A DNA stretch of 64,000 nt from an uncultured Poribacteria bacterium (GTDB taxonomy: Bacteria; Poribacteria; WGA-4E; WGA-3G). Below are positions 1-64,000 of the stretch, piece by piece. Both the position numbers and the translations under genes were made by a program. Numbering within the stretch: the first letter of the stretch is position 1; the number at the start of each line of letters is the position of its first letter. The notes below the pieces were generated by a model. That model did no database searches and was not told the origin of the DNA. It saw only the letters and a list, made by a program, of their open reading frames with translations. The DNA lies in the NCBI GenBank assembly GCA_951812525.1, contig OX638316.1, forward strand, positions 930,001 through 994,000, in the 5' to 3' direction.

Positions 1-938
1 TGGCTTTCCGCGTCAGCAATCAGCGGAAATCCGCTGCCAAATAGAGCACCTGCCCACGCACCGATTTGTATCAAAGCTGCGCGACCGCTTGTATACTCAT
101 TTCCAGCAGTCAATTTATAGCCAAGATATGTGCCTATCGGCAAACCGAGCATGGCGGCTAAGACATAAGGCCTCGGTTCTTCCACATCCGTTAGGGACAT
201 AATTCCGAGCGCATAGGCACTACCGATAGTGCCTCCAAGAGCGATTAAACTTGCCCTTCCTTCGTTAATCGGTTTATCGTAAATCAGCTTTGCTGTAGTC
301 CACACACCAGCAGGTACACCAATCATCGCCGATGTAACATAGATTCTGGCTTGCGTCCAATCCTCGAGATTTTCGATATTGATGAGATACGGAATTGCGA
401 GCCCGTACAATCCGCCAACCAACCCGCCCCTGCTAATCGTATGCGACTCACCCTCATTAAACCACCTGTGAGAACTAAGTCTATGGGCAATTAAACCTCC
501 TATTGGCGTTGCGAGCATTGTGGATGCCCAATAAGCCTTTTCGTTCTCTGATTCAAATAGCACAGGCACTCCCAAACCATATAAGGTGCCTGCCAGACTG
601 CCCGATAGGATTAGACTGGAGCGTCCGGCACCGAGTCGATGATTTCTCGTTGCGACAAGCCCACCCACAAAAGACCCGCCGCCAATCAACATCTCTAATC
701 CAGCCACTTGTGCCCCGGATTCAATCTCAAGTAACCGAGCTGTTCCGGGTCCATACAACAGCAGGCCATATAGTGTTGTAGTGGTGACCAATAAGGTCCT
801 GCCTTCCTTCTTCTCTTCTACGGAAACGCTCTGCTGCGTTTGTGTCTGCGGATAGCCTTCATGCACGAAGTGCATAAAAACAAAACCGGCAAAGCAAAAA
901 AGAGAAACTGCTTTGCGAAGCATAAAACGAATTCTCAT
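1..938 (-). CDS. Tandem-repeat membrane protein, 3' part cut by window edge
   Basis: An open frame runs without a stop from an ATG at 938-936 to the window edge (about 312 codons). AGGAGA lies just upstream of the ATG. The N-terminus (MRIRFMLRKAVSLFCFAG) is a basic then hydrophobic signal or anchor. After it, a unit of roughly 60 residues recurs at least four times. Each unit has a GRxxLI-like start, a Gly-rich hydrophobic stretch such as GGxxGxxYGLGxP, an acidic ExxE linker, and a second Gly-rich hydrophobic stretch such as AxMLGxPIGxxxGxKL. This alternation suggests paired membrane helices in each repeat. I do not recognise the family and assign no function. The upstream WD40 protein is on the same strand with a 171-nt gap, so co-transcription is uncertain. 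Confidence 0.8.
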   Translation of the reverse strand, partial: MRIRFMLRKAVSLFCFAGFVFMHFVHEGYPQTQTQQSVSVEEKKEGRTLLVTTTTLYGLLLYGPGTARLLEIESGAQVAGLEMLIGGGSFVGGLVATRNHRLGAGRSSLILSGSLAGTLYGLGVPVLFESENEKAYWASTMLATPIGGLIAHRLSSHRWFNEGESHTISRGGLVGGLYGLAIPYLINIENLEDWTQARIYVTSAMIGVPAGVWTTAKLIYDKPINEGRASLIALGGTIGSAYALGIMSLTDVEEPRPYVLAAMLGLPIGTYLGYKLTAGNEYTSGRAALIQIGAWAGALFGSGFPLIADAES

Positions 939-981
939 CTTTTCTCCTGTTTAGATTTGCGTGAATGATCTCCTGTTCGTC

Positions 982-1011
982 AATATACAGAGACTGATGA
1001 ACGAAAACCAA
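982..1011 (-). promoter_or_regulatory. Possible sigma70 promoter of the repeat membrane protein
   Basis: Read on the minus strand, TTGGTT (1011-1006) and TATATT (987-982) are 18 nt apart, about 45 nt upstream of the ATG at 938. The -35 box is weak, so this is tentative. Confidence 0.35.
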
Positions 1012-1109
1012 CTTCGGTAGTTACGTATTGTACCCCACCTCCGCAAGAAAAAACAAGAAAATGGCAAGACATAAGACCTTGACCTACAGACTGCAGAATT
1101 CGTTTTCAA

Positions 1110-3656
1110 TTACTTCCGAATCAACATTTTCCGTGTCGCCGTGAAATCACCTGCAGTGAGTGTATAGAAATATACACCACTCGCCACGGATTCACCGAAT
1201 GCATTCCTACCATCCCAATACGCTGCACGGTTCCGGTTCTCATACACACCTGCCGGTTGATGTCCAAGTGCCAATCGTCGGACTACCTGTCCGTTCACGG
1301 CATAGATGATGATTGTGACATCTGTAGGTTTGGACAGCTGATACGGGATCCACGTCTCTGGGTTGAACGGATTCGGGTAGTTTGCTAAGAGTGTCGTTTC
1401 TTTCGGAATTAGCACTACACGGAGCTTTTCTAAGAAGAGAACACCACTGTACGCCGTTGGATCTGTCAAATCTAATTGCCGTGCTTGCGTAAGCCACAGT
1501 CGCACCTCTGCTGCAGTTAGCATCTCCAATGATTGTAAACGAAGGAGTGGCGCAGCAGCAACATCGCCGAGTGCCCCAGCAACCAAAACGAGATCTACAA
1601 TATTGACAACATTATCCCCGTTGACATCTGCCACATTCCGTCCAGTCTGACCAATGTTAGATGAAACTAATACCAAATCCTGAATATTTACAATACCATC
1701 ACCATTCACATCTCCTGTGAGTTGGGTCGATTCAGTTATCCGCGCACCTCTAACCTTTGGGGTAAAAGTCTCTCCCACACTACTAACGAGGAGGACATCA
1801 GATAATGTTAAAGTGGATGCCTTCACAGCGATAACCTCAAATGTGAGCGTGGCGAGGGTGCCGTCACCACTGCTTTCTCCGGCGGATGCAGCGTTGAGTT
1901 TCACAAGATTTCCCTCCACTTTCGGCTCCACAAAGAATGCGCCAGCAGGTAGATAATCGCCATTCGCACCTGAAACATACCCGAGCGTAGATGTATCAAA
2001 TCGTACGGTTGCTTGATAGCCTGCAACTGCCTCACCACTTGTGATGTTCAGACTGAATTCCAACAGCTGTCCAATAGTAGGGATCACTACTGAAGCAGGA
2101 TGAATCTGAACGGTTGTACCTTCGGATGTTGCAGGCGTAGACTCCGATGGATGAATTGCAGTTTCGTTAGTATTTGATGCCCCGCTTGTTGTCCCTTCAG
2201 CAATTGGGGACCACCCATCATCATTAGTACTCGATTTCAAGAAAGAATAAAAAGTACAAGTGAAACCCAAGAATTCGTATCGCACTTGATATGTAGTCCC
2301 TGGATTAAGGTTATCAAGGACGAATTCGTCCTGTTCAACCTCCACGCATTTTTCTTCCCAATCTTTTTGTGATGCTTTTCGCCGCCATTGGATGCCATAG
2401 GCTAACGATCCAGGAAAAAAAGTTGATCGGAAATCTGAAAGGCGTATCACAAGTGATGTGTCATTATCACCAGGTGTAATACCAATCTGTGTGTCTTCAG
2501 CTGATACGCTGGGTTCATCAGTTGTACTCGTTTCTGTATCGGTCGTGATTTCCCATTGACGCATCTTACCATCCTCGGTTGTGCTGAAAAGCATGCTTCC
2601 ATCTGGACTGAAAGCAACACTTCTGACAGGGGATCCATGACCGAGTGTGGCGATGACTTTCGCCATATCTGGAGCCCACAAACGCGCTGTGCCGTCTGAA
2701 CTACCGCTGGCAAGTCCTTCTCCATCAGGACTGAAGGCAATACTCAAGACGGGGGACTTATGATCAAGTGTTACTTGGATCGTACGGGTGTTAGGATCCC
2801 ATAATCGGACGGTACCGTCTGCACTCGCGCTGGCGAGTAATAACCCATCTAGGCTGAATACCACATCCAAGACACTATCCGTATGTCCTGCGAGTGTTGC
2901 TTGGAGCGTCCCTAATTCTGGATCCCATAATCGGACTGCGCCATCAGCACTTGCACTGGCGAGTAATAACCCATCTGGGCTGAAGGCGATACTCAAAACA
3001 TCACCTGTATGTCCTACGAGTGTTGCTTGGAGCGTCCCTAATTCTGGATCCCATAATCGGATAGTGTCATCGGCACTCCCACTGGCAAGTAGCATTCCAT
3101 CAGGACTGAAGGCGATACTCAAAACGCTGTTTGTGTGTCCGTGGAAAATGTGCTGAAGCAACCCGGTGTTAGGGTTCCACAACTGGACGGTGCTATCTTC
3201 GCTTGCACTCGCCAGAAACATACCGTCAGGACTAATGGCGATGTCTCTGATAGCTGCATCATGTGTGAGTGTAACTGTGGTCCGCCCCGTGGACGGATCC
3301 CACAGGTGGATGAGATTTGAAACCACAACCCCTATTAACCCGCCATTAGGAAAAAGCTCAATACTCTCGAGACTGTCTGTATGCCAGACGACGGTGGCAA
3401 CAATCCTGACGGAAAGTCCGACAACTTCGGCGGCAATCTTAACGGTATCGACGACGACATCAACAACAATACCTCCTACTTCCCCAAGAGCACCAGCAAC
3501 ATCGCCAACAGCACCTCCAACACCACCGGCGACATCTCCAATAGCATCAATGATGTCTCCAAAGAAGCCGGGACTTGCACTTTGTATGCCGCAAATCAAG
3601 CAGACTGTTAGTAACACTAACGTGATAGTCTTTCGATTTATAGTTATGTTTTTCAT
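1110..3656 (-). CDS. Secreted WD40 propeller-cohesin-dockerin protein with FlgD-like sorting domain
   Basis: I chose the ATG at 3656 (848 residues) because AGGGG precedes it and a signal peptide (KTITLVLLTVCLICG) follows directly. An upstream in-frame start would put 27 hydrophilic residues before the signal. Domain order: a low-complexity Gly/Val/Asp segment (about 30-80); seven WD40 repeats (about 88-372) with ISPDG/FSPDG and RLWDP signatures; an Fn3-like stretch (about 400-487); a cohesin-type beta domain (about 520-640); a type I dockerin pair (about 647-700) with DVNGDGIVNIQD and DVNGDNVVNIVD calcium loops; and a C-terminal FlgD/T9SS-type A-like domain (about 757-848) containing NYPNPFNPETWIPYQLS. 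Some WD40 units are nearly identical at DNA level. The protein is probably exported and surface attached. Cohesin and dockerin in one chain suggest self-assembly; this is inference. Confidence 0.88.
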   Translation of the reverse strand: MKNITINRKTITLVLLTVCLICGIQSASPGFFGDIIDAIGDVAGGVGGAVGDVAGALGEVGGIVVDVVVDTVKIAAEVVGLSVRIVATVVWHTDSLESIELFPNGGLIGVVVSNLIHLWDPSTGRTTVTLTHDAAIRDIAISPDGMFLASASEDSTVQLWNPNTGLLQHIFHGHTNSVLSIAFSPDGMLLASGSADDTIRLWDPELGTLQATLVGHTGDVLSIAFSPDGLLLASASADGAVRLWDPELGTLQATLAGHTDSVLDVVFSLDGLLLASASADGTVRLWDPNTRTIQVTLDHKSPVLSIAFSPDGEGLASGSSDGTARLWAPDMAKVIATLGHGSPVRSVAFSPDGSMLFSTTEDGKMRQWEITTDTETSTTDEPSVSAEDTQIGITPGDNDTSLVIRLSDFRSTFFPGSLAYGIQWRRKASQKDWEEKCVEVEQDEFVLDNLNPGTTYQVRYEFLGFTCTFYSFLKSSTNDDGWSPIAEGTTSGASNTNETAIHPSESTPATSEGTTVQIHPASVVIPTIGQLLEFSLNITSGEAVAGYQATVRFDTSTLGYVSGANGDYLPAGAFFVEPKVEGNLVKLNAASAGESSGDGTLATLTFEVIAVKASTLTLSDVLLVSSVGETFTPKVRGARITESTQLTGDVNGDGIVNIQDLVLVSSNIGQTGRNVADVNGDNVVNIVDLVLVAGALGDVAAAPLLRLQSLEMLTAAEVRLWLTQARQLDLTDPTAYSGVLFLEKLRVVLIPKETTLLANYPNPFNPETWIPYQLSKPTDVTIIIYAVNGQVVRRLALGHQPAGVYENRNRAAYWDGRNAFGESVASGVYFYTLTAGDFTATRKMLIRK

Positions 3657-4154
3657 CGCAGAACCCCTGGTAAACTCTCTTTCATTGTTTTTAACGACCG
3701 CGGATAGCCAGATTGACTTACCCGATGTACATCGCAAGATCCCTATGCCGAAACAGCGTTATGCTTACTCAGGATAGGAATATAACAAACCATATCAACT
3801 TTTATCTGAGTTGCCCTCTAAGAAAATATTAATCAGAAAAAACCATGTAGATAAAATACTTAAATAATAATATTATTAAATTAACATGACTTATTATTGC
3901 TTATGGTAATCCATGTGTCAACTAAAATTCGTAAAAATATGCTAAATTCGCTCATATAAACACATAACTTCACGAGCATTTTATCGTTTACTTTCAGTTT
4001 TTACGGCGTGAAAACAATTTCGGCTTGAAAATCAAATTTTAAGAAAGTAATAACAGCGGATATATGTAATTTCCGGCATATCTGCAAAAGATAGGGCGAG
4101 GCACAGGGACCTCGCCCTACAAGAACAGAGTTGTGTCTCTACAAGATTATGCTT
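3657..4154. other. AT-rich intergenic region without a gene
   Basis: About 500 bp of AT-rich sequence between two minus-strand genes. It must hold the promoter of the WD40 protein, but I could not pick a convincing -35/-10 pair. The only clear structure is the hairpin at 4093-4118. Confidence 0.6.
4093..4118. repeat. Palindromic repeat, 9-bp stem
   Basis: AGGGCGAGG (4093-4101) and CCTCGCCCT (4110-4118) form a perfect 9-bp stem with an 8-nt loop. The same stem recurs at 44548-44572. It lies downstream of the oxidoreductase ending at 4155 and could act as a terminator, though no clean T-tract follows. Confidence 0.7.
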
Positions 4155-5216
4155 CTACAACGGCAGCGAAATCGGTGCGCCAATTTGGGAAGAACGATAC
4201 GTCGCTTCTGCCAACTCAATACCGTCTCTTCCCATACGTCCGTGGGTTGTCGGCTCTGCTTCACCGGCAATGCACTGGAGCCAATGATTGATACTCGTGC
4301 CCTTCGCCGCCACTCCCCAATACCGCTGTTGACGCCGCTCCTCTGGCATATTGCGATAGGTGCCGTCGTCTGGTACTGGAACCGTGAATTCTTCCGCCTC
4401 TGCCATATCGTGGGTTTTCCAGCGGAGCCCGTGGCGAATCAGCGTCGCCGAACCTTTACTCGTGACCAGACCGTTGCCACTGTTCCCGATCTCAGCAGCC
4501 CAACTCTTAATCATCATTGCAACACCACCGTTTTTAAAATGCACGGTCAGTACGGCGTTGTTTTCAACGGCTTCATCAGCGGATGGATAGGTGCCACCAA
4601 GTGGGACGTGACTTGTGAATCCGTAGACGGTGGAGGCGGGACCGTATAGCCACAGCCAGAGATCAAGATTGTGAATCGCCTGTTCCACCAACATACCGCC
4701 CGATTCCGCTTTCACAAAGAGCCACGGATGCCGTTCCGGTGAGAACCAACCGACCTGATTAGAGTACGCCATCTGTAGCGTACCGAGTGTACCATCGTCT
4801 AACAGTGATTTTAACTTCGCGTACCCCGGATCAAACCGCATCATATAAGCGACCATCAGAAGCACATCCGCATTTTCAGCGGCGGCAATCATTTCGTCCC
4901 CCTCTGCAACGCTGCAACACATCGGTTTTTCCATCAAGATGTGTTTGCCAGCAGCGGCAGCTGCACGGGTAATTTCAAGGTGTGGACGTGGGTGAGCACA
5001 GACATCAACGGCATCTATATCCTGTCTGTCGAGGAGGACGCGGTAATCTGTGTAGGCATCCGCACCAAACAGGTCAGCTTGTTCGTTCGCAGATGCTTCG
5101 TTGATGTCGGCAATTGCGACGATATCTGCGCGTCGTGTCGGTTCTTGGTAATAGGGCGCATGGAGGTTGCGGAAGATACCACCACATCCGATAATACCAA
5201 CTCTGATTCTGTCCAT
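4155..5216 (-). CDS. Gfo/Idh/MocA family oxidoreductase
   Basis: 353 residues, a usual length for this NAD(P)-dependent sugar or inositol dehydrogenase family. The N-terminus VGIIGCGGIFRNLHAP is the Rossmann GxGxxG fingerprint, and LMEKPMCC holds the family EKP motif whose Lys contacts substrate and cofactor. The rest is the alpha/beta substrate domain. AAGGAG sits about 7 nt before the ATG. It is the third gene of a minus-strand operon after another Gfo/Idh/MocA protein and the selenoprotein. The substrate cannot be read from sequence. Confidence 0.9.
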   Translation of the reverse strand: MDRIRVGIIGCGGIFRNLHAPYYQEPTRRADIVAIADINEASANEQADLFGADAYTDYRVLLDRQDIDAVDVCAHPRPHLEITRAAAAAGKHILMEKPMCCSVAEGDEMIAAAENADVLLMVAYMMRFDPGYAKLKSLLDDGTLGTLQMAYSNQVGWFSPERHPWLFVKAESGGMLVEQAIHNLDLWLWLYGPASTVYGFTSHVPLGGTYPSADEAVENNAVLTVHFKNGGVAMMIKSWAAEIGNSGNGLVTSKGSATLIRHGLRWKTHDMAEAEEFTVPVPDDGTYRNMPEERRQQRYWGVAAKGTSINHWLQCIAGEAEPTTHGRMGRDGIELAEATYRSSQIGAPISLPL

Positions 5217-5258
5217 AGAATTCTCCTTAATAAGATCGACGAAAATCGGTTCTTAATA

Positions 5259-5274
5259 GGGCGATTTATCGCCC
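5259..5274 (-). terminator. Short hairpin over the selenoprotein stop codon
   Basis: GGGCGA and TCGCCC form a 6-bp stem with a TTTA loop, overlapping the selenoprotein stop codon (5268-5266). It could attenuate or protect the mRNA between the two genes. There is no T-tract. Confidence 0.35.
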
Positions 5275-6012
5275 GTTCCTAACATCGAACATATCCACTA
5301 CTTTTAGGATAGGCGGGACTTTCGTATCCTCTAAGAGTGCGAGTGTCTCGGCGATGATTGCGTGCTGCAATTCCGGATTGTTCGGTTCACCAAGCGGATG
5401 TCCAAAACCATACGGTACTGCTAAGGCGCGCGGCGGTTTTACCTTCTTAGTCATACTTTCAATAAGGGTAATAGAAACCGTGGAAATCCCCGTCTCTTCA
5501 ACAGCACGTTGTATCAGTCCTACAGACTGATTGCACATCGGTCAGACAGGCGTTAAGAAAGCAACATCCACACCATCAGCTTTAAGCATCCGTCCAACCT
5601 CAGGTGCGGATTGCGTAATGAGGGCGTGCGGTTTTGTAATGGATCCCATAAAACTAAAGTGCCTACGGTTTAGCGATCCGATTTTACCTTCCGTCTCCAA
5701 CTCTCTGAATCTATCAAGTGGAAACGCGAGGTTCGCATCAATATCAATGCCGCGTTTATCGTAAGCCGCACTTTTATGTCCGTCTTTTAGTTCTTGTGTC
5801 TGAATTGAATTTGGAATCTCGCGGTACGAACAATCTCCGTTCCCAAAAGGGTTCTGCCCATGGAGAAAAAAACCCGCAGTTGTAATAAGAGCGACTTTAC
5901 ATTCATTCAACGGCAAGCGGAGCGGTGTATTAGGCGACGTTTTATAACGCTCACCGCGATACAGGTTCATAAAGAATCGAGATAGACGATCAAACTTCCA
6001 CAAAGATGCCAT
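5266..6012 (-). CDS. GrdB/PrdB-family selenoprotein with in-frame UGA (Sec157)
   Basis: Two ORFs in one frame are separated only by TGA at 5544-5542 and one CCG codon. Read through, the gene gives 248 residues with the junction TPV-U-PMCNQSVGL. UxxC at the end of a beta strand is the redox motif of the glycine/sarcosine/betaine/D-proline reductase selenoprotein B family. Family-like sequence lies on both sides: FMNLYRGERYK and FSFMGSITKPHAL before, PRALAVPYGFGHPLGEPN after. A SECIS-like hairpin follows the UGA. I prefer ATG 6012 (MASLWKFDRLSRFF), with GAGG a few nt upstream, over 6039, which overlaps the previous gene. At 248 residues it is shorter than the ~430-residue clostridial GrdB and resembles short PrdB-like members. 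The substrate is unknown. An ordinary annotation would split it into two false genes. Confidence 0.88.
5506..5538 (-). promoter_or_regulatory. Predicted bacterial SECIS element
   Basis: On the mRNA, nucleotides 11-17 after the UGA (AUCAGUC) pair perfectly with 23-29 (GACUGAU), leaving the 5-nt loop UGUAG. A 3x3 internal loop (GCA/ACA) leads to a 4-bp lower stem (AUGU with ACGU, one U-G pair). The loop G is 19 nt after the UGA, matching the known bSECIS rule of a G among the first two loop bases at about 16-37 nt. Folding was done by eye. Confidence 0.82.
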
Positions 6013-6025
6013 AGAGACCTCGGTA

Positions 6026-7051
6026 TTAGCCGTTCGCAAAGATAAGTCGTTTCCTATTCTGACAGGGAAGCTGTATTGTCTGCCCGGTTATGCCGCTTTC
6101 GATAGTCGCGAAACCAATTTCATTGACAGCAGTATAATCATCATGGGCACAATCGGGAAGCGGTCCGCCATCCAAATAATCCGTAATCTGTTTATACGCG
6201 ATATTGAAGGGGCCGGCATTTTGAGGGAGATCCAGCGTGTCGTTATCAATCAACTCCCCTTCCTTATAGACGGTTGTGCTGCTATAGAATCCTGTCTGAA
6301 CGCTACCCTCGCTGCCAAGTACATCAACGGAAAATCCGCCTCGCGCCCCATGGTTCCCGACATGGAAACCCATAACGCCGCTCTCATATTGAATCGTCGA
6401 ACCGACAATCGCCGGTTCAGGTTCATAAGGCTCCGGCACATCTCCGCCACCCGCAACGAACCCAGTGACTGAAACCGGATCATAACCAGCGAACTGGCAG
6501 ATCATATCCGTCGTGTGAATCGCAAAGGAGAGCACACCACCACCACAATATCCGATGACAGTTTGCACCTCACCGATAAGACCGTCTTTGATAAGCGACT
6601 GGAGGCGGATTAGATGCGGTCCCCAGTGCCGTGTATAGTCCACAACGATAGGGATGCCTTTTGCGTCAGCACCTGCTGTCATGGTGTCAACCTCTTCGAG
6701 GGAACATCCGGCGGGTTTTTCGAGGAAAATGGCTTTGATGTCTGCCTTTAAGACGTTCTGCATCACCTTAAAATGGTGCGGTCCACGGACACAGACAGCA
6801 ACGATGTCCAAATCCTCACTTTCAAGCATCTGTGTATCTGTTTCGTAGTAGTTTATGGAATTATCTGGGAAGGCGGGTCCCCAAACTTGTTGGAATTCTT
6901 CTTGACGTTCCGCAGACATATCTGCAACCGCGACCAATTCGGTTGTCTCGCAAAAACGGATACCGCCTGTATGGCAATAAGGATAAGGATCGTCAGGTGT
7001 TGAATAACGGGAGGCGATGTTGCCTAACCCAATGATACCGACACGATACAT
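6026..7051 (-). CDS. Gfo/Idh/MocA family oxidoreductase
   Basis: 341 residues from ATG 7051 (MYRVGIIGLGNIASRYS), preceded by AGAGGAAA. An upstream in-frame start would add seven residues that overlap this SD. GxGxxA dinucleotide fingerprint at the N-terminus; FLEKPAGCS carries the EKP motif. It is the first gene of the minus-strand operon: the selenoprotein starts 13 nt after its stop and a second oxidoreductase follows. Bracketing a Sec redox protein with two dehydrogenases suggests a short catabolic or detoxifying pathway; the substrate is unknown. Confidence 0.9.
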   Translation of the reverse strand: MYRVGIIGLGNIASRYSTPDDPYPYCHTGGIRFCETTELVAVADMSAERQEEFQQVWGPAFPDNSINYYETDTQMLESEDLDIVAVCVRGPHHFKVMQNVLKADIKAIFLEKPAGCSLEEVDTMTAGADAKGIPIVVDYTRHWGPHLIRLQSLIKDGLIGEVQTVIGYCGGGVLSFAIHTTDMICQFAGYDPVSVTGFVAGGGDVPEPYEPEPAIVGSTIQYESGVMGFHVGNHGARGGFSVDVLGSEGSVQTGFYSSTTVYKEGELIDNDTLDLPQNAGPFNIAYKQITDYLDGGPLPDCAHDDYTAVNEIGFATIESGITGQTIQLPCQNRKRLIFANG

Positions 7052-7094
7052 TGAAATTTCCTCTTTTAGCATTTTTGGTGTGAATATTATTATA

Positions 7095-7123
7095 ATTATA
7101 GCAGTGGAATTGCAGTCTGTAAA
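7095..7123 (-). promoter_or_regulatory. Sigma70-type promoter of the selenoprotein operon
   Basis: On the minus strand TTTACA (7123-7118), a 17-nt spacer and a perfect TATAAT (7100-7095). The -10 is about 44 nt upstream of ATG 7051. Confidence 0.72.
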
Positions 7124-7225
7124 GAGGTTTATCGTATCGGTTGAATTTACACGGGAACTATTGTAAAATAGGTGATAGAGACTTATTGGATAAGCGCGTT
7201 TTCAAAGCCCATCAACCGAGGAATA

Positions 7226-10200
7226 ATGACATATCCGATGCGATTTTCAATATCAATTACCCTTATTCTCTGGATTGTTACCAGCATTGCGTCCGCCGAT
7301 TCATGGCTCTGTGGAACACCACTTTTGCAACAACACTTTGGGCAACACCCTCCCGAAGAAGTTGCTGCTGCCCCCGCCGCACCCGTTCAAATCGGACAGA
7401 CAGAACGCTTTTTTATTCACATTCCAGAGGCAGAGGTAACAGCCACCTGTATCGCCAAAAGTGACCACCTCTACGTCTACATCGAAAACTCGGTGCGCCA
7501 CTTATTCACGGATGCCGAAGCCATTGCAATCGCCAGGGAATTTGACACACGCATCTATCCACGCGTTCGAGAGTGGATGGGTAGTGAATGGAAGCCTGGA
7601 CTTGACAGGGACAACCGTATAACTTTGTTGATGCACGATGTCGGTATGAACAATTCTGGAGAGGACTACGGTGGTTACTTCTCGCCTGCGGATCAGATAC
7701 CTACAGCACCGAACAGCAATCGTCGGGAAATGCTCTATATGGACATTTACCAGTTTAGAGAACGCTCTCGACACACTTTCCACAGCAGCCTTGCCCATGA
7801 ATTCGCGCACCTCGTTAACTGGTTTCAGAACGGTGGAACCACAGATCAACGATGGTTAGAGGAAGGCACGGCATCCTTCGTGGAATGGGGCGTTTATGGA
7901 ACCGTACACACTATTTTTGTTGACGGCTATCTGACAAATCCAGGTGTTTCGCTTGCTTATGCAAACACACGGGAGGTATACTACGGTGCTGCTTTCATGC
8001 TCATGCTCTATCTCTACGAACAGTATGGTGGACGAGAACTCATCCGTGGTATTGTCGGATCGGACGCACTGGGTGAACAGGCGATCAATAAGGCTTTGGC
8101 AGACGATGGGAAAAGCGTCCGTTTTCCTGAAGTTTTTCTGAATTGGGGACTTGCGAATTGGGTCAACACACAGGCGCGAAACAGACAACTCGGTTACGCC
8201 CACCTCCAGAACCGAAAGGTAAACGCCGCAGTACCGCGTCTCTCCAATTACCCCAACGAGGCGAACAATATCCCTATTGACCAATGGGGGACATATTATG
8301 CTGTTTTTCGGAATCTGCCAGAAACCTTGGACCTGTCGGTAATCGGTGCTGATGCTGGCAACCTTTATGCAACAACGCTTTACCTACCGCCTAATGGACA
8401 ACCCATTGTTGCACCTATTCCATTCGATACCGAGAATAGAGGATACATTCGACGAGAAGGACTGCAGCGCGGCGGTGAAATCGTGATGATGGTAACTGCA
8501 GATGCACCGCAGACGTTTCGTTATGTCGCTGCAGCACCTGCCGCTAACAACGTTGAAAGGGCAATCGGTCCGGCACGCTTGCACATATCAAATGCTGTAC
8601 CCGATTCCGTAACCAACGCCCTCAGAAATCAGACCCAACCAAGTCCACTACCGGCAAATCTCAGGCGGAAAACGTATCTTGAACCGATGACGCAGATCCA
8701 TCTCGCAAGCAATTATACTGACGTTGAGATCGGGGGAGTAGACGGAAATTACCTTTACGCCGCAAGCCATTGGGGACTTGAGATTTTTACGCTGGCTGAA
8801 CCGACAAAACCTGCGCGCGTTGGTGAAATCGCTACGCCAGGACGGGCGCAAGCTGTCGCTGTTGATGGCGAATCCGCTTATATCGCCGACGGTGCAGGCG
8901 GTGTACACGTCATTGACATCACTGATCCAACCAATCCGAGTATCCTGAAAACGATTGGCACCCTTACGGATGCGCGTCGAGTTCATGTCGCCGATGGAAA
9001 TCTGTATGTACTTGATAAGGATCGCGGGATGCTCGTTTTCAATCTCCGCGATGTTCACAACGCCCGAGTTCCGCAACCGCGACGTTTCTTTCGTACCGCA
9101 GGTAGACCGCTCAATATTTCCATCCACGACGATACCGTCTACTTGAGCGACGACAGACATGGACTTATTATACTCGATCCAAGTCCATTCGGTAATTTTG
9201 TTGTGCGCAGTGTTGTTCCTATTCTCGCCGCTGCTTATGAGATTGTTGACACAAGAAACGGAACCTACGCTTACGTGGCTTCTGGTAATCTTATAGTGGT
9301 TGATGTGACAGATATTCACAATCCCGAAATACGTTTTCGCTTAGATACGCCAGGGCTCACAACCGGCATCCAATTCCGTAACGACACCATCTACCTGACG
9401 GACCAACAGGCAGGACTTCACATTATCAACGCGCGGAATCCACAACAGCCGCAACGAATTTCCTCACAACCTACGTTCGGTAATGCGATTAATATCGCCC
9501 TCCGAGATACAACGGCTTATATCGCCGACGGAAAAGGCGGCATTCAGACAATTGATGTAAGCGAAGCGAAATCGCCGAAGTGGTTACACCGGTATGCACT
9601 TAACGGCACGGCTCATGGGCTTGATGTTGTCGAAACAGCAGACGGTGGACGCACCATCTACATTGCGAATGGTGTAGGCGGGTTAAAGACCCTTGAATTT
9701 ACGAACCCTTACGACGGGGTCTTAACAAAAAACCTGTCGCTCCCGGCGAACGCTGACACTTCCAACAGTTCATTCGAAGCAACTCGCATCACCAAAATTC
9801 GTGTTCGGGATAGATACGGCTTCGTTGGTGCTGAGACCGGCATGTTTGTCGTTGATCTCGAAGCGAATACAATCCTAACACATATTCCGACAGCGGCATC
9901 CGTTTCGGACATTGCTTTGCATGAGGGTTACACCTACCTCTGTGCAGAATCCTTGATTGTCGTTGATAGCCGAGCCCCGCAGCAGAGCAGAATCGTATCC
10001 CAACGAAATATGCGCGGTAGTGCCTATCGCATCGTGATCGACCCAGCTTCGCCTACACACACCTATGTCGCCGCCCTTGAAGGCGGACTACATATCTTTG
10101 ACATCACAGATCCAGCAATGCCACGTCCTATTTCAAATTACCTCACACAGGGCAATGCAACAGGTGTTGCGCTTACGGCAAAACGCGCTTACCTGTTAGA

Positions 10201-10834
10201 TAGCGGTGTCGGTGTTGCTGCACTTGATGTAACCCAACCAAACAAACCCAGATTGGACGGTATATATAGAGACGATGCCGTCCTGATAGACGTACAAGCC
10301 AGTAGTAACCATCTCTATTTACTTGATAGTGAAAGCGTTCAGGTGATTGACACACGCACACTAACAACGGCTTCATCTCTTCTTTACAGAAGTCGGGAAC
10401 TCCAGTTTCCGTCTGAATTAAAGTTAACAAACGGTGTCCTCTATATCACCGACCTGTATCAACTCCGTGCTTTCCGTGTGCATCCCGAAGGCCGCTCGCT
10501 TGCTGTGGAAGAACTGACACCATCCGAATGGAAACCGAACTCACTTAAGCCAACGTTGGTCAATCAGCTAAGCCAAAATTTCCCGAACCCATTTAATCCA
10601 GAGACGTGGATCCCGTATCAACTCGCCTCAGATGCGAACGTAGTCCTCCATATCTACGATACCCAAGGGAGACGTATCTATTCCCGGACCCTTGGATATC
10701 AAAAGGCAGGTTCACACACCGCCTACTGGAATGGTCGTAATACTACCGGTGAACCTGTCGCGAGCGGGATATATTTTTATTCTCTTGAAACTGGTACTTT
10801 TCATGCAACCCGCAAAATGCTCATCCAGCGATGA
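7226..10834 (+). CDS. Secreted M30-like zinc metalloprotease with LVIVD repeats and sorting domain
   Basis: I chose ATG 7226 (1202 residues) because GAGG sits 5 nt before it and a signal peptide (SISITLILWIVTSIASA) follows; an upstream in-frame start lacks both. The catalytic region is near residues 60-330: HEFAH at 191-195 is the HExxH zinc site, followed by NWFQ and WLEEGTASFVEW, which supplies the likely third Glu ligand. This is the gluzincin layout seen in M30-like peptidases. Residues about 480-1100 form a beta-propeller of LVIVD-type repeats (YIADGAGGVHVIDITDP and variants). The last ~90 residues are a FlgD-like sorting domain with NFPNPFNPETWIPYQL, ending TRKMLIQR. Probably exported and anchored at the surface; protein substrate unknown. 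Confidence 0.88.
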   Translation: MTYPMRFSISITLILWIVTSIASADSWLCGTPLLQQHFGQHPPEEVAAAPAAPVQIGQTERFFIHIPEAEVTATCIAKSDHLYVYIENSVRHLFTDAEAIAIAREFDTRIYPRVREWMGSEWKPGLDRDNRITLLMHDVGMNNSGEDYGGYFSPADQIPTAPNSNRREMLYMDIYQFRERSRHTFHSSLAHEFAHLVNWFQNGGTTDQRWLEEGTASFVEWGVYGTVHTIFVDGYLTNPGVSLAYANTREVYYGAAFMLMLYLYEQYGGRELIRGIVGSDALGEQAINKALADDGKSVRFPEVFLNWGLANWVNTQARNRQLGYAHLQNRKVNAAVPRLSNYPNEANNIPIDQWGTYYAVFRNLPETLDLSVIGADAGNLYATTLYLPPNGQPIVAPIPFDTENRGYIRREGLQRGGEIVMMVTADAPQTFRYVAAAPAANNVERAIGPARLHISNAVPDSVTNALRNQTQPSPLPANLRRKTYLEPMTQIHLASNYTDVEIGGVDGNYLYAASHWGLEIFTLAEPTKPARVGEIATPGRAQAVAVDGESAYIADGAGGVHVIDITDPTNPSILKTIGTLTDARRVHVADGNLYVLDKDRGMLVFNLRDVHNARVPQPRRFFRTAGRPLNISIHDDTVYLSDDRHGLIILDPSPFGNFVVRSVVPILAAAYEIVDTRNGTYAYVASGNLIVVDVTDIHNPEIRFRLDTPGLTTGIQFRNDTIYLTDQQAGLHIINARNPQQPQRISSQPTFGNAINIALRDTTAYIADGKGGIQTIDVSEAKSPKWLHRYALNGTAHGLDVVETADGGRTIYIANGVGGLKTLEFTNPYDGVLTKNLSLPANADTSNSSFEATRITKIRVRDRYGFVGAETGMFVVDLEANTILTHIPTAASVSDIALHEGYTYLCAESLIVVDSRAPQQSRIVSQRNMRGSAYRIVIDPASPTHTYVAALEGGLHIFDITDPAMPRPISNYLTQGNATGVALTAKRAYLLDSGVGVAALDVTQPNKPRLDGIYRDDAVLIDVQASSNHLYLLDSESVQVIDTRTLTTASSLLYRSRELQFPSELKLTNGVLYITDLYQLRAFRVHPEGRSLAVEELTPSEWKPNSLKPTLVNQLSQNFPNPFNPETWIPYQLASDANVVLHIYDTQGRRIYSRTLGYQKAGSHTAYWNGRNTTGEPVASGIYFYSLETGTFHATRKMLIQR

Positions 10835-11048
10835 ATTTTTTATATTCATTACACAATTGTTGCCACCATATTATTTGTTCTTTCAGAAGCTTTACCAATT
10901 TTACAAATCTCAATTTAAATAGGATCGGAATAGAAAAAATTTGTAACGCAAATGGACAAGAAACGTTGATATTGATTAACACAACATTATCCAACAAAAT
11001 CCATGTTACTCTTGTTCATTTAAAGAGATTCGCAAGGAGAAAGCTAAA

Positions 11049-12779
11049 ATGGCTAGAAATAGCGTAGCGGGTTGTTTTCAAGACATTGAGGTATCGTTCA
11101 GCGTTGATGTTGACTGTGTTCGTATGAATCTACGTAACACGGTCGGCGATGAAAAACAGATGCGTGTAATGTATCAGAAGCAATCCTCGAGCGGACTCGC
11201 CAATTGGAAGCAGTTTCAGTTAGGAAACTTCCCAGTTTCGCTCCGTCTCCCCTCAGAGGTACTCGAAGCATACCGGTTAACCTTTTTTGTCGACGATGCC
11301 GAACCTATTTCCGCTCGCGTTGAAAAGGTACTGGCAGAGTTGAAGATACTGCGTAATGAATTACCAGAAGAGGATTTATCAGAAAATGCCGAGACCGTAA
11401 CTGACCCGGAAACCGTAGATACTCTCGACGAGGTAGAGGCATACATTGCCGAGGAACCAGAAGTCGCAGCAGTCAAACAGGTAGAAACAACACCGGATTT
11501 ACCAGGAATACAGCCACCGGCAAGCACACTGAGTAGCGCAAATATAGACACCTCTGAGGAACCAGAAGTCGTAGCCGCTAAACAAGTAGAAGCGATACCT
11601 CATTTCTCGGAAATACAGGATCCGATAGACGCATCCAGTAACGGGAATACCGATGCCTCCGAGGAATTATTAGTAGCCGTAGCAGCTGAGCAGGTAGAAG
11701 CAACACCTCATTTATCGGAAATACAACATCCGAAACAAACACTTCGGGCACGTCCGGAAAACCAACAGGAGTTCGACGAACAATCCGATGCTCCGCACAC
11801 CATCGGAAAACCATCGACAATTCGGAAAGTCAAAGCTGAGCTGCCCCGTGTAACTTCTCATTCGGAATTTAAAATCTCAATTCGCTCTCTTCCACCAAGT
11901 GCGCTTGCAAAACAACGGAAAGCGCAGATGAGTGCAGCCCACGGAAGTACAGGAGCAAATACCAGCAAAAAATCCAAACAGAAGGAAAACGGCTTCTTGG
12001 GGCAAATTGTACGCACGTTGAAGGGCGGAAAACGTGGCAAGGCCTACTACCAAGAAAAAGGCGAAACCATTCAGAATGAATTTCAAGATCAACTCTCTAA
12101 GTTAGAGAGAGATTACAACGAGGGATATGGACTTGATCTGACCTCCTGGAAACCAGAGACGCTTTGTGAAGAGGAAACCGCTATTCTCCTTCTTAACCTC
12201 ATGGTGAGCGAGATAATTGCCTGGCAGAAAGAGAAAGGTCGCGCCAAGCCTGAAACAGGCGGTATTGTTGAGACCCTCGCTGAAGTAGACAGACTGCTAC
12301 GTCAGACACTCAAGCAGACGCGCGGCATCAGTACGCCGTCCCCGACGTTGTTTCCAAACTTGCTTGCAGAGAATGAACGAGATCTGGAGAAAATTCGGAA
12401 CGAGTGTGATGCCTATCTCCGTCGTTTTACCAGCAAGTTAATTGAGCAAGAAAAAATGCACGCCACCAAGATCGAGATTCTCTCCTTTCGGAAATTCCTT
12501 ACTGAATTCATTCGGGATTTCCTGTACGCTGAAATAGCGAAAAACACGCAGGGGAATGCCTTACCTAAACGCCTCAATTGGTTCCTCGAACTCGTCAATT
12601 CTGAAGTCATGCCGATCAAGATCGGGGAAACTAAAGCGTTATCTACCCATCATAAAGTGAAAGACGCGCGTCCAAGCGAATGTGAATCGGGTACAATCGT
12701 CGAAGTTATCACGCCGGGCTTGCAATCGAAAGACGGAAAACGAGTCAACCAGATGGCTATCGTCATTGAAGCGGAGTAA
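11049..12779 (+). CDS. Acidic-repeat protein with coiled-coil core and GrpE-like C-terminus
   Basis: 576 residues; AAGGAG lies 9 nt before the ATG. No signal peptide, so probably cytoplasmic. The first ~100 residues form a compact beta-rich region I do not recognise. Residues about 130-235 hold three degenerate acidic repeats around EEPEVxAxKQVExxPxxxxIQxP. A basic stretch (GGKRGKAYYQEKGE) and a helical Glu/Lys/Leu-rich core follow. The final ~45 residues (HHKVKDARPSECESGTIVEVI...VNQMAIV) resemble the GrpE beta-domain pattern of a Hxxxx segment, GTIxEV and a terminal hydrophobic strand. That suggests, without proof, a DnaK-related or nucleotide-exchange role. The next gene starts 4 nt after the stop. 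Confidence 0.75.
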   Translation: MARNSVAGCFQDIEVSFSVDVDCVRMNLRNTVGDEKQMRVMYQKQSSSGLANWKQFQLGNFPVSLRLPSEVLEAYRLTFFVDDAEPISARVEKVLAELKILRNELPEEDLSENAETVTDPETVDTLDEVEAYIAEEPEVAAVKQVETTPDLPGIQPPASTLSSANIDTSEEPEVVAAKQVEAIPHFSEIQDPIDASSNGNTDASEELLVAVAAEQVEATPHLSEIQHPKQTLRARPENQQEFDEQSDAPHTIGKPSTIRKVKAELPRVTSHSEFKISIRSLPPSALAKQRKAQMSAAHGSTGANTSKKSKQKENGFLGQIVRTLKGGKRGKAYYQEKGETIQNEFQDQLSKLERDYNEGYGLDLTSWKPETLCEEETAILLLNLMVSEIIAWQKEKGRAKPETGGIVETLAEVDRLLRQTLKQTRGISTPSPTLFPNLLAENERDLEKIRNECDAYLRRFTSKLIEQEKMHATKIEILSFRKFLTEFIRDFLYAEIAKNTQGNALPKRLNWFLELVNSEVMPIKIGETKALSTHHKVKDARPSECESGTIVEVITPGLQSKDGKRVNQMAIVIEAE

Positions 12780-12783
12780 ATAG

Positions 12784-13797
12784 ATGGAAGCTGCAGAACA
12801 GTTGATTCAGCGGGTCGCACAGATACCGCAAGCCAACCTCGGTCATTTTCCAACCCCACTTGAAGAATGTCCAAGACTCTCTGAAGCACTCGGAGGTCCG
12901 CGTATCTTCATAAAACGCGAAGATTGCTCAGGCTTGGCATTCGGGGGCAATAAAGTGCGCCAGCTCACCTTTACACTCGGCGACGCTGTTGCACAAGGGG
13001 CTGATACAATCGTACACGGTGCAGCCTCGCAATCAAACCATTGCAGACAAGCCGCCGCTGCCTGCGGGAAACTCGGACTCAACTGTTATTTGCGCCTTGC
13101 ACGAGATCACAAGAGCATTCCGCAAGGCAATTTATTATTAGATAAATTAGCAGGTGTTGACATCGAGATCGTCGATGTTCCATTCGGACCCGGGTTAGAC
13201 GTTGTCAAGTATGATTTGGCGAAAAAACTTGAGACAGAAGGGATGAAACCTTATGTTGTCGCCGGTCCGCGTTCAACCGCGCTTGCTGCTGTCGCCTTCA
13301 CATGGTGTATCGCTGAAATCGCACAACAGCAACAAGAGTTAGGGATTGATGCTGATTGGATTTACACCTGCTCCGTAGGTGGTACACAAGCAGGGCTCAT
13401 CCTCGGCACGAAAACGCTTGAATTGAAAATGAAGCCCTACGGTATCGCACCTATCCGCTGGGAAAACAAACACGAACGTCTGCGCACCGCCGCAAACAGT
13501 GCCGCAGATATCCTCGGACTCGACACACAAATTGCGGATGCAGATATTCAGAACACAGATGATTATGTTGGTCAGGCTTACGGATACCTCACACCGGAGT
13601 GTATCGACGCACTCAAACTCGTCGTCAAAACAGAGGGAATTTTCCTTGATCCCGTTTATACCGCTAAGGCGATGGCGGGTCTCATTGACCATATTCAACA
13701 AGGCAGACTCGGACGTGACGATACCGTCATTTTCCTACACACCGGCGGCACCCCAGCACTTTTTGCCTATCAAGAAGAATTAGTCACCGACTTATAG
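12784..13797 (+). CDS. PLP enzyme of the D-cysteine desulfhydrase/ACC deaminase family
   Basis: 337 residues, full length for this branch of the tryptophan synthase beta superfamily. PLP Lys is K57 in FGGNKVRQL; ASQSNHCRQ (82-90) corresponds to the QSN motif with the catalytic Ser; CSVGGTQAGL is the phosphate-binding Gly-rich loop; FLHTGGTPALFAY is the C-terminal family signature. Members release pyruvate and ammonia from D-cysteine or 1-aminocyclopropane-1-carboxylate, or act on L-cysteate. Sequence alone does not decide which. It starts 4 nt after the previous stop, with GGAG inside that gene's end, so translation is likely coupled. Confidence 0.9.
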   Translation: MEAAEQLIQRVAQIPQANLGHFPTPLEECPRLSEALGGPRIFIKREDCSGLAFGGNKVRQLTFTLGDAVAQGADTIVHGAASQSNHCRQAAAACGKLGLNCYLRLARDHKSIPQGNLLLDKLAGVDIEIVDVPFGPGLDVVKYDLAKKLETEGMKPYVVAGPRSTALAAVAFTWCIAEIAQQQQELGIDADWIYTCSVGGTQAGLILGTKTLELKMKPYGIAPIRWENKHERLRTAANSAADILGLDTQIADADIQNTDDYVGQAYGYLTPECIDALKLVVKTEGIFLDPVYTAKAMAGLIDHIQQGRLGRDDTVIFLHTGGTPALFAYQEELVTDL

Positions 13798-13817
13798 TTT
13801 CGATCTCTCGATCGAAA
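13798..13817 (+). terminator. Hairpin after the desulfhydrase-type gene
   Basis: TTTCGAT (13798-13804) pairs with ATCGAAA (13811-13817) over a 6-nt loop, immediately after the stop codon. The core resembles the dispersed GCGATC/GATCGC palindromes. No T-run. Confidence 0.45.
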
Positions 13818-13967
13818 TCTCGTTGTGTCAGTATCGCTACCCTGTTGATTCGACGCAATATCCTATCAATATACCCACTCTCGACCGACCCAGTCTCTGG
13901 ATCTCCCGATCTCGATTTATCTAATCAACACCCAGCAAACCAAAAACTATATGCTTCGGAAGTTGCC

Positions 13968-13996
13968 TTGACAAGCGTGATATTATCTGCTACACT
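13968..13996 (+). promoter_or_regulatory. Sigma70 promoter of hicAB, giving a nearly leaderless mRNA
   Basis: TTGACA (13968-13973), 17 nt, TACACT (13991-13996). The hicA ATG is at 14003, six bases after the -10, so transcription should begin at or next to the start codon. No SD sequence precedes the ATG, in agreement with this. Confidence 0.72.
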
Positions 13997-14002
13997 ACTG
14001 CC

Positions 14003-14251
14003 ATGGCGCGTGATAAATTGCTGGAAAGAATGAAAAACAACCCACGTGGTGATTGGAAAATGTCTCATGTTGAGACACTTGCGAAGCGATATGGGTTCTG
14101 GATGAGACAACCTAGGGGTGGAGGAAGCCACGTGACGTTACACCATGATTCAGGTGTAAGGCTGAGTATTCCTGCCCGTCGTCCGATTAAACCAGCATAT
14201 ATTCGGCAACTTGTGCAGTTAATTGAGCGTTTGGAGGAAGATGAATCATGA
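14003..14251 (+). CDS. hicA: HicA-family mRNA interferase toxin
   Basis: 82 residues. HicA toxins have a dsRBD-like fold and cleave mRNA. DKLLERMKNNPRGD at the start and GGGSHVTLHH with the catalytic His, then LSIPARRPIKPAYIRQLVQLIE, match the family. The last bases overlap the hicB start (ATGA at 14248-14251), the usual toxin-antitoxin coupling. A strong promoter ends 6 nt before the ATG and there is no SD, so translation is probably leaderless. A later start would remove the conserved LLERMKNNP segment. Confidence 0.88.
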   Translation: MARDKLLERMKNNPRGDWKMSHVETLAKRYGFWMRQPRGGGSHVTLHHDSGVRLSIPARRPIKPAYIRQLVQLIERLEEDES

Positions 14252-14688
14252 ATGAATTGAAGTATCCATTTCTTATGAGCATATTGCCCCCTGAGGAAGG
14301 CGACAGCTATTCAACCAAATTTCCTTCTCTACCAAAGTATCCATTTCTTATGAGCATATTGCCCCCTGAGGAAGGCGGTGGCTATTTAATCGAATTCCCC
14401 GACCTACCCGGGTGTATGTCTGATGGGGAAACAATTGAAGAAACAATAGAAAATGGAAAGGACGCTGTTTTTTGCTGGATAGAAACGGCGAAAGAGTTTG
14501 GCGATGAAATTCCTCAACCTGGCTCTGCCAATGGGTTTAATAAACCCTGGATTCAACAGATTCCTGAACATATTCATACCCAGCTCTCGCAGCGGGCAGA
14601 GCAAGAAGGTATAAGTTTAAATGCATTAGTTACTGCAATGCTATCAGCAGGACTAGAATCCGGTAAAACATCGTCAAGAAAACAATAA
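14248..14688 (+). CDS. hicB: HicB-family antitoxin with internal tandem duplication
   Basis: 146 residues. The N-terminal HicB domain (GGGYLIEFPDLPGCMSDGETIEETIENGKDA) is a degenerate RNase H fold that binds HicA. The C-terminal part (PEHIHTQLSQRAEQEGISLNALVTAMLSAGL) is an RHH/HTH-like DNA-binding segment that would autorepress the operon. The first 25-residue unit after MNEL (KYPFLMSILPPEEG..., 14260-14334) is repeated at 14335-14409. The second copy matches the family better; the first has drifted, so the N-terminus carries an extra strand pair. Confidence 0.88.
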   Translation: MNELKYPFLMSILPPEEGDSYSTKFPSLPKYPFLMSILPPEEGGGYLIEFPDLPGCMSDGETIEETIENGKDAVFCWIETAKEFGDEIPQPGSANGFNKPWIQQIPEHIHTQLSQRAEQEGISLNALVTAMLSAGLESGKTSSRKQ

Positions 14689-14826
14689 TTTCTGTTATAA
14701 GCCTTCCTCTTTACCAATGAATGTTATAATTCCTTACCGTTAATTGCAGGCGTGTCCGGTCAAAAAGGGTTCCCGCCCATTTTATTTAAGAACAGCTGCT
14801 AAGTACCTTCCTCAAACTTCCAAAAT

Positions 14827-15741
14827 ATGTCCTATATATACTGTCCCCATGATAATTACTATATCCCTGGTGAAAGCCTAAAGAATCTGTTTGAAGAATT
14901 AGTAGTACAACCATTCAAACACAATCTACCGGCATTAGCGGAAGATATTAAAAATAATAGAATATACTACTGGGAAGATATAGCGCGCATTCTGAGACAA
15001 GGACAGAGCAATTTCGATGAAACATCATTTGATAAACCATCTAACGAGTATTATTTTCCAAAAGACAAGGTATCTATCTACTGTGTCCACCACATGCCGA
15101 GACACCTCTTTAGCTCCTACCACATTTTTACGAATTATCTCGCACCGATAAGCGAAAACAGTAAAGTTGTATTCATTGATTTTGGTTGTGGTCCATTAAC
15201 TTCAGGTATCGCTTTTCAAGCTTTTGCAGGACAGAGCGATATTATTTATTTAGGAATTGACAGCTCGCGCGCTATGCTTGATAAGGCAGCGATAATCAAC
15301 AGATATGGTCCCAACAAGTATAAAGAGCCCTTCTTTGACAAATTTGAGTTAATTCACAACTACAATTACGACGACTTGATCGGATTATTGGACAAATACA
15401 TTGAAAACGGTGATGGAACACAGATTATATTTAATTTCTGTTATTTTTTCTCAAGCCCGACATTAAATATTAATAACTTATCCGATGTCCTCACTCAAAT
15501 TATGACGGAATACAACCAGCATAAAATGTGCTTAATATACCAAAATCCTGATCATCAATCATTATCCGGGGCCAAGCGTTTAAGATTGTATGACAAATGG
15601 GAAAAGCTTAAAACGAATCTTTCGGCGTTTAGAAAGCAAGTAACCCAATCAAACGTTGAAACCTTTTCTTACTCCAGACTCATAAATGATTTACCGCACA
15701 GTAACGCCAAAGTCTACTATGAGATACTCTGTGACGAATAA
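14827..15741 (+). CDS. SAM-dependent methyltransferase-like protein
   Basis: 304 residues, more AT-rich than its neighbours. Residues about 110-190 contain a class I methyltransferase core: VVFIDFGCGPLTSG is motif I (SAM-binding loop) and YLGIDSSRAML fits motif II with its acidic residue. A 110-residue N-terminal region rich in Tyr and Asn (CPHDNYYIPGESLKNLFEEL) and the C-terminal region match nothing I know. No SD precedes the ATG. It follows hicAB in a small accessory islet; a defence or modification role is possible but unsupported. Confidence 0.72.
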   Translation: MSYIYCPHDNYYIPGESLKNLFEELVVQPFKHNLPALAEDIKNNRIYYWEDIARILRQGQSNFDETSFDKPSNEYYFPKDKVSIYCVHHMPRHLFSSYHIFTNYLAPISENSKVVFIDFGCGPLTSGIAFQAFAGQSDIIYLGIDSSRAMLDKAAIINRYGPNKYKEPFFDKFELIHNYNYDDLIGLLDKYIENGDGTQIIFNFCYFFSSPTLNINNLSDVLTQIMTEYNQHKMCLIYQNPDHQSLSGAKRLRLYDKWEKLKTNLSAFRKQVTQSNVETFSYSRLINDLPHSNAKVYYEILCDE

Positions 15742-15775
15742 AATCCATTAGTCCAGCTTACAGTTTTAAATAATG

Positions 15776-15801
15776 GAAGCGCGGTCTCCCGACCGCGCTT
15801 C
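15776..15801. terminator. Perfect 11-bp palindrome between convergent genes
   Basis: GAAGCGCGGTC (15776-15786), loop TCCC, GACCGCGCTTC (15791-15801). It lies between the methyltransferase and the minus-strand CBM protein and may end transcription both ways. It belongs to the dispersed palindrome family of this window. Confidence 0.7.
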
Positions 15802-15859
15802 ACAAACTCAATTCAATCTGGGAATAGATTAAATTCTTTGTATCACATTACAAATATCG

Positions 15860-16525
15860 TTAGAATCGTTCCGTCTTAATTTTACCCCATCGCGTCGCCA
15901 ATTTTTCCTTGGCATCAACAGCGAACGGTGTCTCACGATTCAGGTCGTCTTCTGGATCACCTTCAAAATATCGGAAGTTATCAATCCAGAAATCGGTATC
16001 GGATTGCGCAATCGCTAACCCCACCCACATGTCTCTTTCAACATCATGAGTCGCATTGAAGGTAATGTGGTACTCCTCCCATTCCTGACCTAATAAGTTG
16101 ATATTGCCACCTTGATAAAAGGTCCAGGGATCATGTTGCATCTGCAGATTCAGGGACACTTGGCGAGGTTTTTCAGCGCGTGCCCAAAAAATCACTGTGT
16201 ACGTCTCACCCACCTTCATTGACATATCGGTTTGCCTAACCTTTGCGTGCCAATCGGTGCCTGTCGCTTTGTGCCCAATGACTTTGAGAGACTGTTTTCC
16301 GTGCTGTGGGTTTTTCTTGTCGATCTCCATTGTATAAAGACCACCCCGTCCACAACATGCGCCATCCTCTAAGCCCCAAGCAGCTAGATCCTCTTCAAAA
16401 CTGTGGTTTTCAATAAGGAGTTCACCTTTCTTCCATTTTCCCCATTCCACTGGGGTGCCAGCCAAGGCACTCACGCCTATAAGCAGCGTGAGCAGAATCA
16501 CGCCTACAACAATAGATTTACCCAT
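15860..16525 (-). CDS. Secreted carbohydrate-binding-module-like protein
   Basis: 221 residues. Signal peptide (SIVVGVILLTLLIGVSALAG) then a CBM4/9-like jelly-roll: LIENHSFEEDLAAWGLED, the gap MEIDKKNPQHGKQSLKVIG, then YTVIFWARAEKP and FWIDNFRYFEGD. This is the arrangement of CBM_4_9 domains that bind glycans. No catalytic domain is present. The tail AVDAKEKLATRWGKIKT closely resembles the tails of the proteins at 20096 and 58435. A good SD (AAGGAGAAAA) precedes the ATG. Confidence 0.82.
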   Translation of the reverse strand: MGKSIVVGVILLTLLIGVSALAGTPVEWGKWKKGELLIENHSFEEDLAAWGLEDGACCGRGGLYTMEIDKKNPQHGKQSLKVIGHKATGTDWHAKVRQTDMSMKVGETYTVIFWARAEKPRQVSLNLQMQHDPWTFYQGGNINLLGQEWEEYHITFNATHDVERDMWVGLAIAQSDTDFWIDNFRYFEGDPEDDLNRETPFAVDAKEKLATRWGKIKTERF

Positions 16526-16602
16526 GCCAATTTTCTCCTTAGTTACTAGAATTGTAGGGTAGCCAGATATTCCGACTCAGCCCTATGAGTATCGTACTCG
16601 GT

Positions 16603-16965
16603 TCAACTCCGCATAAAAGATTCTACTTCAGGGAGGACTTGCGTGACCGCCGCTTGGTCAACTCGATCAGCGACCCCGCCATAACCTGCTGTGCGAATCA
16701 TCTCCACAAGGTTTTGTCCCAATTGTTCAATCGTCCATGCGACTGAGTCCGGCACACTTGCTTTATCAAGATGCCGTTGGTCATTCTTTCCAGAGGGATC
16801 ATAGTGATAGTGTGGATCCTTACGAAAGCAATCGAAACGGAGTAGCTGAACATTTTCACCCGCTGCCTCGCCGTAAACGCGGACGGAGGGACCGCCATCT
16901 GCTCCCAAATTGCGTTGATCTACATGGAGCGCAACGCCACCGACATCAAACACTTTTTCAGCCAT
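16603..16965 (-). CDS. Conserved small hypothetical protein
   Basis: 120 residues, no signal or membrane segment. GGGGAA lies about 8 nt before the ATG. The N-terminal half is beta-rich (VGGVALHVDQRNLGADGGPSVRVYG) and includes a His/Tyr/Asp cluster FRKDPHYHYDPSG; the C-terminal half is helical. The protein looks genuine, and I do not know its function. The His/Asp cluster could bind metal (inference). It is 77 nt upstream of the CBM gene on the same strand. Confidence 0.65.
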   Translation of the reverse strand: MAEKVFDVGGVALHVDQRNLGADGGPSVRVYGEAAGENVQLLRFDCFRKDPHYHYDPSGKNDQRHLDKASVPDSVAWTIEQLGQNLVEMIRTAGYGGVADRVDQAAVTQVLPEVESFMRS

Positions 16966-17317
16966 GAGTTTTCCCCTATTTTAGAGATTTGCCCAATTAT
17001 ATATTAATAATAACAATATGTCAACTGAGAAATTCAGTGTCACCATCACCAGCTGTACAGGGGACAAGTCAGAGGTAAATTCATCTTGGCAGCAGAGATG
17101 TTTAGGTGTATCATGAATCGTACGACGGGAAGGTTGTTGCTTTCCGAATCTCGGTCCCCATTCGCTACCACAGGAAATGTTGCATCAAGACACATAACTG
17201 AAAGGCAGGTATCTAGCGTTTTGGAGCTTTGGTAAGGTTATGGCTTTACTTCACCCACCGCCGTATAATGAAGAAGATAATTATGCTTTTCAGGGAAAAG
17301 ACCCAAAGGAGAATCCA
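16966..17317. other. Intergenic region between divergent genes
   Basis: About 350 bp between a minus-strand and a plus-strand gene. It must carry both promoters. TATAAT at 17264-17269, about 50 nt before the plus-strand ATG, could be a -10, but no good -35 is placed before it. No RNA gene or repeat seen. Confidence 0.45.
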
Positions 17318-17791
17318 ATGAAGTTTAGATTGCGTGAAAAGTTGAAATATATGTTTTTAGGTGGATTGCTGACCCTCGCTGGTTTTATGCTGGGTAACAT
17401 GAACAATAATACAGAGGCACAATTTGGATATGAAACTATTGATAAACTGACCGTCCGAGAGTTAATTGTGCGTAAGGATATAAGGGTCATGAGTGAGGGT
17501 ATGGATCCTCGAGTTCATATCTCTTGGGACAGAAGTGGTGGACGTGTGATAACTTATGGACCAAAGGGAATAGGTGCCGCTTCTATTTTGGTTGCCGAGG
17601 GTAGTGGCGTTGTGACAACTCAGGGGTCAAAGGAGAAAACTGGTGCTTCTCTCATGGTTAATGAGGGAGGCGGCGTCCTATCGCTTTTTGCGCCTGATGG
17701 AAAAGCTAAGATTGTTTTAGGTATATCTGAAGGGGACGGTGTTGCTTACTTAGTCAATAAATTTGACGAAGCGCGTGTATTGAAACCCTAG
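17318..17791 (+). CDS. Membrane-anchored beta-repeat protein
   Basis: 157 residues from ATG 17318, preceded by AAAGGAGA. A farther upstream in-frame start lacks an SD. The N-terminus (KLKYMFLGGLLTLAGFMLG) is a signal anchor. Afterwards a Gly-rich beta repeat of about 25 residues recurs: GGRVITYGPKG, GSGVVTTQGSKEKTGASL, GGGVLSLFAPDGKAKIVLG, GDGVAYLVN. Such repeats usually fold as a beta-solenoid or stacked strands. Probably periplasmic or surface-exposed; no function assigned. Confidence 0.72.
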   Translation: MKFRLREKLKYMFLGGLLTLAGFMLGNMNNNTEAQFGYETIDKLTVRELIVRKDIRVMSEGMDPRVHISWDRSGGRVITYGPKGIGAASILVAEGSGVVTTQGSKEKTGASLMVNEGGGVLSLFAPDGKAKIVLGISEGDGVAYLVNKFDEARVLKP

Positions 17792-18005
17792 CTAATAATG
17801 TACGGACCCAATGATTTCTGTTTCTTATATGCCAGAAAAGAGTCGTCAATTTTACTGAAAAGGGGTATAATGCTCATAGAGAATTCCTTTTGGCGAAGGT
17901 TTGGATACCTTATTTTACTAGAGCGGTTCTCTTTATACCACGCATCCTTACTTTATATTTATCCAATTCACGTCAAGATATAGCGATTTTATCTAAGGAT
18001 CCCCA

Positions 18006-19646
18006 ATGCAAAATAACCAACTCACTATCGGCGAGTACCTTCTAAAAAAATTAGAAAGTTACGGTATTGACCACATTTTCGGCATCCCTGGCGACTATGT
18101 AGTTCAGTTTTTCGATTTGATTGAGCAGAGTCCCATTCAACACATCGGGACAACGCGAGAAGAGACTGCCGGATTTGCGGCAGATGCCTATGCCCGCATA
18201 AATGGCATGGGTGTTGCGTGCGTCACCTACTGCGTCGGGGGGTTATCTATGGTTAACGCTGTCACAGGTGCCTATGCTGAAAAATCACCACTTGTCGTCA
18301 TTAGTGGCAGCCCAGGGATGAATGAGCGCGGTAAAGACGCGCTTTTGCACCACAAAGGCAGAGATTTTTACACGCAACAACGTATCTATGAGGAGATCAC
18401 CGTTGCATCAACACTTATCGATGAACCCTTTAACGCCTTCAATGAGATAGACAGAGTGCTAGATACTGTCTATTGGCATAAGCGTCCGGGCTACATTGAA
18501 TTGCCACGAGATATAGTAGGTATGCCAGGGGCACTTTACCAACGTCCGTCAACGGGCGGACACGAAAGTGACCCTGAAACGTTAAATGCCGCCTTAACCG
18601 ATGCAATTGATTTCATAAATCAGAGCGAAAACCCGATCATTTTGGCGGGTGCCGAACTCCACAGATTCGGCTACCAAGACAAACTACTCGCTCTTGCCGA
18701 AGAGAAACAGATTCCGGTAGCGGTAACGCTGCTCGGCAAATCCGTGATGCCGGAGGGACATCCGCTCTACTTGGGTATTTACGGCGGCGCGATGAGCAGA
18801 GCAGAAATCACAACACTCGTTGAAACTTCCGATTGTATTATTATTCTGGGTGCCTTCATGACGGATGTCAACCTTGGAATTTACACCGCAAATCTCGAGC
18901 GAAGTCGCTGTGTCCATGCTACCTCGGATAGAATCACCGTCCGATACTCTACTTATGAAGATGTCATGTTTGAAGATTTTATTGATGGTTTAGGTACTCC
19001 CAAACTCCAAAAACGAGGGGACATAGACCTGGAATGGGTGCTGGAAGTGCCTGAACCTTTTGAGAAGGTAGCCGACCAACCTTTAACAGTCCACCGCCTG
19101 TTCCAGCAGCTCAATCAATTCTTGAGCGATGACATGACGGTTATCGCTGATGTCGGTGACAGTCTCTGGGGTGCTGCAGACTTGCGGCTACCAACGCATA
19201 CCGATTTTATTGCGCTTGCCTACTATACTTCAATGGGGTTTGCGATTCCAGCCGCAATTGGAGCACAACTTAGCAAACCAGATGCTCGTCCGATCGTGAT
19301 CGTCGGAGACGGAGCATTCCAAATGACCGGCACCGAACTGTCCACAACCATCCGCTACGGACTCAATCCGATTATTCTGATTTTGAACAACAGTGGATAT
19401 GGCACCATCCGTCCGCTTGTTGAGGGGACATTTAACGATATAGAGAATTGGAACTATACCCGTGTGCCGGAACTCTTGGGTACAGGACGTGCATTTGCTG
19501 CCCGGACCGAGGGCGAATTCGACACCGCTATGAAGGCAGCACTTGCCGAGACACAACAATTTGTCATAATTGAGGCAGCACTTGAAAAATTAGATGCATC
19601 ACCAGCACTTGCTCGATTGGCAGAACGGGTGTCCGAAAAAGTTTGA
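18006..19646 (+). CDS. Thiamine-diphosphate 2-oxoacid decarboxylase (pyruvate/indolepyruvate type)
   Basis: 546 residues, full length for this enzyme class. Catalytic Glu is E52 in TREETAGFAADAYAR. LLHHKG (H115-H116) is the His-His pair typical of pyruvate and indolepyruvate decarboxylases and absent from acetolactate synthases. IVIVGDGAFQMTG...LILNN is the ThDP/Mg2+-binding GDG-NN motif. It would decarboxylate pyruvate, indolepyruvate or a branched 2-oxoacid to the aldehyde; which one is not decidable here. No pathway neighbours. Confidence 0.9.
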   Translation: MQNNQLTIGEYLLKKLESYGIDHIFGIPGDYVVQFFDLIEQSPIQHIGTTREETAGFAADAYARINGMGVACVTYCVGGLSMVNAVTGAYAEKSPLVVISGSPGMNERGKDALLHHKGRDFYTQQRIYEEITVASTLIDEPFNAFNEIDRVLDTVYWHKRPGYIELPRDIVGMPGALYQRPSTGGHESDPETLNAALTDAIDFINQSENPIILAGAELHRFGYQDKLLALAEEKQIPVAVTLLGKSVMPEGHPLYLGIYGGAMSRAEITTLVETSDCIIILGAFMTDVNLGIYTANLERSRCVHATSDRITVRYSTYEDVMFEDFIDGLGTPKLQKRGDIDLEWVLEVPEPFEKVADQPLTVHRLFQQLNQFLSDDMTVIADVGDSLWGAADLRLPTHTDFIALAYYTSMGFAIPAAIGAQLSKPDARPIVIVGDGAFQMTGTELSTTIRYGLNPIILILNNSGYGTIRPLVEGTFNDIENWNYTRVPELLGTGRAFAARTEGEFDTAMKAALAETQQFVIIEAALEKLDASPALARLAERVSEKV

Positions 19647-19837
19647 GCCCCATTTTTCTTTCTGTCGGCACACAGTTATGGTGGAGTACTTTTATTGACG
19701 AGAAAACGTGGCGGCAAATTCAAGAGACAGCAGCGGAGGTCAGAATATCCGAACTCGAATTAACATAGGGCACTGAACTGGCGCCGATCGGAAGTCGCGT
19801 CAGGTCGTGCCTTTTTCTTGTTTCTACCTCGATTAAA

Positions 19838-19936
19838 CGGATCCATACGAATCTCAGGATTTCGGTTACTGATGTCTGCAACTTTCAGTGTATCTACTGT
19901 ATGCCAGAGATATGACTTTCATGCCAGACGCGGCAC
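19838..19936 (+). pseudogene. Broken duplicate of the moaA 5' region
   Basis: About 100 bp closely match moaA 22220-22320, from CGGATCCATACGAATCTC through the CxxxCxxC codons to GCCAGACGC. A one-base deletion near TATGCCAGAG shifts the frame and the similarity then ends. It has no start codon or SD. The sequence before it (about 19650-19768) also has a short open stretch (FIDEKTWRQIQETAAEVR) that may be a coding remnant. Confidence 0.8.
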
Positions 19937-19970
19937 TCGCAGAACGCGGCGCAATCGCACGGTTCAAAAA

Positions 19971-20073
19971 TGAATTATGAAAATACATTTACATTTCACT
20001 CTTCTATAGGAGGAATTTCCGAATCCCGACGTATTCTCGCAGATGTCTAATGTATACGTAATTCTAAAATTTA
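19971..20073. repeat. Dispersed ~105-bp repeat, copy A
   Basis: Shares TGAATTATGAAAATACAT, the palindrome flanks, and ATGTATACGTAATTCTAAAA with copies at 21832 and 36181. The central hairpin is degenerate here (GGAATT against AATCCC). Confidence 0.8.
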
Positions 20074-20095
20074 CTATAATTAACCTAAAGACCCT

Positions 20096-21034
20096 TTACT
20101 GCTTAAGACGCCCCCATGTGGTGGCAAGTTTTCCTTCTGCTTCGACTGCAAGCGGGGTACCGGTCGCTGCACCGCCTTCACCTACCAGATGATATGCGTT
20201 GCGCGAGGCATCTGAGAATGCCCGTGTTCCACCGGGTTCATCAAAATGCCATAACGCAACCGTTTTTGCGTCATTTTTGAACTTGCCGTCTGGCATAAAG
20301 TCTTTTTTTTCAACATCGTAACGTGCCTCCTTTGAGATACGGACCTCATCAATATATCCAGTGAAGGAATCATAAAACTGTTCTTCCTTAACAAGCATCC
20401 GAATTATTTTTCCAAACCCTCCAAGCACGAAGCCCTGTGGAAGCGAGGCATTGGGTCCGAGAGGATCCCCATGTGGCCATATCGCTACGAAATCATTGAC
20501 GATCATTGTTGTGTGGGGTCCATTTGACTGATAGGCGATGTGGTGCCATTGATTCGGCTCAAGCGGGATCGGGAAAGGTAATCTCCGACCGGGCTTTCCC
20601 TCAAGATAGGCACTCATTAGTAAGATTAGGTCCCCCTTCGGTGGTTCGATATTTAGCGCATTAGCCAGATTATTTAGCAGGGGTTGAAATTCATCGTCCA
20701 CGATGAGCATACGCACCTGTTGATGGAGTATCATTCCCGCTGTGTCCTTGTCGGGCGGTGTGGTCGGATACACCCATGCTTCGACGGTGAACTCCTGCGT
20801 TCCGTTCGGTAAAAGCCTACCAAAGGTTTCAAAATCTAAAACGGCGTGGTCGTCAATCCCATCGAGGACTAAATAGTTTCCACCTGCGGGTGAAGCGGGT
20901 GGAAACGCTTTAGCACTCAGCGGAATTAATATCAGTAAAGAGAGACATGCAAGGATTTGTCGTGCCTCATTGAAAATTCCTTTCGGATAGGGAATTGCTT
21001 TGGAAAGACAAACGGGTAGGTATGTTGTGTTCAT
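20096..21034 (-). CDS. Secreted LamG/concanavalin-like protein
   Basis: 312 residues from ATG 21034, preceded by AGAGGATT. The signal peptide is long (hydrophobic core ILACLSLLILIPLSAKA). A LamG-type domain follows: NYLVLDGIDDHAVLDF, FTVEAWVYPT, NQWHHIAYQSNG, FTGYIDEVRISKEARY, TVALWHFDEPGG. These are typical of sugar-binding sandwich domains. No catalytic module. The tail AVEAEGKLATTWGRLKQ matches the C-termini of the proteins at 15860 and 58435. An upstream in-frame start would add 14 residues without an SD. Confidence 0.85.
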   Translation of the reverse strand: MNTTYLPVCLSKAIPYPKGIFNEARQILACLSLLILIPLSAKAFPPASPAGGNYLVLDGIDDHAVLDFETFGRLLPNGTQEFTVEAWVYPTTPPDKDTAGMILHQQVRMLIVDDEFQPLLNNLANALNIEPPKGDLILLMSAYLEGKPGRRLPFPIPLEPNQWHHIAYQSNGPHTTMIVNDFVAIWPHGDPLGPNASLPQGFVLGGFGKIIRMLVKEEQFYDSFTGYIDEVRISKEARYDVEKKDFMPDGKFKNDAKTVALWHFDEPGGTRAFSDASRNAYHLVGEGGAATGTPLAVEAEGKLATTWGRLKQ

Positions 21035-22120
21035 TGGCAATCCTCTTGTTCTGATATAAGGTGCTGACCGAAACACCTCACAAAATGTATCCAGTCTATG
21101 ATATAATTTCGGTTAGTGCTGTCATAACGGTTCTATAGCAGTGCCGCGTCGAGCGGTGGTTGGGTCACACTCGGCGCGCCTCTAAAGGAGACTGCCAGCT
21201 CAAATAATGATCTCGTCAAAAGAAAAGTATTTCATAAATCGGCACAGAAGTTGTTTTAGTTCTGCCACAAAACTCCTAATTTATAGTGAATTGTAGAATT
21301 AATTGGACATTAGCATCATCGAGATCAGGAAAGCTTGCCAGTAGAGACGGTGAGCCTTTAAAAGAAAGTCAGGTTAGAAACCCTTCCCATAGGATATTGT
21401 AATGTCAACTTATTCCTAGGTTTTACCGTAAGAAATAAAATCGAATCACGTTGGAATCATACAACAATAAGTAAGCAAATTTTGTGCCAATCTTATAGTA
21501 AAAAATGAGACAATCTGTGCCAACCCCCCTAAATTCCAAGTATAATTTGCCCTTTCAATTGCATAAAATGTAGGCACACCCTAAATTTATCAGAAATACA
21601 TCTCCGTCCTTATTTTCTTTTGAAAAAATTATATCGCCAACGGGCGGAGGCTGTTCGTAATCATTTTTCTATTGACGCTACGCAAAATCTGCATAGGTTT
21701 CGCAAAATTTACCTTGTCACACGCTGGGATTTTTATTTTAACTTAAATCAGTAAGGAAAACGGAAGGAGCCGAATTTTAACATACATAAGAGGTAGGTTC
21801 ACGAAACAGATGAGGTAATTCAGTGAAACTATGATGAATTATGAAAATACATTTACATTTCAAGACTCTTCTGTAGGAGGGATTTCCTAATCCCGACGTA
21901 TTCTCGCAGATGCCTAATATATACGTAATCCTAAAATTTACATAAAAAGTGCGAAAACGCCTTCCTATGCTGGCGAACTCCGTATGCTTTGTCCCTTCCT
22001 GTGCCTGTTCATATTGCCCGGTTAACTGCAAAATCTACTACAAATAATGCCCAGCGATATAGTCTGCAATTCTCCCTCGTTCCCCAACAATCTTTTTTAA
22101 AGTATTTACTATAAAAAAAC
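21035..22120. other. Long gene-poor intergenic stretch
   Basis: Over 1 kb without a credible gene, AT-rich. It contains repeat copy B (21832-21941). A minus-strand reading frame at 21777-22031 covers this repeat, has no SD and resembles no protein. No RNA gene recognised. Confidence 0.6.
21832..21941. repeat. Dispersed ~110-bp repeat, copy B
   Basis: GATGAATTATGAAAATACAT, then CTGTAGGA, hairpin GGGATT/AATCCC (21879-21894, loop TCCT), then ACGTAATCCTAAAATTTAC. Closest to copies at 19971 and 36181. Confidence 0.85.
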
Positions 22121-22149
22121 TTGCAAAAGAAATTCGGATATGATATACT
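22121..22149 (+). promoter_or_regulatory. Sigma70 promoter of moaA
   Basis: TTGCAA (22121-22126), 17-nt spacer, TATACT (22144-22149), about 40 nt before the moaA ATG. Confidence 0.7.
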
Positions 22150-22189
22150 ATTAACTAACGGAAATTAAATTCTGACAGTCGGAATCAAA

Positions 22190-23185
22190 ATGAAACAACA
22201 GATGCTCGACCGCTTTGGGCGGATCCATACGAATCTCAGGATTTCAGTTACTGACGTCTGCAACTTTCGGTGTATCTACTGTATGCCGGAAGACATGACT
22301 TTCATGCCAGACGCAGCACTGATGACGTACGACGAAATTCTGCATCTGGCGCGGATTTTCGTTGCATTGGGCGTTAACAAAGTCCGCATTACCGGCGGTG
22401 AGCCACTTGTTCGTCCCGGTGTGCCCACACTCATAAAGCAACTCGCGCAGTTAGAAGGACTGAAAGACATTAGCTTGACAACCAATGGTATCGGTCTGAT
22501 TAAACAAGCACAAGCACTTTACGATGCCGGGCTACGTCGTATTAACGTCAGCTTAGACACACTCAACGAAGAGAAGTTCGAGCAGATGACGCGTCGGAAG
22601 GTACTCTCACGCGTGCTTGAAGGACTCAAAACCGCACACGAATGCGGTTTCAATCCGATTAAAGTCAACGCTGTTGCAATGCGCGGCTTTACCGATGACG
22701 AAATCGTCGATCTAGCAACCTTTGCGCGTCAAAATGATTATCAACTCCGATTCATCGAATTCATGCCACTGGATGCTGATGACGTCTGGGGACGCAATAT
22801 GTACATCCCCGGAAAAGAAATTATCGAAAAAATTAATGCCGTTTATCCGCTCAAACAGGTAACCCTGAACGGCGAGGCAAAAAGCGACACAGCCAAACGT
22901 TATCGTTTCTCGGACAACGATAACGAGGTAGGCGTGATCCCCTCCGTGAGTGATCCGTTCTGCGAAAATTGTAACCGAGTCCGTCTTACTGCCGATGGAA
23001 AATTCCGGACGTGTCTCTTTTCGCTAACGGAAACCGATCTGCTTACGCCACTGCGAGAAGGTGCGTCAGATGAGGCAATTAGTGAGCTAATTCTGGACGC
23101 CGTCGCACAGAAAGAGGCAGGACATAAAATTAATGCAGCAGACTTTATTAAACCAGAGCGAAACATGTCAAGGATCGGTGGATAG
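22190..23185 (+). CDS. moaA: GTP 3',8-cyclase MoaA
   Basis: 331 residues, full length. This radical SAM enzyme turns GTP into 3',8-cyclo-GTP, the first step of molybdopterin synthesis. The N-terminal cluster motif is C24-C28-C31 in VTDVCNFRCIYCMP. ITGGEPLVRPG is the GGEP SAM motif. The second cluster uses FCENCNRVR and a later Cys in FRTCLF. The chain ends RIGG, the C-terminal di-Gly needed for activity. No other moa genes adjoin, but a MoaD-like gene and a molybdenum hydroxylase lie at 40.8-44.9 kb. A broken copy of its 5' end is at 19838. Confidence 0.96.
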   Translation: MKQQMLDRFGRIHTNLRISVTDVCNFRCIYCMPEDMTFMPDAALMTYDEILHLARIFVALGVNKVRITGGEPLVRPGVPTLIKQLAQLEGLKDISLTTNGIGLIKQAQALYDAGLRRINVSLDTLNEEKFEQMTRRKVLSRVLEGLKTAHECGFNPIKVNAVAMRGFTDDEIVDLATFARQNDYQLRFIEFMPLDADDVWGRNMYIPGKEIIEKINAVYPLKQVTLNGEAKSDTAKRYRFSDNDNEVGVIPSVSDPFCENCNRVRLTADGKFRTCLFSLTETDLLTPLREGASDEAISELILDAVAQKEAGHKINAADFIKPERNMSRIGG

Positions 23186-23293
23186 TAAAAACACGCTAGC
23201 GTTAACAAATAATAATGTGGTCGAGACACGGATACACTAAAAAAGGGTGCGATTGGAACCACACCTATTAATCTAAGGAGTTAAAATCAAGGA

Positions 23294-24079
23294 ATGAGCA
23301 AAGACTTGGTGATTAAAGATTTGCAAATCAGTGTGCAAGGGAATCCAATTATTAAAGGACTAAATTTAGCCGTAAAACAGGGCGAGATTCATGCCCTTAT
23401 GGGTCCAAATGGATCTGGTAAAAGCACCCTCGCCAACGGCTTAATGGGACATCCGCTCTATGACATTGACTCGGGTGAAGTCATCTTCAACGGTGTCGAT
23501 GTCCTGGAACTGGAACCAAATGAACGCGCCAAACTCGGACTTTTCCTCGCTTTTCAGTATCCAACGGCAATTCCAGGCGTCAGTTTAGCGAATTTTCTAC
23601 GACTCGCTGTGAGTGCAGTTCGTGGACAATCAGGAAACGGTTCCGGTGAAGATCACCTTATTCCGATGCGCGAATTTCGTCGCGAACTTCGCGATAAAAT
23701 GAAACAACTCGGTGTCGACGACTCATTCGCCAGACGATACCTCAACGACGGTTTCTCCGGCGGCGAAAAAAAGCGAGCAGAAATTTTACAACTCGCAATG
23801 CTTGAACCGAAAATTGCTATCCTCGACGAAACCGATTCTGGACTCGACATTGATGCCGTCCGAATCGTCGGCGAAAGCGTCAACAAACTGGTTGGACCGG
23901 AACTGGGTGTATTGATTATCACCCACTATCCACGATTGCTGGACTACATCCGTCCACAGTTTGTGCATATACTGCTTGATGGCAGAATTGTTGAATCTGG
24001 CGGCTGGGAACTCACACAGATGCTAGAAACAGAGGGCTACGATCCAATCCGAGAAAAACATGGAATTAAGGAGGAGTAA
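23294..24079 (+). CDS. sufC: Fe-S assembly ATPase SufC
   Basis: 261 residues, standard length. Walker [10 protein letters not shown] (37-45); [13 protein letters not shown] is the SufC form of the ABC signature; [14 protein letters not shown] is Walker B plus D-loop. SufC drives the SufBCD scaffold that builds [Fe-S] clusters in the cytoplasm. It leads a plus-strand operon running to 30.9 kb. SufB follows at once, with AAGGAGGAG overlapping the end of sufC. Confidence 0.96.
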
Positions 24080-24080
24080 A

Positions 24081-25499
24081 ATGGCAACTTCTGAAAAGAA
24101 CACAATAGAAGAACTCGGGATTAGTAAAGACTACCAATACGGGTTCCACGACGATATTAAACCGACATTCAAGTCACGCAAGGGATTGGACGAAAGCGTT
24201 ATCAATGAAATGTGTGACATTAAAGGGGAACCAGACTGGATGCGCCAGTACCGACTCAATGCTTATCGGATTTTCAAAGAGAAACCGATGACAAAATGGG
24301 GCGGAGATCTGTCGCAACTCGATTTTGACGATATTTACTATTACGTCAAAGCCTCCGACCGAAGTGAACGCAGCTGGGATGATGTACCAGAGGACATCAA
24401 GAAAACTTTTGATCGGCTCGGCATCCCTGAAGCAGAACGGAAGTTCCTCGCAGGTGTCGGCGCACAGTATGACTCGGAAGTCGTCTATCACAACATCGTC
24501 GAAGAATTAGATAAAATCGGTGTTATCTTCCTTGATACCGATACCGCTATCAAAGAATACCCGGATCTGGTGAAGAAATACTTTGGAACTATCATCCCGT
24601 CTGCGGATAATCAGTTTGCCGCACTTAACAGTGCCGCATGGAGTGGTGGAAGTTTCGTTTACGTCCCGCCCGGCGTGAAGGTTGAATACCCGCTGCAAGC
24701 CTATTTCCGAATTAACACCGAGAACATGGGGCAGTTTGAACGCACACTCATCATCGCTGACGAAGGATCACAGGTCCACTACGTTGAAGGATGTACGGCT
24801 CCGACATACAGCAGTGAATCCCTGCACAGTGCTGTCGTCGAGATCGTTTGCATGAAAGGCTCTCGGGTGCGTTACACAACCATCCAGAATTGGGCAAACA
24901 ATGTATACAATCTCGTTACGAAGCGGGCTGTTGCATACGAAGATTCACAGATGGAATGGGTGGATGGCAATCTCGGCAGTAAACTAACGATGAAGTATCC
25001 GAGTGTCTATATGATGGAACCCGGGGCGCGTGGCGACATTCTCTCAATCGCATTCGCCAGTAAGGGACAGCACCAAGATGCGGGCGCAAAAGTCTATCAC
25101 TGCGCACCAAACACCACCTCGCAGATAACCTCGAAGAGCATCAGCAAAGATGGCGGACGCTCAAGCTATCGCGGATGGGTCGATGTCGCTAAAGGTGCGA
25201 AAGGATGCAAATCACACGTCGTGTGTGATGCTCTCATCCTCGATAAGGACTCACGTTCAGATACCTATCCGGTCATTGAAATTGGTGAAAGTGATACCAA
25301 CATTGAACACGAGGCACGCGTCAGCAAGATTGGGGAGGAACAGCTTTTCTATCTAATGAGTCGTGGACTTTCAGAAGAGGAAGCCTCAACCATGATCGTC
25401 AACGGGTTTATTGAACCTCTTGTGAAAGAACTCCCTATGGAATATGCTGTTGAGATGAATCGCCTCATCCAACTTCAGATGGAAGGTTCAGTCGGTTAA
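24081..25499 (+). CDS. sufB: Fe-S assembly scaffold SufB
   Basis: 472 residues from ATG 24081, one base after the sufC stop, with AAGGAGGAGTAAA before it. An alternative upstream start lies inside sufC and is unlikely. Beta-helix core with the family sequences [39 protein letters not shown] and [20 protein letters not shown]. SufB pairs with SufD and SufC to assemble and hand over clusters. A palindromic element separates it from sufD. Confidence 0.96.
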
Positions 25500-25523
25500 A
25501 TGGCAGTCAGCTATCGGCTATCG

Positions 25524-25586
25524 GCTGTCAGTAGAACGCGTAGTGGGTGAAAATGTTTGTAATACCCACAACGCACTACTGACAGC
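25524..25586. repeat. Palindromic insertion-like element between sufB and sufD
   Basis: Arms GCTGTCAGTAG (25524-25534) and CTACTGACAGC (25576-25586) are perfect 11-bp inverted repeats. An inner GTGGGT/ACCCAC pair extends the hairpin. Related GGCTATCGG-type arms occur at 60211-60298 and loosely at 36135-36176. No coding sequence inside. Confidence 0.75.
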
Positions 25587-25599
25587 TGATAACTGATGG

Positions 25600-26997
25600 A
25601 TGATGGCTATTACAAGGATAAAAAAATTGCAAAAGAGCCATTTTTCAAAAGAATTTCTTCAAAAAATAGCAGCAACTGAGCCAGAATGGATGCGTGAGAA
25701 ACGGCTGGAGGCTCATGCACTTTACGAATCGTTGCCGATGCCGCATACGACTGAAGACGACGTGTGGCGACGCACCGTTGATATGCGCACCCAAGATTAC
25801 TGGCGGCGAACTCGGCGGTATCTCCGCGGTTTCGCACTCGAAAAATACAATCCCAATGTCTCGACGAACGGTAAATTATCCGCAAAAGATATAGATGATA
25901 CTAACGAAGACATAGCCGGCGTATTGGTGCAAGTTGATGGGCAACTCCAACATATTTCTCATGCCGAAACGTTGAAAAAAAAAGGAGTCTACTTTGCGCC
26001 GCTTCGCACCGCTCTGCAGGAACAACCCGAACTCCTACGCACCTACTTCATGAGCAAAGCCGTAACGTTGGAAACGACGTTAAAGAGTGGAAATATTGCG
26101 CAATACAACAAGTTTGACGCACTCCACGGTGCTTTTTGGCAAGGCGGCTATCTGTTGCATGTCCCCAAAGGGGTGAAGGTTGAAGTGCCACTCCGAGTCT
26201 ACATCCAGATGTCCGAAGCCGAGCAAGCCGATCTGTCTCATACACTCATCGTCGCCGAAGAAGGCAGCGAAGTTGTAATTTTAGAGGATAACTTATCTAC
26301 CAACCCAGAAGGCGACGGCTTACACAGCGGGGCAGTCGAAATTTTCGCAGGACAAAATTCAAATGTGACTTATGTGCAAGTTCAACGTTGGAATCGTCAC
26401 GTCTGGAACCTCGCCTCACACCGCGCCATAGTCGGCAGAGACGCTCAACTCTGCTGGGTAACTGCCACATTCGGTAGCAGGCTTAGTAAGATAAACCAAG
26501 CGGTTGTCATGGAGGGTACTGGGTGCAATGCACAAATGTTAGGATTGGCTTTCACTGATACCCGTCAACATTTAGATATTAGCACCGCACAAGAACATAT
26601 TTCACCACATACTTTCAGCGACCTTCTTTATCGAACCGTCTTGAAAGACAGAGCACAGACCGCCTGGGGCGGCAACATTTACGTCTACCCATCGGCGAAC
26701 TACACCGACGCTTATCAGAAGAATGATAATCTGCTGCTGAGCGAACGTGCACATGCCGATACCTTGCCCGGTTTGGAAATTCAGGCACATGAGGTACGTT
26801 GTACACACGGCGCGACCGCCGGAAAAATTGATGCCGAGCAGGTTTTCTACTTAATGAGTCGCGGTCTGCCTTACACACAAGCTGAAAAACTAATCGTTGA
26901 CGGATTTTTCGCACCCGTCATGGAACGCATCCCATTAGAATCCGTTCGAGATGAACTGAGTACGTCTGTTACGCGCAAGCTCACAGGCACATCGTAA
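25600..26997 (+). CDS. sufD: Fe-S assembly protein SufD
   Basis: 465 residues, in the SufB/SufD beta-helix family. N-terminal EPEWMREKRLEAHALYESLPMP is the SufD helical entry; WQGGYLLHVPKGVKVEVPLRVYI and [24 protein letters not shown] are family regions. It is a paralogue of SufB. Start MMAITRIKK; a weak SD lies inside the palindromic element before it, so that element may influence translation. Confidence 0.95.
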   Translation: MMAITRIKKLQKSHFSKEFLQKIAATEPEWMREKRLEAHALYESLPMPHTTEDDVWRRTVDMRTQDYWRRTRRYLRGFALEKYNPNVSTNGKLSAKDIDDTNEDIAGVLVQVDGQLQHISHAETLKKKGVYFAPLRTALQEQPELLRTYFMSKAVTLETTLKSGNIAQYNKFDALHGAFWQGGYLLHVPKGVKVEVPLRVYIQMSEAEQADLSHTLIVAEEGSEVVILEDNLSTNPEGDGLHSGAVEIFAGQNSNVTYVQVQRWNRHVWNLASHRAIVGRDAQLCWVTATFGSRLSKINQAVVMEGTGCNAQMLGLAFTDTRQHLDISTAQEHISPHTFSDLLYRTVLKDRAQTAWGGNIYVYPSANYTDAYQKNDNLLLSERAHADTLPGLEIQAHEVRCTHGATAGKIDAEQVFYLMSRGLPYTQAEKLIVDGFFAPVMERIPLESVRDELSTSVTRKLTGTS

Positions 26998-27052
26998 AAG
27001 AATAGATGTCACGGCGTAGCCTTTAAGGCAAAGCCACCCAGTCTCTATAAGT

Positions 27053-27068
27053 GTGCTCCAAGGAGCAC
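27053..27068 (+). promoter_or_regulatory. Compact hairpin upstream of the glutaredoxin gene
   Basis: GTGCTCC (27053-27059) and GGAGCAC (27062-27068) could pair around AA, 30 nt before the ATG and just upstream of the SD. It could be an RNA control element or a degenerate repeat. Confidence 0.3.
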
Positions 27069-27097
27069 GATTAACCAAAATAAAGGAGCAACTCACA

Positions 27098-27439
27098 ATG
27101 AGTCAACCGAAGATTATCGCTTATATGAAGCCTGTCTGTGGATGGAGCAACGGTGTCCGCGCCATCTTCACTAAATACGGGCTGGAGTATGAAGACAAAG
27201 ATATCATCAATAACTCAGACAACTATCGTGAAATGGTTCAGAAGACGCGGCAACCGTATCAGCCGTGCGTCCAGATTGACGATATAATACTTGCTGATGT
27301 CAGTGGCGATGAAGTGGAACATTATTTAGTTTCAGAGGGTATCGTCCAATCCAACGATGCTGAAACGGATGTCCCGACTGACCAAGCATGTGAGGACCAC
27401 GGTCCGTCTGCTGTCAATATTGGCTTCCCCAGCAGATAG
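27098..27439 (+). CDS. Monothiol glutaredoxin-like protein
   Basis: 113 residues from ATG 27098, with AAGGAG about 10 nt upstream; a longer in-frame form lacks an SD. The fold is thioredoxin-like with the active site C14-GWS, a single-Cys variant of CxxC/CGFS. QPCVQIDD is the cis-Pro-like region (TVP equivalent). Monothiol glutaredoxins carry and deliver Fe-S clusters, which fits its place inside the suf operon. A 35-residue acidic C-terminal extension (NDAETDVPTDQACEDHGPS) is unusual. Confidence 0.87.
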   Translation: MSQPKIIAYMKPVCGWSNGVRAIFTKYGLEYEDKDIINNSDNYREMVQKTRQPYQPCVQIDDIILADVSGDEVEHYLVSEGIVQSNDAETDVPTDQACEDHGPSAVNIGFPSR

Positions 27440-27529
27440 TGCTATTCCGTAAGTCTCCGAGTGTGGGCGCGCAGGCAGTCGCTTCGCGTCCACAGCGAGG
27501 CTACACTACAGCACAGGATAATACACAAA

Positions 27530-28771
27530 ATGGATACCCCGCAATTTCGTCCCCTTGATGTAGGAGCCATCCGCAACGATTTCCCGATCTTCGCGACGAC
27601 ACCGCCCTTAGCTTTTCTTGATAATGCAGCGTCAACGCAGACGCCGCGTCCGGTCGTCGAAGCGATGGATGCCTATTACGATACTTATCGCTCTAATATC
27701 CATCGCGGTATTTATCGTATCTCAGAAGAGGCGACGGAACAGTATGAGCGCGCAAGAGAAAAGGTAGCGCAGCTGATTAACGCACCACGCACACGCCAAG
27801 CCATTTTCACACGGAATACGACGGAGTCTATCAACCTCGTTGCCTACAGTTGGGGAAATGAGAATATCAGCGAAGGCGATGAAATTATTCTCACCATCAT
27901 GGAGCACCATAGCAACCTCGTCCCTTGGCAGCTTCTCGCACAGCGCACTGGCGCAAAACTCCGGTTCCTCGAAATAACCGATGAAGGGTTACTTGACTTT
28001 ACACAATTCCGTGAGCTGCTGACCGAAAAAACGAAACTCGTTGCTATCGGACACGTTTCTAATGTACTCGGTAGTATCAATCCGATTCAGTCTATCATTG
28101 TAGAGGCGCATGCCGTTGGCGCGAAAGTTGTTGTCGATGCAGCACAATCGGTACCACACTTTCAAGTCGACGTTCAGCAACTTGACTGTGATTTTCTCGC
28201 GTTCTCAGGACATAAAATGTGTGGTCCGACAGGTATCGGTGTCTTATACGGTAAATTGGAATTGCTCGAAGAGATGCCGCCTTTCCTTGGTGGCGGTTCA
28301 ATGATTCGGAGCGTTGAACGTGATATATCCAGTTATGCCGAACTGCCCGCTAAGTTTGAGGCAGGTACGCCAAGCATTGCCGAAGCTATCGGTCTCGGAC
28401 ACGCCGTCGACTATATTACAAAAGCCAATTTAGCAGCACTTCAGGTACATGAACAAGAACTCCTAAAATACGCACATCGTCGTTTAGAAGACATCGAAGG
28501 TATCACCCTTTACGGACCAGCACCGCACCAGAAAGCAGGTGTCATCTCCTTTAACATGGAAGGCATCCATCCGCATGATGTTGCTGGAATTTTAGACACA
28601 CACAGTATCGCTGTGCGTGCTGGACACCACTGCGCACAACCGCTCATGAAAAGATTAGATGTCATCGCGACCGTTCGTGCCAGTTTTTACCTTTACAACA
28701 CGATTGAAGATGTGGACCGCTTATATGAAGGGCTTTGTAGAGCACAGAAACTTATGACCCGGAGAAAATAA
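27530..28771 (+). CDS. sufS: Cysteine desulfurase SufS
   Basis: 413 residues from ATG 27530, preceded by AGGA. PLP Lys in SGHKMCGPTGIGVLYG; persulfide Cys in VRAGHHCAQPLMKR, the class II SufS arrangement. The N-terminal region (FLDNAASTQTPRPVVEAM) is typical. It takes sulfur from cysteine for Fe-S clusters and passes it to SufU, whose ATG overlaps the sufS stop (shared A at 28771). Confidence 0.95.
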   Translation: MDTPQFRPLDVGAIRNDFPIFATTPPLAFLDNAASTQTPRPVVEAMDAYYDTYRSNIHRGIYRISEEATEQYERAREKVAQLINAPRTRQAIFTRNTTESINLVAYSWGNENISEGDEIILTIMEHHSNLVPWQLLAQRTGAKLRFLEITDEGLLDFTQFRELLTEKTKLVAIGHVSNVLGSINPIQSIIVEAHAVGAKVVVDAAQSVPHFQVDVQQLDCDFLAFSGHKMCGPTGIGVLYGKLELLEEMPPFLGGGSMIRSVERDISSYAELPAKFEAGTPSIAEAIGLGHAVDYITKANLAALQVHEQELLKYAHRRLEDIEGITLYGPAPHQKAGVISFNMEGIHPHDVAGILDTHSIAVRAGHHCAQPLMKRLDVIATVRASFYLYNTIEDVDRLYEGLCRAQKLMTRRK

Positions 28772-29160
28772 TGAACATATATCAGGAAGAATTGCTTGAC
28801 CATTACGAAAATCCGAGCAACTATGGAACGTTGACGGATCCTGATATTTCACACGAAGAAGACAATCCGCTTTGTGGGGACAGGATTCGCATTGACCTTA
28901 ATGTTGAAGATAATACAATTAAAGAGGTTCGTTTTTGTGGTCACGGTTGCACCATCAGTCAAGCCGCTGCCTCCATGCTGACTGAGGCAATCGAAGGTAA
29001 AACCCTTGCCGAAGTCAAACAATTCACAAAAGACGACATTTTGGACATGATCGGCATCCCTTTGGGACCCGTTCGTCTCAAATGTGCTTTATTGGCACTC
29101 AAAGTTCTCAAAGCTGGTGCCTACGGTATTAACGCTTGGCCCGGCGAAGAAGATGAGTAG
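28771..29160 (+). CDS. sufU: SufU-like sulfur acceptor / IscU-type scaffold
   Basis: 129 residues. C35 and D37 in NPLCGDRIR, C60 in GHGCTISQAAASML and a third Cys in RLKCALLAL match the Cys-Asp-Cys-Cys zinc ligand set of SufU. GHGC-type insert and the pairing with SufS favour SufU over IscU. It accepts persulfide sulfur from SufS. The 1-nt overlap with sufS implies coupled translation. Confidence 0.94.
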   Translation: MNIYQEELLDHYENPSNYGTLTDPDISHEEDNPLCGDRIRIDLNVEDNTIKEVRFCGHGCTISQAAASMLTEAIEGKTLAEVKQFTKDDILDMIGIPLGPVRLKCALLALKVLKAGAYGINAWPGEEDE

Positions 29161-29218
29161 AATCAAGAACCATTTTGTTTTCCTATAGCTTACTACCGTT
29201 ATTTGGAAAAAGGAAATT

Positions 29219-29530
29219 ATGCCAGAATTCTATAAAGTTGCGAAAGTTGGTGAAGTTCCACCCGGCACTAAAAAGTTGGTCGAAGTGGATTTTGTTCCGG
29301 TACTACTCTTCAATGTTCAAGGTGAGTTCTATGCCATGGAAGACGTTTGCACACACGATGGAGGTCCCTTAGCGGAAGGTTGGTTCAGTGGCGACGAGAT
29401 AGAATGCCCGCGTCACGGCGCACGTTTCTCCGTGAAAACTGGAGAACCTCTCTGTATGCCTGCTGTCCAGGCTGTTGATTGTTACACCGTCAAACTTGAG
29501 GGTGATGATATCCTAATCAGCATCGATTAA
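29219..29530 (+). CDS. Rieske-type [2Fe-2S] ferredoxin
   Basis: 103 residues. C44-T-H46 and C63-PR-H66 provide the Rieske cluster ligands (CxH...CxxH). No transmembrane anchor, so it is a soluble Rieske ferredoxin of the dioxygenase/nitrite reductase small-subunit type. It probably supplies electrons or is an Fe-S client in the suf operon. A clear AAGGA precedes the ATG. Confidence 0.9.
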   Translation: MPEFYKVAKVGEVPPGTKKLVEVDFVPVLLFNVQGEFYAMEDVCTHDGGPLAEGWFSGDEIECPRHGARFSVKTGEPLCMPAVQAVDCYTVKLEGDDILISID

Positions 29531-29582
29531 TTGCAGGATTTCTCGTGCCCTACAATCCATGTTTTACAGGAGGAAAATTTAA

Positions 29583-29885
29583 ATGGTATCAGAAGAATCT
29601 GTCTTAGAGACTATCAAAGAAAATATTATCGACCCAGAAATCGGTATCAACATCGTTGACATGGGACTTATCTACGGCGTGGACATCAATGACTCGACTA
29701 TTGATATTACCATGACCTTAACGAGTCCTGGATGTCCGGCAGGTGGACAGATTGTCAACGGCATCCAACATGTCGCACAGCAGATGGAGGGTATTGAGGA
29801 AGTCAACGTTAATGTCGTTTGGAACCCCCGTTGGACGATGGAAATGATGAGCGAAGACGCAAAGGATGAACTCGGTATCTTCTAA
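29583..29885 (+). CDS. sufT: SufT / MIP18-family (DUF59) protein
   Basis: 100 residues. DPEIGINIVDMGLIYGV and MTLTSPGCPAGGQI are the DUF59 fingerprints; the Cys in SPGCPA is conserved. Family members help mature Fe-S proteins (SufT) or act in phenylacetate metabolism (PaaD). The suf context strongly favours SufT. AGGAGG lies just upstream. Confidence 0.92.
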   Translation: MVSEESVLETIKENIIDPEIGINIVDMGLIYGVDINDSTIDITMTLTSPGCPAGGQIVNGIQHVAQQMEGIEEVNVNVVWNPRWTMEMMSEDAKDELGIF

Positions 29886-29924
29886 CCAAGATACTACGTC
29901 CGATCTGTTCCCTATATCAATCCT

Positions 29925-30287
29925 ATGCGGAACGATACAAAAAGTCCGAAACTCCTTAAGAAACACCCGAAGGCATTCCAAGTAGAGTGGAAAGACGGGC
30001 ATTCCAGTTGGTACCCATACACTTATCTCCGGCAAATGTGCCCGTGTGCCGAATGCGCAATTATCCGGCATAAAGGAAGAGATGTCCACTCACTCTTTTC
30101 ACCGCAAGGCGATGGAGATATAACGTTAATTGAGGTATCGGATAACATTCAACCTCTCGATATCCAGTTGGTCGGTCGCTACGCACTCCAGTTCAGTTGG
30201 AACGATGGACACAATACCGGTATCTACCCATTTGAAGTCCTGCGCGAGACGTGTCCCTGTCCAGAATGCGCGCCGAATGTAGATTAA
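29925..30287 (+). CDS. DUF971-type small protein with repeated CPCxEC
   Basis: 120 residues. Two halves end in similar motifs: YLRQMCPCAECAII and VLRETCPCPECAPN, each preceded by DGHSSWYPYTY or DGHNTGIYPFEV. This is the DUF971 (gamma-butyrobetaine hydroxylase N-terminal-like) fold, internally duplicated, in which Cys residues may bind zinc or Fe-S. The family often sits near Fe-S or Mrp genes; exact role unknown. The SD is weak. Confidence 0.82.
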   Translation: MRNDTKSPKLLKKHPKAFQVEWKDGHSSWYPYTYLRQMCPCAECAIIRHKGRDVHSLFSPQGDGDITLIEVSDNIQPLDIQLVGRYALQFSWNDGHNTGIYPFEVLRETCPCPECAPNVD

Positions 30288-30349
30288 GGACAAATTGTGC
30301 CTTAATCGCACAATTTCCACCTATCCAGCCAGAGAAAGAAAACTGAGCA

Positions 30350-30679
30350 ATGCAAACAAATATCCTTGAAATCTCGCCCCAAGAATTGAAACAGAAATTG
30401 GACACAGACGCATCCGTGTTGTTGCTTGACGTCCGAGAACAGAATGAATACGACATCGTGCATCTCGAAGGTGCGCAGTTAATACCACTCAATACCCTAC
30501 CTCACCACGTAGATAGTCTTTCCGCAGATCAAGAGATTGTTGTCTACTGTCACCATGGAACACGTAGCCTCTATGCCACCGCCTACTTGCATCAAAATGG
30601 ATTTCGCGATGCCAAGAATCTCACAGGCGGTATTGATCAGTGGGCAGCCGAAATCGATCCAACCTTGAGGAGATATTAA
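30350..30679 (+). CDS. Single-domain rhodanese
   Basis: 109 residues. Sulfurtransferase loop VVYCHHGTRS with catalytic C67; LLLDVREQNEYDIVHLEGA and LTGGIDQWAAEID are typical entry and exit motifs. It carries persulfide sulfur, fitting the Fe-S operon. Confidence 0.92.
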   Translation: MQTNILEISPQELKQKLDTDASVLLLDVREQNEYDIVHLEGAQLIPLNTLPHHVDSLSADQEIVVYCHHGTRSLYATAYLHQNGFRDAKNLTGGIDQWAAEIDPTLRRY

Positions 30680-30692
30680 AAGGAGTACTCGC

Positions 30693-30866
30693 ATGTTTGT
30701 TGAATTTGAAAACCGTTCCGGTGTACTGGAACAAGCAGAAATGGAAATTGACGAACCCTGTCCGATTTGTTGTGGCATGCTCTTTCCGCTTGTCGAGTCG
30801 AAAGAGGATAGCGGATTCCGCTGCAGCAGTTGTGGACTCGTCTACATGCCTGTAGAAGAGGAATAG
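30693..30866 (+). CDS. Small zinc-ribbon protein at the end of the suf operon
   Basis: 57 residues. AAGGAG is 9 nt before the ATG. Contains CPICC at about 24-28 and CSSC after a 15-residue gap, a typical zinc-ribbon pair, and ends YMPVEEE. Only 13 nt separate it from the rhodanese stop, so it belongs to the operon. Role unknown; metal or cluster handling is a guess. Confidence 0.75.
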   Translation: MFVEFENRSGVLEQAEMEIDEPCPICCGMLFPLVESKEDSGFRCSSCGLVYMPVEEE

Positions 30867-30976
30867 CGAGCACCGTTCCGAAATCAATCCCACCTCACTT
30901 CCATTCTATTATTCAATCTCCCGAAAATTTGGGACATTTACCGGTGTCCCTCCGCTTGTGATCGACCTTTCTGAAC

Positions 30977-31348
30977 ATGAAAACCAAACTCTATACCATG
31001 CTGATACCAATCTTAAAAGTAAAAGACTTAGATGCTGAAGTGGCGTTTTATCTGTCGTTAGGATTTGAGCTTTCTTACGACGATGAAGACTTCAAAGCGA
31101 TAAAGTATAGTGATGGCATTGAGTTTGGTCTCAGTAGAAAAAGCGATGTCAACGTCGAAGGCGTGTCTCAACACTTTACTTGGCAAATTGCTGTAAACAG
31201 CGTCCAAGAAGTCTTAGATATTTGTCTTGAGAAAAATCTTGAGGTGGTGCAAGATCTGAAAAAGTACACTTATGATTTTGGTGATGTCTGTACAATTACA
31301 GTGAAGTCGCCTAATGGGTATGACGTTGTTTTCGAGGGTGATTTGTAA
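30977..31348 (+). CDS. VOC (glyoxalase/bleomycin-resistance) family protein
   Basis: 123 residues, one VOC domain. ILKVKDLDAEVAFYLSLGFELSY at the start and VKSPNGYDVVFEG at the end are the two beta-alpha-beta units. Substrate unknown; many such proteins confer resistance or act as isomerases. The SD is weak, so the start is uncertain. Its stop is 4 nt from the end of the convergent oxidoreductase gene. Confidence 0.78.
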   Translation: MKTKLYTMLIPILKVKDLDAEVAFYLSLGFELSYDDEDFKAIKYSDGIEFGLSRKSDVNVEGVSQHFTWQIAVNSVQEVLDICLEKNLEVVQDLKKYTYDFGDVCTITVKSPNGYDVVFEGDL

Positions 31349-31352
31349 TGGA

Positions 31353-32441
31353 TCACACAATCTTTCGGAAATCTGGAACTTCCATCGGTGCTCCACCGTT
31401 CGCGATCGACTGCTCAGAAACCAAACCAGGCACCGTGAAATCCATAGCGGTATAAACATCAAGCGGCGGTGGTGTGTCGGTGAGAATACTATCAACAAAA
31501 TCGCGCACCTTAAAATACTCGCCGAGGTCGCCAGCATTCTCAGACTCAGCAGGCGGGTTTTTCCATTGTTCCGGCAAACAGTCTTCAAATTGCGAGAGCG
31601 GTCTCCACTGCTCAGTTACTGAAAACTCATCCAACCAAATCTTAGGTGCAGCGTTCAACCCACGCGAACTCTCATAGCACCCCTTTGTCCCTTGTAAACT
31701 AAAATAGGAATTCGCAGGACGGTTCGAGAGCATATCAATCCGAATCTTTATTAATCCACCACAATCGGTTTTGCAGAGCATCATCACCGTATCCTCCATC
31801 GCATGCTCCGGATCCGTGTTAACGCCGGTCCCAAGGCAACAAACACTCACCACGCGTCCGCCAAACCACTGAAGCACGGGACCGAGGCTATGTGTCGCAT
31901 AATTGCACCGATTAATGCCGACTTGCCAGTAGTAACGCCACGTCGGATTGCCAGTCGTATCGTGATGGAGCGACTTAACATTGTGCAGGTATTCACCTTC
32001 CCCGAAATAGACATCACCGAACATGCCCGTCTTTACCATGCTCCGTATGAGGACATTGGACTTGGAATAGCACGTATTCTCAGCCATCGTGTATTTGGCT
32101 GATGCCTTCCGAACCGCCCGAACCAAGTCGTAGCATTCCTCTAACTTGACAGCGGCAGTCACTTCACTAATGACGTGCTTCCCCGCTTCCAACGCTTCAA
32201 TTGATTGTGGCACGTGCAGATTCTCAGGTGTGGCGAGGACAACAAGATCTACTGCATCCAGCATCGCTCCATAGTCTGTAAACTTCTGAGGAATATCAAA
32301 CCGTTCAGCAACGTTCTGGAGGGTCTCTTCATTGAGGTCACAAACCGCCGTCACATCGGTTTCCGCTATCGCCTTAAAAGGTGCCACGTAGGAACTCCCT
32401 CGATGTGCCCCAACGATTCCCACTTTTAGTTGATCTGCCAT
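31353..32441 (-). CDS. Gfo/Idh/MocA family oxidoreductase with altered motifs
   Basis: 362 residues from ATG 32441, with AAAGGAGAT before it; a longer form lacks an SD. The dinucleotide loop VGIVGAHRGSSYVAPF departs from GxGxxG. The position of EKP reads ISEVTAAV, with no Lys, so the usual substrate Lys may be missing. It could be a non-canonical or structural member. Standalone gene. Confidence 0.82.
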   Translation of the reverse strand: MADQLKVGIVGAHRGSSYVAPFKAIAETDVTAVCDLNEETLQNVAERFDIPQKFTDYGAMLDAVDLVVLATPENLHVPQSIEALEAGKHVISEVTAAVKLEECYDLVRAVRKASAKYTMAENTCYSKSNVLIRSMVKTGMFGDVYFGEGEYLHNVKSLHHDTTGNPTWRYYWQVGINRCNYATHSLGPVLQWFGGRVVSVCCLGTGVNTDPEHAMEDTVMMLCKTDCGGLIKIRIDMLSNRPANSYFSLQGTKGCYESSRGLNAAPKIWLDEFSVTEQWRPLSQFEDCLPEQWKNPPAESENAGDLGEYFKVRDFVDSILTDTPPPLDVYTAMDFTVPGLVSEQSIANGGAPMEVPDFRKIV

Positions 32442-32621
32442 TATGTATCTCCTTTTTAATTTGCGAGCACCGCATAAACCTGTTATACTTATCACAGTCG
32501 CCGGTGCTGTTCCCAACGGCACTGCAGCACAATCTACAGTAATCTAAAATAGCACAAGAGGCAAACCAAACGCAGACCACATTTTAATACAGGCTTGCGA
32601 GTTCCCTCCTACATTCTGGTA

Positions 32622-34025
32622 ATGAACAACAAAACGCTCGACCATCTGCTAATCACGTTCACAGTTTTATTCGATCTCTGTTTTGTTGCGACTGCAATCG
32701 TTGTCGGATACTGGGTCCGGTTTGAATCAGGTTGGCTTGAAGCCTTGGCGTTGCATAAAGGTGGCACCCCACCCCTTGACGACTATTTTCGACTCATCCC
32801 ACTGATGGCGATTATCTGGTTAATGACGCTGAAAGCTTTAAAACTCTATCGACCAGAAAACAACGCAACGCTTTCGGCGCTCTGGACGCTCTGCAAAGCC
32901 ACCGGAATTGCTCTCATCGCCACGTTAGCCGCACTCTTTTTTATTTTTCACCACGATGCCTACTCGCGTTGGGTCATGCTGCTTGCTTCCGGGTTTAGTC
33001 TCGTTTGGCTGTTCTTGGGCAGACTCGTCCTTTACCGCTTCCGACAGGCAATCCACGCCCAAGGAGTCGGTGTAAATCGAGCGGCAATTGTCGGATATGA
33101 GGCACGCGTCGAAAAGTTCATTAGTACCTTGAAAGCGAGACCCAATAGCGGCTACAAATTAATAGGCGTAATTGATGGCCCCGCAAATGCCGATGGTTCA
33201 CTTCTACAACACCTCGGTGAAAGTCAAGATATACTTGAATTGGTGCAAACACATCGACTTGACACGCTTTTCATCACATCACCTGCAGTGTCGAATGACA
33301 CTATCCTACAGATTCTTCACACTTGCGAAGGTGTGCCTGTTCAAATTAACATGCTGCCGGAACTCTCCGAATTTATCAGCAGTGGTACGGCTATCGCCTT
33401 TTTTGACGACATACCGATACTCCGATTACGGGAAACCCCTATGCAGGGCATGCAAGGCATCCTCAAGCGTCTTATAGACATCGTTTGCAGCATGTCCGCC
33501 GTAATCCTGCTAAGCCCACTCATGTTAGCCATCGCAGTTTCGATCCGTCTGACCTCGCCCGGTAAAGCAATTTTCCGTCAGGAACGCGTCGGCAGAGCCG
33601 GAAAGCGATTCCACATTTATAAATTCCGATCTATGCGCACTGACGCCGAAGAGAAGGTAGGGCATGTATGGGCAAAAAGTGACGATCCGCGGCAAACCTC
33701 GCTCGGAAAGTTCCTGAGACGCTGGAGTTTAGACGAATTGCCCCAATTCTTCAACGTTCTCAAGGGCGATATGAGCCTCGTTGGTCCACGACCCGAAATG
33801 TCCGGCCTCATTGATACATTCCGAGAATCAATACCGCACTATCTTGCCCGACAACGTGTCAAATCTGGTATGACAGGCTGGGCACAAGTCAACGGCTTGC
33901 GTGGCAACACCTCTCTCGAAGAGCGGGTCTCTTACGACCGGTACTATATCGAAAACTGGTCGCTCGGCTTGGACATTAAAATCATCTTGAAAACGCTGTG
34001 GGCGATTAGAAAAGGGTACCGCTAA
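32622..34025 (+). CDS. Polyprenyl sugar-phosphate transferase (WcaJ/PssY-like)
   Basis: 467 residues from ATG 32622 (SD weak). N-terminal half: several membrane helices and a CoA-binding-like Rossmann region (NRAAIVGYEARVEKF). C-terminal half: bacterial sugar transferase domain with RLIDIVCSMSAVILLSPLM, HIYKFRSMRTDAEE, SLDELPQFFNVLKGDMSLVG and PRPEM, the catalytic core. It transfers a sugar phosphate to undecaprenyl phosphate to start exopolysaccharide or O-antigen synthesis in the inner membrane. No glycosyltransferase cluster here. Confidence 0.92.
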   Translation: MNNKTLDHLLITFTVLFDLCFVATAIVVGYWVRFESGWLEALALHKGGTPPLDDYFRLIPLMAIIWLMTLKALKLYRPENNATLSALWTLCKATGIALIATLAALFFIFHHDAYSRWVMLLASGFSLVWLFLGRLVLYRFRQAIHAQGVGVNRAAIVGYEARVEKFISTLKARPNSGYKLIGVIDGPANADGSLLQHLGESQDILELVQTHRLDTLFITSPAVSNDTILQILHTCEGVPVQINMLPELSEFISSGTAIAFFDDIPILRLRETPMQGMQGILKRLIDIVCSMSAVILLSPLMLAIAVSIRLTSPGKAIFRQERVGRAGKRFHIYKFRSMRTDAEEKVGHVWAKSDDPRQTSLGKFLRRWSLDELPQFFNVLKGDMSLVGPRPEMSGLIDTFRESIPHYLARQRVKSGMTGWAQVNGLRGNTSLEERVSYDRYYIENWSLGLDIKIILKTLWAIRKGYR

Positions 34026-34075
34026 CCCACAGAAAGAACGTGCTATAAGCGTCTCATCCAGTTCAGCGAGTCCGG

Positions 34076-35110
34076 TTAATTCTGGAAATACCGCCGTAAA
34101 AAGGGCCACGCGCCCGCTTTATAATACCGGTGTCCACCCTCACCGATAAAAAGCTCACACCTATCTGCCACCCCCGCAACCGAATAGATAGTCTTCAACC
34201 GTTCATAAGCCAATTCAACATGATCTATCGGAAAAATTCCGTCATCCCGTCCAGCAATCGCACAGAACGGGCGCGGTGCGATTAAGCCCGCGACATCGTA
34301 CATCTCTCCAAGTCGCATCACCCCTGGTACATAGTTGCATTCACAATGCCGGATCATGCCGATGCTCCCTTCAAATGTGCAAAAATAGCAGCTTGGTAAT
34401 GCGACAGTGATACGCGTTTCACACGCTGCAGCAAAAAGCGCCACAGTGCCACCACCGGAATTCCCCGTAATCGCGATACGATCGGTGTCTATCGGTAAAT
34501 CCTTGATCGCCCAATCAATGAGGCGCGACATGTCCCATACCCGTTCACCGATCGGGGTACGTCCAACAAGTATGCTATGAACCAACTGGTGTCGGCACGA
34601 ATGTGTGTTATCGGCTTCTTTATCCGCCTCCGTGCGCGTCTCACCGAACGCCCGTGTCGTCGGCGCAATAGCGATATAACCTTCCTCGACGGCTGCCTGC
34701 CGCGCGATGTCCCGCTCACCTTCCAGCATGTGTGCCTCTTCTGCTTCCGTATGCGCAATACCAGCGTAAAGATGCGGATGGTTATGTCCGTGCGGGGCGA
34801 GTATCAGTGGTAGTTTGCCTTTGATTTCCTTGGGACGAAGGAGGTAGAAGGGCAACGGCACCGTCGGCTCTACCCACAGATACCAACTCTCACGAAAATG
34901 GTTGTCCATGTCCAAGACTTCCAGCTGTTCAGCCCTTGGGATATAGTCTGCCAGATCGGATTCCATATTGTCTAAACCGAGGATTTCCCGCAGCTTCGGA
35001 CGAAAAGCCGCTTGCCACGCCAAAAACCCTTCGCGTGAGGTTTCCCGAAATTCATACTGTCTCGGAACAGTGGCATATAAGTTCTCAAAATGTGATACAG
35101 CATTATACAT
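34076..35110 (-). CDS. Alpha/beta hydrolase, acetyl-esterase/dienelactone-like
   Basis: 344 residues from ATG 35110, preceded by GAGGAGAGG; a long N-terminal extension would overlap the promoter of the divergent gene and is excluded. Nucleophile S218 in ITGNSGGGTVALF; acid in AGRDDGIFPIDH; His in GEGGHRYY. Oxyanion-type region LAPHGHNHPH. Resembles acetyl xylan esterase-like (PF12715-type) proteins; could deacetylate sugars. Convergent with the sugar transferase. Confidence 0.85.
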   Translation of the reverse strand: MYNAVSHFENLYATVPRQYEFRETSREGFLAWQAAFRPKLREILGLDNMESDLADYIPRAEQLEVLDMDNHFRESWYLWVEPTVPLPFYLLRPKEIKGKLPLILAPHGHNHPHLYAGIAHTEAEEAHMLEGERDIARQAAVEEGYIAIAPTTRAFGETRTEADKEADNTHSCRHQLVHSILVGRTPIGERVWDMSRLIDWAIKDLPIDTDRIAITGNSGGGTVALFAAACETRITVALPSCYFCTFEGSIGMIRHCECNYVPGVMRLGEMYDVAGLIAPRPFCAIAGRDDGIFPIDHVELAYERLKTIYSVAGVADRCELFIGEGGHRYYKAGAWPFLRRYFQN

Positions 35111-35141
35111 TGCAATCCTCTCCTCTATAGCGTCGGTTCGC

Positions 35142-35169
35142 TTGACAAAATTCGCTGCCGTGGTATAAT
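35142..35169 (+). promoter_or_regulatory. Strong sigma70 promoter of the epimerase gene
   Basis: TTGACA (35142-35147), 16-nt spacer, perfect TATAAT (35164-35169). The ATG is at 35250, leaving a leader of about 75 nt. The region is shared with the divergent hydrolase gene. Confidence 0.78.
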
Positions 35170-35249
35170 GTGCATAATCATAGACGACACCTGCAGACCT
35201 GTCAACTGAATTCAGTAAACCGTTGTACAGGGGCGTACGAAAGGTTTTT

Positions 35250-36134
35250 ATGAAAATATTAATAACTGGCGCAAGCGGTAGACTTGGCACGTATGTAATT
35301 CGAGAATTGGCTGAAGAACACTCGCTGGTGCTCATGTCTCGCAGAAACCCACCCGATGAATTTGCACATCTCCCATTTATTCAAGGCGACCTGAACAATT
35401 TTGAGGACTGCCAACGCGCAGTTGAAGGTGTAGACGCAATCCAACACCTCGGTGCACAACCCAACCCGGTCGATCATCCAGATTCACGGGCAGATGCAGC
35501 AGAAAAAGGTATTCCGTTCGATGCAACCTTCAAGACAAATATGCTCGGCACCTATTACCTCTTGCAAGCCGCAATTGCTGCAGATGTCCACACTATCGTG
35601 ATGTGCGGCAGTAATTGCGCATTAGGGCACGGCTTCCGCATTAGTAAAACCCATATCCCAGTAGACTATCTACCCTTCGATGAAGAACATCCCTGTTACC
35701 CCGAAGATTCCTATAGCTTCTCCAAACGCTGCGGTGAGGATTTATTAGCAAGCTACACCCGTGCGTATGGCATCCGAACCTACGTTACGCGTCCCGCCGG
35801 TATCAGCCCAGAAGAACGGCGAAATCAGATGAAAGCAAACGCCAAACCAACAACCAGTTGGACACCGTGGCTCTGGTGTTGGGTAGGAAGTGAAGACGTG
35901 GCGAGCGCACACCGCCTGCTCATGGAAAAAGCGGACACTCTACCGCCACACGATGTCTATTTCCTGAACGCCGATGATACCTCAGCGTTGGAACCCTCTC
36001 AGGAGCTGGTCGAGCGTTTTAAACCCGATCTCCTTCCGAAAGTGCGAACACTTCAAGGGCACCAATCCTTTATCAATTGCGATAAACTCAAAGCCGCTGT
36101 CGGGTGGCGTCACGAAACATCATGGCGGGAATAG
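35250..36134 (+). CDS. NAD-dependent epimerase/dehydratase (extended SDR)
   Basis: 294 residues from ATG 35250 (AAAGG upstream). GASGRLGTY is the extended-SDR GxxGxxG cofactor motif; YSFSKRCGE provides the YxxxK active site; the upstream Ser lies in MCGSNCALG. Acts on an NDP-sugar or uronate; uronate dehydrogenases share this length, but specificity is open. Confidence 0.9.
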   Translation: MKILITGASGRLGTYVIRELAEEHSLVLMSRRNPPDEFAHLPFIQGDLNNFEDCQRAVEGVDAIQHLGAQPNPVDHPDSRADAAEKGIPFDATFKTNMLGTYYLLQAAIAADVHTIVMCGSNCALGHGFRISKTHIPVDYLPFDEEHPCYPEDSYSFSKRCGEDLLASYTRAYGIRTYVTRPAGISPEERRNQMKANAKPTTSWTPWLWCWVGSEDVASAHRLLMEKADTLPPHDVYFLNADDTSALEPSQELVERFKPDLLPKVRTLQGHQSFINCDKLKAAVGWRHETSWRE

Positions 36135-36180
36135 AAAAGCATTAGCAGTCAGCATAATAACGATCAGCCATCAGCAGTTA

Positions 36181-36293
36181 TGATGAATTATGAAAATACA
36201 TATACATTTCAGGGCTCTTCTGTAGGAGGGATTTCCGAATCCCGACGTATGCTCACAGATGCCTAATGTATACGTAATTCTAAAATTCACCAT
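36181..36293. repeat. Dispersed ~110-bp repeat, copy C
   Basis: Same order as copies A and B: TGATGAATTATGAAAATACA, CTGTAGGA, hairpin GGGATT/AATCCC (36228-36243, loop TCCG), ACGTAATTCTAAAATTCACC. It lies between the epimerase and the following oxidoreductase. Confidence 0.85.
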
Positions 36294-36391
36294 AGTAGGG
36301 CGTTGTCGATATTATAAACGTTCTAACGGCAACATACAAGTTACTGAAAGCCGACTGCTGACAGTCGAAAGCCAAAATTGGAGGAATCATC

Positions 36392-37474
36392 ATGGCAACC
36401 AGCGATAGAGTACGGATTGGTGTTGTCGGAGTCGGGAGCATCGCTGTGCGCGGCATTCTGCCACACCTCACACAAGACGATGTCCAAGATAGATTAGAAG
36501 TAACCGCCGTTTGTGACCCCGTTCCCGGTAGGGCACAAGCCGCATCTGAAAGATTCGGTGTCCCCCACGCCTACGAAACATACGAGGCACTTTTAGAAGA
36601 CGGACATGTAGACGCTGTCAGCATTGCATCACCTATCGGTCTTCATTACGGACAGGGCAAACTCGCTATTGATCACGGGATCCATGCACATTTTAATAAA
36701 ACGATGACAACCACTGTTGACGAAGCGGACGATCTCATCGAATCAGCAGCGCGCAACAGTGTAAAATTGGTGGCATCCCCAGGGGAAATGCTCCGTCCGA
36801 TCCACCAAGAAATTCGCAGACGCATTGATGACGGTGCCATCGGAACGTTAACTTGGGCAGCTGCCGGATCCGCATTCGGAAGATACCATGAAAACGAATC
36901 CGTTAGACACGGAGATGACCCACTCTCTAACATCAATCCGGCGTGGTATTTCCGTAAACCCGGTGGCGGACCGTTGTACGACATGACCGTTTATGGTTTG
37001 CATACAATGACAGGCATCCTCGGACCCGCGCAACGTGTAACGGCGTTTTCTGGTGTTCGTCTTAAAGAACGTGAATTCCGAGGCGAGATGCTTCCATGCG
37101 ACATGGACGACAACACCTTTATTCTTGTTGACTTCGGCAAGGCGTTCTACGGCTTTGTCTACGGTGCTGCCGCCGGTTCTGTCGTCAGAGGTAGGTTAGC
37201 AATTCACGGCACTGCTGGTACAATTGAGGGAAATTTGTTGAACGGTGAACCCATTGATGCACCAGACGGAGAATTACCACACGTTGTAGGACCCCATCGA
37301 GAGATCCAAGAATCCCACGTCTACGAAGACATTATGCAGTTAGTAGATTGGATACGAGAAGACAAACCAACGATTGTTACAGCGGAGCATGCCCGGCATG
37401 TCATAGAGATTTTCGATGCCGGCTACAGGTCTGCCCAAACAGGCGAAGCGCAAGACTTGCGGACGACATTTTGA
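36392..37474 (+). CDS. Gfo/Idh/MocA family oxidoreductase
   Basis: 360 residues; GGAGG precedes the ATG. IGVVGVGSIAVRG is the Rossmann fingerprint. The EKP position reads FNKTMTTTVDEA, keeping the Lys but not Glu or Pro. AWYFRKPGGGPLYDM is in the substrate domain. A PfkB kinase starts 13 nt after its stop, so the two likely share a sugar pathway: oxidise, then phosphorylate. Sugar unknown. Confidence 0.9.
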   Translation: MATSDRVRIGVVGVGSIAVRGILPHLTQDDVQDRLEVTAVCDPVPGRAQAASERFGVPHAYETYEALLEDGHVDAVSIASPIGLHYGQGKLAIDHGIHAHFNKTMTTTVDEADDLIESAARNSVKLVASPGEMLRPIHQEIRRRIDDGAIGTLTWAAAGSAFGRYHENESVRHGDDPLSNINPAWYFRKPGGGPLYDMTVYGLHTMTGILGPAQRVTAFSGVRLKEREFRGEMLPCDMDDNTFILVDFGKAFYGFVYGAAAGSVVRGRLAIHGTAGTIEGNLLNGEPIDAPDGELPHVVGPHREIQESHVYEDIMQLVDWIREDKPTIVTAEHARHVIEIFDAGYRSAQTGEAQDLRTTF

Positions 37475-37487
37475 AGGAATAGTTTCT

Positions 37488-38438
37488 ATGCCAAAAGCTT
37501 TATGTATCGGTGAACTCCTCATCGACTTCGTGTCTACAACACCTGATGTAACACTCGCCGAAGCACCAGGGTTCGTTAAAGCCCCCGGCGGCGCGCCCGC
37601 CAACGTCGCTGTCGGCTTAGCCAAACTCGGTATAGACGCTGGATTTATCGGGAAAGTGGGGGCGGATGCATTCGGTAATTTCCTGAGCGAAACGCTGCAA
37701 CAAAACAGCGTGGACACTGAATACCTCATCGCCGGAGAAACATCCCGGACCACTCTGGCTTTCGTCGCCACACGTTCCGATGGCATGAAAGACATTACCT
37801 TCTACCGGCATCCAGGCGCCGATATCCAACTCTCTCCAGACGAAATCGATACAAGTTACATCCAATCAGCAGAACTTTTTCACTACGGTTCCGTCAGCCT
37901 GAGCCATTCGCCGAGCCGTGAGGCAACACTCCACGCAATCCGGTCGGCAAAAGCAGGCGGCGCGATGCTTTCCTACGACCCGAACTTGCGGTTGATGTTA
38001 TGGGACAACGCCGATGATGCCAAGCACTGGATCTGGGAGGTAATGCCCTACGCAGATGTCGTCAAAATATCAGAAGAAGAATGGGAATTTGTTACCGGAA
38101 ACGCTGAACTAACAGGCGGGATTGAACGTATCCTTGGACTTGGCGTAACGTTGCTCGTTGTCACGTTAGGGGAGCGCGGATGCTATTACACGAACGGCAC
38201 TGTTGACGGTTATGTTGACGGTTTCGCTGTTGACGTTGTGGATACACTCGGCGCAGGGGACGCATTCGTCGCCGCCATGCTCATGCAATTGATGCAGCAC
38301 GAAGACCTTCAATCACTTGATGCATCTTTACTTGAGACAATCATGCGTTATGCGAACGCCGCAGGTGCGTTGGCAACACAAAAAGTAGGCGTAATTCCTG
38401 CATTGCCAACGTCGTCTGAGATTGAGCAGTTCCTATAG
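37488..38438 (+). CDS. PfkB-family carbohydrate kinase (fructokinase-like)
   Basis: 316 residues from ATG 37488, preceded by AAGGAA; a longer form would overlap the previous gene. GGAPANVAVGLAKLG is PfkB motif 1 and DTLGAGDAFVAAML motif 2 with the catalytic Asp. Phosphorylates a sugar such as fructose or 2-keto-3-deoxygluconate. Convergent with the PorV-like gene 17 nt away. Confidence 0.92.
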   Translation: MPKALCIGELLIDFVSTTPDVTLAEAPGFVKAPGGAPANVAVGLAKLGIDAGFIGKVGADAFGNFLSETLQQNSVDTEYLIAGETSRTTLAFVATRSDGMKDITFYRHPGADIQLSPDEIDTSYIQSAELFHYGSVSLSHSPSREATLHAIRSAKAGGAMLSYDPNLRLMLWDNADDAKHWIWEVMPYADVVKISEEEWEFVTGNAELTGGIERILGLGVTLLVVTLGERGCYYTNGTVDGYVDGFAVDVVDTLGAGDAFVAAMLMQLMQHEDLQSLDASLLETIMRYANAAGALATQKVGVIPALPTSSEIEQFL

Positions 38439-38455
38439 AAAAAAAGAGCGTCTAT

Positions 38456-40408
38456 CTACTGTAACGTTATCAATATCGGTTCAACGCCGAGCGTATCTTG
38501 AATACGTTGTCGAAGATCCGCCGCTTCTTCGCGTTCACTGAATTCCCCTATTGTTACGCGGTGCCTCGTTTTACCATCAACAGTGGCGATGTGTATAGCC
38601 ACCTTCTGACTCGGATTTTGATGCTGCAGTTGCGCCTCCATCTGCTCAGCGTAGAAGGGCTCCACAAACGAACCTACCATGAGAGTCAGTTTGGGTTCTA
38701 ACGCGCCTGATGGTTGATATTCTGCTTCAAAAGCTTCATGATCCTCTATTCCGAAATGCAATTCTACTTGTTGGGCACTCTGGTTGCCCGCTATATCCTC
38801 AACGCTCAGCTTACAAATATACGGGGCAAGTGGTTGTCCTTGTACCTCGATTAAAACGATCTCTGCTGGCGGTACACCATCCGCTTCCATCTGTTCAATT
38901 AGCACATTGTCCGTGTTATAAAGTTCCAGTCTCCAATGTGCAAGCGGATTAAGGTCCAAAGTTTTTATGCCGATGGTGGTTGATGCCTTCTTAAAGAGTT
39001 CTATTGTCGTCGGAATGAGATCCACCGTTACCTTCTTACTATCTCTGAGATCTGATCTCCCGTGTGCATCGAAAACATGCAACTGCGCTTCGTAGTCGCC
39101 ATCGGGAACCAAGTCCCCAGTATCGGCGATACCATCCCAAGTGATACCTGCTGAAGGAGAACCGCTCCCCGATTGCTCCCAGACACTTTCAGTGTATGCA
39201 TCAACGAGCATCAACAACCACTTATCATTTGCGTCAACCGCAAAGTGGAATGTGGTGGTATCCGCAAAGCCGTCATTATTCGGCGAAATTGCGGGTTTGG
39301 AGACCTGAAGTTTTCCAAAAGATACCTCGGACACGGTATCTGTTGTAAGTGTTGCCGGCATTAAAATAGGGACACCTTCATCGACATCAGCGGTCTCGGT
39401 TAGGATAGGCTCTGGTAGAGGAGCCGCGTCACTCGCACCCCAACGTAAAGTCGCCGAAATCCAATGGACAGATTGATCCAATTCCCTGCCAGTAACGTAG
39501 GCATAATCAAGTTGTCCCGATGAATTTCGGAAACTAAATCCGCGCGCCCATTCTCCACCCCAGAACCGCTCAGAAGCCGTTAGCGCAGTATACCCTACCC
39601 GTAGACCTACATGTCCATTAATCAGCCACCGTTCTGCACCGAGATGTAACCTGAGCCTGTCACCCCAACTCCCGTCGTTTTCACCGCGTACAGCAAGATC
39701 CGCAGAAAACAACGTTTCACCGCCTAACTGGTATGTCGTTCCAAAACGCGCCGCTAACGGAGGATCCTCAAGGAGTACACCGTCTACCCGAATCCCGTTA
39801 CTCAATTCGGATAGATTCATGCCGACTGTCACTTCGTCGCCCCATTTCTCCAACGGATAAGCAAATTGCATCCCCAAATCTACACTCCAGAGGAAGTTTG
39901 TTCTGATAGGCGTATTGTTTTGATAATACCGAAGGTTCGCTCCTGCCGACGCGCTCTGTCCTAACGCAAGTCCGTAGCCCAAGAGCACAATTTGTGTAGA
40001 CTCAGTAGTATCACCCTTCCAACCGTCAAGCCAAGTAGCGAAGGATAGATTACCGAGATTTCTATCCGTTAAACCGAAAGTATGTGGATTCGCAGCGACT
40101 GAAAATGCCTGCTCCAGTCCAGATGGTCCCCCGGAAAACGGCATGCCACCCATATTCACTTCGACCCCATCCATAAATCCGAGTGAAGAGGGGTTCCAAA
40201 GAAATCCATTCGTTGCGGCGGGGCCCGCCGTAAATGCGCTCCCCATACCGACAGCACGGGCACTTGCGCCAACAAAAATATCCCGTTGTCCTATTCCAGA
40301 AGCCCACGCAGCAGCGGAAACAATAAGAAAAACTATTATTATCAGACTCATGACTTGTAAAATCCGGATCGACGGTTGCCTGGTAAATTTAAGAAAATTT
40401 AATTGCAT
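38456..40408 (-). CDS. PorV/PorQ-like barrel fused to FlgD-type and SPOR domains
   Basis: 650 residues from ATG 40408, with GGAG 8 nt before; a GTG three codons upstream is less well placed. Signal peptide (VMSLIIIVFLIVSAAAWASG). Residues about 40-325: outer membrane barrel of the PorV/UPF0164 type (FVGASARAVGMGSAFTA, NPSSLGFMD). About 365-545: a gliding/FlgD-like Ig region (SPNNDGFADTTTFHF, ITWDGIADTGDLVPDGDY). About 570-650: SPOR-like repeat (LTLMVGSFVEPFYAEQMEAQL, VTIGEFSEREEAADL) that binds peptidoglycan. PorV-type proteins shuttle T9SS cargo elsewhere; here the fusion could tie the outer membrane to the wall. Confidence 0.85.
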   Translation of the reverse strand: MQLNFLKFTRQPSIRILQVMSLIIIVFLIVSAAAWASGIGQRDIFVGASARAVGMGSAFTAGPAATNGFLWNPSSLGFMDGVEVNMGGMPFSGGPSGLEQAFSVAANPHTFGLTDRNLGNLSFATWLDGWKGDTTESTQIVLLGYGLALGQSASAGANLRYYQNNTPIRTNFLWSVDLGMQFAYPLEKWGDEVTVGMNLSELSNGIRVDGVLLEDPPLAARFGTTYQLGGETLFSADLAVRGENDGSWGDRLRLHLGAERWLINGHVGLRVGYTALTASERFWGGEWARGFSFRNSSGQLDYAYVTGRELDQSVHWISATLRWGASDAAPLPEPILTETADVDEGVPILMPATLTTDTVSEVSFGKLQVSKPAISPNNDGFADTTTFHFAVDANDKWLLMLVDAYTESVWEQSGSGSPSAGITWDGIADTGDLVPDGDYEAQLHVFDAHGRSDLRDSKKVTVDLIPTTIELFKKASTTIGIKTLDLNPLAHWRLELYNTDNVLIEQMEADGVPPAEIVLIEVQGQPLAPYICKLSVEDIAGNQSAQQVELHFGIEDHEAFEAEYQPSGALEPKLTLMVGSFVEPFYAEQMEAQLQHQNPSQKVAIHIATVDGKTRHRVTIGEFSEREEAADLRQRIQDTLGVEPILITLQ

Positions 40409-40794
40409 TGGAAACACTCCATTTTTCTCACAGTTCGCTTACCTACGCGTAAGCCCTATATATCTTTATCTATAAAACCCATATCCCACAATACACCTAC
40501 GAGCACGATTTTTTAAAACTTCTCTTCCACAAACGCTAAGCCTAAGTTTTGCCCACTATCTTTAACGCCAAATTCACAAAAATCGGTACACACCAGACAA
40601 TAACACTGCAAGCAAGGAACACCAAAAACTTGTATCATCTTGCTGATTGCTAACGTAAAAATAGATGTGCTTTTTGGCAACCAAAAACTGAAGCCCTTTA
40701 TAACTTGAATCCAAAATTTGATTTAAAAATAGGTTTTTGCTATAATGCAGCTCAAAACAACACCTTCAGTGAAAAGTGAAAGGAGATTCCGGTC
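40409..40794. other. Intergenic region between divergent genes
   Basis: About 385 bp holding the molybdenum hydroxylase promoter (40718-40746) and, on the other strand, the PorV-like gene promoter, which I could not place. AT-rich; no RNA gene or repeat recognised. Confidence 0.55.
40718..40746 (+). promoter_or_regulatory. Sigma70 promoter of the molybdenum hydroxylase operon
   Basis: TTGATT (40718-40723), 17-nt spacer, perfect TATAAT (40741-40746), 48 nt before the first ATG. Confidence 0.72.
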
Positions 40795-41673
40795 ATGCAA
40801 GATTTTGGGTATATTGCCGCGAAAACGGTATCAGAAGCCGTTGCTCTACTTGACGAAAAAGGACAGACCGCACGCATCTTAGCTGGTGGTACCGACCTCA
40901 TCGTCCAAGTCAGGGAAGCTCGGCGAGACGTTGACTGGATGATCGATATCAAATCCATCCCCGAGGTCAATGTATTAGACTACAATGCAGACACCGGCTT
41001 AACGCTTGGTGCTGCTGTCGAATGTTTTAAGATTTATGCTGTTGATGAAATCTGCGATGCCTATCCAGGCTTAATTGATGCGACCAAAATTATTGGTGGC
41101 ACTGCCATCCAAGGACGCGCCGGTGTCGGTGGTAACTTATGCAACGCTTCGCCCGCCGCAGATTGTATACCACCATTAATTGTGCTAAATGCCTCCTGTG
41201 TTATCGCCGGCCCAAATGGTGAACGCGAACTACCAGCCGAACAATTCTGTACTGGACCTGGACAAACTGCGTTGGAAAACGGTGAGATGCTTGTCTCTCT
41301 GAAGATACCCGCACCCGCAAGCAATTCAAGCTCCTTCTACCTCCGGTTCATCCCGCGTAATGAGATGGATATCGCTGTCGTCGGTGCCGGTGCCTCTGTG
41401 ACGCTTGACGACGCTAAGCAGACAATCGTTTCTGCTCGGATCGCGCTCGGTGCTGTTGCACCAACGCCGCTCTTCGCAGAAGAAGCAAGTGCGCTACTTA
41501 CCGGTCGAGAAGTCTCTGATGCCACTATTGACGAAGCCGCACAAGCCGCACAAGCCATCGCACGTCCGATTAGCGATATGCGTGGCACGGCAGAACAGCG
41601 GACACACCTCGTTGGTGTGCTGACACGGCGTGCACTTAACGGCGCAATTCAGAGAATCCGAGACGCAGCATAA
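40795..41673 (+). CDS. Molybdenum hydroxylase FAD-binding subunit
   Basis: 292 residues, typical for the medium subunit (CoxM/XdhB-like). ILAGGTDLIVQ and IGGTAIQGRAGVGGN are the two FAD-binding loops. It passes electrons from FeS clusters to an acceptor. AAGGAGA before the ATG. The FeS and Mo subunits follow. Confidence 0.92.
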   Translation: MQDFGYIAAKTVSEAVALLDEKGQTARILAGGTDLIVQVREARRDVDWMIDIKSIPEVNVLDYNADTGLTLGAAVECFKIYAVDEICDAYPGLIDATKIIGGTAIQGRAGVGGNLCNASPAADCIPPLIVLNASCVIAGPNGERELPAEQFCTGPGQTALENGEMLVSLKIPAPASNSSSFYLRFIPRNEMDIAVVGAGASVTLDDAKQTIVSARIALGAVAPTPLFAEEASALLTGREVSDATIDEAAQAAQAIARPISDMRGTAEQRTHLVGVLTRRALNGAIQRIRDAA

Positions 41674-41774
41674 GGTCTGCACGATCAGCAATTGGCACGG
41701 GTCGATTAACTTCTGCCTCTATAGGAAGGACAACAATTTTCCTTCTGGACTAAACGCGAAAGGAACTCATAACT

Positions 41775-42245
41775 ATGGCGAGAAAATCGCACGTTCAAAC
41801 CACTATCAATGGTGAAACGGTGGAATTTCTCTGTGAATCCCGACAAAGTCTGTTGGAAGTTCTCAGAGATGAACTCCACCTCACAGGTGCTAAAGAGGGA
41901 TGCAACAACGGAAATTGCGGTGCCTGTAGCGTCATTCTTGACGGCAGACTCGTCAATTCATGCCTCGTACTTGGTGTGGAAACTGAAGGCAAATCCGTCG
42001 AAACTATCGAAGGAGTCGCCGAACCTGACAAACTGCACCCCATCCAAGATGCTTTCCTCGAGAACGCCGCGCTCCAGTGTGGTATCTGTACACCCGGCTT
42101 TATTATGAGCACCAAGGCACTTCTGGATCAAAACCCAAACCCAACTGAACATGAAATTCGATACTGGTTGGCTGGAAATTTGTGTCGCTGTACCGGTTAC
42201 GATAAGATTGTTCGTGCTGTGCAAGACGCAGCTGAATCCATGTGA
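41775..42245 (+). CDS. Molybdenum hydroxylase [2Fe-2S] subunit
   Basis: 156 residues, small subunit of the xanthine/CO dehydrogenase family. Plant-type ferredoxin cluster Cys43, 48, 51 and 63 (EGCNNGNCGAC...NSC); second cluster Cys102, 105, 137 and 139 (QCGICTPG...NLCRC). The stop overlaps the region just before the large subunit, whose ATG is 30 nt on. Confidence 0.93.
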   Translation: MARKSHVQTTINGETVEFLCESRQSLLEVLRDELHLTGAKEGCNNGNCGACSVILDGRLVNSCLVLGVETEGKSVETIEGVAEPDKLHPIQDAFLENAALQCGICTPGFIMSTKALLDQNPNPTEHEIRYWLAGNLCRCTGYDKIVRAVQDAAESM

Positions 42246-42274
42246 AAGGAGCGTCTTTCGACGGGAGATTAAAA

Positions 42275-44530
42275 ATGACTGAAAACAAAGAATACAAAGT
42301 TGTTGGAACCCGCCCTATCCGCCATGACGGTGTTGATAAAGTCACGGGCAGGGCACTTTACGGAGCAGATTTCCAGATCGCAGGACTCCTTCATGGCAGG
42401 GTACTTCGGAGTCCGCACGCACACGCCCGAATTCTCTCAATTGACACCAGTCGTGCCGAGGCACTTCCGGGCGTAAAGGGTGTTGTCACTGCCGCAGACT
42501 TGCCTACCGCTGAGGACAGAATCGCAGACTTGGGCGAAGGTGCTGTCAATCTCAAATATCTCTGCGATAATATTTTCGCCAGTGATAAGGCACTGTACAA
42601 GGGGCACGCTGTCGCCGCTGTCGCTGCGACGAATCCGCATATCGCAGAAGAAGCTTGTACACTCATTGATGTCGAATACGAGGTGCTCCCACCTGTCTTA
42701 GAGGTGCGCCAAGCGATGGAGCCGGACGCACCGCTCCTCCACGAAAACATAAAAACCACCTCAATGGGCGAGACCGCTGAGGAACCGAGCAACGTCGCAA
42801 GCCATATCCAACACAAACTCGGTGATCCTGAAAAAGGGTTCGCTGAAGCGGATATTGTCATTGAACGCGACTTCGTCACAGGCACCGTTCACCAAGGCTA
42901 TATTGAACCACACAACGCCACAGCACATTTCAATCAGGATGGACAGCTGACCATCTGGTGTAGCACGCAAGGGGCATTTACGGTTCGTGAACAGGTCGCC
43001 GAAATTCTTCAGCACCCGATTTCCAAAATTAAGGTTGTCCCGATGGAAATTGGTGGCGGTTTTGGTGGTAAGATCAGCGTCTACATTAAACCTGTCGCAG
43101 CACTACTCGCCAAGAAAACAGGGAAACCGGTCAAGGTCCTGATGAGTCGTACGGACGTGTTCGAAGGGACGGGACCGACCCCAGCTTCTTACATTCGCGT
43201 CAAGATGGGTGCTACCAAAGCCGGAAAGATAACCGCTGCTGAGGCATACCTTGCTTTTGAGGCAGGTGCTTATCCCGGCTCGCCCGTTGGACCCGGAGCA
43301 ATGTGTATCTTTGCACCCTATAACATTGAAAACGTCATCATCGACGGTTACGATGTCGTTGTGAACAAACCGAAAACCGCTCCTTATCGCGCACCCGGGG
43401 CTCCAAACGCCGCTTTCGGTTCAGAGACAGTTCTCGATGAGATCGCCGAAGAACTGGGCATTGATCCACTTGAAATCCGGTTAATCAACGCCGCAAAAGA
43501 AGGCGACCGCCGGGCAGACGGACCCATTCACCCGCGCATCGGTTTTATCGAAACCGTTGAAGCTGCGAAATCGCATCCACACTATACCGCACCGAATGGG
43601 AAGAAGCACCACGGTCGCGGTATCGCTTCCGGGTACTGGTTCAATATCGGCTTGGAATCCAGCGTGACGATTAATGTCAACGCAGATGGAACGATTAACC
43701 TAATTGAAGGTTCAACAGACATCGGTGGCACGCGATCCTCCATCGCTATGCAGGCGGCAGAGGTCCTCGATATCCCCGCTGAATCGGTTAACCCAAGTGT
43801 TGTTGATACCAATTCTGTCGGTTACACTGCTGTGACCGGCGGCAGTCGCACAACCTACGCAACTGGCTATGCCGCTTATGAAGCCGCACAAGATGTCAAG
43901 CGGAAGATGATTGAACGCGCTGCGAAACTTTGGGAAGTCGATGAATCCAACGTGCAGTTCGCAGATGGTGTGTTTTCATCTATCAACGGTAAAGAGGAAC
44001 AGATTAGTTTCCGTGATCTGTGTGGTCGCCTCGGTGAAACCGGAGGACCAGTTGTCGGCAGCGGTACCGTAAATCCTGGGGGTGCCGGTGGTGCTTACGC
44101 AACTCACATTGTGGATGTGGTGGTAGACGAGGAAACAGGTAAGGTCGAGGTTCTTCGCTATACTGCGGTACAGGATGCCGGAAAAGCGATCCATCCGAGT
44201 TACGTTGAAGGACAAATCCAAGGCGGTGCCGTTCAAGGCATCGGCTGGGCATTGAACGAGGAATATATCTACAATGACGAAGGCGAGATGACCAATGCCA
44301 GTTTCCTTGACTATCGAATGCCGACCTGCTTAGATTTACCCATGATTGACGCTGTTATCGTTGAGGTTCCGAATCCGGGGCATCCGTATGGTGTGCGTGG
44401 TGTCGGTGAAGTGCCGATTGTACCACCAATGGCTGCCATCGCCAACGCTATCTACGATGCAATCGGTATTCGGATGACAGAACTGCCGATGTCACCCAAT
44501 CGACTCCTAAAAGCGATGGGTAAAATCTAA
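42275..44530 (+). CDS. Molybdenum hydroxylase large subunit (Moco-binding)
   Basis: 751 residues from ATG 42275, with GGGAG before; an upstream form overlaps the FeS gene. Early part HDGVDKVTGRALYGADF is the family a/b-hammerhead; GGGFGGKIS is a Moco loop; APYRAPGAP replaces the CoxL form I AYxCSFR, so this is not a typical CO dehydrogenase. The C-terminal GVRGVGEVPIVPP holds the catalytic Glu. Together the three subunits hydroxylate a purine, aldehyde or aromatic CoA; substrate undetermined. Confidence 0.93.
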   Translation: MTENKEYKVVGTRPIRHDGVDKVTGRALYGADFQIAGLLHGRVLRSPHAHARILSIDTSRAEALPGVKGVVTAADLPTAEDRIADLGEGAVNLKYLCDNIFASDKALYKGHAVAAVAATNPHIAEEACTLIDVEYEVLPPVLEVRQAMEPDAPLLHENIKTTSMGETAEEPSNVASHIQHKLGDPEKGFAEADIVIERDFVTGTVHQGYIEPHNATAHFNQDGQLTIWCSTQGAFTVREQVAEILQHPISKIKVVPMEIGGGFGGKISVYIKPVAALLAKKTGKPVKVLMSRTDVFEGTGPTPASYIRVKMGATKAGKITAAEAYLAFEAGAYPGSPVGPGAMCIFAPYNIENVIIDGYDVVVNKPKTAPYRAPGAPNAAFGSETVLDEIAEELGIDPLEIRLINAAKEGDRRADGPIHPRIGFIETVEAAKSHPHYTAPNGKKHHGRGIASGYWFNIGLESSVTINVNADGTINLIEGSTDIGGTRSSIAMQAAEVLDIPAESVNPSVVDTNSVGYTAVTGGSRTTYATGYAAYEAAQDVKRKMIERAAKLWEVDESNVQFADGVFSSINGKEEQISFRDLCGRLGETGGPVVGSGTVNPGGAGGAYATHIVDVVVDEETGKVEVLRYTAVQDAGKAIHPSYVEGQIQGGAVQGIGWALNEEYIYNDEGEMTNASFLDYRMPTCLDLPMIDAVIVEVPNPGHPYGVRGVGEVPIVPPMAAIANAIYDAIGIRMTELPMSPNRLLKAMGKI

Positions 44531-44547
44531 CCCGTAGCAAATTCTGT

Positions 44548-44572
44548 AGGGCGAGGTCTCGTGCCTCGCCCT
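44548..44572. repeat. Palindromic repeat, 9-bp stem
   Basis: AGGGCGAGG (44548-44556) and CCTCGCCCT (44564-44572), 7-nt loop, preceded by CTGT. It repeats the stem at 4093-4118 and lies between the Mo hydroxylase and the MoaD-like gene. Confidence 0.75.
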
Positions 44573-44605
44573 CTTTATCCGCAATTACTGCGACCCCATT
44601 CAAAA

Positions 44606-44875
44606 ATGCCAACTGTAGCCATTCCATCCCTCATGCGTAATCTCACAGGCGGCGAAGAGAGTGTTACCGTTCCTGGTGCCACCGTTCGTGAAGTGATTGA
44701 CAATTTGGAGAATCGCTATCCGGGCATGAAAGCCCGCTTGCGTGAAGGAGACCGCCTTAAGCCCGGTGTTGCTGTGTATATCAACGGCTTGCTCACCCGA
44801 GGATCCATCCTCGAACGCGTTGACGCAGACGCAGAGATCCATTTCCTACCCGCCATCAGTGGTGGCACAACATAA
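44606..44875 (+). CDS. MoaD/ThiS-family ubiquitin-like protein
   Basis: 89 residues from ATG 44606. Beta-grasp fold: VAIPSLMRNLTGG, VPGATVREVIDNLENRYPGM, VAVYINGLL, AEIHFLPAISGG. Sulfur-carrier proteins end in GG; here the chain ends GGTT, two residues longer, so it may need trimming or act differently. Its place next to the Mo hydroxylase suggests molybdopterin synthase small subunit. Confidence 0.85.
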   Translation: MPTVAIPSLMRNLTGGEESVTVPGATVREVIDNLENRYPGMKARLREGDRLKPGVAVYINGLLTRGSILERVDADAEIHFLPAISGGTT

Positions 44876-44903
44876 CACTCCCACTAAATCACCGCAGATA
44901 CTT

Positions 44904-45070
44904 AGTTCTTCTGTAGGAGGGATTTCCCAATCCCGACGTATGCTCACAGATGCCTAATGTATACGTAATGCTAAAATTTACCATACTTCTTCTGTAGGAG
45001 GGGTTTCTAACCCCGACACGCTACGATGTCTAGGTAATGCTAAAATCTACCATACTTCTTCTGTAGGACG
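44904..45070. repeat. Dispersed repeat, copy D, with partial tandem units
   Basis: CTTCTGTAGGA units begin at about 44906, 44987 and 45056. The first has hairpin GGGATT/AATCCC (44919-44934), the second GGGGTT/AACCCC (45000-45014), the third is broken. Each of the first two is followed by GTAATGCTAAAATxTACCAT. Confidence 0.8.
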
Positions 45071-45368
45071 GAACTCCAAATTGTGTGCATAAAGCACAAT
45101 TTGTCTTAGCTTTACATTTCCCGACTCCTCCGATCCCCGACCTTTCCGTATTAAGTGATCAAAGCAGAATTTCTGTAGTTAGATTTCGTTTTCAGTGTTT
45201 CACCTGCGTTTTGATGTAATAAACGCGCGCAGCATGCGCGAATTCGCGTAAAAATTAGGCAAAAATGGTGAAACTCCTTAAAGATGGCTTTATTTGCAAA
45301 AAAAAGTGATAAAATTGCCAAAAAACAGGTTTCAGGGTCAAAATTATGCTTTTTTTTTACAAATTAAT

Positions 45369-45397
45369 TTGACAAACATATATGCGGAGGGTATAAT
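45369..45397 (+). promoter_or_regulatory. Strong sigma70 promoter of the 16S rRNA gene
   Basis: TTGACA (45369-45374), 17-nt spacer, TATAAT (45392-45397). Flanks AAATTAATTTGACAAAC and GTATAATTAACATT are almost the same as in the promoter at 47309-47337. Confidence 0.85.
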
Positions 45398-45428
45398 TAA
45401 CATTACCTTTCAACAAGGAAGGTGAATT

Positions 45429-45441
45429 TGTTCTTTGAAAG
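45429..45441 (+). promoter_or_regulatory. boxA-like antitermination site in the rRNA leader
   Basis: TGTTCTTTGAAAG followed by TTAAATAGTGAAC resembles the boxA and leader sequence common upstream of bacterial 16S genes, where Nus factors bind. Confidence 0.6.
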
Positions 45442-45483
45442 TTAAATAGTGAACGTGACGTGCCAATTTAATAGCTTGTGAGT

Positions 45484-45507
45484 ACACTTCAATTTATTTG
45501 AAGGTGT
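45484..45507 (+). other. Leader hairpin before 16S
   Basis: ACACTTCAA pairs with TTGAAGGTGT (one bulge) just upstream of mature 16S. Probably involved in rRNA processing. Confidence 0.4.
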
Positions 45508-45515
45508 GCTTCAAT

Positions 45516-47079
<1,564 letters not shown>

Positions 47080-47308
47080 CATTAACAAATGGATTCTCAC
47101 ACAATTCATCTGTTCAAACGCTCTTTACCTTTTACAGACACGCACAAAAACTATTTAGCTTTCAAGAACATTTTCTTACAAGATACAGCAATCACTTTGC
47201 TATACTCACCAATCCATTTCCCCTTTATTTTTCAATCTAACTCACCTTACCCAGCTTGTGATTTAAGACTGGCTCTCTCTGCCTTCTTATCTCCTTTAAC
47301 AAATTAAC

Positions 47309-47337
47309 TTGACAAACCCTTTTTCAGGATGTATAAT
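47309..47337 (+). promoter_or_regulatory. Second copy of the rRNA promoter, before tRNA-Ile
   Basis: TTGACA (47309-47314), 17 nt, TATAAT (47332-47337), flanked by AAATTAA and TAACATT as at 45369. It starts transcription about 50 nt before the tRNA, making the tRNA independent of 16S. Confidence 0.82.
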
Positions 47338-47388
47338 TAACATTGCTCCTGAACAAGAAATATCTCCCTTCTCCAAGACCCCTCTCGT

Positions 47389-47462
47389 GGGCTTATAGCT
47401 CAGACGGTTAGAGCGCGCGCCTGATAAGCGCGAGGTCCCTGGTTCGATTCCAGGTAAGCCCA
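47389..47462 (+). tRNA. tRNA-Ile(GAU)
   Basis: 74 nt. Acceptor GGGCTTA pairs with TAAGCCC; anticodon GAT in CTGATAA; T-loop GGTTCGATTCC. Discriminator A; CCA is not encoded. This is the tRNA usually found between 16S and 23S genes, but 23S is missing here. Confidence 0.96.
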
Positions 47463-47755
47463 CTTTTTCATATCCCCTTTTTTACACTACTTTCAATTCT
47501 CCGAGTGTCTCCTCTCACATCCGACGTTAACAGGCGAAATTTGCATTTTTTCTCACCACAAATCCTTCCCGCTCCGAAGAAATGTTACTCAACAGCGACA
47601 GTGAGGCATAGAAAGAAATTTCACTGAAGAAAAAGCAGTAAATCAGGTTCTAATAAAGTAGGACCATGGACTAAGATAGCTTTTCCCTAAGGGTTGTTTC
47701 GGGTTTCGTATTTGCCGAAAACGCGCAAGTTGGGAACTCGTACAAGGAAAATACC
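47463..47755. other. Gap between tRNA-Ile and the permease cluster
   Basis: About 290 bp. A T-rich stretch just after the tRNA may end transcription. No 23S or 5S similarity is recognisable. AAGGAAAATACC before the permease ATG is the SD. Confidence 0.5.
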
Positions 47756-49261
47756 ATGCTAATCACACTCATCCGTCGAGAAATACTCGACAATCTGATG
47801 ACATTCCGATTCGCTGCTGCAGTCTTCATTACACTGTTACTCGTTATTGCTACCACCGTCGTGCTCATCAAGGATTACGAGCGGCGTTTGGCAGACTACA
47901 ACACTGCTGTCAAAACGCATCATCAGCAATCGCTGGAGAAAAAAACCTATTCAGATGGAATATTTAACGTTGATCGACCGCCCAACCCGTTGAGTCTATT
48001 CAATGTAGGACTGGATAAACAACTCGGTAATCAAGTAGAGGTTTATCACGGTTTTGTGCCGACGCTGTGGGATGCTCAAATGCACGGCTCGGATAATCCG
48101 ATCATGAATATCTTCTCTTCGATCGATATTGTTTTTATTTTTGAGGTAGTTCTCAGTTTATTGGCACTCATATTCGCCTACGATGCCCTCGCCGGGGAAC
48201 GCGAGCGTGGTACACTACGCTTAGTGTTGACGCATGCTGTCAGTCGTGGATACATTCTACTTGCCAAATATGTTAGCGCAATGATGTGTCTGCTCGTGCC
48301 GTTATTAATCAGTATGCTACTGGCAGTGATGCTGCTAACGACATCTACCTCTTTTTCTCTCAACGCTGATGATTTTCTCCGCATCGCTGGCATAATTTTT
48401 ACTTCTATCGTTTATCTGTCCGTATTTTATCTCATCGGTATGCTCATTTCTGCAATGACGCGCCGGACCGCCACTGCCCTTATGCTCTCTATGTTCGTCT
48501 GGGGATTTTTGGTGCTGGTCTATCCAAATGTGATTCTCGCTGCGCTTACCCCTCACGATACTCCAGAAACGCGCACAGCATCCACCTTCAGTCAAATTGA
48601 ACAATTATGGGAAGAATTCGACAGAGAACACAAACAATACCTTAAAAATGATGCTGTGCCAGGAGAGAGTCCTGGTTTTAACATGGGCTGGGTCGGATCG
48701 TCTACAAGGCGTTTCACAAAAAATGCAGCAACATTAAAGTATTCCTATCAAAATACTTTCCGCATAGAAAAACTCAATGAGAGATCTGAGCCCAAGGTGC
48801 CTCATGTCCAGAGTTATTACCAGTTTCTGGTACCGTTGACTCTCAACACGGCAAATCAAACCTGGCTCCTCCGAAAACCTGCCCTTGAGGAAATCTTTGT
48901 GAAGCCAGCGTTAGTCGATAGAATCCTTTTGAAGCTGTCACCAGTCGGGATGTACGATGCAGCAACACAAGCTTGGGCAGGGACAGATCTTTTTGGGATC
49001 GAAGACTTCTTCAGTGCTGCCCAACGTTACCGACAGACTGTGATCGATTACTTCTACGATAAAAAGGCATTTGCGTCTCGACAATGGTTCGCTGCAGATA
49101 AAGGCGCAGTGGACTGGAGCACACTCCCTCAATTCTTTTTTCAGAAAAGTGATGTCGGCATAAACGCTAAGCGAGCATTGCCGGATGTGAGTCTTTTGCT
49201 GACGATTAATGTAGTTCTTTTCGTAGTTATATTTCTAATTTTCGTCAAAAGTGAAGTATAG
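47756..49261 (+). CDS. ABC-2-type permease, module 1 subunit A
   Basis: 501 residues of the COG1277/DUF3526-type ABC-2 permease. N-terminal membrane helix after LIRREILDNLMTFRFA, then an extracytoplasmic part, then five or six helices. YDALAGERERGTLRLVL is the loop that commonly follows the second helix in such permeases. Opens three near-identical A-B pairs; A paralogues at 50720 and 53696. No ATPase gene is next to it, so it must borrow one. Cargo unknown. Confidence 0.88.
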   Translation: MLITLIRREILDNLMTFRFAAAVFITLLLVIATTVVLIKDYERRLADYNTAVKTHHQQSLEKKTYSDGIFNVDRPPNPLSLFNVGLDKQLGNQVEVYHGFVPTLWDAQMHGSDNPIMNIFSSIDIVFIFEVVLSLLALIFAYDALAGERERGTLRLVLTHAVSRGYILLAKYVSAMMCLLVPLLISMLLAVMLLTTSTSFSLNADDFLRIAGIIFTSIVYLSVFYLIGMLISAMTRRTATALMLSMFVWGFLVLVYPNVILAALTPHDTPETRTASTFSQIEQLWEEFDREHKQYLKNDAVPGESPGFNMGWVGSSTRRFTKNAATLKYSYQNTFRIEKLNERSEPKVPHVQSYYQFLVPLTLNTANQTWLLRKPALEEIFVKPALVDRILLKLSPVGMYDAATQAWAGTDLFGIEDFFSAAQRYRQTVIDYFYDKKAFASRQWFAADKGAVDWSTLPQFFFQKSDVGINAKRALPDVSLLLTINVVLFVVIFLIFVKSEV

Positions 49262-49309
49262 AATAGTTTTCAGTACCCAGTACTCAGTATCCAGTACCGA
49301 TAACCAATT

Positions 49310-50716
49310 ATGATTTGGCATATTGCGAAACGCGAACTCTACGATAACCTGCACAGTCTTCGATTTGCCCTAACCACTATACTGCTATTGGGGTTGATGC
49401 TAACCAATGCGGTTGTGCACATCAAAGAGCACCCGATTCGGACCCAGAAGTATAATGCTTCAGTCACGGAATCTCTGAATGTTTTAAGGGATCGTGCAAA
49501 CAATTTGTATGAACTCGCACGAGAGGGGCCCGGACTACTTCACAAAAAGCCATCCGCACTTCACTTCTGTGCCGAAGGTGGCGAACCCTTTTTGTCAGAC
49601 GTTGTTGGTGGTGCCTTTCTTTGGTCTACCAGCAGTGGTTTAAAGGGTTTCTGGCGGTTAGATTATCCATCCGCCACCCCTAATTTGACAAATATTCGCC
49701 CAAATATCACAAAGGTAGATTGGGTATTCATTATCTGCTATGCCCTGAGTCTGATTGCACTCCTGTTCACCTTTGACAGCATCTCCGGCGAACGCGAGCA
49801 CGGCACGCTGAGATTGATGCTTGCAAATCCGATCCCACGTCACACTGTGTTGATAGGCAAGTTCTTAGGAGCGTTGATAAGCATCAACATTCCCTTCACT
49901 CTTGCCGTATTGATGAATCTGCTGGTCATTTCTATGTCGACCGCCGTGCAACTCGACGGCACTGCGTGGGGACGTTTAGGTATCATTTTGTTTATCGCTG
50001 TTCTGTACATAAGCCTTTTTCTGGCGTTAGGTCTATTAGTTTCTGCCCGTGTTTCGCAAAGTGCCGTGAGTCTTGTGACGCTTCTACTGATTTGGGTTAC
50101 TTTCGTAATCTTTGTGCCGAGTACGCTCGCCTCCATTACGGGTGGATTCTCATCGCCGATGTCCCGCGATGAATTTCGGAAACGTCGAGATGAACTATAT
50201 TCGGAACGTTGGAAACGATACGACGATTATCTTTTTGAAGTGTTTGAACCATCTAAAATAATACAATTCAAAGGTAAACATGTTACCGAGGAAGCGGCAG
50301 AACAGGAACGCTTGAGCGAAGAACACTTAATGCAACAGGTGCGTCAGGTTAAATTCGCGCGCGCTACAACACAGATATCACCGGCAGCGATTTCCCAACA
50401 CCTCTTTGAATCCTTGGCAGGAACGGGTTTCGAGCGGTATCTGCAATTCTTAGAGAATACTAAATCTTATGCCCAGCAATTTCGGGCATTCATCATTGAC
50501 GCCGATAGGGGAGATCCAGAGAGTCTCCATATCATTGGCATCCGTGAGGGTATGTCACAGAAACCTGTCAGTTCAGAGGCGATTCCAAAATTTGAAGATA
50601 CGCTGAGTCTGAGTAAGGATTTCAATACCGCTGCTATAGAGTTGCTGCTGTTAGGGATGTTTTTCATAGTGCTTTTGTCAGGAGCGTATTTGGCATTTGT
50701 GCGCGTTGAGGTATAA
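49310..50716 (+). CDS. ABC-2-type permease, module 1 subunit B
   Basis: 468 residues. Starts MIWHIAKRELYDNLHSLRFAL; FDSISGEREHGTLRLML is the counterpart of the loop in subunit A, and PIPRHTVLIGKFLGALI leads into the next helix. Long soluble loop near 280-390, then a last helix ending YLAFVRVEV. B paralogues at 52280 and 55246. Start lies 48 nt after subunit A in a spacer of CAGTAC-type repeats. Confidence 0.88.
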   Translation: MIWHIAKRELYDNLHSLRFALTTILLLGLMLTNAVVHIKEHPIRTQKYNASVTESLNVLRDRANNLYELAREGPGLLHKKPSALHFCAEGGEPFLSDVVGGAFLWSTSSGLKGFWRLDYPSATPNLTNIRPNITKVDWVFIICYALSLIALLFTFDSISGEREHGTLRLMLANPIPRHTVLIGKFLGALISINIPFTLAVLMNLLVISMSTAVQLDGTAWGRLGIILFIAVLYISLFLALGLLVSARVSQSAVSLVTLLLIWVTFVIFVPSTLASITGGFSSPMSRDEFRKRRDELYSERWKRYDDYLFEVFEPSKIIQFKGKHVTEEAAEQERLSEEHLMQQVRQVKFARATTQISPAAISQHLFESLAGTGFERYLQFLENTKSYAQQFRAFIIDADRGDPESLHIIGIREGMSQKPVSSEAIPKFEDTLSLSKDFNTAAIELLLLGMFFIVLLSGAYLAFVRVEV

Positions 50717-50719
50717 CAG

Positions 50720-52231
50720 ATGATGATGACACTTATACGTCGAGAGATCCTCGACAATCTGATGACATTCCGATTTGCTGCGGCAGTCTTCATTATGCTG
50801 CTACTTGTTGTCGCGAATACCGCTGTGCTTATTCAAGATTACGAGCGACGGTTGGCAGGGCACAACACCGCTGTTAAAATGCATCAGCGGCAACTCCATG
50901 AGAAAAAGACTTATTCCGCAGGGATGGAGAAATTATTGGTAGATCGTCCGCCGAATCCATTGAGCATTCTCAATGCCGGGTTCGATAAACGGCTCGGAAA
51001 CGAGGTCTTGGCATCACACGGATATGTTCCGTCACTCTGGGACGCAAACATGCACGGATCGGACAATCCGTTTATGGATATGTTCGCTTCAATGAATATC
51101 GTCTTTATCCTTGAGGTTGTCCTTAGCCTATTAGCACTAATTTTCGCCTATGACGCTTTTGCGGGAGAATATGAGAACGGCACATTACGTCTGGTCTTGA
51201 CGCATCCAATCGGTCGTGGATATATCTTGTTCGCCAAATACATCGGTGCAATGCTCTGTCTGATCGTCCCGCTGTTGATTAGTTTACTTCTCGCAGTAAT
51301 TTTGCTGATGATGTCTACCTCTATTTCCCTGAGTACCGATGATTTCTTGCGAATCGGCGGTATTATTTTCGCATCTATTGCCTATCTTTCCGTATTCTAT
51401 CTCATCGGATTGTTGATTTCAGCGGCGACACGTCGGACCAGTACTGCATTGATGCTGTCCATGTTCGTGTGGGGGTTTTTGGTGCTGGTGTATCCAAATG
51501 TGATTCTTGCCATGATCACGCGTCCTGATGCTTGGCAAGCACACACAGCATCCACTTTCAATAAAATTGAACAGATATGGGAAGAATTCGACAGAGAACG
51601 GAAGCACCTCCTTGCCACCGATGATTTCCCTGGGGAAGATTGGGGTTTCGAACTAAGAGGATGGGGATCCCGCTACGCTTACCTTTGGGGTAACCCCCGG
51701 TCGCTACTGTACACCTATGAAAGTGTCATGGAGTTTCATGGGTTTGGTGAGAAAGATGAACACAAGATGCCTCACGCCCAGAATCATTTCCGTTTCTTAG
51801 GATCCGAGGTGATTAGCACAGCAGACCGAACATGGCTCATCCGAAAACCCGCATTGGAAAATATCTACATCCAACCTGCAAATGTGAAGAGAACTTGGTT
51901 GAAACTCTCGCCAGTCGGACTCTATGATGCTACAACACAAGCATTGGCAGGCACCGACTTACGAGGTATCAGGGATTTTTTCGACACTGCAAGACAATAT
52001 AGGCAGCAAGTGGTCGATTATCTCTACGATAAAGAGGCATTCGGATCCCGACAATGGTTCTCCTCGGACAAGGAAGCAGCAGATTGGAGCGGCTTATCCC
52101 AGTTTTCCTTTCAAAGAGTCAATGCAATCACAAACGCTAAGCGAGCATTGCCTGATGTGAGCCTGTTGCTGACGATTAATATCGCTCTTTTCATCCTGAT
52201 ATTTCTGATTTTCGTCAAAAGTGAAGTATAG
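50720..52231 (+). CDS. ABC-2-type permease, module 2 subunit A
   Basis: 503 residues, closely similar to the 47756 protein (same NLMTFRFAAAVFI start, FAGEYENGTLRLVL loop, LIFVKSEV end). It starts 3 nt after the module 1 subunit B stop, so translation is coupled across modules. The loop around residues 270-350 differs most, suggesting changed specificity. Confidence 0.88.
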   Translation: MMMTLIRREILDNLMTFRFAAAVFIMLLLVVANTAVLIQDYERRLAGHNTAVKMHQRQLHEKKTYSAGMEKLLVDRPPNPLSILNAGFDKRLGNEVLASHGYVPSLWDANMHGSDNPFMDMFASMNIVFILEVVLSLLALIFAYDAFAGEYENGTLRLVLTHPIGRGYILFAKYIGAMLCLIVPLLISLLLAVILLMMSTSISLSTDDFLRIGGIIFASIAYLSVFYLIGLLISAATRRTSTALMLSMFVWGFLVLVYPNVILAMITRPDAWQAHTASTFNKIEQIWEEFDRERKHLLATDDFPGEDWGFELRGWGSRYAYLWGNPRSLLYTYESVMEFHGFGEKDEHKMPHAQNHFRFLGSEVISTADRTWLIRKPALENIYIQPANVKRTWLKLSPVGLYDATTQALAGTDLRGIRDFFDTARQYRQQVVDYLYDKEAFGSRQWFSSDKEAADWSGLSQFSFQRVNAITNAKRALPDVSLLLTINIALFILIFLIFVKSEV

Positions 52232-52279
52232 AATAGTTTTCAGTACTCAGTACTCAGGACCCACTACCCAGGACCCCCA

Positions 52280-53692
52280 ATGATTTGGCATATTGCGAAA
52301 CGTGAACTCTATGATAATTTAAATAGTCTTCGATTTGCGCTTGCAACAATGTTACTGCTGGGCTTAATGTTGACCAACGCAATTACACATCTCCGAGAAC
52401 ACCCAGAGCGGGTTCAAAAATACCGTGATGCTGTTGCTAAACATCAAAGTCTCTTAACATCTCATGCCGAGAACAGTTTATATGAACTGGCGCAACAAGG
52501 ACCTGGAAGGCTCTATAAACAGCCGTCTCCCCTCCGTTTCTGTGCTGAAGGCGGGGAAACCTTCTTGTCAGATCATGCAGAAGGCGGCTACCATCGTTGG
52601 AGCACCGACACATTAAAAAGTTTCTGGATACTGGTATATCCATCGGTTACGCCCAATGTGGACAATGTTCACCCAGAAGTCACCAAAGTGGATTGGAGCT
52701 TTATAATAGGGTACGTCTTAAGCCTGATCGCGCTTCTGTTTACTTTCGATTCGATCTCCAGCGAGCGCGAGCGAGGCACGCTGCGATTGACCTTAGCGAA
52801 TTCAATTCCGCGCCACACCGTGTTGATTGGTAAGTTTTTGGGAGCATTGATAAGTATCAACATCCCGTTTATACTTGCTGTGCTGGTGAATCTGTTGGTG
52901 ATCTCTACGTCAAGTAATGTTCATCTCGGTACTGAGGCGTGGGAACGTTTAGGTATTATCTTCATTATTGCGATCTTGTACATGTGCCTTTTTCTGGTAT
53001 TGGGTTTGTTAGTATCGGCGCGTGTACAACGGAGTGCTGTAAGTCTTGTTATACTCCTGTTGGTTTGGGTCACATTTGTGGTTTTTATGCCGGGGACCCT
53101 TGCCTCTATTGCCGGTGGTTCCGCATCATCCGGACCCACTCGCGGATTTTATGAATACTCTTGGCAAGTCCATAATGAACTGTCAGCTCAATATAGAAGT
53201 CGCCGACGTAACGCCAGCGAGAATTCAACCCAAAAAGTACAATCAGCGGGTGAGTACGTTATCAAAGATGCTGAACAGCAGGAACGGTTGCATGAAGAAC
53301 GCTTAAAACAGCGGATTGATCAGGTGAATCGGGCGCGCATCATCACTCGTCTTTCGCCTGTTACGATTGCCCAGCACCTTCTTGAATCCTTCGCCGCAAC
53401 TGGTTTTGAGCGGCATCTACAATTTTTAGAGAATGTTCAATCGTACGCCCGACAATTCCGAGTATTCATTGCTGACTCCGATAAAGCCGATCCAGAGAGT
53501 CTCCATATCCTTGGCGTTCGGGCAGGCATGTCCGAGAAGCCTGTCAGTCCAGAAGCGGTCCCCAAATTTGAAGACGCGCTTAACCTCAGCAAAGACTTCA
53601 ATATAGCTGCGACGGAGTTGATGCTGTTGATGCTGTTCGTTGTGGTGCTAATGTCAGGAGCGTATCTTGCGTTTGTGCGCGCTGAGGTATAA
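52280..53692 (+). CDS. ABC-2-type permease, module 2 subunit B
   Basis: 470 residues, paralogue of the 49310 protein: MIWHIAKRELYDNLNSLRFAL, FDSISSERERGTLRLTL and end YLAFVRAEV. The soluble loop (about 280-340) with ASSGPTRGFYEYSW is divergent. The 48-nt spacer before it carries CAGTACTCAG repeats. Confidence 0.88.
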   Translation: MIWHIAKRELYDNLNSLRFALATMLLLGLMLTNAITHLREHPERVQKYRDAVAKHQSLLTSHAENSLYELAQQGPGRLYKQPSPLRFCAEGGETFLSDHAEGGYHRWSTDTLKSFWILVYPSVTPNVDNVHPEVTKVDWSFIIGYVLSLIALLFTFDSISSERERGTLRLTLANSIPRHTVLIGKFLGALISINIPFILAVLVNLLVISTSSNVHLGTEAWERLGIIFIIAILYMCLFLVLGLLVSARVQRSAVSLVILLLVWVTFVVFMPGTLASIAGGSASSGPTRGFYEYSWQVHNELSAQYRSRRRNASENSTQKVQSAGEYVIKDAEQQERLHEERLKQRIDQVNRARIITRLSPVTIAQHLLESFAATGFERHLQFLENVQSYARQFRVFIADSDKADPESLHILGVRAGMSEKPVSPEAVPKFEDALNLSKDFNIAATELMLLMLFVVVLMSGAYLAFVRAEV

Positions 53693-53695
53693 TAG

Positions 53696-55198
53696 ATGCT
53701 AATAACACTCATTCGTCGAGAACTGCTTGATAATCTAATGACATTTCGATTTGCGGTAGCAATCTTTATCATGTTACTGCTTGTCGTCGCAAATACCGCT
53801 GTGCTTCTCAAGGATTATGACAAACGATTAGCAAGTTACAACACAGCCGTCAAAAAGAATCGGCAGGAACTGCTGGAAACAAAAACCTATTCAGCAGGAC
53901 ACATAAGCCTTAACCGCGCCCCTAACCCGCTGAGTATCTTCAACATCGGTTTAGATAAACGACTGGGAAACGAGATTTGGATATCCTATGTATATATGCC
54001 GACACTCTGGGATGCCAACAAGCACGGGACAGATAATCCGTTTCTCAACCTCTTTACTTCCATTGATCTTGTTCTTATCTTTCAGAGTGTCCTCAGTTTG
54101 CTGGCACTGATCTTCGCCTACGACTCTCTTGCTGGAGAATACGAGCGTGGTACACTGCGTTTAGTCCTGACACATCCCGTTGGTCGTGGGTATATCTTAT
54201 TTGCCAAATACATCGGTGCGATGATCTGCCTTCTTGTGCCGCTGCTGATGAGCATACTCCTCTCTCTGATTTTGTTGACCACATCTCCTTCGATCTCCCT
54301 AAGTACCGATGATTTTCTCCGTATTGGTGGAATCGTGTTTACATCGCTGGTGTATCTCTCACTGTTTTACCTTATCGGCATGCTCATTTCCGCAATGACG
54401 CGCCGGACGAGTACCGCACTCATGCTGGCGATGTTCGTCTGGGGATTTTTGGTGCCTGTCTATCCAAACATGATTCTTACAGCAGTTGAAACCGCTCCGA
54501 AAATAGGGACAGAAGCCTCCGCTTACAATCAGATTAAACAGATATGGGAAAAACATGACAGAGAACAAAAGCAGTTTCTCGCCAATGATGCTTTTCCCGG
54601 AGACGATTGGGATTTTAACCTGATTGGAACTGGCTACAGCTTTTGGGGTGGCGAAGATGACCCTTTAACATTGCACTATTACGACTACACCGGATCCCAC
54701 CTTGAAACCCTTGAAGAGAAATACGAACTGCGAGTGCCACACGCCCAGAATTATCACCACTTCCTCGGAACCAACATCATCAACACCGTAGAACGAGCGT
54801 GGCTCATCCGAAAACCAGCATTAGAGACTATCTACCTCCAGCCTGCAAGGATTGGGAGAATGTTGTTAAAGGTTTCACCAGTTGGGTTGTATGATGGGGC
54901 AACCGAAGCCTGGGCAGGGACAGATCTCAAGAGTATCCAAGACTTTTTCTCAGCAGCGCAACGCCACCGACGAGCAATCGTTAACCATTTTTACGACAAA
55001 GAGATATTCGCATCTCGAAAATGGTTTACCGCCGACCAAGGCGCAGTTGACTGGAACACACTACCCCAATTCTCTTTTCAGAGAAGTGATATAGGTACAA
55101 ATGCAAAGCGAGCGTTGCCAGATTTGTTTTTACTAATGATGATTAACATAATCCTGTTCACAATAATTCTTCTGATTTTCGTCAAGAGCGAAGTGTAG
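53696..55198 (+). CDS. ABC-2-type permease, module 3 subunit A
   Basis: 500 residues, third A paralogue: LIRRELLDNLMTFRFAVAIF, AGEYERGTLRLVLTHP, LIFVKSEV. Starts 3 nt after the module 2 subunit B stop. Middle loop again the most variable. Confidence 0.88.
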   Translation: MLITLIRRELLDNLMTFRFAVAIFIMLLLVVANTAVLLKDYDKRLASYNTAVKKNRQELLETKTYSAGHISLNRAPNPLSIFNIGLDKRLGNEIWISYVYMPTLWDANKHGTDNPFLNLFTSIDLVLIFQSVLSLLALIFAYDSLAGEYERGTLRLVLTHPVGRGYILFAKYIGAMICLLVPLLMSILLSLILLTTSPSISLSTDDFLRIGGIVFTSLVYLSLFYLIGMLISAMTRRTSTALMLAMFVWGFLVPVYPNMILTAVETAPKIGTEASAYNQIKQIWEKHDREQKQFLANDAFPGDDWDFNLIGTGYSFWGGEDDPLTLHYYDYTGSHLETLEEKYELRVPHAQNYHHFLGTNIINTVERAWLIRKPALETIYLQPARIGRMLLKVSPVGLYDGATEAWAGTDLKSIQDFFSAAQRHRRAIVNHFYDKEIFASRKWFTADQGAVDWNTLPQFSFQRSDIGTNAKRALPDLFLLMMINIILFTIILLIFVKSEV

Positions 55199-55245
55199 AA
55201 TAGTTGTCAGTACCAGTACTCAATACCCAGCACCCATAACTAATT

Positions 55246-56655
55246 ATGATTTGGCATATTACAAAACGTGAAATCTACGACAACCTCAATAGCCTCCGAT
55301 TCGCGCTAACAACCGGCTTGTTGATAGCACTGATGGCAACCAACGCCGTTAGGCATCTTCGAGAACATCCAAAACGGGTACAGAAATATCACGATGCTGT
55401 CGCTGCATCTGTAAATCTCATGAACTCTCATGCCAACGACAGCCTATATAAACTCGCACAACAGGGACCCGGAAAACTCTACAAAAAGCCGTCTCCTCTT
55501 CACTTCTGCACAGAGGGCGGGGACCCTCTTTTACCCGACCGGGTTGAAGGTGGCAGCCCTTTCCAATATGCTGAACATTTAACAGGGGTCTGGAAACTGG
55601 AATACCCAGACGCTAACATAAATATGAAGAACGTTGGACCGGACGTTTCTCAAGTGGATTGGGCGTTTATTATCGGTTATGTCCTGAGTCTAATTGCCCT
55701 TCTCTTCACTTTTGATGCTCTTTCCGCGGAACGCGAGCGCGGCACACTTCGATTGATGCTGGCAAATTCAATCCCACGCCACACCGTCCTTATCAGCAAG
55801 TATTTAGGAGCATTGATAAGTATTAATATCCCCTTTATACTTGCTGTGCTGTTGAACTTATTGATTATCTCCACCGCAAGCAGTGTTCACCTCAATACCG
55901 CAGCATGGGGACGCTTAGGCATCATCTTCCTTATAGCGCTTTTATACACGTCTCTGTTTCTGGCGTTAGGTCTGTTAGTGTCTGCGCGTGCGCAGCAGAG
56001 TGCTGTGAGTCTTGTAATACTTCTGTTGATGTGGGTCGCTCTTGTTATTTTTATGCCCAGCACTTTTGCTTCAATTGCAAGTAGTTCCTCATCATCTATG
56101 TCACCCGATGAGTTTCTGAAACACCGCAGGCTACTTTACGATAAACTTTCGGATGAATACCACGATCAGCTCTGGTCAGGTGAACTGGATGAAAAAACAC
56201 TAACAGGTAAGAGTGAATTCTTCATCAAACATGCAGAAGGGAGAGAACGCTTAAATCAAGAATTCTTAGCTCAGCAGATTACACAAGTTCAACACGCCCG
56301 TTCTATCTCTCGGGTATCACCTGCGACGCTTCTTCAACATCTCCTTGAATCGTTCGCGGGGACGGGTTTCGAGCGGCATCTGCAATTCTTAGAGAATGTG
56401 AAAACTTACGCCCGACAATTGCGTCAATTCGTTGTTGACACGGATAGAGCCGATCCACAAAGCCTTCATATTATCGGTGTTCGTGAGGGTATGACCAAGA
56501 GGAAGATCCTACCGAAGGCTATCCCGAAGTTTGAAGATACGTTCAGTTTTAGTAAGGACCTCAATACCAGAGCGATAGAGTTATTGCTGCTGGCGTTGTT
56601 TGTTGTAGCGCTGCTGGCGGGTGCGTATTTAGCCTTCGTACGCGTTGAAATTTGA
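55246..56655 (+). CDS. ABC-2-type permease, module 3 subunit B
   Basis: 469 residues, third B paralogue: MIWHITKREIYDNLNSLRFAL, FDALSAERERGTLRLML, end YLAFVRVEI. Closes the block; a convergent deacetylase follows 52 nt on, with a palindromic repeat between. No ATP-binding gene anywhere in the block. Confidence 0.88.
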   Translation: MIWHITKREIYDNLNSLRFALTTGLLIALMATNAVRHLREHPKRVQKYHDAVAASVNLMNSHANDSLYKLAQQGPGKLYKKPSPLHFCTEGGDPLLPDRVEGGSPFQYAEHLTGVWKLEYPDANINMKNVGPDVSQVDWAFIIGYVLSLIALLFTFDALSAERERGTLRLMLANSIPRHTVLISKYLGALISINIPFILAVLLNLLIISTASSVHLNTAAWGRLGIIFLIALLYTSLFLALGLLVSARAQQSAVSLVILLLMWVALVIFMPSTFASIASSSSSSMSPDEFLKHRRLLYDKLSDEYHDQLWSGELDEKTLTGKSEFFIKHAEGRERLNQEFLAQQITQVQHARSISRVSPATLLQHLLESFAGTGFERHLQFLENVKTYARQLRQFVVDTDRADPQSLHIIGVREGMTKRKILPKAIPKFEDTFSFSKDLNTRAIELLLLALFVVALLAGAYLAFVRVEI

Positions 56656-56670
56656 ATCTATTTTCTCTTC

Positions 56671-56697
56671 CTGTAGGAGCGATCTTCTGACCGCGAC
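56671..56697. repeat. Palindromic repeat, imperfect stem
   Basis: CTGTAGGA then GCGATC (56679-56684), loop TTCT, GACCGC (56689-56694), one mismatch, then GAC. Same family as the pair at 62903-62950. Lies between convergent genes. Confidence 0.7.
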
Positions 56698-56707
56698 TTT
56701 CTAACTT

Positions 56708-57496
56708 CTACGGAAAATATGTTATCTCTTTTCCAACTGACTCTGACGCTGCAACGTATTTAGCCAAATCACGCAACGCAATAACGGTACAACCCGTGTC
56801 TCGAAGATAATCCATATAGGTCTTAAATATCTCAGGTGGAACATCAACCCACGGATGTTCAAGCGCAGGCACTCCGTGAAACGTCAGGACAGCGATCTTC
56901 CCATCCTTCGCTTGCTCAACCGCCCAGACCAGATCCTCGAACCCCCAGTTCGGACCAGCTACGCCTGTTGACGGAATGACCAATGGGTGATAGACATCTG
57001 GATCGTAAACCGGTCCACGTCCACCCTCCCTATGATGTGGAAACTCCGGTCCAATGCCCCGCCGTGCGAAATGATACCCTTTTTCTGACAACACCTCTAT
57101 CGTTTCCGGTCCGCGACAATCCGCCGGATAGCCAAAGGTCTCAGGCACAGGGATACCGTATTCCTCACACCGCCTATCAATATGTATCAAGTCTGCCAAC
57201 AACTCTTCTTTCGATTGTGTGTTGGCGTGCTTATGATGACGGGTATGGTTACCTATCTCAAAGCCGTCCTCGTGCAGCGCACGGACTTCTTCCCACGTGA
57301 CGTAGTGCGTTTTGCTGTTGAGAAAATTTAGACCTTCGGTGATATAAAACGTCGCCCCAAAACCGTAAGACTTCAACAACGGTCCAACATAGGTATAATC
57401 CGACTTGTTACCGTCATCAAAGGTGAGAACAACCAACCGGTCAGGGATAGGTTGCAAGACCTCAGCTTCAGATGAACCGTGATTCTCTTTTTGCAT
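56708..57496 (-). CDS. Polysaccharide deacetylase (NodB domain)
   Basis: 262 residues. TFDDG (26-30, catalytic Asp27 and metal Asp28) and HTRHH (84-88, metal His) form the NodB metal site. PADCRGPETIEVL is the later motif. No signal peptide, so it may act inside the cell or leave by another route. Removes acetyl from a sugar polymer or oligomer. The SD is weak. Confidence 0.9.
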   Translation of the reverse strand: MQKENHGSSEAEVLQPIPDRLVVLTFDDGNKSDYTYVGPLLKSYGFGATFYITEGLNFLNSKTHYVTWEEVRALHEDGFEIGNHTRHHKHANTQSKEELLADLIHIDRRCEEYGIPVPETFGYPADCRGPETIEVLSEKGYHFARRGIGPEFPHHREGGRGPVYDPDVYHPLVIPSTGVAGPNWGFEDLVWAVEQAKDGKIAVLTFHGVPALEHPWVDVPPEIFKTYMDYLRDTGCTVIALRDLAKYVAASESVGKEITYFP

Positions 57497-57522
57497 TTTT
57501 CACTCCTAACGGTTTTTAGCAT

Positions 57523-58419
57523 CTATCCGTCAGCGGATTTTCTCCTACGGCGATGGTAAGACGGCTGGACATTCATATCGACCGAGTTCCAATAATACTT
57601 CAACCAATCGTCCGTTTCCCACCCCGAATAGACCTCTTCCCATTTCGCACAGCCCAGATGAACGGTGAGCGCATCTTCATCAACAGGTTCACTGACCGAC
57701 TGGTACCTGGCACTCGTTGCGAGCCGTATGCGATCCTTAGTCACGTTGTCACGACCTCGGTGAATCGTTAAACTGTGAAACATGAGAACATCGCCACACT
57801 TAAAAGGGTTCGAGACCCATTCCGTACTATCTTCAATCAACTCCCACGAACGGACACCGTTGTCTTTTAGGAACCCGCGACGGTTCGACCCACGTGCAAT
57901 CGCCAAACCACCCAACTCGGTATCACAGTCTCCCAGCGGTGTCCACACCGTCCATGTATCCTGTGTACCGCGAACCGGATGGAAGTCCTGATGTGGAGGG
58001 GTGGTATACTGATGTTCTCCTGGAAAGATGACGTGACAAATGTGACGCGGATGGATGAGAACCGAATCGCCGAACAGGACTTCCAGAATCTGCACAATAC
58101 GCTCGTGATGCGGAAGGACGTGGAAAAGTCGAAGTTTCTGGACGTCAATGTAAAAATTTCTGAAAGTCTCGGATCCGTCTTGCTCACAGATGAAGACGCC
58201 TTCTCTACGGATACCAGCATCAAGATGGGTCCCAAGTTCAAGAAGCTCGTGCTGATCTGCAACACGGAGCACCTGCTGACGTAGTTCAAGCACCGGCTCT
58301 ACGGGGAGCAGCCCGGGAAAAAAGAGATACCCGTTCTGGTGACTATGCTCAAGTAGTCCAGCACGATCTGCAATCAAGTCTGTGCAGTCTGTGAATGGAG
58401 ATTCGGTGCGCATTAGCAT
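57523..58419 (-). CDS. Phytanoyl-CoA dioxygenase (PhyH) family protein
   Basis: 298 residues. The Fe(II)/2-oxoglutarate facial triad is H143-x-D145 (PHQDFHP) with distal H220 (HSLTIHRG); RIRLATSARY holds the Arg that binds 2-oxoglutarate. Such proteins hydroxylate varied small molecules; substrate unknown. The ATG at 58419 follows GAAGGAAC; a second ATG is two codons later. Confidence 0.9.
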   Translation of the reverse strand: MLMRTESPFTDCTDLIADRAGLLEHSHQNGYLFFPGLLPVEPVLELRQQVLRVADQHELLELGTHLDAGIRREGVFICEQDGSETFRNFYIDVQKLRLFHVLPHHERIVQILEVLFGDSVLIHPRHICHVIFPGEHQYTTPPHQDFHPVRGTQDTWTVWTPLGDCDTELGGLAIARGSNRRGFLKDNGVRSWELIEDSTEWVSNPFKCGDVLMFHSLTIHRGRDNVTKDRIRLATSARYQSVSEPVDEDALTVHLGCAKWEEVYSGWETDDWLKYYWNSVDMNVQPSYHRRRRKSADG

Positions 58420-58434
58420 TGTTCCTTCTCAACT

Positions 58435-59130
58435 TTACGGGCCCGTCTTGAGTTCTCCCCATGTGACGGTCAGAGCATTCTCAGGATTCACCGCAAAACT
58501 GTGCCCCACGGTTGTAACCAACACATTGTCATACAGAGAATGTTCATCATTCCAAGCTCTGAAACCTATACCGCCCTTGTCATTAGTGTCATCTTCCCAT
58601 GTGCAAGATAAGCCGAGTTCCTCTCCCTGCTCACCCAAGTAGAGATCATAACGCTCACCTTCGACAACAATCTTTATCGTATACCACTTGCCAAGTTCAG
58701 GGTGAATACCTGATTCATTGTCCAACTTACCGTCATCATTAACGATATACCCACCGCCGACTCTCGTAAACCACCAAAATTGATTACGATTATCTGCCAC
58801 AATTTGAACCAGCGTACAATTGTTTACGTCTTTCGCACGCACAACCCAATTCGATGCCCATAGCGGGCTTACCATGTGAAAATCAACGTAGAACTCAAAG
58901 TCAGTAAAGTCATCTCTGACACTAATCCCAACTTCTCCGCCGTGAACCTCCAGTTCCCCGCCATCCAAGTCCCAGCCTGCTGAAGGTGTCCATTTACTTT
59001 TGTCAATTTCTGCTTTATCAAAGTCATCCTCAAACAGCACTTCGCTAACACAAAGCGGTGCATATACTGAAGTAAGTATGAACAAAAAGAGGGTAAAGGT
59101 ACTGAGTCTCACTGCTGCTGATCTCATCAT
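58435..59130 (-). CDS. Secreted DUF1080-like (concanavalin-fold) protein
   Basis: 231 residues; AAAGGAGGAATT precedes ATGATG. Signal peptide (TFTLFLFILTSVYAPLCVS). FEDDFDKAEIDKSKWTPSAGW and GIGFRAWNDEHSLYDNVLV are typical of DUF1080/LamG-type jelly-rolls, which bind or cut sugars. C-terminus AVNPENALTVTWGELKTGP matches the tails at 15860 and 20096. Only 15 nt from the PhyH gene. Confidence 0.83.
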   Translation of the reverse strand: MMRSAAVRLSTFTLFLFILTSVYAPLCVSEVLFEDDFDKAEIDKSKWTPSAGWDLDGGELEVHGGEVGISVRDDFTDFEFYVDFHMVSPLWASNWVVRAKDVNNCTLVQIVADNRNQFWWFTRVGGGYIVNDDGKLDNESGIHPELGKWYTIKIVVEGERYDLYLGEQGEELGLSCTWEDDTNDKGGIGFRAWNDEHSLYDNVLVTTVGHSFAVNPENALTVTWGELKTGP

Positions 59131-59257
59131 AATTCCTCCTTTTTGGAAAGATTATGTTTTTCTCAGTCATAGGGGTTGAGTGATCGTCCGTTCAGCAGGG
59201 AAAGAATAACACATCAGCGACAAACTGTCAATAACGGGCAAATTGTCCAAACTACGC

Positions 59258-60160
59258 CTACGGTAACGGCTCACCTTGACTGGCAGTCAATTCCGCGTAA
59301 AGTTCCTGTAGTCGAGTCGTCACGGGACCGACGTCCCCACTTCCAATCTTTCTGCCGTCAACCTCCAAGACCGGACTCAGTTCACCCACAGTCCCAGTCG
59401 TGAAAACTTCGTCTGCGGTATAGACTTCAGTCAATGAGACATTCCGTTCTGTTAACGGGACGCCAGCGTCGCGAGCAATTTGGATGACCGTACCCCGTGT
59501 GATCCCCGGTAGGCAGCTATCGGCGTGTGGTGTTAGTACCTCACCACGTTTCACGAGAAACATATTTGTTGCGTTGGTCTCTGAAACATACCCGTAGATG
59601 TCAAGCATAATCGCATCGTCCACACCAGCGACGTTCGCCTCAATCTTAGCGAGGATGTTATTAATCAGATTATTGTGATGGATTTTAGAGTCAACACACT
59701 GTGGCGGATTCCGTCGGATTGCCGAGGTGATTAAACGGACACCGCTGCTGGCATAGATAGGCGGTTTCCACTCAGCAATCACAATTAAGGTGGTCCCGTA
59801 CTGATTGACGCGTGCGTCCATGCTGGACGTGACCTTTTTCCCCCGGCTGAGCGTTAAGCGAATGTGGGCACCGTCCCGCATACCGTTGGCTTCGAGCGTC
59901 TCAAAGATCGCTGTTTTAACTTCATCGCGTGTCGGAATGCCTGCGAATGCCATAGCGTGTGCTGAATCCATGAGCCGATCAAGATGGGCATCCAACGCGA
60001 AGATTGTTCCGTTATAGACACGCAATCCCTCCCATACGCCGTCTCCACCTTGGACGAGGCTATCGAACACAGAGACTTTCGCGTCCTCGCGAGGCAGTAG
60101 TTCACCGTTGACGTGGATTAAAATGTTTTCGTTTCTTGCATCAGGTAATTTAGGTTCCAT
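59258..60160 (-). CDS. Class IV (branched-chain/D-amino acid) aminotransferase
   Basis: 300 residues. PLP Lys K159 in CVDSKIHHNNLINN; E194 in YVSETNATNMF contacts the ring nitrogen; CLPGITRGTVIQIA binds the phosphate. Fold type IV, IlvE-like. Branched-chain and D-amino acid transaminases are hard to tell apart. AGGAGG before the ATG. Confidence 0.9.
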   Translation of the reverse strand: MEPKLPDARNENILIHVNGELLPREDAKVSVFDSLVQGGDGVWEGLRVYNGTIFALDAHLDRLMDSAHAMAFAGIPTRDEVKTAIFETLEANGMRDGAHIRLTLSRGKKVTSSMDARVNQYGTTLIVIAEWKPPIYASSGVRLITSAIRRNPPQCVDSKIHHNNLINNILAKIEANVAGVDDAIMLDIYGYVSETNATNMFLVKRGEVLTPHADSCLPGITRGTVIQIARDAGVPLTERNVSLTEVYTADEVFTTGTVGELSPVLEVDGRKIGSGDVGPVTTRLQELYAELTASQGEPLP

Positions 60161-60210
60161 ATTCCCTCCTTAATGGCTATTGCAATCGGTCGATCGCTAT
60201 GCTCACTTTT

Positions 60211-60298
60211 GGCTATCGGTTCTTTAACGCAATCCACTCGCCTAGGTCCAGTGCCGCATTTGAAAAATACCACAACCGACCACTGACAACCGATAGCC
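60211..60298. repeat. Inverted-repeat element
   Basis: GGCTATCGGTT (60211-60221) and AACCGATAGCC (60288-60298) are perfect 11-bp arms around a ~66-nt centre, just before hisF ends. Related to the element between sufB and sufD (CTATCGG, CTGACAG words). Confidence 0.7.
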
Positions 60299-60301
60299 GC
60301 T

Positions 60302-61081
60302 CTACCATGTATCCCGAACGCTTACACCCTCATCCGTGAGATACGTTTTGATGTTCTCGATTGTAAATTCGCCGTAGTGTGTGATAGAGGCGACAATTGC
60401 AGCATCTGCGTTACTTTCGACAAAGACATCCCGCAGGTGCTGTGGGTTTCCTGCACCACCAGAGGCGATAACCGGCACCGACACCAAATCAGCGATAGCA
60501 CCCGTCAAATCGAGTTCATATCCTGCCTTCGTCCCGTCTGCATCGATACTATTAACAACAATTTCACCTGCCCCCAAGTCAACACCGCGTGCTGACCACT
60601 CCAAGGCATCCCAACCGACCGGTGTTCTCCCACCATCTATGTAAATTTCATAACCGCTGGGAATCTGTTCGCTTTTCGGGACCCGCTTCACTTGCATGCT
60701 CAACACGACGCATTGGCTGCCGAATGCCCGTGCGCCTTCCGCTATGATCTCAGGATTCCGCACAGCACCGGAGTCTATACTCACCTTCTCTGCACCGGCG
60801 AGTAGGACGCGACGCATATCCTCAAGTGTCCGCAACCCACCACCAACAGAAAAAGGTATAAAGATTTCAGCAGCGACAGCAGAGACAACATCTATCATTA
60901 TATCACGTCGTTCATTGCTCGCCGTGATGTCGTAAAAGACGAGTTCATCGGCACCACCTTCATAATAAAACCGTGCCATCTCAACTGGATCACCAACATC
61001 GACATTGCCCTGAAAGGCGATACCTTTCGTGACCTTTCCTGCGCGCACATCTAAACATGGAATTATGCGTTTTGTTAGCAT
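60302..61081 (-). CDS. hisF: HisF-like imidazole glycerol phosphate synthase cyclase subunit
   Basis: 259 residues, full-length beta/alpha barrel. D11 in IPCLDV is catalytic; SVGGGLRT and [11 protein letters not shown] bind phosphate; [11 protein letters not shown] is the other substrate loop. At residue 130, where HisF has the second catalytic Asp (AIDAKR), this protein reads SMQVKR: Gln130. It also has a short insertion after KR ([18 protein letters not shown]). Makes IGP and AICAR from PRFAR if active. No other his genes nearby. Confidence 0.87.
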
Positions 61082-61154
61082 TTTTTAATTATCGACCTCG
61101 CTATGATTTTCTGGCAATTGATAACTATCATAAGTGATAAAAAAGGACCTGTAC

Positions 61155-61173
61155 CGCAAACTGTTAGTTTGCG
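61155..61173. terminator. Hairpin downstream of murJ
   Basis: CGCAAACT (61155-61162) and AGTTTGCG (61166-61173) with loop GTT. On the minus strand a T-run follows about 10 nt later, so it could stop murJ transcription. Confidence 0.5.
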
Positions 61174-61217
61174 ATGCTTCCGAAGTTCATTCTCACGCCA
61201 CAAACTAACAGCCAAAC

Positions 61218-62861
61218 TCAATTGCCGAGCCGTCGTTTGAATATACCCAAAATATCGTCAAATTCCGAGACCTTCAGGAGTTTATACATTCCCGCGAGCG
61301 TTATCAGACTCAATCCGATCGGTGCAAACACGCCAACTAGGCGCGTCACTATACCCTCCGTGCCGAGCCAATCGCCTTCAATGAATCCATTTGCCAACCA
61401 ACAGACAAACCCCATCACCGCTGATGCGACTAAGACTTTAAGCGTTAGCTGACCTACTTGCTTCATTCCCAATCGTCCTACCTTGCGGCGGAGGAGTAGC
61501 AGTAGGACACCACAATTCAGTGTGACAGTCAAAACCGTTGAAAATACCACAGCACGCGGGTCCAAAAAGAGTTCGCGGTAGATAAACAGATAGTTGAGGC
61601 AGACGTTGAGTATAACGGCGCAGATACTGACGATGACGGGTGCGCGAATATCTTTGTAGGCGTAAAAACCGTCTGTAACAATCTTGAGAGCCGAAAATCC
61701 ACACAAACCGAACGCATAAACGAACAGGACCCCAGCAGTCCCAACAGTATCCAACGCACCAGTCTCTCCTCGTTCGTACAAGAATCGACAGATAGGTGCC
61801 GATAACACCATCAATCCAACCGCCGCCGGGACTGTCAAGGTAAGCATCAGGCGGAGCGCGTAAGAGAGGGCGTCGCGAAAATTATCTGTATCCCTAGCTG
61901 TGGCGAATTTGGCAAGCTGAGGAAGTGCAACTGTTGAAATCGCCACACCGAATATGCCAATCGGGAGATGCACAACGCGGTACGCACGGCTAATCCACGT
62001 CAACCAAGAAGATCCTGATGTAATAAAAAACGTATTCGTGAATTGATTTACCTGTACTGCGGCGACCCCTAATACGGCAGGTCCAACCAGATGAATGACT
62101 TGAAGTACCCTTGGATCACGTAGACTCAGCAGTGGACGATATCGAAAACCGACGCGATACATAGACGGCACCTGAATCACAAATTGGGCGATACCTCCGA
62201 TGAACACACCGATTGCCATCCCCGTCACTGGATGCATCCCCGCCAATGGACACAAATAGTAACCACTTATGCCGACAACGAGGGAACTGATGTTAAAGAA
62301 CGAGGAAGCGCACGCCGGAACGCCGAATCTCCCCTTACTGTTCAACAATCCCATCGCAATCGCTGCCAGCGAAACAAAGAGCAGGTATGGAAACATTAAT
62401 TGGGTAAGATAGATCGTTAATTCAACTTTAGTATCAAACCCGTAGTGATCAACGGTATCCAACGTCTCGTCGAAATCCTGGCGCGCCAATACATCAATGA
62501 TACTGGGAGCAAAAGCGATACCCAGTACCGTGATACCTATTAAAATGAGGAACGTTAAATTAAAGACCCGGTTTGCAAGATTCCACGCTGCCGCTTCCCC
62601 GTCTTCAGCTTCCGTGGCAAGGAACGTCGTAATAAACGCCTTACTCAAGATACCTTCGCCAAATAGGTCACGCAGGAAGTTTGGAATACGAAACGCCAAG
62701 TAAAAAGCGTCTCCACTGAGGTTCGACCGGAAATAGTATGCAATCGCGGCTTCGCGTGCAAGTCCCAATATCCGCGACCCCATCACAGCAACACTGACAA
62801 TTCCCGCGGCACGAGTGACATCTTGATTATTTTTTTCTACGGATTTTGTTTCGTTTTCCAT
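61218..62861 (-). CDS. murJ: Lipid II flippase MurJ
   Basis: 547 residues with about 14 membrane helices. RILGLAREAAIAYYF and DAFYLAFRIPNFLRDLFGEG are the MurJ/MviN signature at the N-terminus, with the conserved Arg residues that hold lipid II. Flips lipid II across the inner membrane for peptidoglycan synthesis. SD not obvious. Confidence 0.95.
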   Translation of the reverse strand: MENETKSVEKNNQDVTRAAGIVSVAVMGSRILGLAREAAIAYYFRSNLSGDAFYLAFRIPNFLRDLFGEGILSKAFITTFLATEAEDGEAAAWNLANRVFNLTFLILIGITVLGIAFAPSIIDVLARQDFDETLDTVDHYGFDTKVELTIYLTQLMFPYLLFVSLAAIAMGLLNSKGRFGVPACASSFFNISSLVVGISGYYLCPLAGMHPVTGMAIGVFIGGIAQFVIQVPSMYRVGFRYRPLLSLRDPRVLQVIHLVGPAVLGVAAVQVNQFTNTFFITSGSSWLTWISRAYRVVHLPIGIFGVAISTVALPQLAKFATARDTDNFRDALSYALRLMLTLTVPAAVGLMVLSAPICRFLYERGETGALDTVGTAGVLFVYAFGLCGFSALKIVTDGFYAYKDIRAPVIVSICAVILNVCLNYLFIYRELFLDPRAVVFSTVLTVTLNCGVLLLLLRRKVGRLGMKQVGQLTLKVLVASAVMGFVCWLANGFIEGDWLGTEGIVTRLVGVFAPIGLSLITLAGMYKLLKVSEFDDILGIFKRRLGN

Positions 62862-62894
62862 TTTTTACGAGAGATTTCCATATCCCAACTTTCC

Positions 62895-62952
62895 CTGTAG
62901 GAGCGATCTCCTGATCGCGACTCTCCGTGTAGGAGCGATCTCCCGATCGCGA
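62895..62952. repeat. Two tandem palindromic repeats
   Basis: CTGTAGGA-GCGATC-TCCT-GATCGC-GAC (62903-62918) and GTGTAGGA-GCGATC-TCCC-GATCGC-GAT (62935-62950), 32 bp apart. The stems are perfect. Same family as the hairpins at 56679 and 44919. Confidence 0.8.
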
Positions 62953-63053
62953 TTCTTCATGCAACTGCCTGCAGAATGCCATACGCGCATTCTGATTTAC
63001 GCGCATTCGGCGTTGATTCCCGCTGAAAACCTACGTTAGCGTGAAACTTCCTC

Positions 63054-63082
63054 TTGACATCGTCTCTAACTTAGTGTAAATT
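63054..63082 (+). promoter_or_regulatory. Sigma70 promoter of the DUF2203 gene
   Basis: TTGACA (63054-63059), 17-nt spacer, TAAATT (63077-63082), about 50 nt before ATG 63133. Confidence 0.6.
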
Positions 63083-63132
63083 TTAGAGCGTTGCCTATAA
63101 TAAATTTTTTAAATACACAAGGAGACCCAAAG

Positions 63133-63513
63133 ATGCAGGAAAAACGATATTTTACGCTCGAAGAAGCAAACCAATACATCCCGGAATTAGTCGATGAGAT
63201 CTCACTATTAAGAGCAATAAGAAACGAACTCGCAATGTACCACGCAGAAATCACACCACTCTTGGAGGTAGTTTCCTCTAACGGCGGCAGTAAATGGACA
63301 CCCGCACTCCTTAAAGCAACAGCAAATTTTCAGGACGTCCTTGACCGGATCGCAAATATTGGCTGTCATCTGAAGGGACTTGATCCAGGATTAGTCGATT
63401 TCCCACACCTACGCGACGGCAAGGAGGTATATCTTTGCTGGCGGATGGGTGAAGCAAAAATTCGCTACTGGCATGAAATCGAGGACGGGTTTGAGGGACG
63501 GCAGCGGTTGTAA
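63133..63513 (+). CDS. DUF2203 family protein
   Basis: 126 residues from ATG 63133, preceded by AAGGAGACC. YFTLEEANQYIPELVDEI at the start, helical middle, then LVDFPHLRDGKEVYLCWRMGE and IRYWHEIEDGFEGRQRL, which match DUF2203, a small cytoplasmic family of unknown role. The convergent thiD gene ends 9 nt away. Confidence 0.9.
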   Translation: MQEKRYFTLEEANQYIPELVDEISLLRAIRNELAMYHAEITPLLEVVSSNGGSKWTPALLKATANFQDVLDRIANIGCHLKGLDPGLVDFPHLRDGKEVYLCWRMGEAKIRYWHEIEDGFEGRQRL

Positions 63514-63522
63514 TCAGTGCGC

Positions 63523-64000
63523 TTACGCCCGAAAAAAATGGTTTGTCGGTCCGTGTCCGTGTCCGATATCCAAAGCGTGCTGAATAGCACCTGTAATATA
63601 TGCTTTCGCTATCCTGATAGCGTCAACTAAATCTTTACCGTGTGCGAGTTGTGTCGCAATTGCCGCCGAGTAGGTGCAACCTGTACCGTGTGTGTTTTCT
63701 GTTTCAACCCATTCCGCCTCAAAAAAAGTCCACTCCCCATTACAATAAAGCACATCAGTAGCCGTATTTCCAGTAAGATGTCCGCCTTTAACGAGAACAG
63801 CGTGACAGCCAAGTTCGGCAATTGTTTCTGCAGCACTTTTTGCCGCATCCGTATTTCGGATGTCCCGCTGTGCAAGCAATTCCGCCTCGTAAATATTCGG
63901 CGTAATCACCGTTGCAAGTGGAATCAACGCTGTCTTTAGACTATCAATCGCCTCTTCCTTCAAAAGTGGAAATTTGCTCTTGGAGATCATCACTGGGTCC
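63523..64000 (-). CDS. thiD: Hydroxymethylpyrimidine/phosphomethylpyrimidine kinase ThiD, 5' end cut
   Basis: The last ~159 residues lie in the window; the frame enters from beyond 64000 as DPVMISKSKFPLL, the usual middle of ThiD. VITPNIYEAELL, VLVKGGH and ENTHGTGCTYSAAIA with the catalytic Cys/Gly loop are typical. It phosphorylates HMP and HMP-P in thiamine synthesis. A thiamine-diphosphate enzyme is at 18006. An internal start near 63993 should not be taken as the true start. Confidence 0.93.
   Translation of the reverse strand, partial: DPVMISKSKFPLLKEEAIDSLKTALIPLATVITPNIYEAELLAQRDIRNTDAAKSAAETIAELGCHAVLVKGGHLTGNTATDVLYCNGEWTFFEAEWVETENTHGTGCTYSAAIATQLAHGKDLVDAIRIAKAYITGAIQHALDIGHGHGPTNHFFRA

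Follow-up and report, generated by a model that had tools for sequence, protein, structure and literature searches.

The locus and its reading frame

The window, a 64,000-nucleotide stretch of contig OX638316.1 (assembly GCA_951812525.1, positions 930,001 to 994,000) from an uncultured Poribacteria bacterium, carries on its minus strand a PrdB-like gene that is interrupted by one in-frame UGA and lies between two Gfo/Idh/MocA-family oxidoreductase genes on the same strand. The features of the locus, in window coordinates, are:

4155..5216, minus strand: downstream Gfo/Idh/MocA-family oxidoreductase (PF01408, E 4.2e-30)
5266..6012, minus strand: predicted PrdB-like selenoprotein gene, 248 aa (ATG at 6012, TAA at 5268-5266; matches to TIGR04483 and PF07355)
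5513..5531, minus strand: SECIS-like hairpin, stem 5531-5525 with 5519-5513, loop 5524-5520 (UGUAG), from folding and covariation
5533..5535, minus strand: codon of Cys160, second residue of the UxxC motif, invariant in two alignments
5544-5542, minus strand: in-frame UGA, the putative Sec157 (U157), first residue of UxxC; TGA in 67 of 67 phylum homologues spanning the site
6026..7072, minus strand: upstream Gfo/Idh/MocA-family oxidoreductase (PF01408, E 5.8e-15), separated by 13 nt from the start codon of the PrdB-like gene

Standard gene calling divides the gene into two ORFs, 6039/6012-5542 and 5538-5266. The preliminary description had treated these as adjacent ORFs of one frame parted by TGA and CCG, and the ORF coordinates bear this out: 5542-6039 and 5266-5538, both on the minus strand, share a frame and are separated by TGA (5544-5542) and CCG (5541-5539). 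The frame running from the ATG at 6012 to the TAA at 5268-5266 is interrupted by the single TGA at 5544-5542. The methionine start at 6012 is common to homologues, and a Shine-Dalgarno-like GAGG lies a few bases 5′ of it. Readthrough gives a 248-aa product in which the UGA is codon 157 and U157 and C160 lie within PVUPMCNQSVGL, in agreement with the UxxC motif that had been proposed for the joined product.

Read on the plus strand, 5266-6012 contains stops, and the gene is assigned to the minus strand. Among the TGA-joined frames with a nearby Cys listed for the window, no other has a comparable length or motif. Beyond the immediate locus, two long proteins (1110-3737, minus strand, and 7172-10834, plus strand) end in similar C-terminal tails, 'NYPNPFNPETWIPYQL...RKMLI', that resemble a secretion-sorting domain.

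Family placement and the missing partner subunit

The best NCBIfam match of the product is the PrdB model TIGR04483 (E 1.9e-46), which ranks ahead of the GrdB-type models, and its score of 158.4 bits lies below the equivalog cut-off of 300 bits for PrdB. In Pfam, the protein is matched by PF07355 (GRDB, E 2.9e-10) over a stretch that ends just before the Sec. Significant profile matches and a UxxC at the family position place it in the GrdB/PrdB family, while the match to GrdB begins at about profile position 260-276, so that the full-length GrdB model of ~430 residues is not matched. On these profile and motif grounds, the protein is best classed as PrdB-like within the GrdB/PrdB family, nearer PrdB than GrdB.

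D-proline reductase also requires the pyruvoyl protein PrdA, which PF09338 recognizes. Across 85 phylum genomes, profile searches recover neither PrdA (TIGR04480) nor any PF09338 protein (PrdA/GrdE-type). Because the TIGR04480 and PF09338 searches initially lacked a positive control, the absence was checked on two control plasmids, in both of which the PF09338 search recovers PrdA. No PrdA pyruvoyl proprotein is thus found in this genome, which argues against D-proline as the substrate. The label "GrdB/PrdB-like" in the preliminary description accordingly stands as a statement of family, on the profile matches, and does not extend to an enzyme activity for which the PrdA partner is not found.

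A genuine D-proline reductase subunit, converting D-proline to 5-aminovalerate together with a PrdA too diverged for detection, would fit the TIGR04483 match as the best of the family, a Sec position that is the same as in Terrisporobacter PrdB, and the PrdB label given to similar marine sequences in the literature (PMC1088965, PMC2398784). It is nevertheless very unlikely, given a score of 158 against a cut-off of 300, the lack of a PrdA or PF09338 protein across the 85 genomes under a PF09338 search that is positive on the control plasmids, neighbours that are Gfo/Idh oxidoreductases rather than prdA and prdC, and the motif PVUPMCNQ here versus AGUGTCHR.

Conservation of the UGA codon and the selenocysteine machinery

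The genome, a single contig of 5.06 Mb, contains selA, selB, selD, and tRNA-Sec, so the objection that the machinery might be missing falls away. SelB is full-length and scores over its cut-off, and the tRNA-Sec, with anticodon TCA, directly adjoins selB. Across the phylum, selA is found in 72 of the 85 genomes. The selD gene (3914052-3914975, plus strand) has an in-frame TGA of its own at the Sec site (KCAGUASK), from which the SelD of this genome is probably a selenoprotein too.

Homologues of the PrdB-like protein occur in 68 of the 85 phylum genomes, and those close relatives that bear a name belong to Candidatus Poribacteria, with 68-85% protein identity. All 67 of the phylum homologues that span the site have TGA there, never TAA or TAG. 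The codon is kept in homologues with as little as 42-45% identity, where the motif becomes PAUGLCHR or PAUGICHQ in three genomes. Outside the phylum, a Myxococcota homologue has TGA at the site, and four Polynucleobacter homologues have Cys (TGC or TGT) at the same position. The annotated Terrisporobacter PrdB has TGA at codon 151, and the Enterococcus PrdB has a Cys codon at 151, both of which align with U157. The comparison with homologues that had been proposed as a check thus returns Sec or Cys at this position. An extra stop (a second TGA or TAA) lies within the matched stretch of the homologues G030, G046, G036, G073, G049, and G060 and is probably the normal gene end.

Termination at the UGA would leave a 156-residue protein, with the remainder either the relic of a pseudogene or a short gene of its own, a reading suited to the two ORFs seen under the standard code and to the ATG shortly 3′ of the UGA that the second ORF possesses. 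However, frame and sequence downstream of the UGA are conserved phylum-wide, and relatives differ there mainly at third codon positions, which indicates that translation continues in frame through the second half. In addition, the similarity to PrdB takes in C160 and the C-terminal half, relatives have Cys in place of the UGA, and neither TAA nor TAG occurs at the site in 67 genomes; a true stop is therefore highly improbable. An error of sequencing or assembly that turned TGC or TGT (Cys) into TGA would agree with the Cys found in distant relatives, but the same TGA recurs in 67 genomes that were assembled separately, as well as in the Myxococcota relative, and its probability is negligible. 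The preliminary description had named such an error as grounds for rejection; recurrence of the codon in dozens of independent genomes disposes of it, and by these comparisons both a sequencing error and a pseudogene appear excluded. Equally negligible is decoding of the UGA as another amino acid (e.g., Trp or Cys) through an altered code or a suppressor, since among the UGAs of the window with a nearby Cys only that at codon 157 yields a convincing joined product, the genome has the complete Sec machinery, and Sec/Cys exchange at the site is the pattern of the family.

A SECIS-like hairpin downstream of the UGA

A hairpin with seven perfect pairs, the loop UGUAG, and a G at the second loop position begins 10 nt 3′ of the UGA, as had been described from the sequence and as folding confirms. 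It has the layout of a bacterial SECIS element, that is, a conserved stem-loop that closely follows the UGA and has a G within the first two loop positions. For this sequence alone the fold is moderately unusual (z = -2.5): 144 of 5000 synonymous recodings fold at least as stably, and a comparable stem occurs at 52 of the 2265 TGA triplets of the window.

The relatives add covariation to the fold. Over 33 distinct sequences, the stem is paired in 96.5% of cells and three of its seven pairs are altered on both sides, in statistics that ignore kinship, while no slid control structure has a pair altered on both sides. The combination of Gln CAA with Leu CTG, which would break pair 18-28, is never seen (Fisher p = 0.002, again ignoring kinship). 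Some stem pairs are lost in certain relatives; in the Myxococcota member and in L096, a poribacterial homologue that is more distant, most of the stem is retained with other bases. By itself the hairpin is suggestive, and the selenoprotein case is carried by the comparative data, namely TGA conservation and stem covariation.

Selenocysteine, which the preliminary description had offered as the simplest reading of the UGA, is supported by the machinery, by the Sec or Cys of homologues, by the TGA of 67 genomes, and by the covarying stem. From the sequence evidence, the gene almost certainly encodes a single selenoprotein of 248 aa, with Sec at UGA codon 157, that belongs to the PrdB branch within the GrdB/PrdB family. 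In this cell, SelB would deliver Sec-tRNA to that codon, assisted by the hairpin just 3′ of it.

Predicted structure, neighbouring genes, and proposed chemistry

The AlphaFold model of the protein is confident (pLDDT 86.5) and places U157 and C160 where a helix (158-172) begins after a β strand (150-154). Such a site is a common one for a reactive redox pair. No solved relative was found by sequence, and a fold search of the model against the PDB returned no significant match. The UxxC would be a candidate redox-active pair in which the U157 selenolate acts as the nucleophile on the substrate and C160 as the resolving thiol; the selenenylsulfide formed between them would be reopened by a cellular reductant.

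Most genomes of the same bacterial family preserve this gene order: at its 57 loci, Gfo/Idh orthologues with about 80% identity or more lie upstream in about 50 cases and downstream in 54. The 11 phylum loci beyond this bacterial family all lack Gfo/Idh neighbours. Within 4155-7072 (minus strand), the selenoprotein is less conserved than the genes beside it, with about 60-85% identity versus about 80-97% for the neighbours.

The protein would probably act as a stand-alone reductase without a PrdA-type pyruvoyl subunit, in an operon with the two Gfo/Idh/MocA dehydrogenases. On the basis of this operon, a carbohydrate- or polyol-linked substrate class, rather than D-proline, is tentatively proposed; the absence of Gfo/Idh neighbours at 11 of 11 loci outside the bacterial family weakens this proposal. 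Speculatively, the poribacterial PrdB-like proteins as a group might be stand-alone and free of a pyruvoyl subunit, act on a carbohydrate-linked substrate of the flanking Gfo/Idh/MocA dehydrogenases, and have a reductase activity new to the family.

Comparison with known systems

The PrdB proteins of Terrisporobacter and Enterococcus are close to the present protein in length (241 versus 248 aa), share 35-36% identity with it, and carry Sec or Cys at the site that corresponds to U157. It differs from PrdB as defined by TIGR04483 in scoring under the equivalog cut-off, in the context of its motif, and in a locus without prdA or prdC. GrdB, the selenoprotein B of glycine/sarcosine/betaine reductase (PF07355), has a homologous C-terminal part with UxxC in the same relative place. 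In contrast, the GrdB models span about 431-435 positions, of which only the last third is matched here, and no GrdE-type subunit (PF09338) is found in the 85 phylum genomes.

Sec-containing PrdB-type proteins with UxxC are well represented in ocean DNA, with 42 sequences in a 2005 survey (PMC1088965) and 235 Sec and 110 Cys forms in a 2008 survey (PMC2398784). In the sea they are some of the most abundant selenoproteins, and the surveys describe them as proline reductase (PMC1088965, PMC2398784). Enrichment of selA and selB has been reported in sponge symbionts (PMC5649159). Among the papers searched, none names a poribacterial selenoprotein, and a search for PrdB without PrdA found nothing relevant. 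What is added over the surveys is the assignment to Poribacteria, phylum-wide conservation of the Sec, the operon, and a test for the absence of PrdA; on this sequence evidence, Poribacteria would gain a firm selenoprotein, and a gene split by standard calling would be corrected to one.

The PrdB-type selenoproteins in the Sargasso Sea and Global Ocean Sampling sets (PMC1088965, PMC2398784) share with the present protein the UxxC motif, PF07355, and a Sec form with Cys homologues, a likeness drawn from their published description. Those are metagenome sequences, whereas the present comparison uses complete genomes. The protein belongs to a kind known from ocean DNA and occurs here in a bacterial group associated with sponges, where the customary partner subunit is not found. 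Because a Sec-containing member extends through this phylum with no PrdA-type subunit detected in 85 genomes, the comparison suggests that many marine sequences labelled proline reductase may have another activity.
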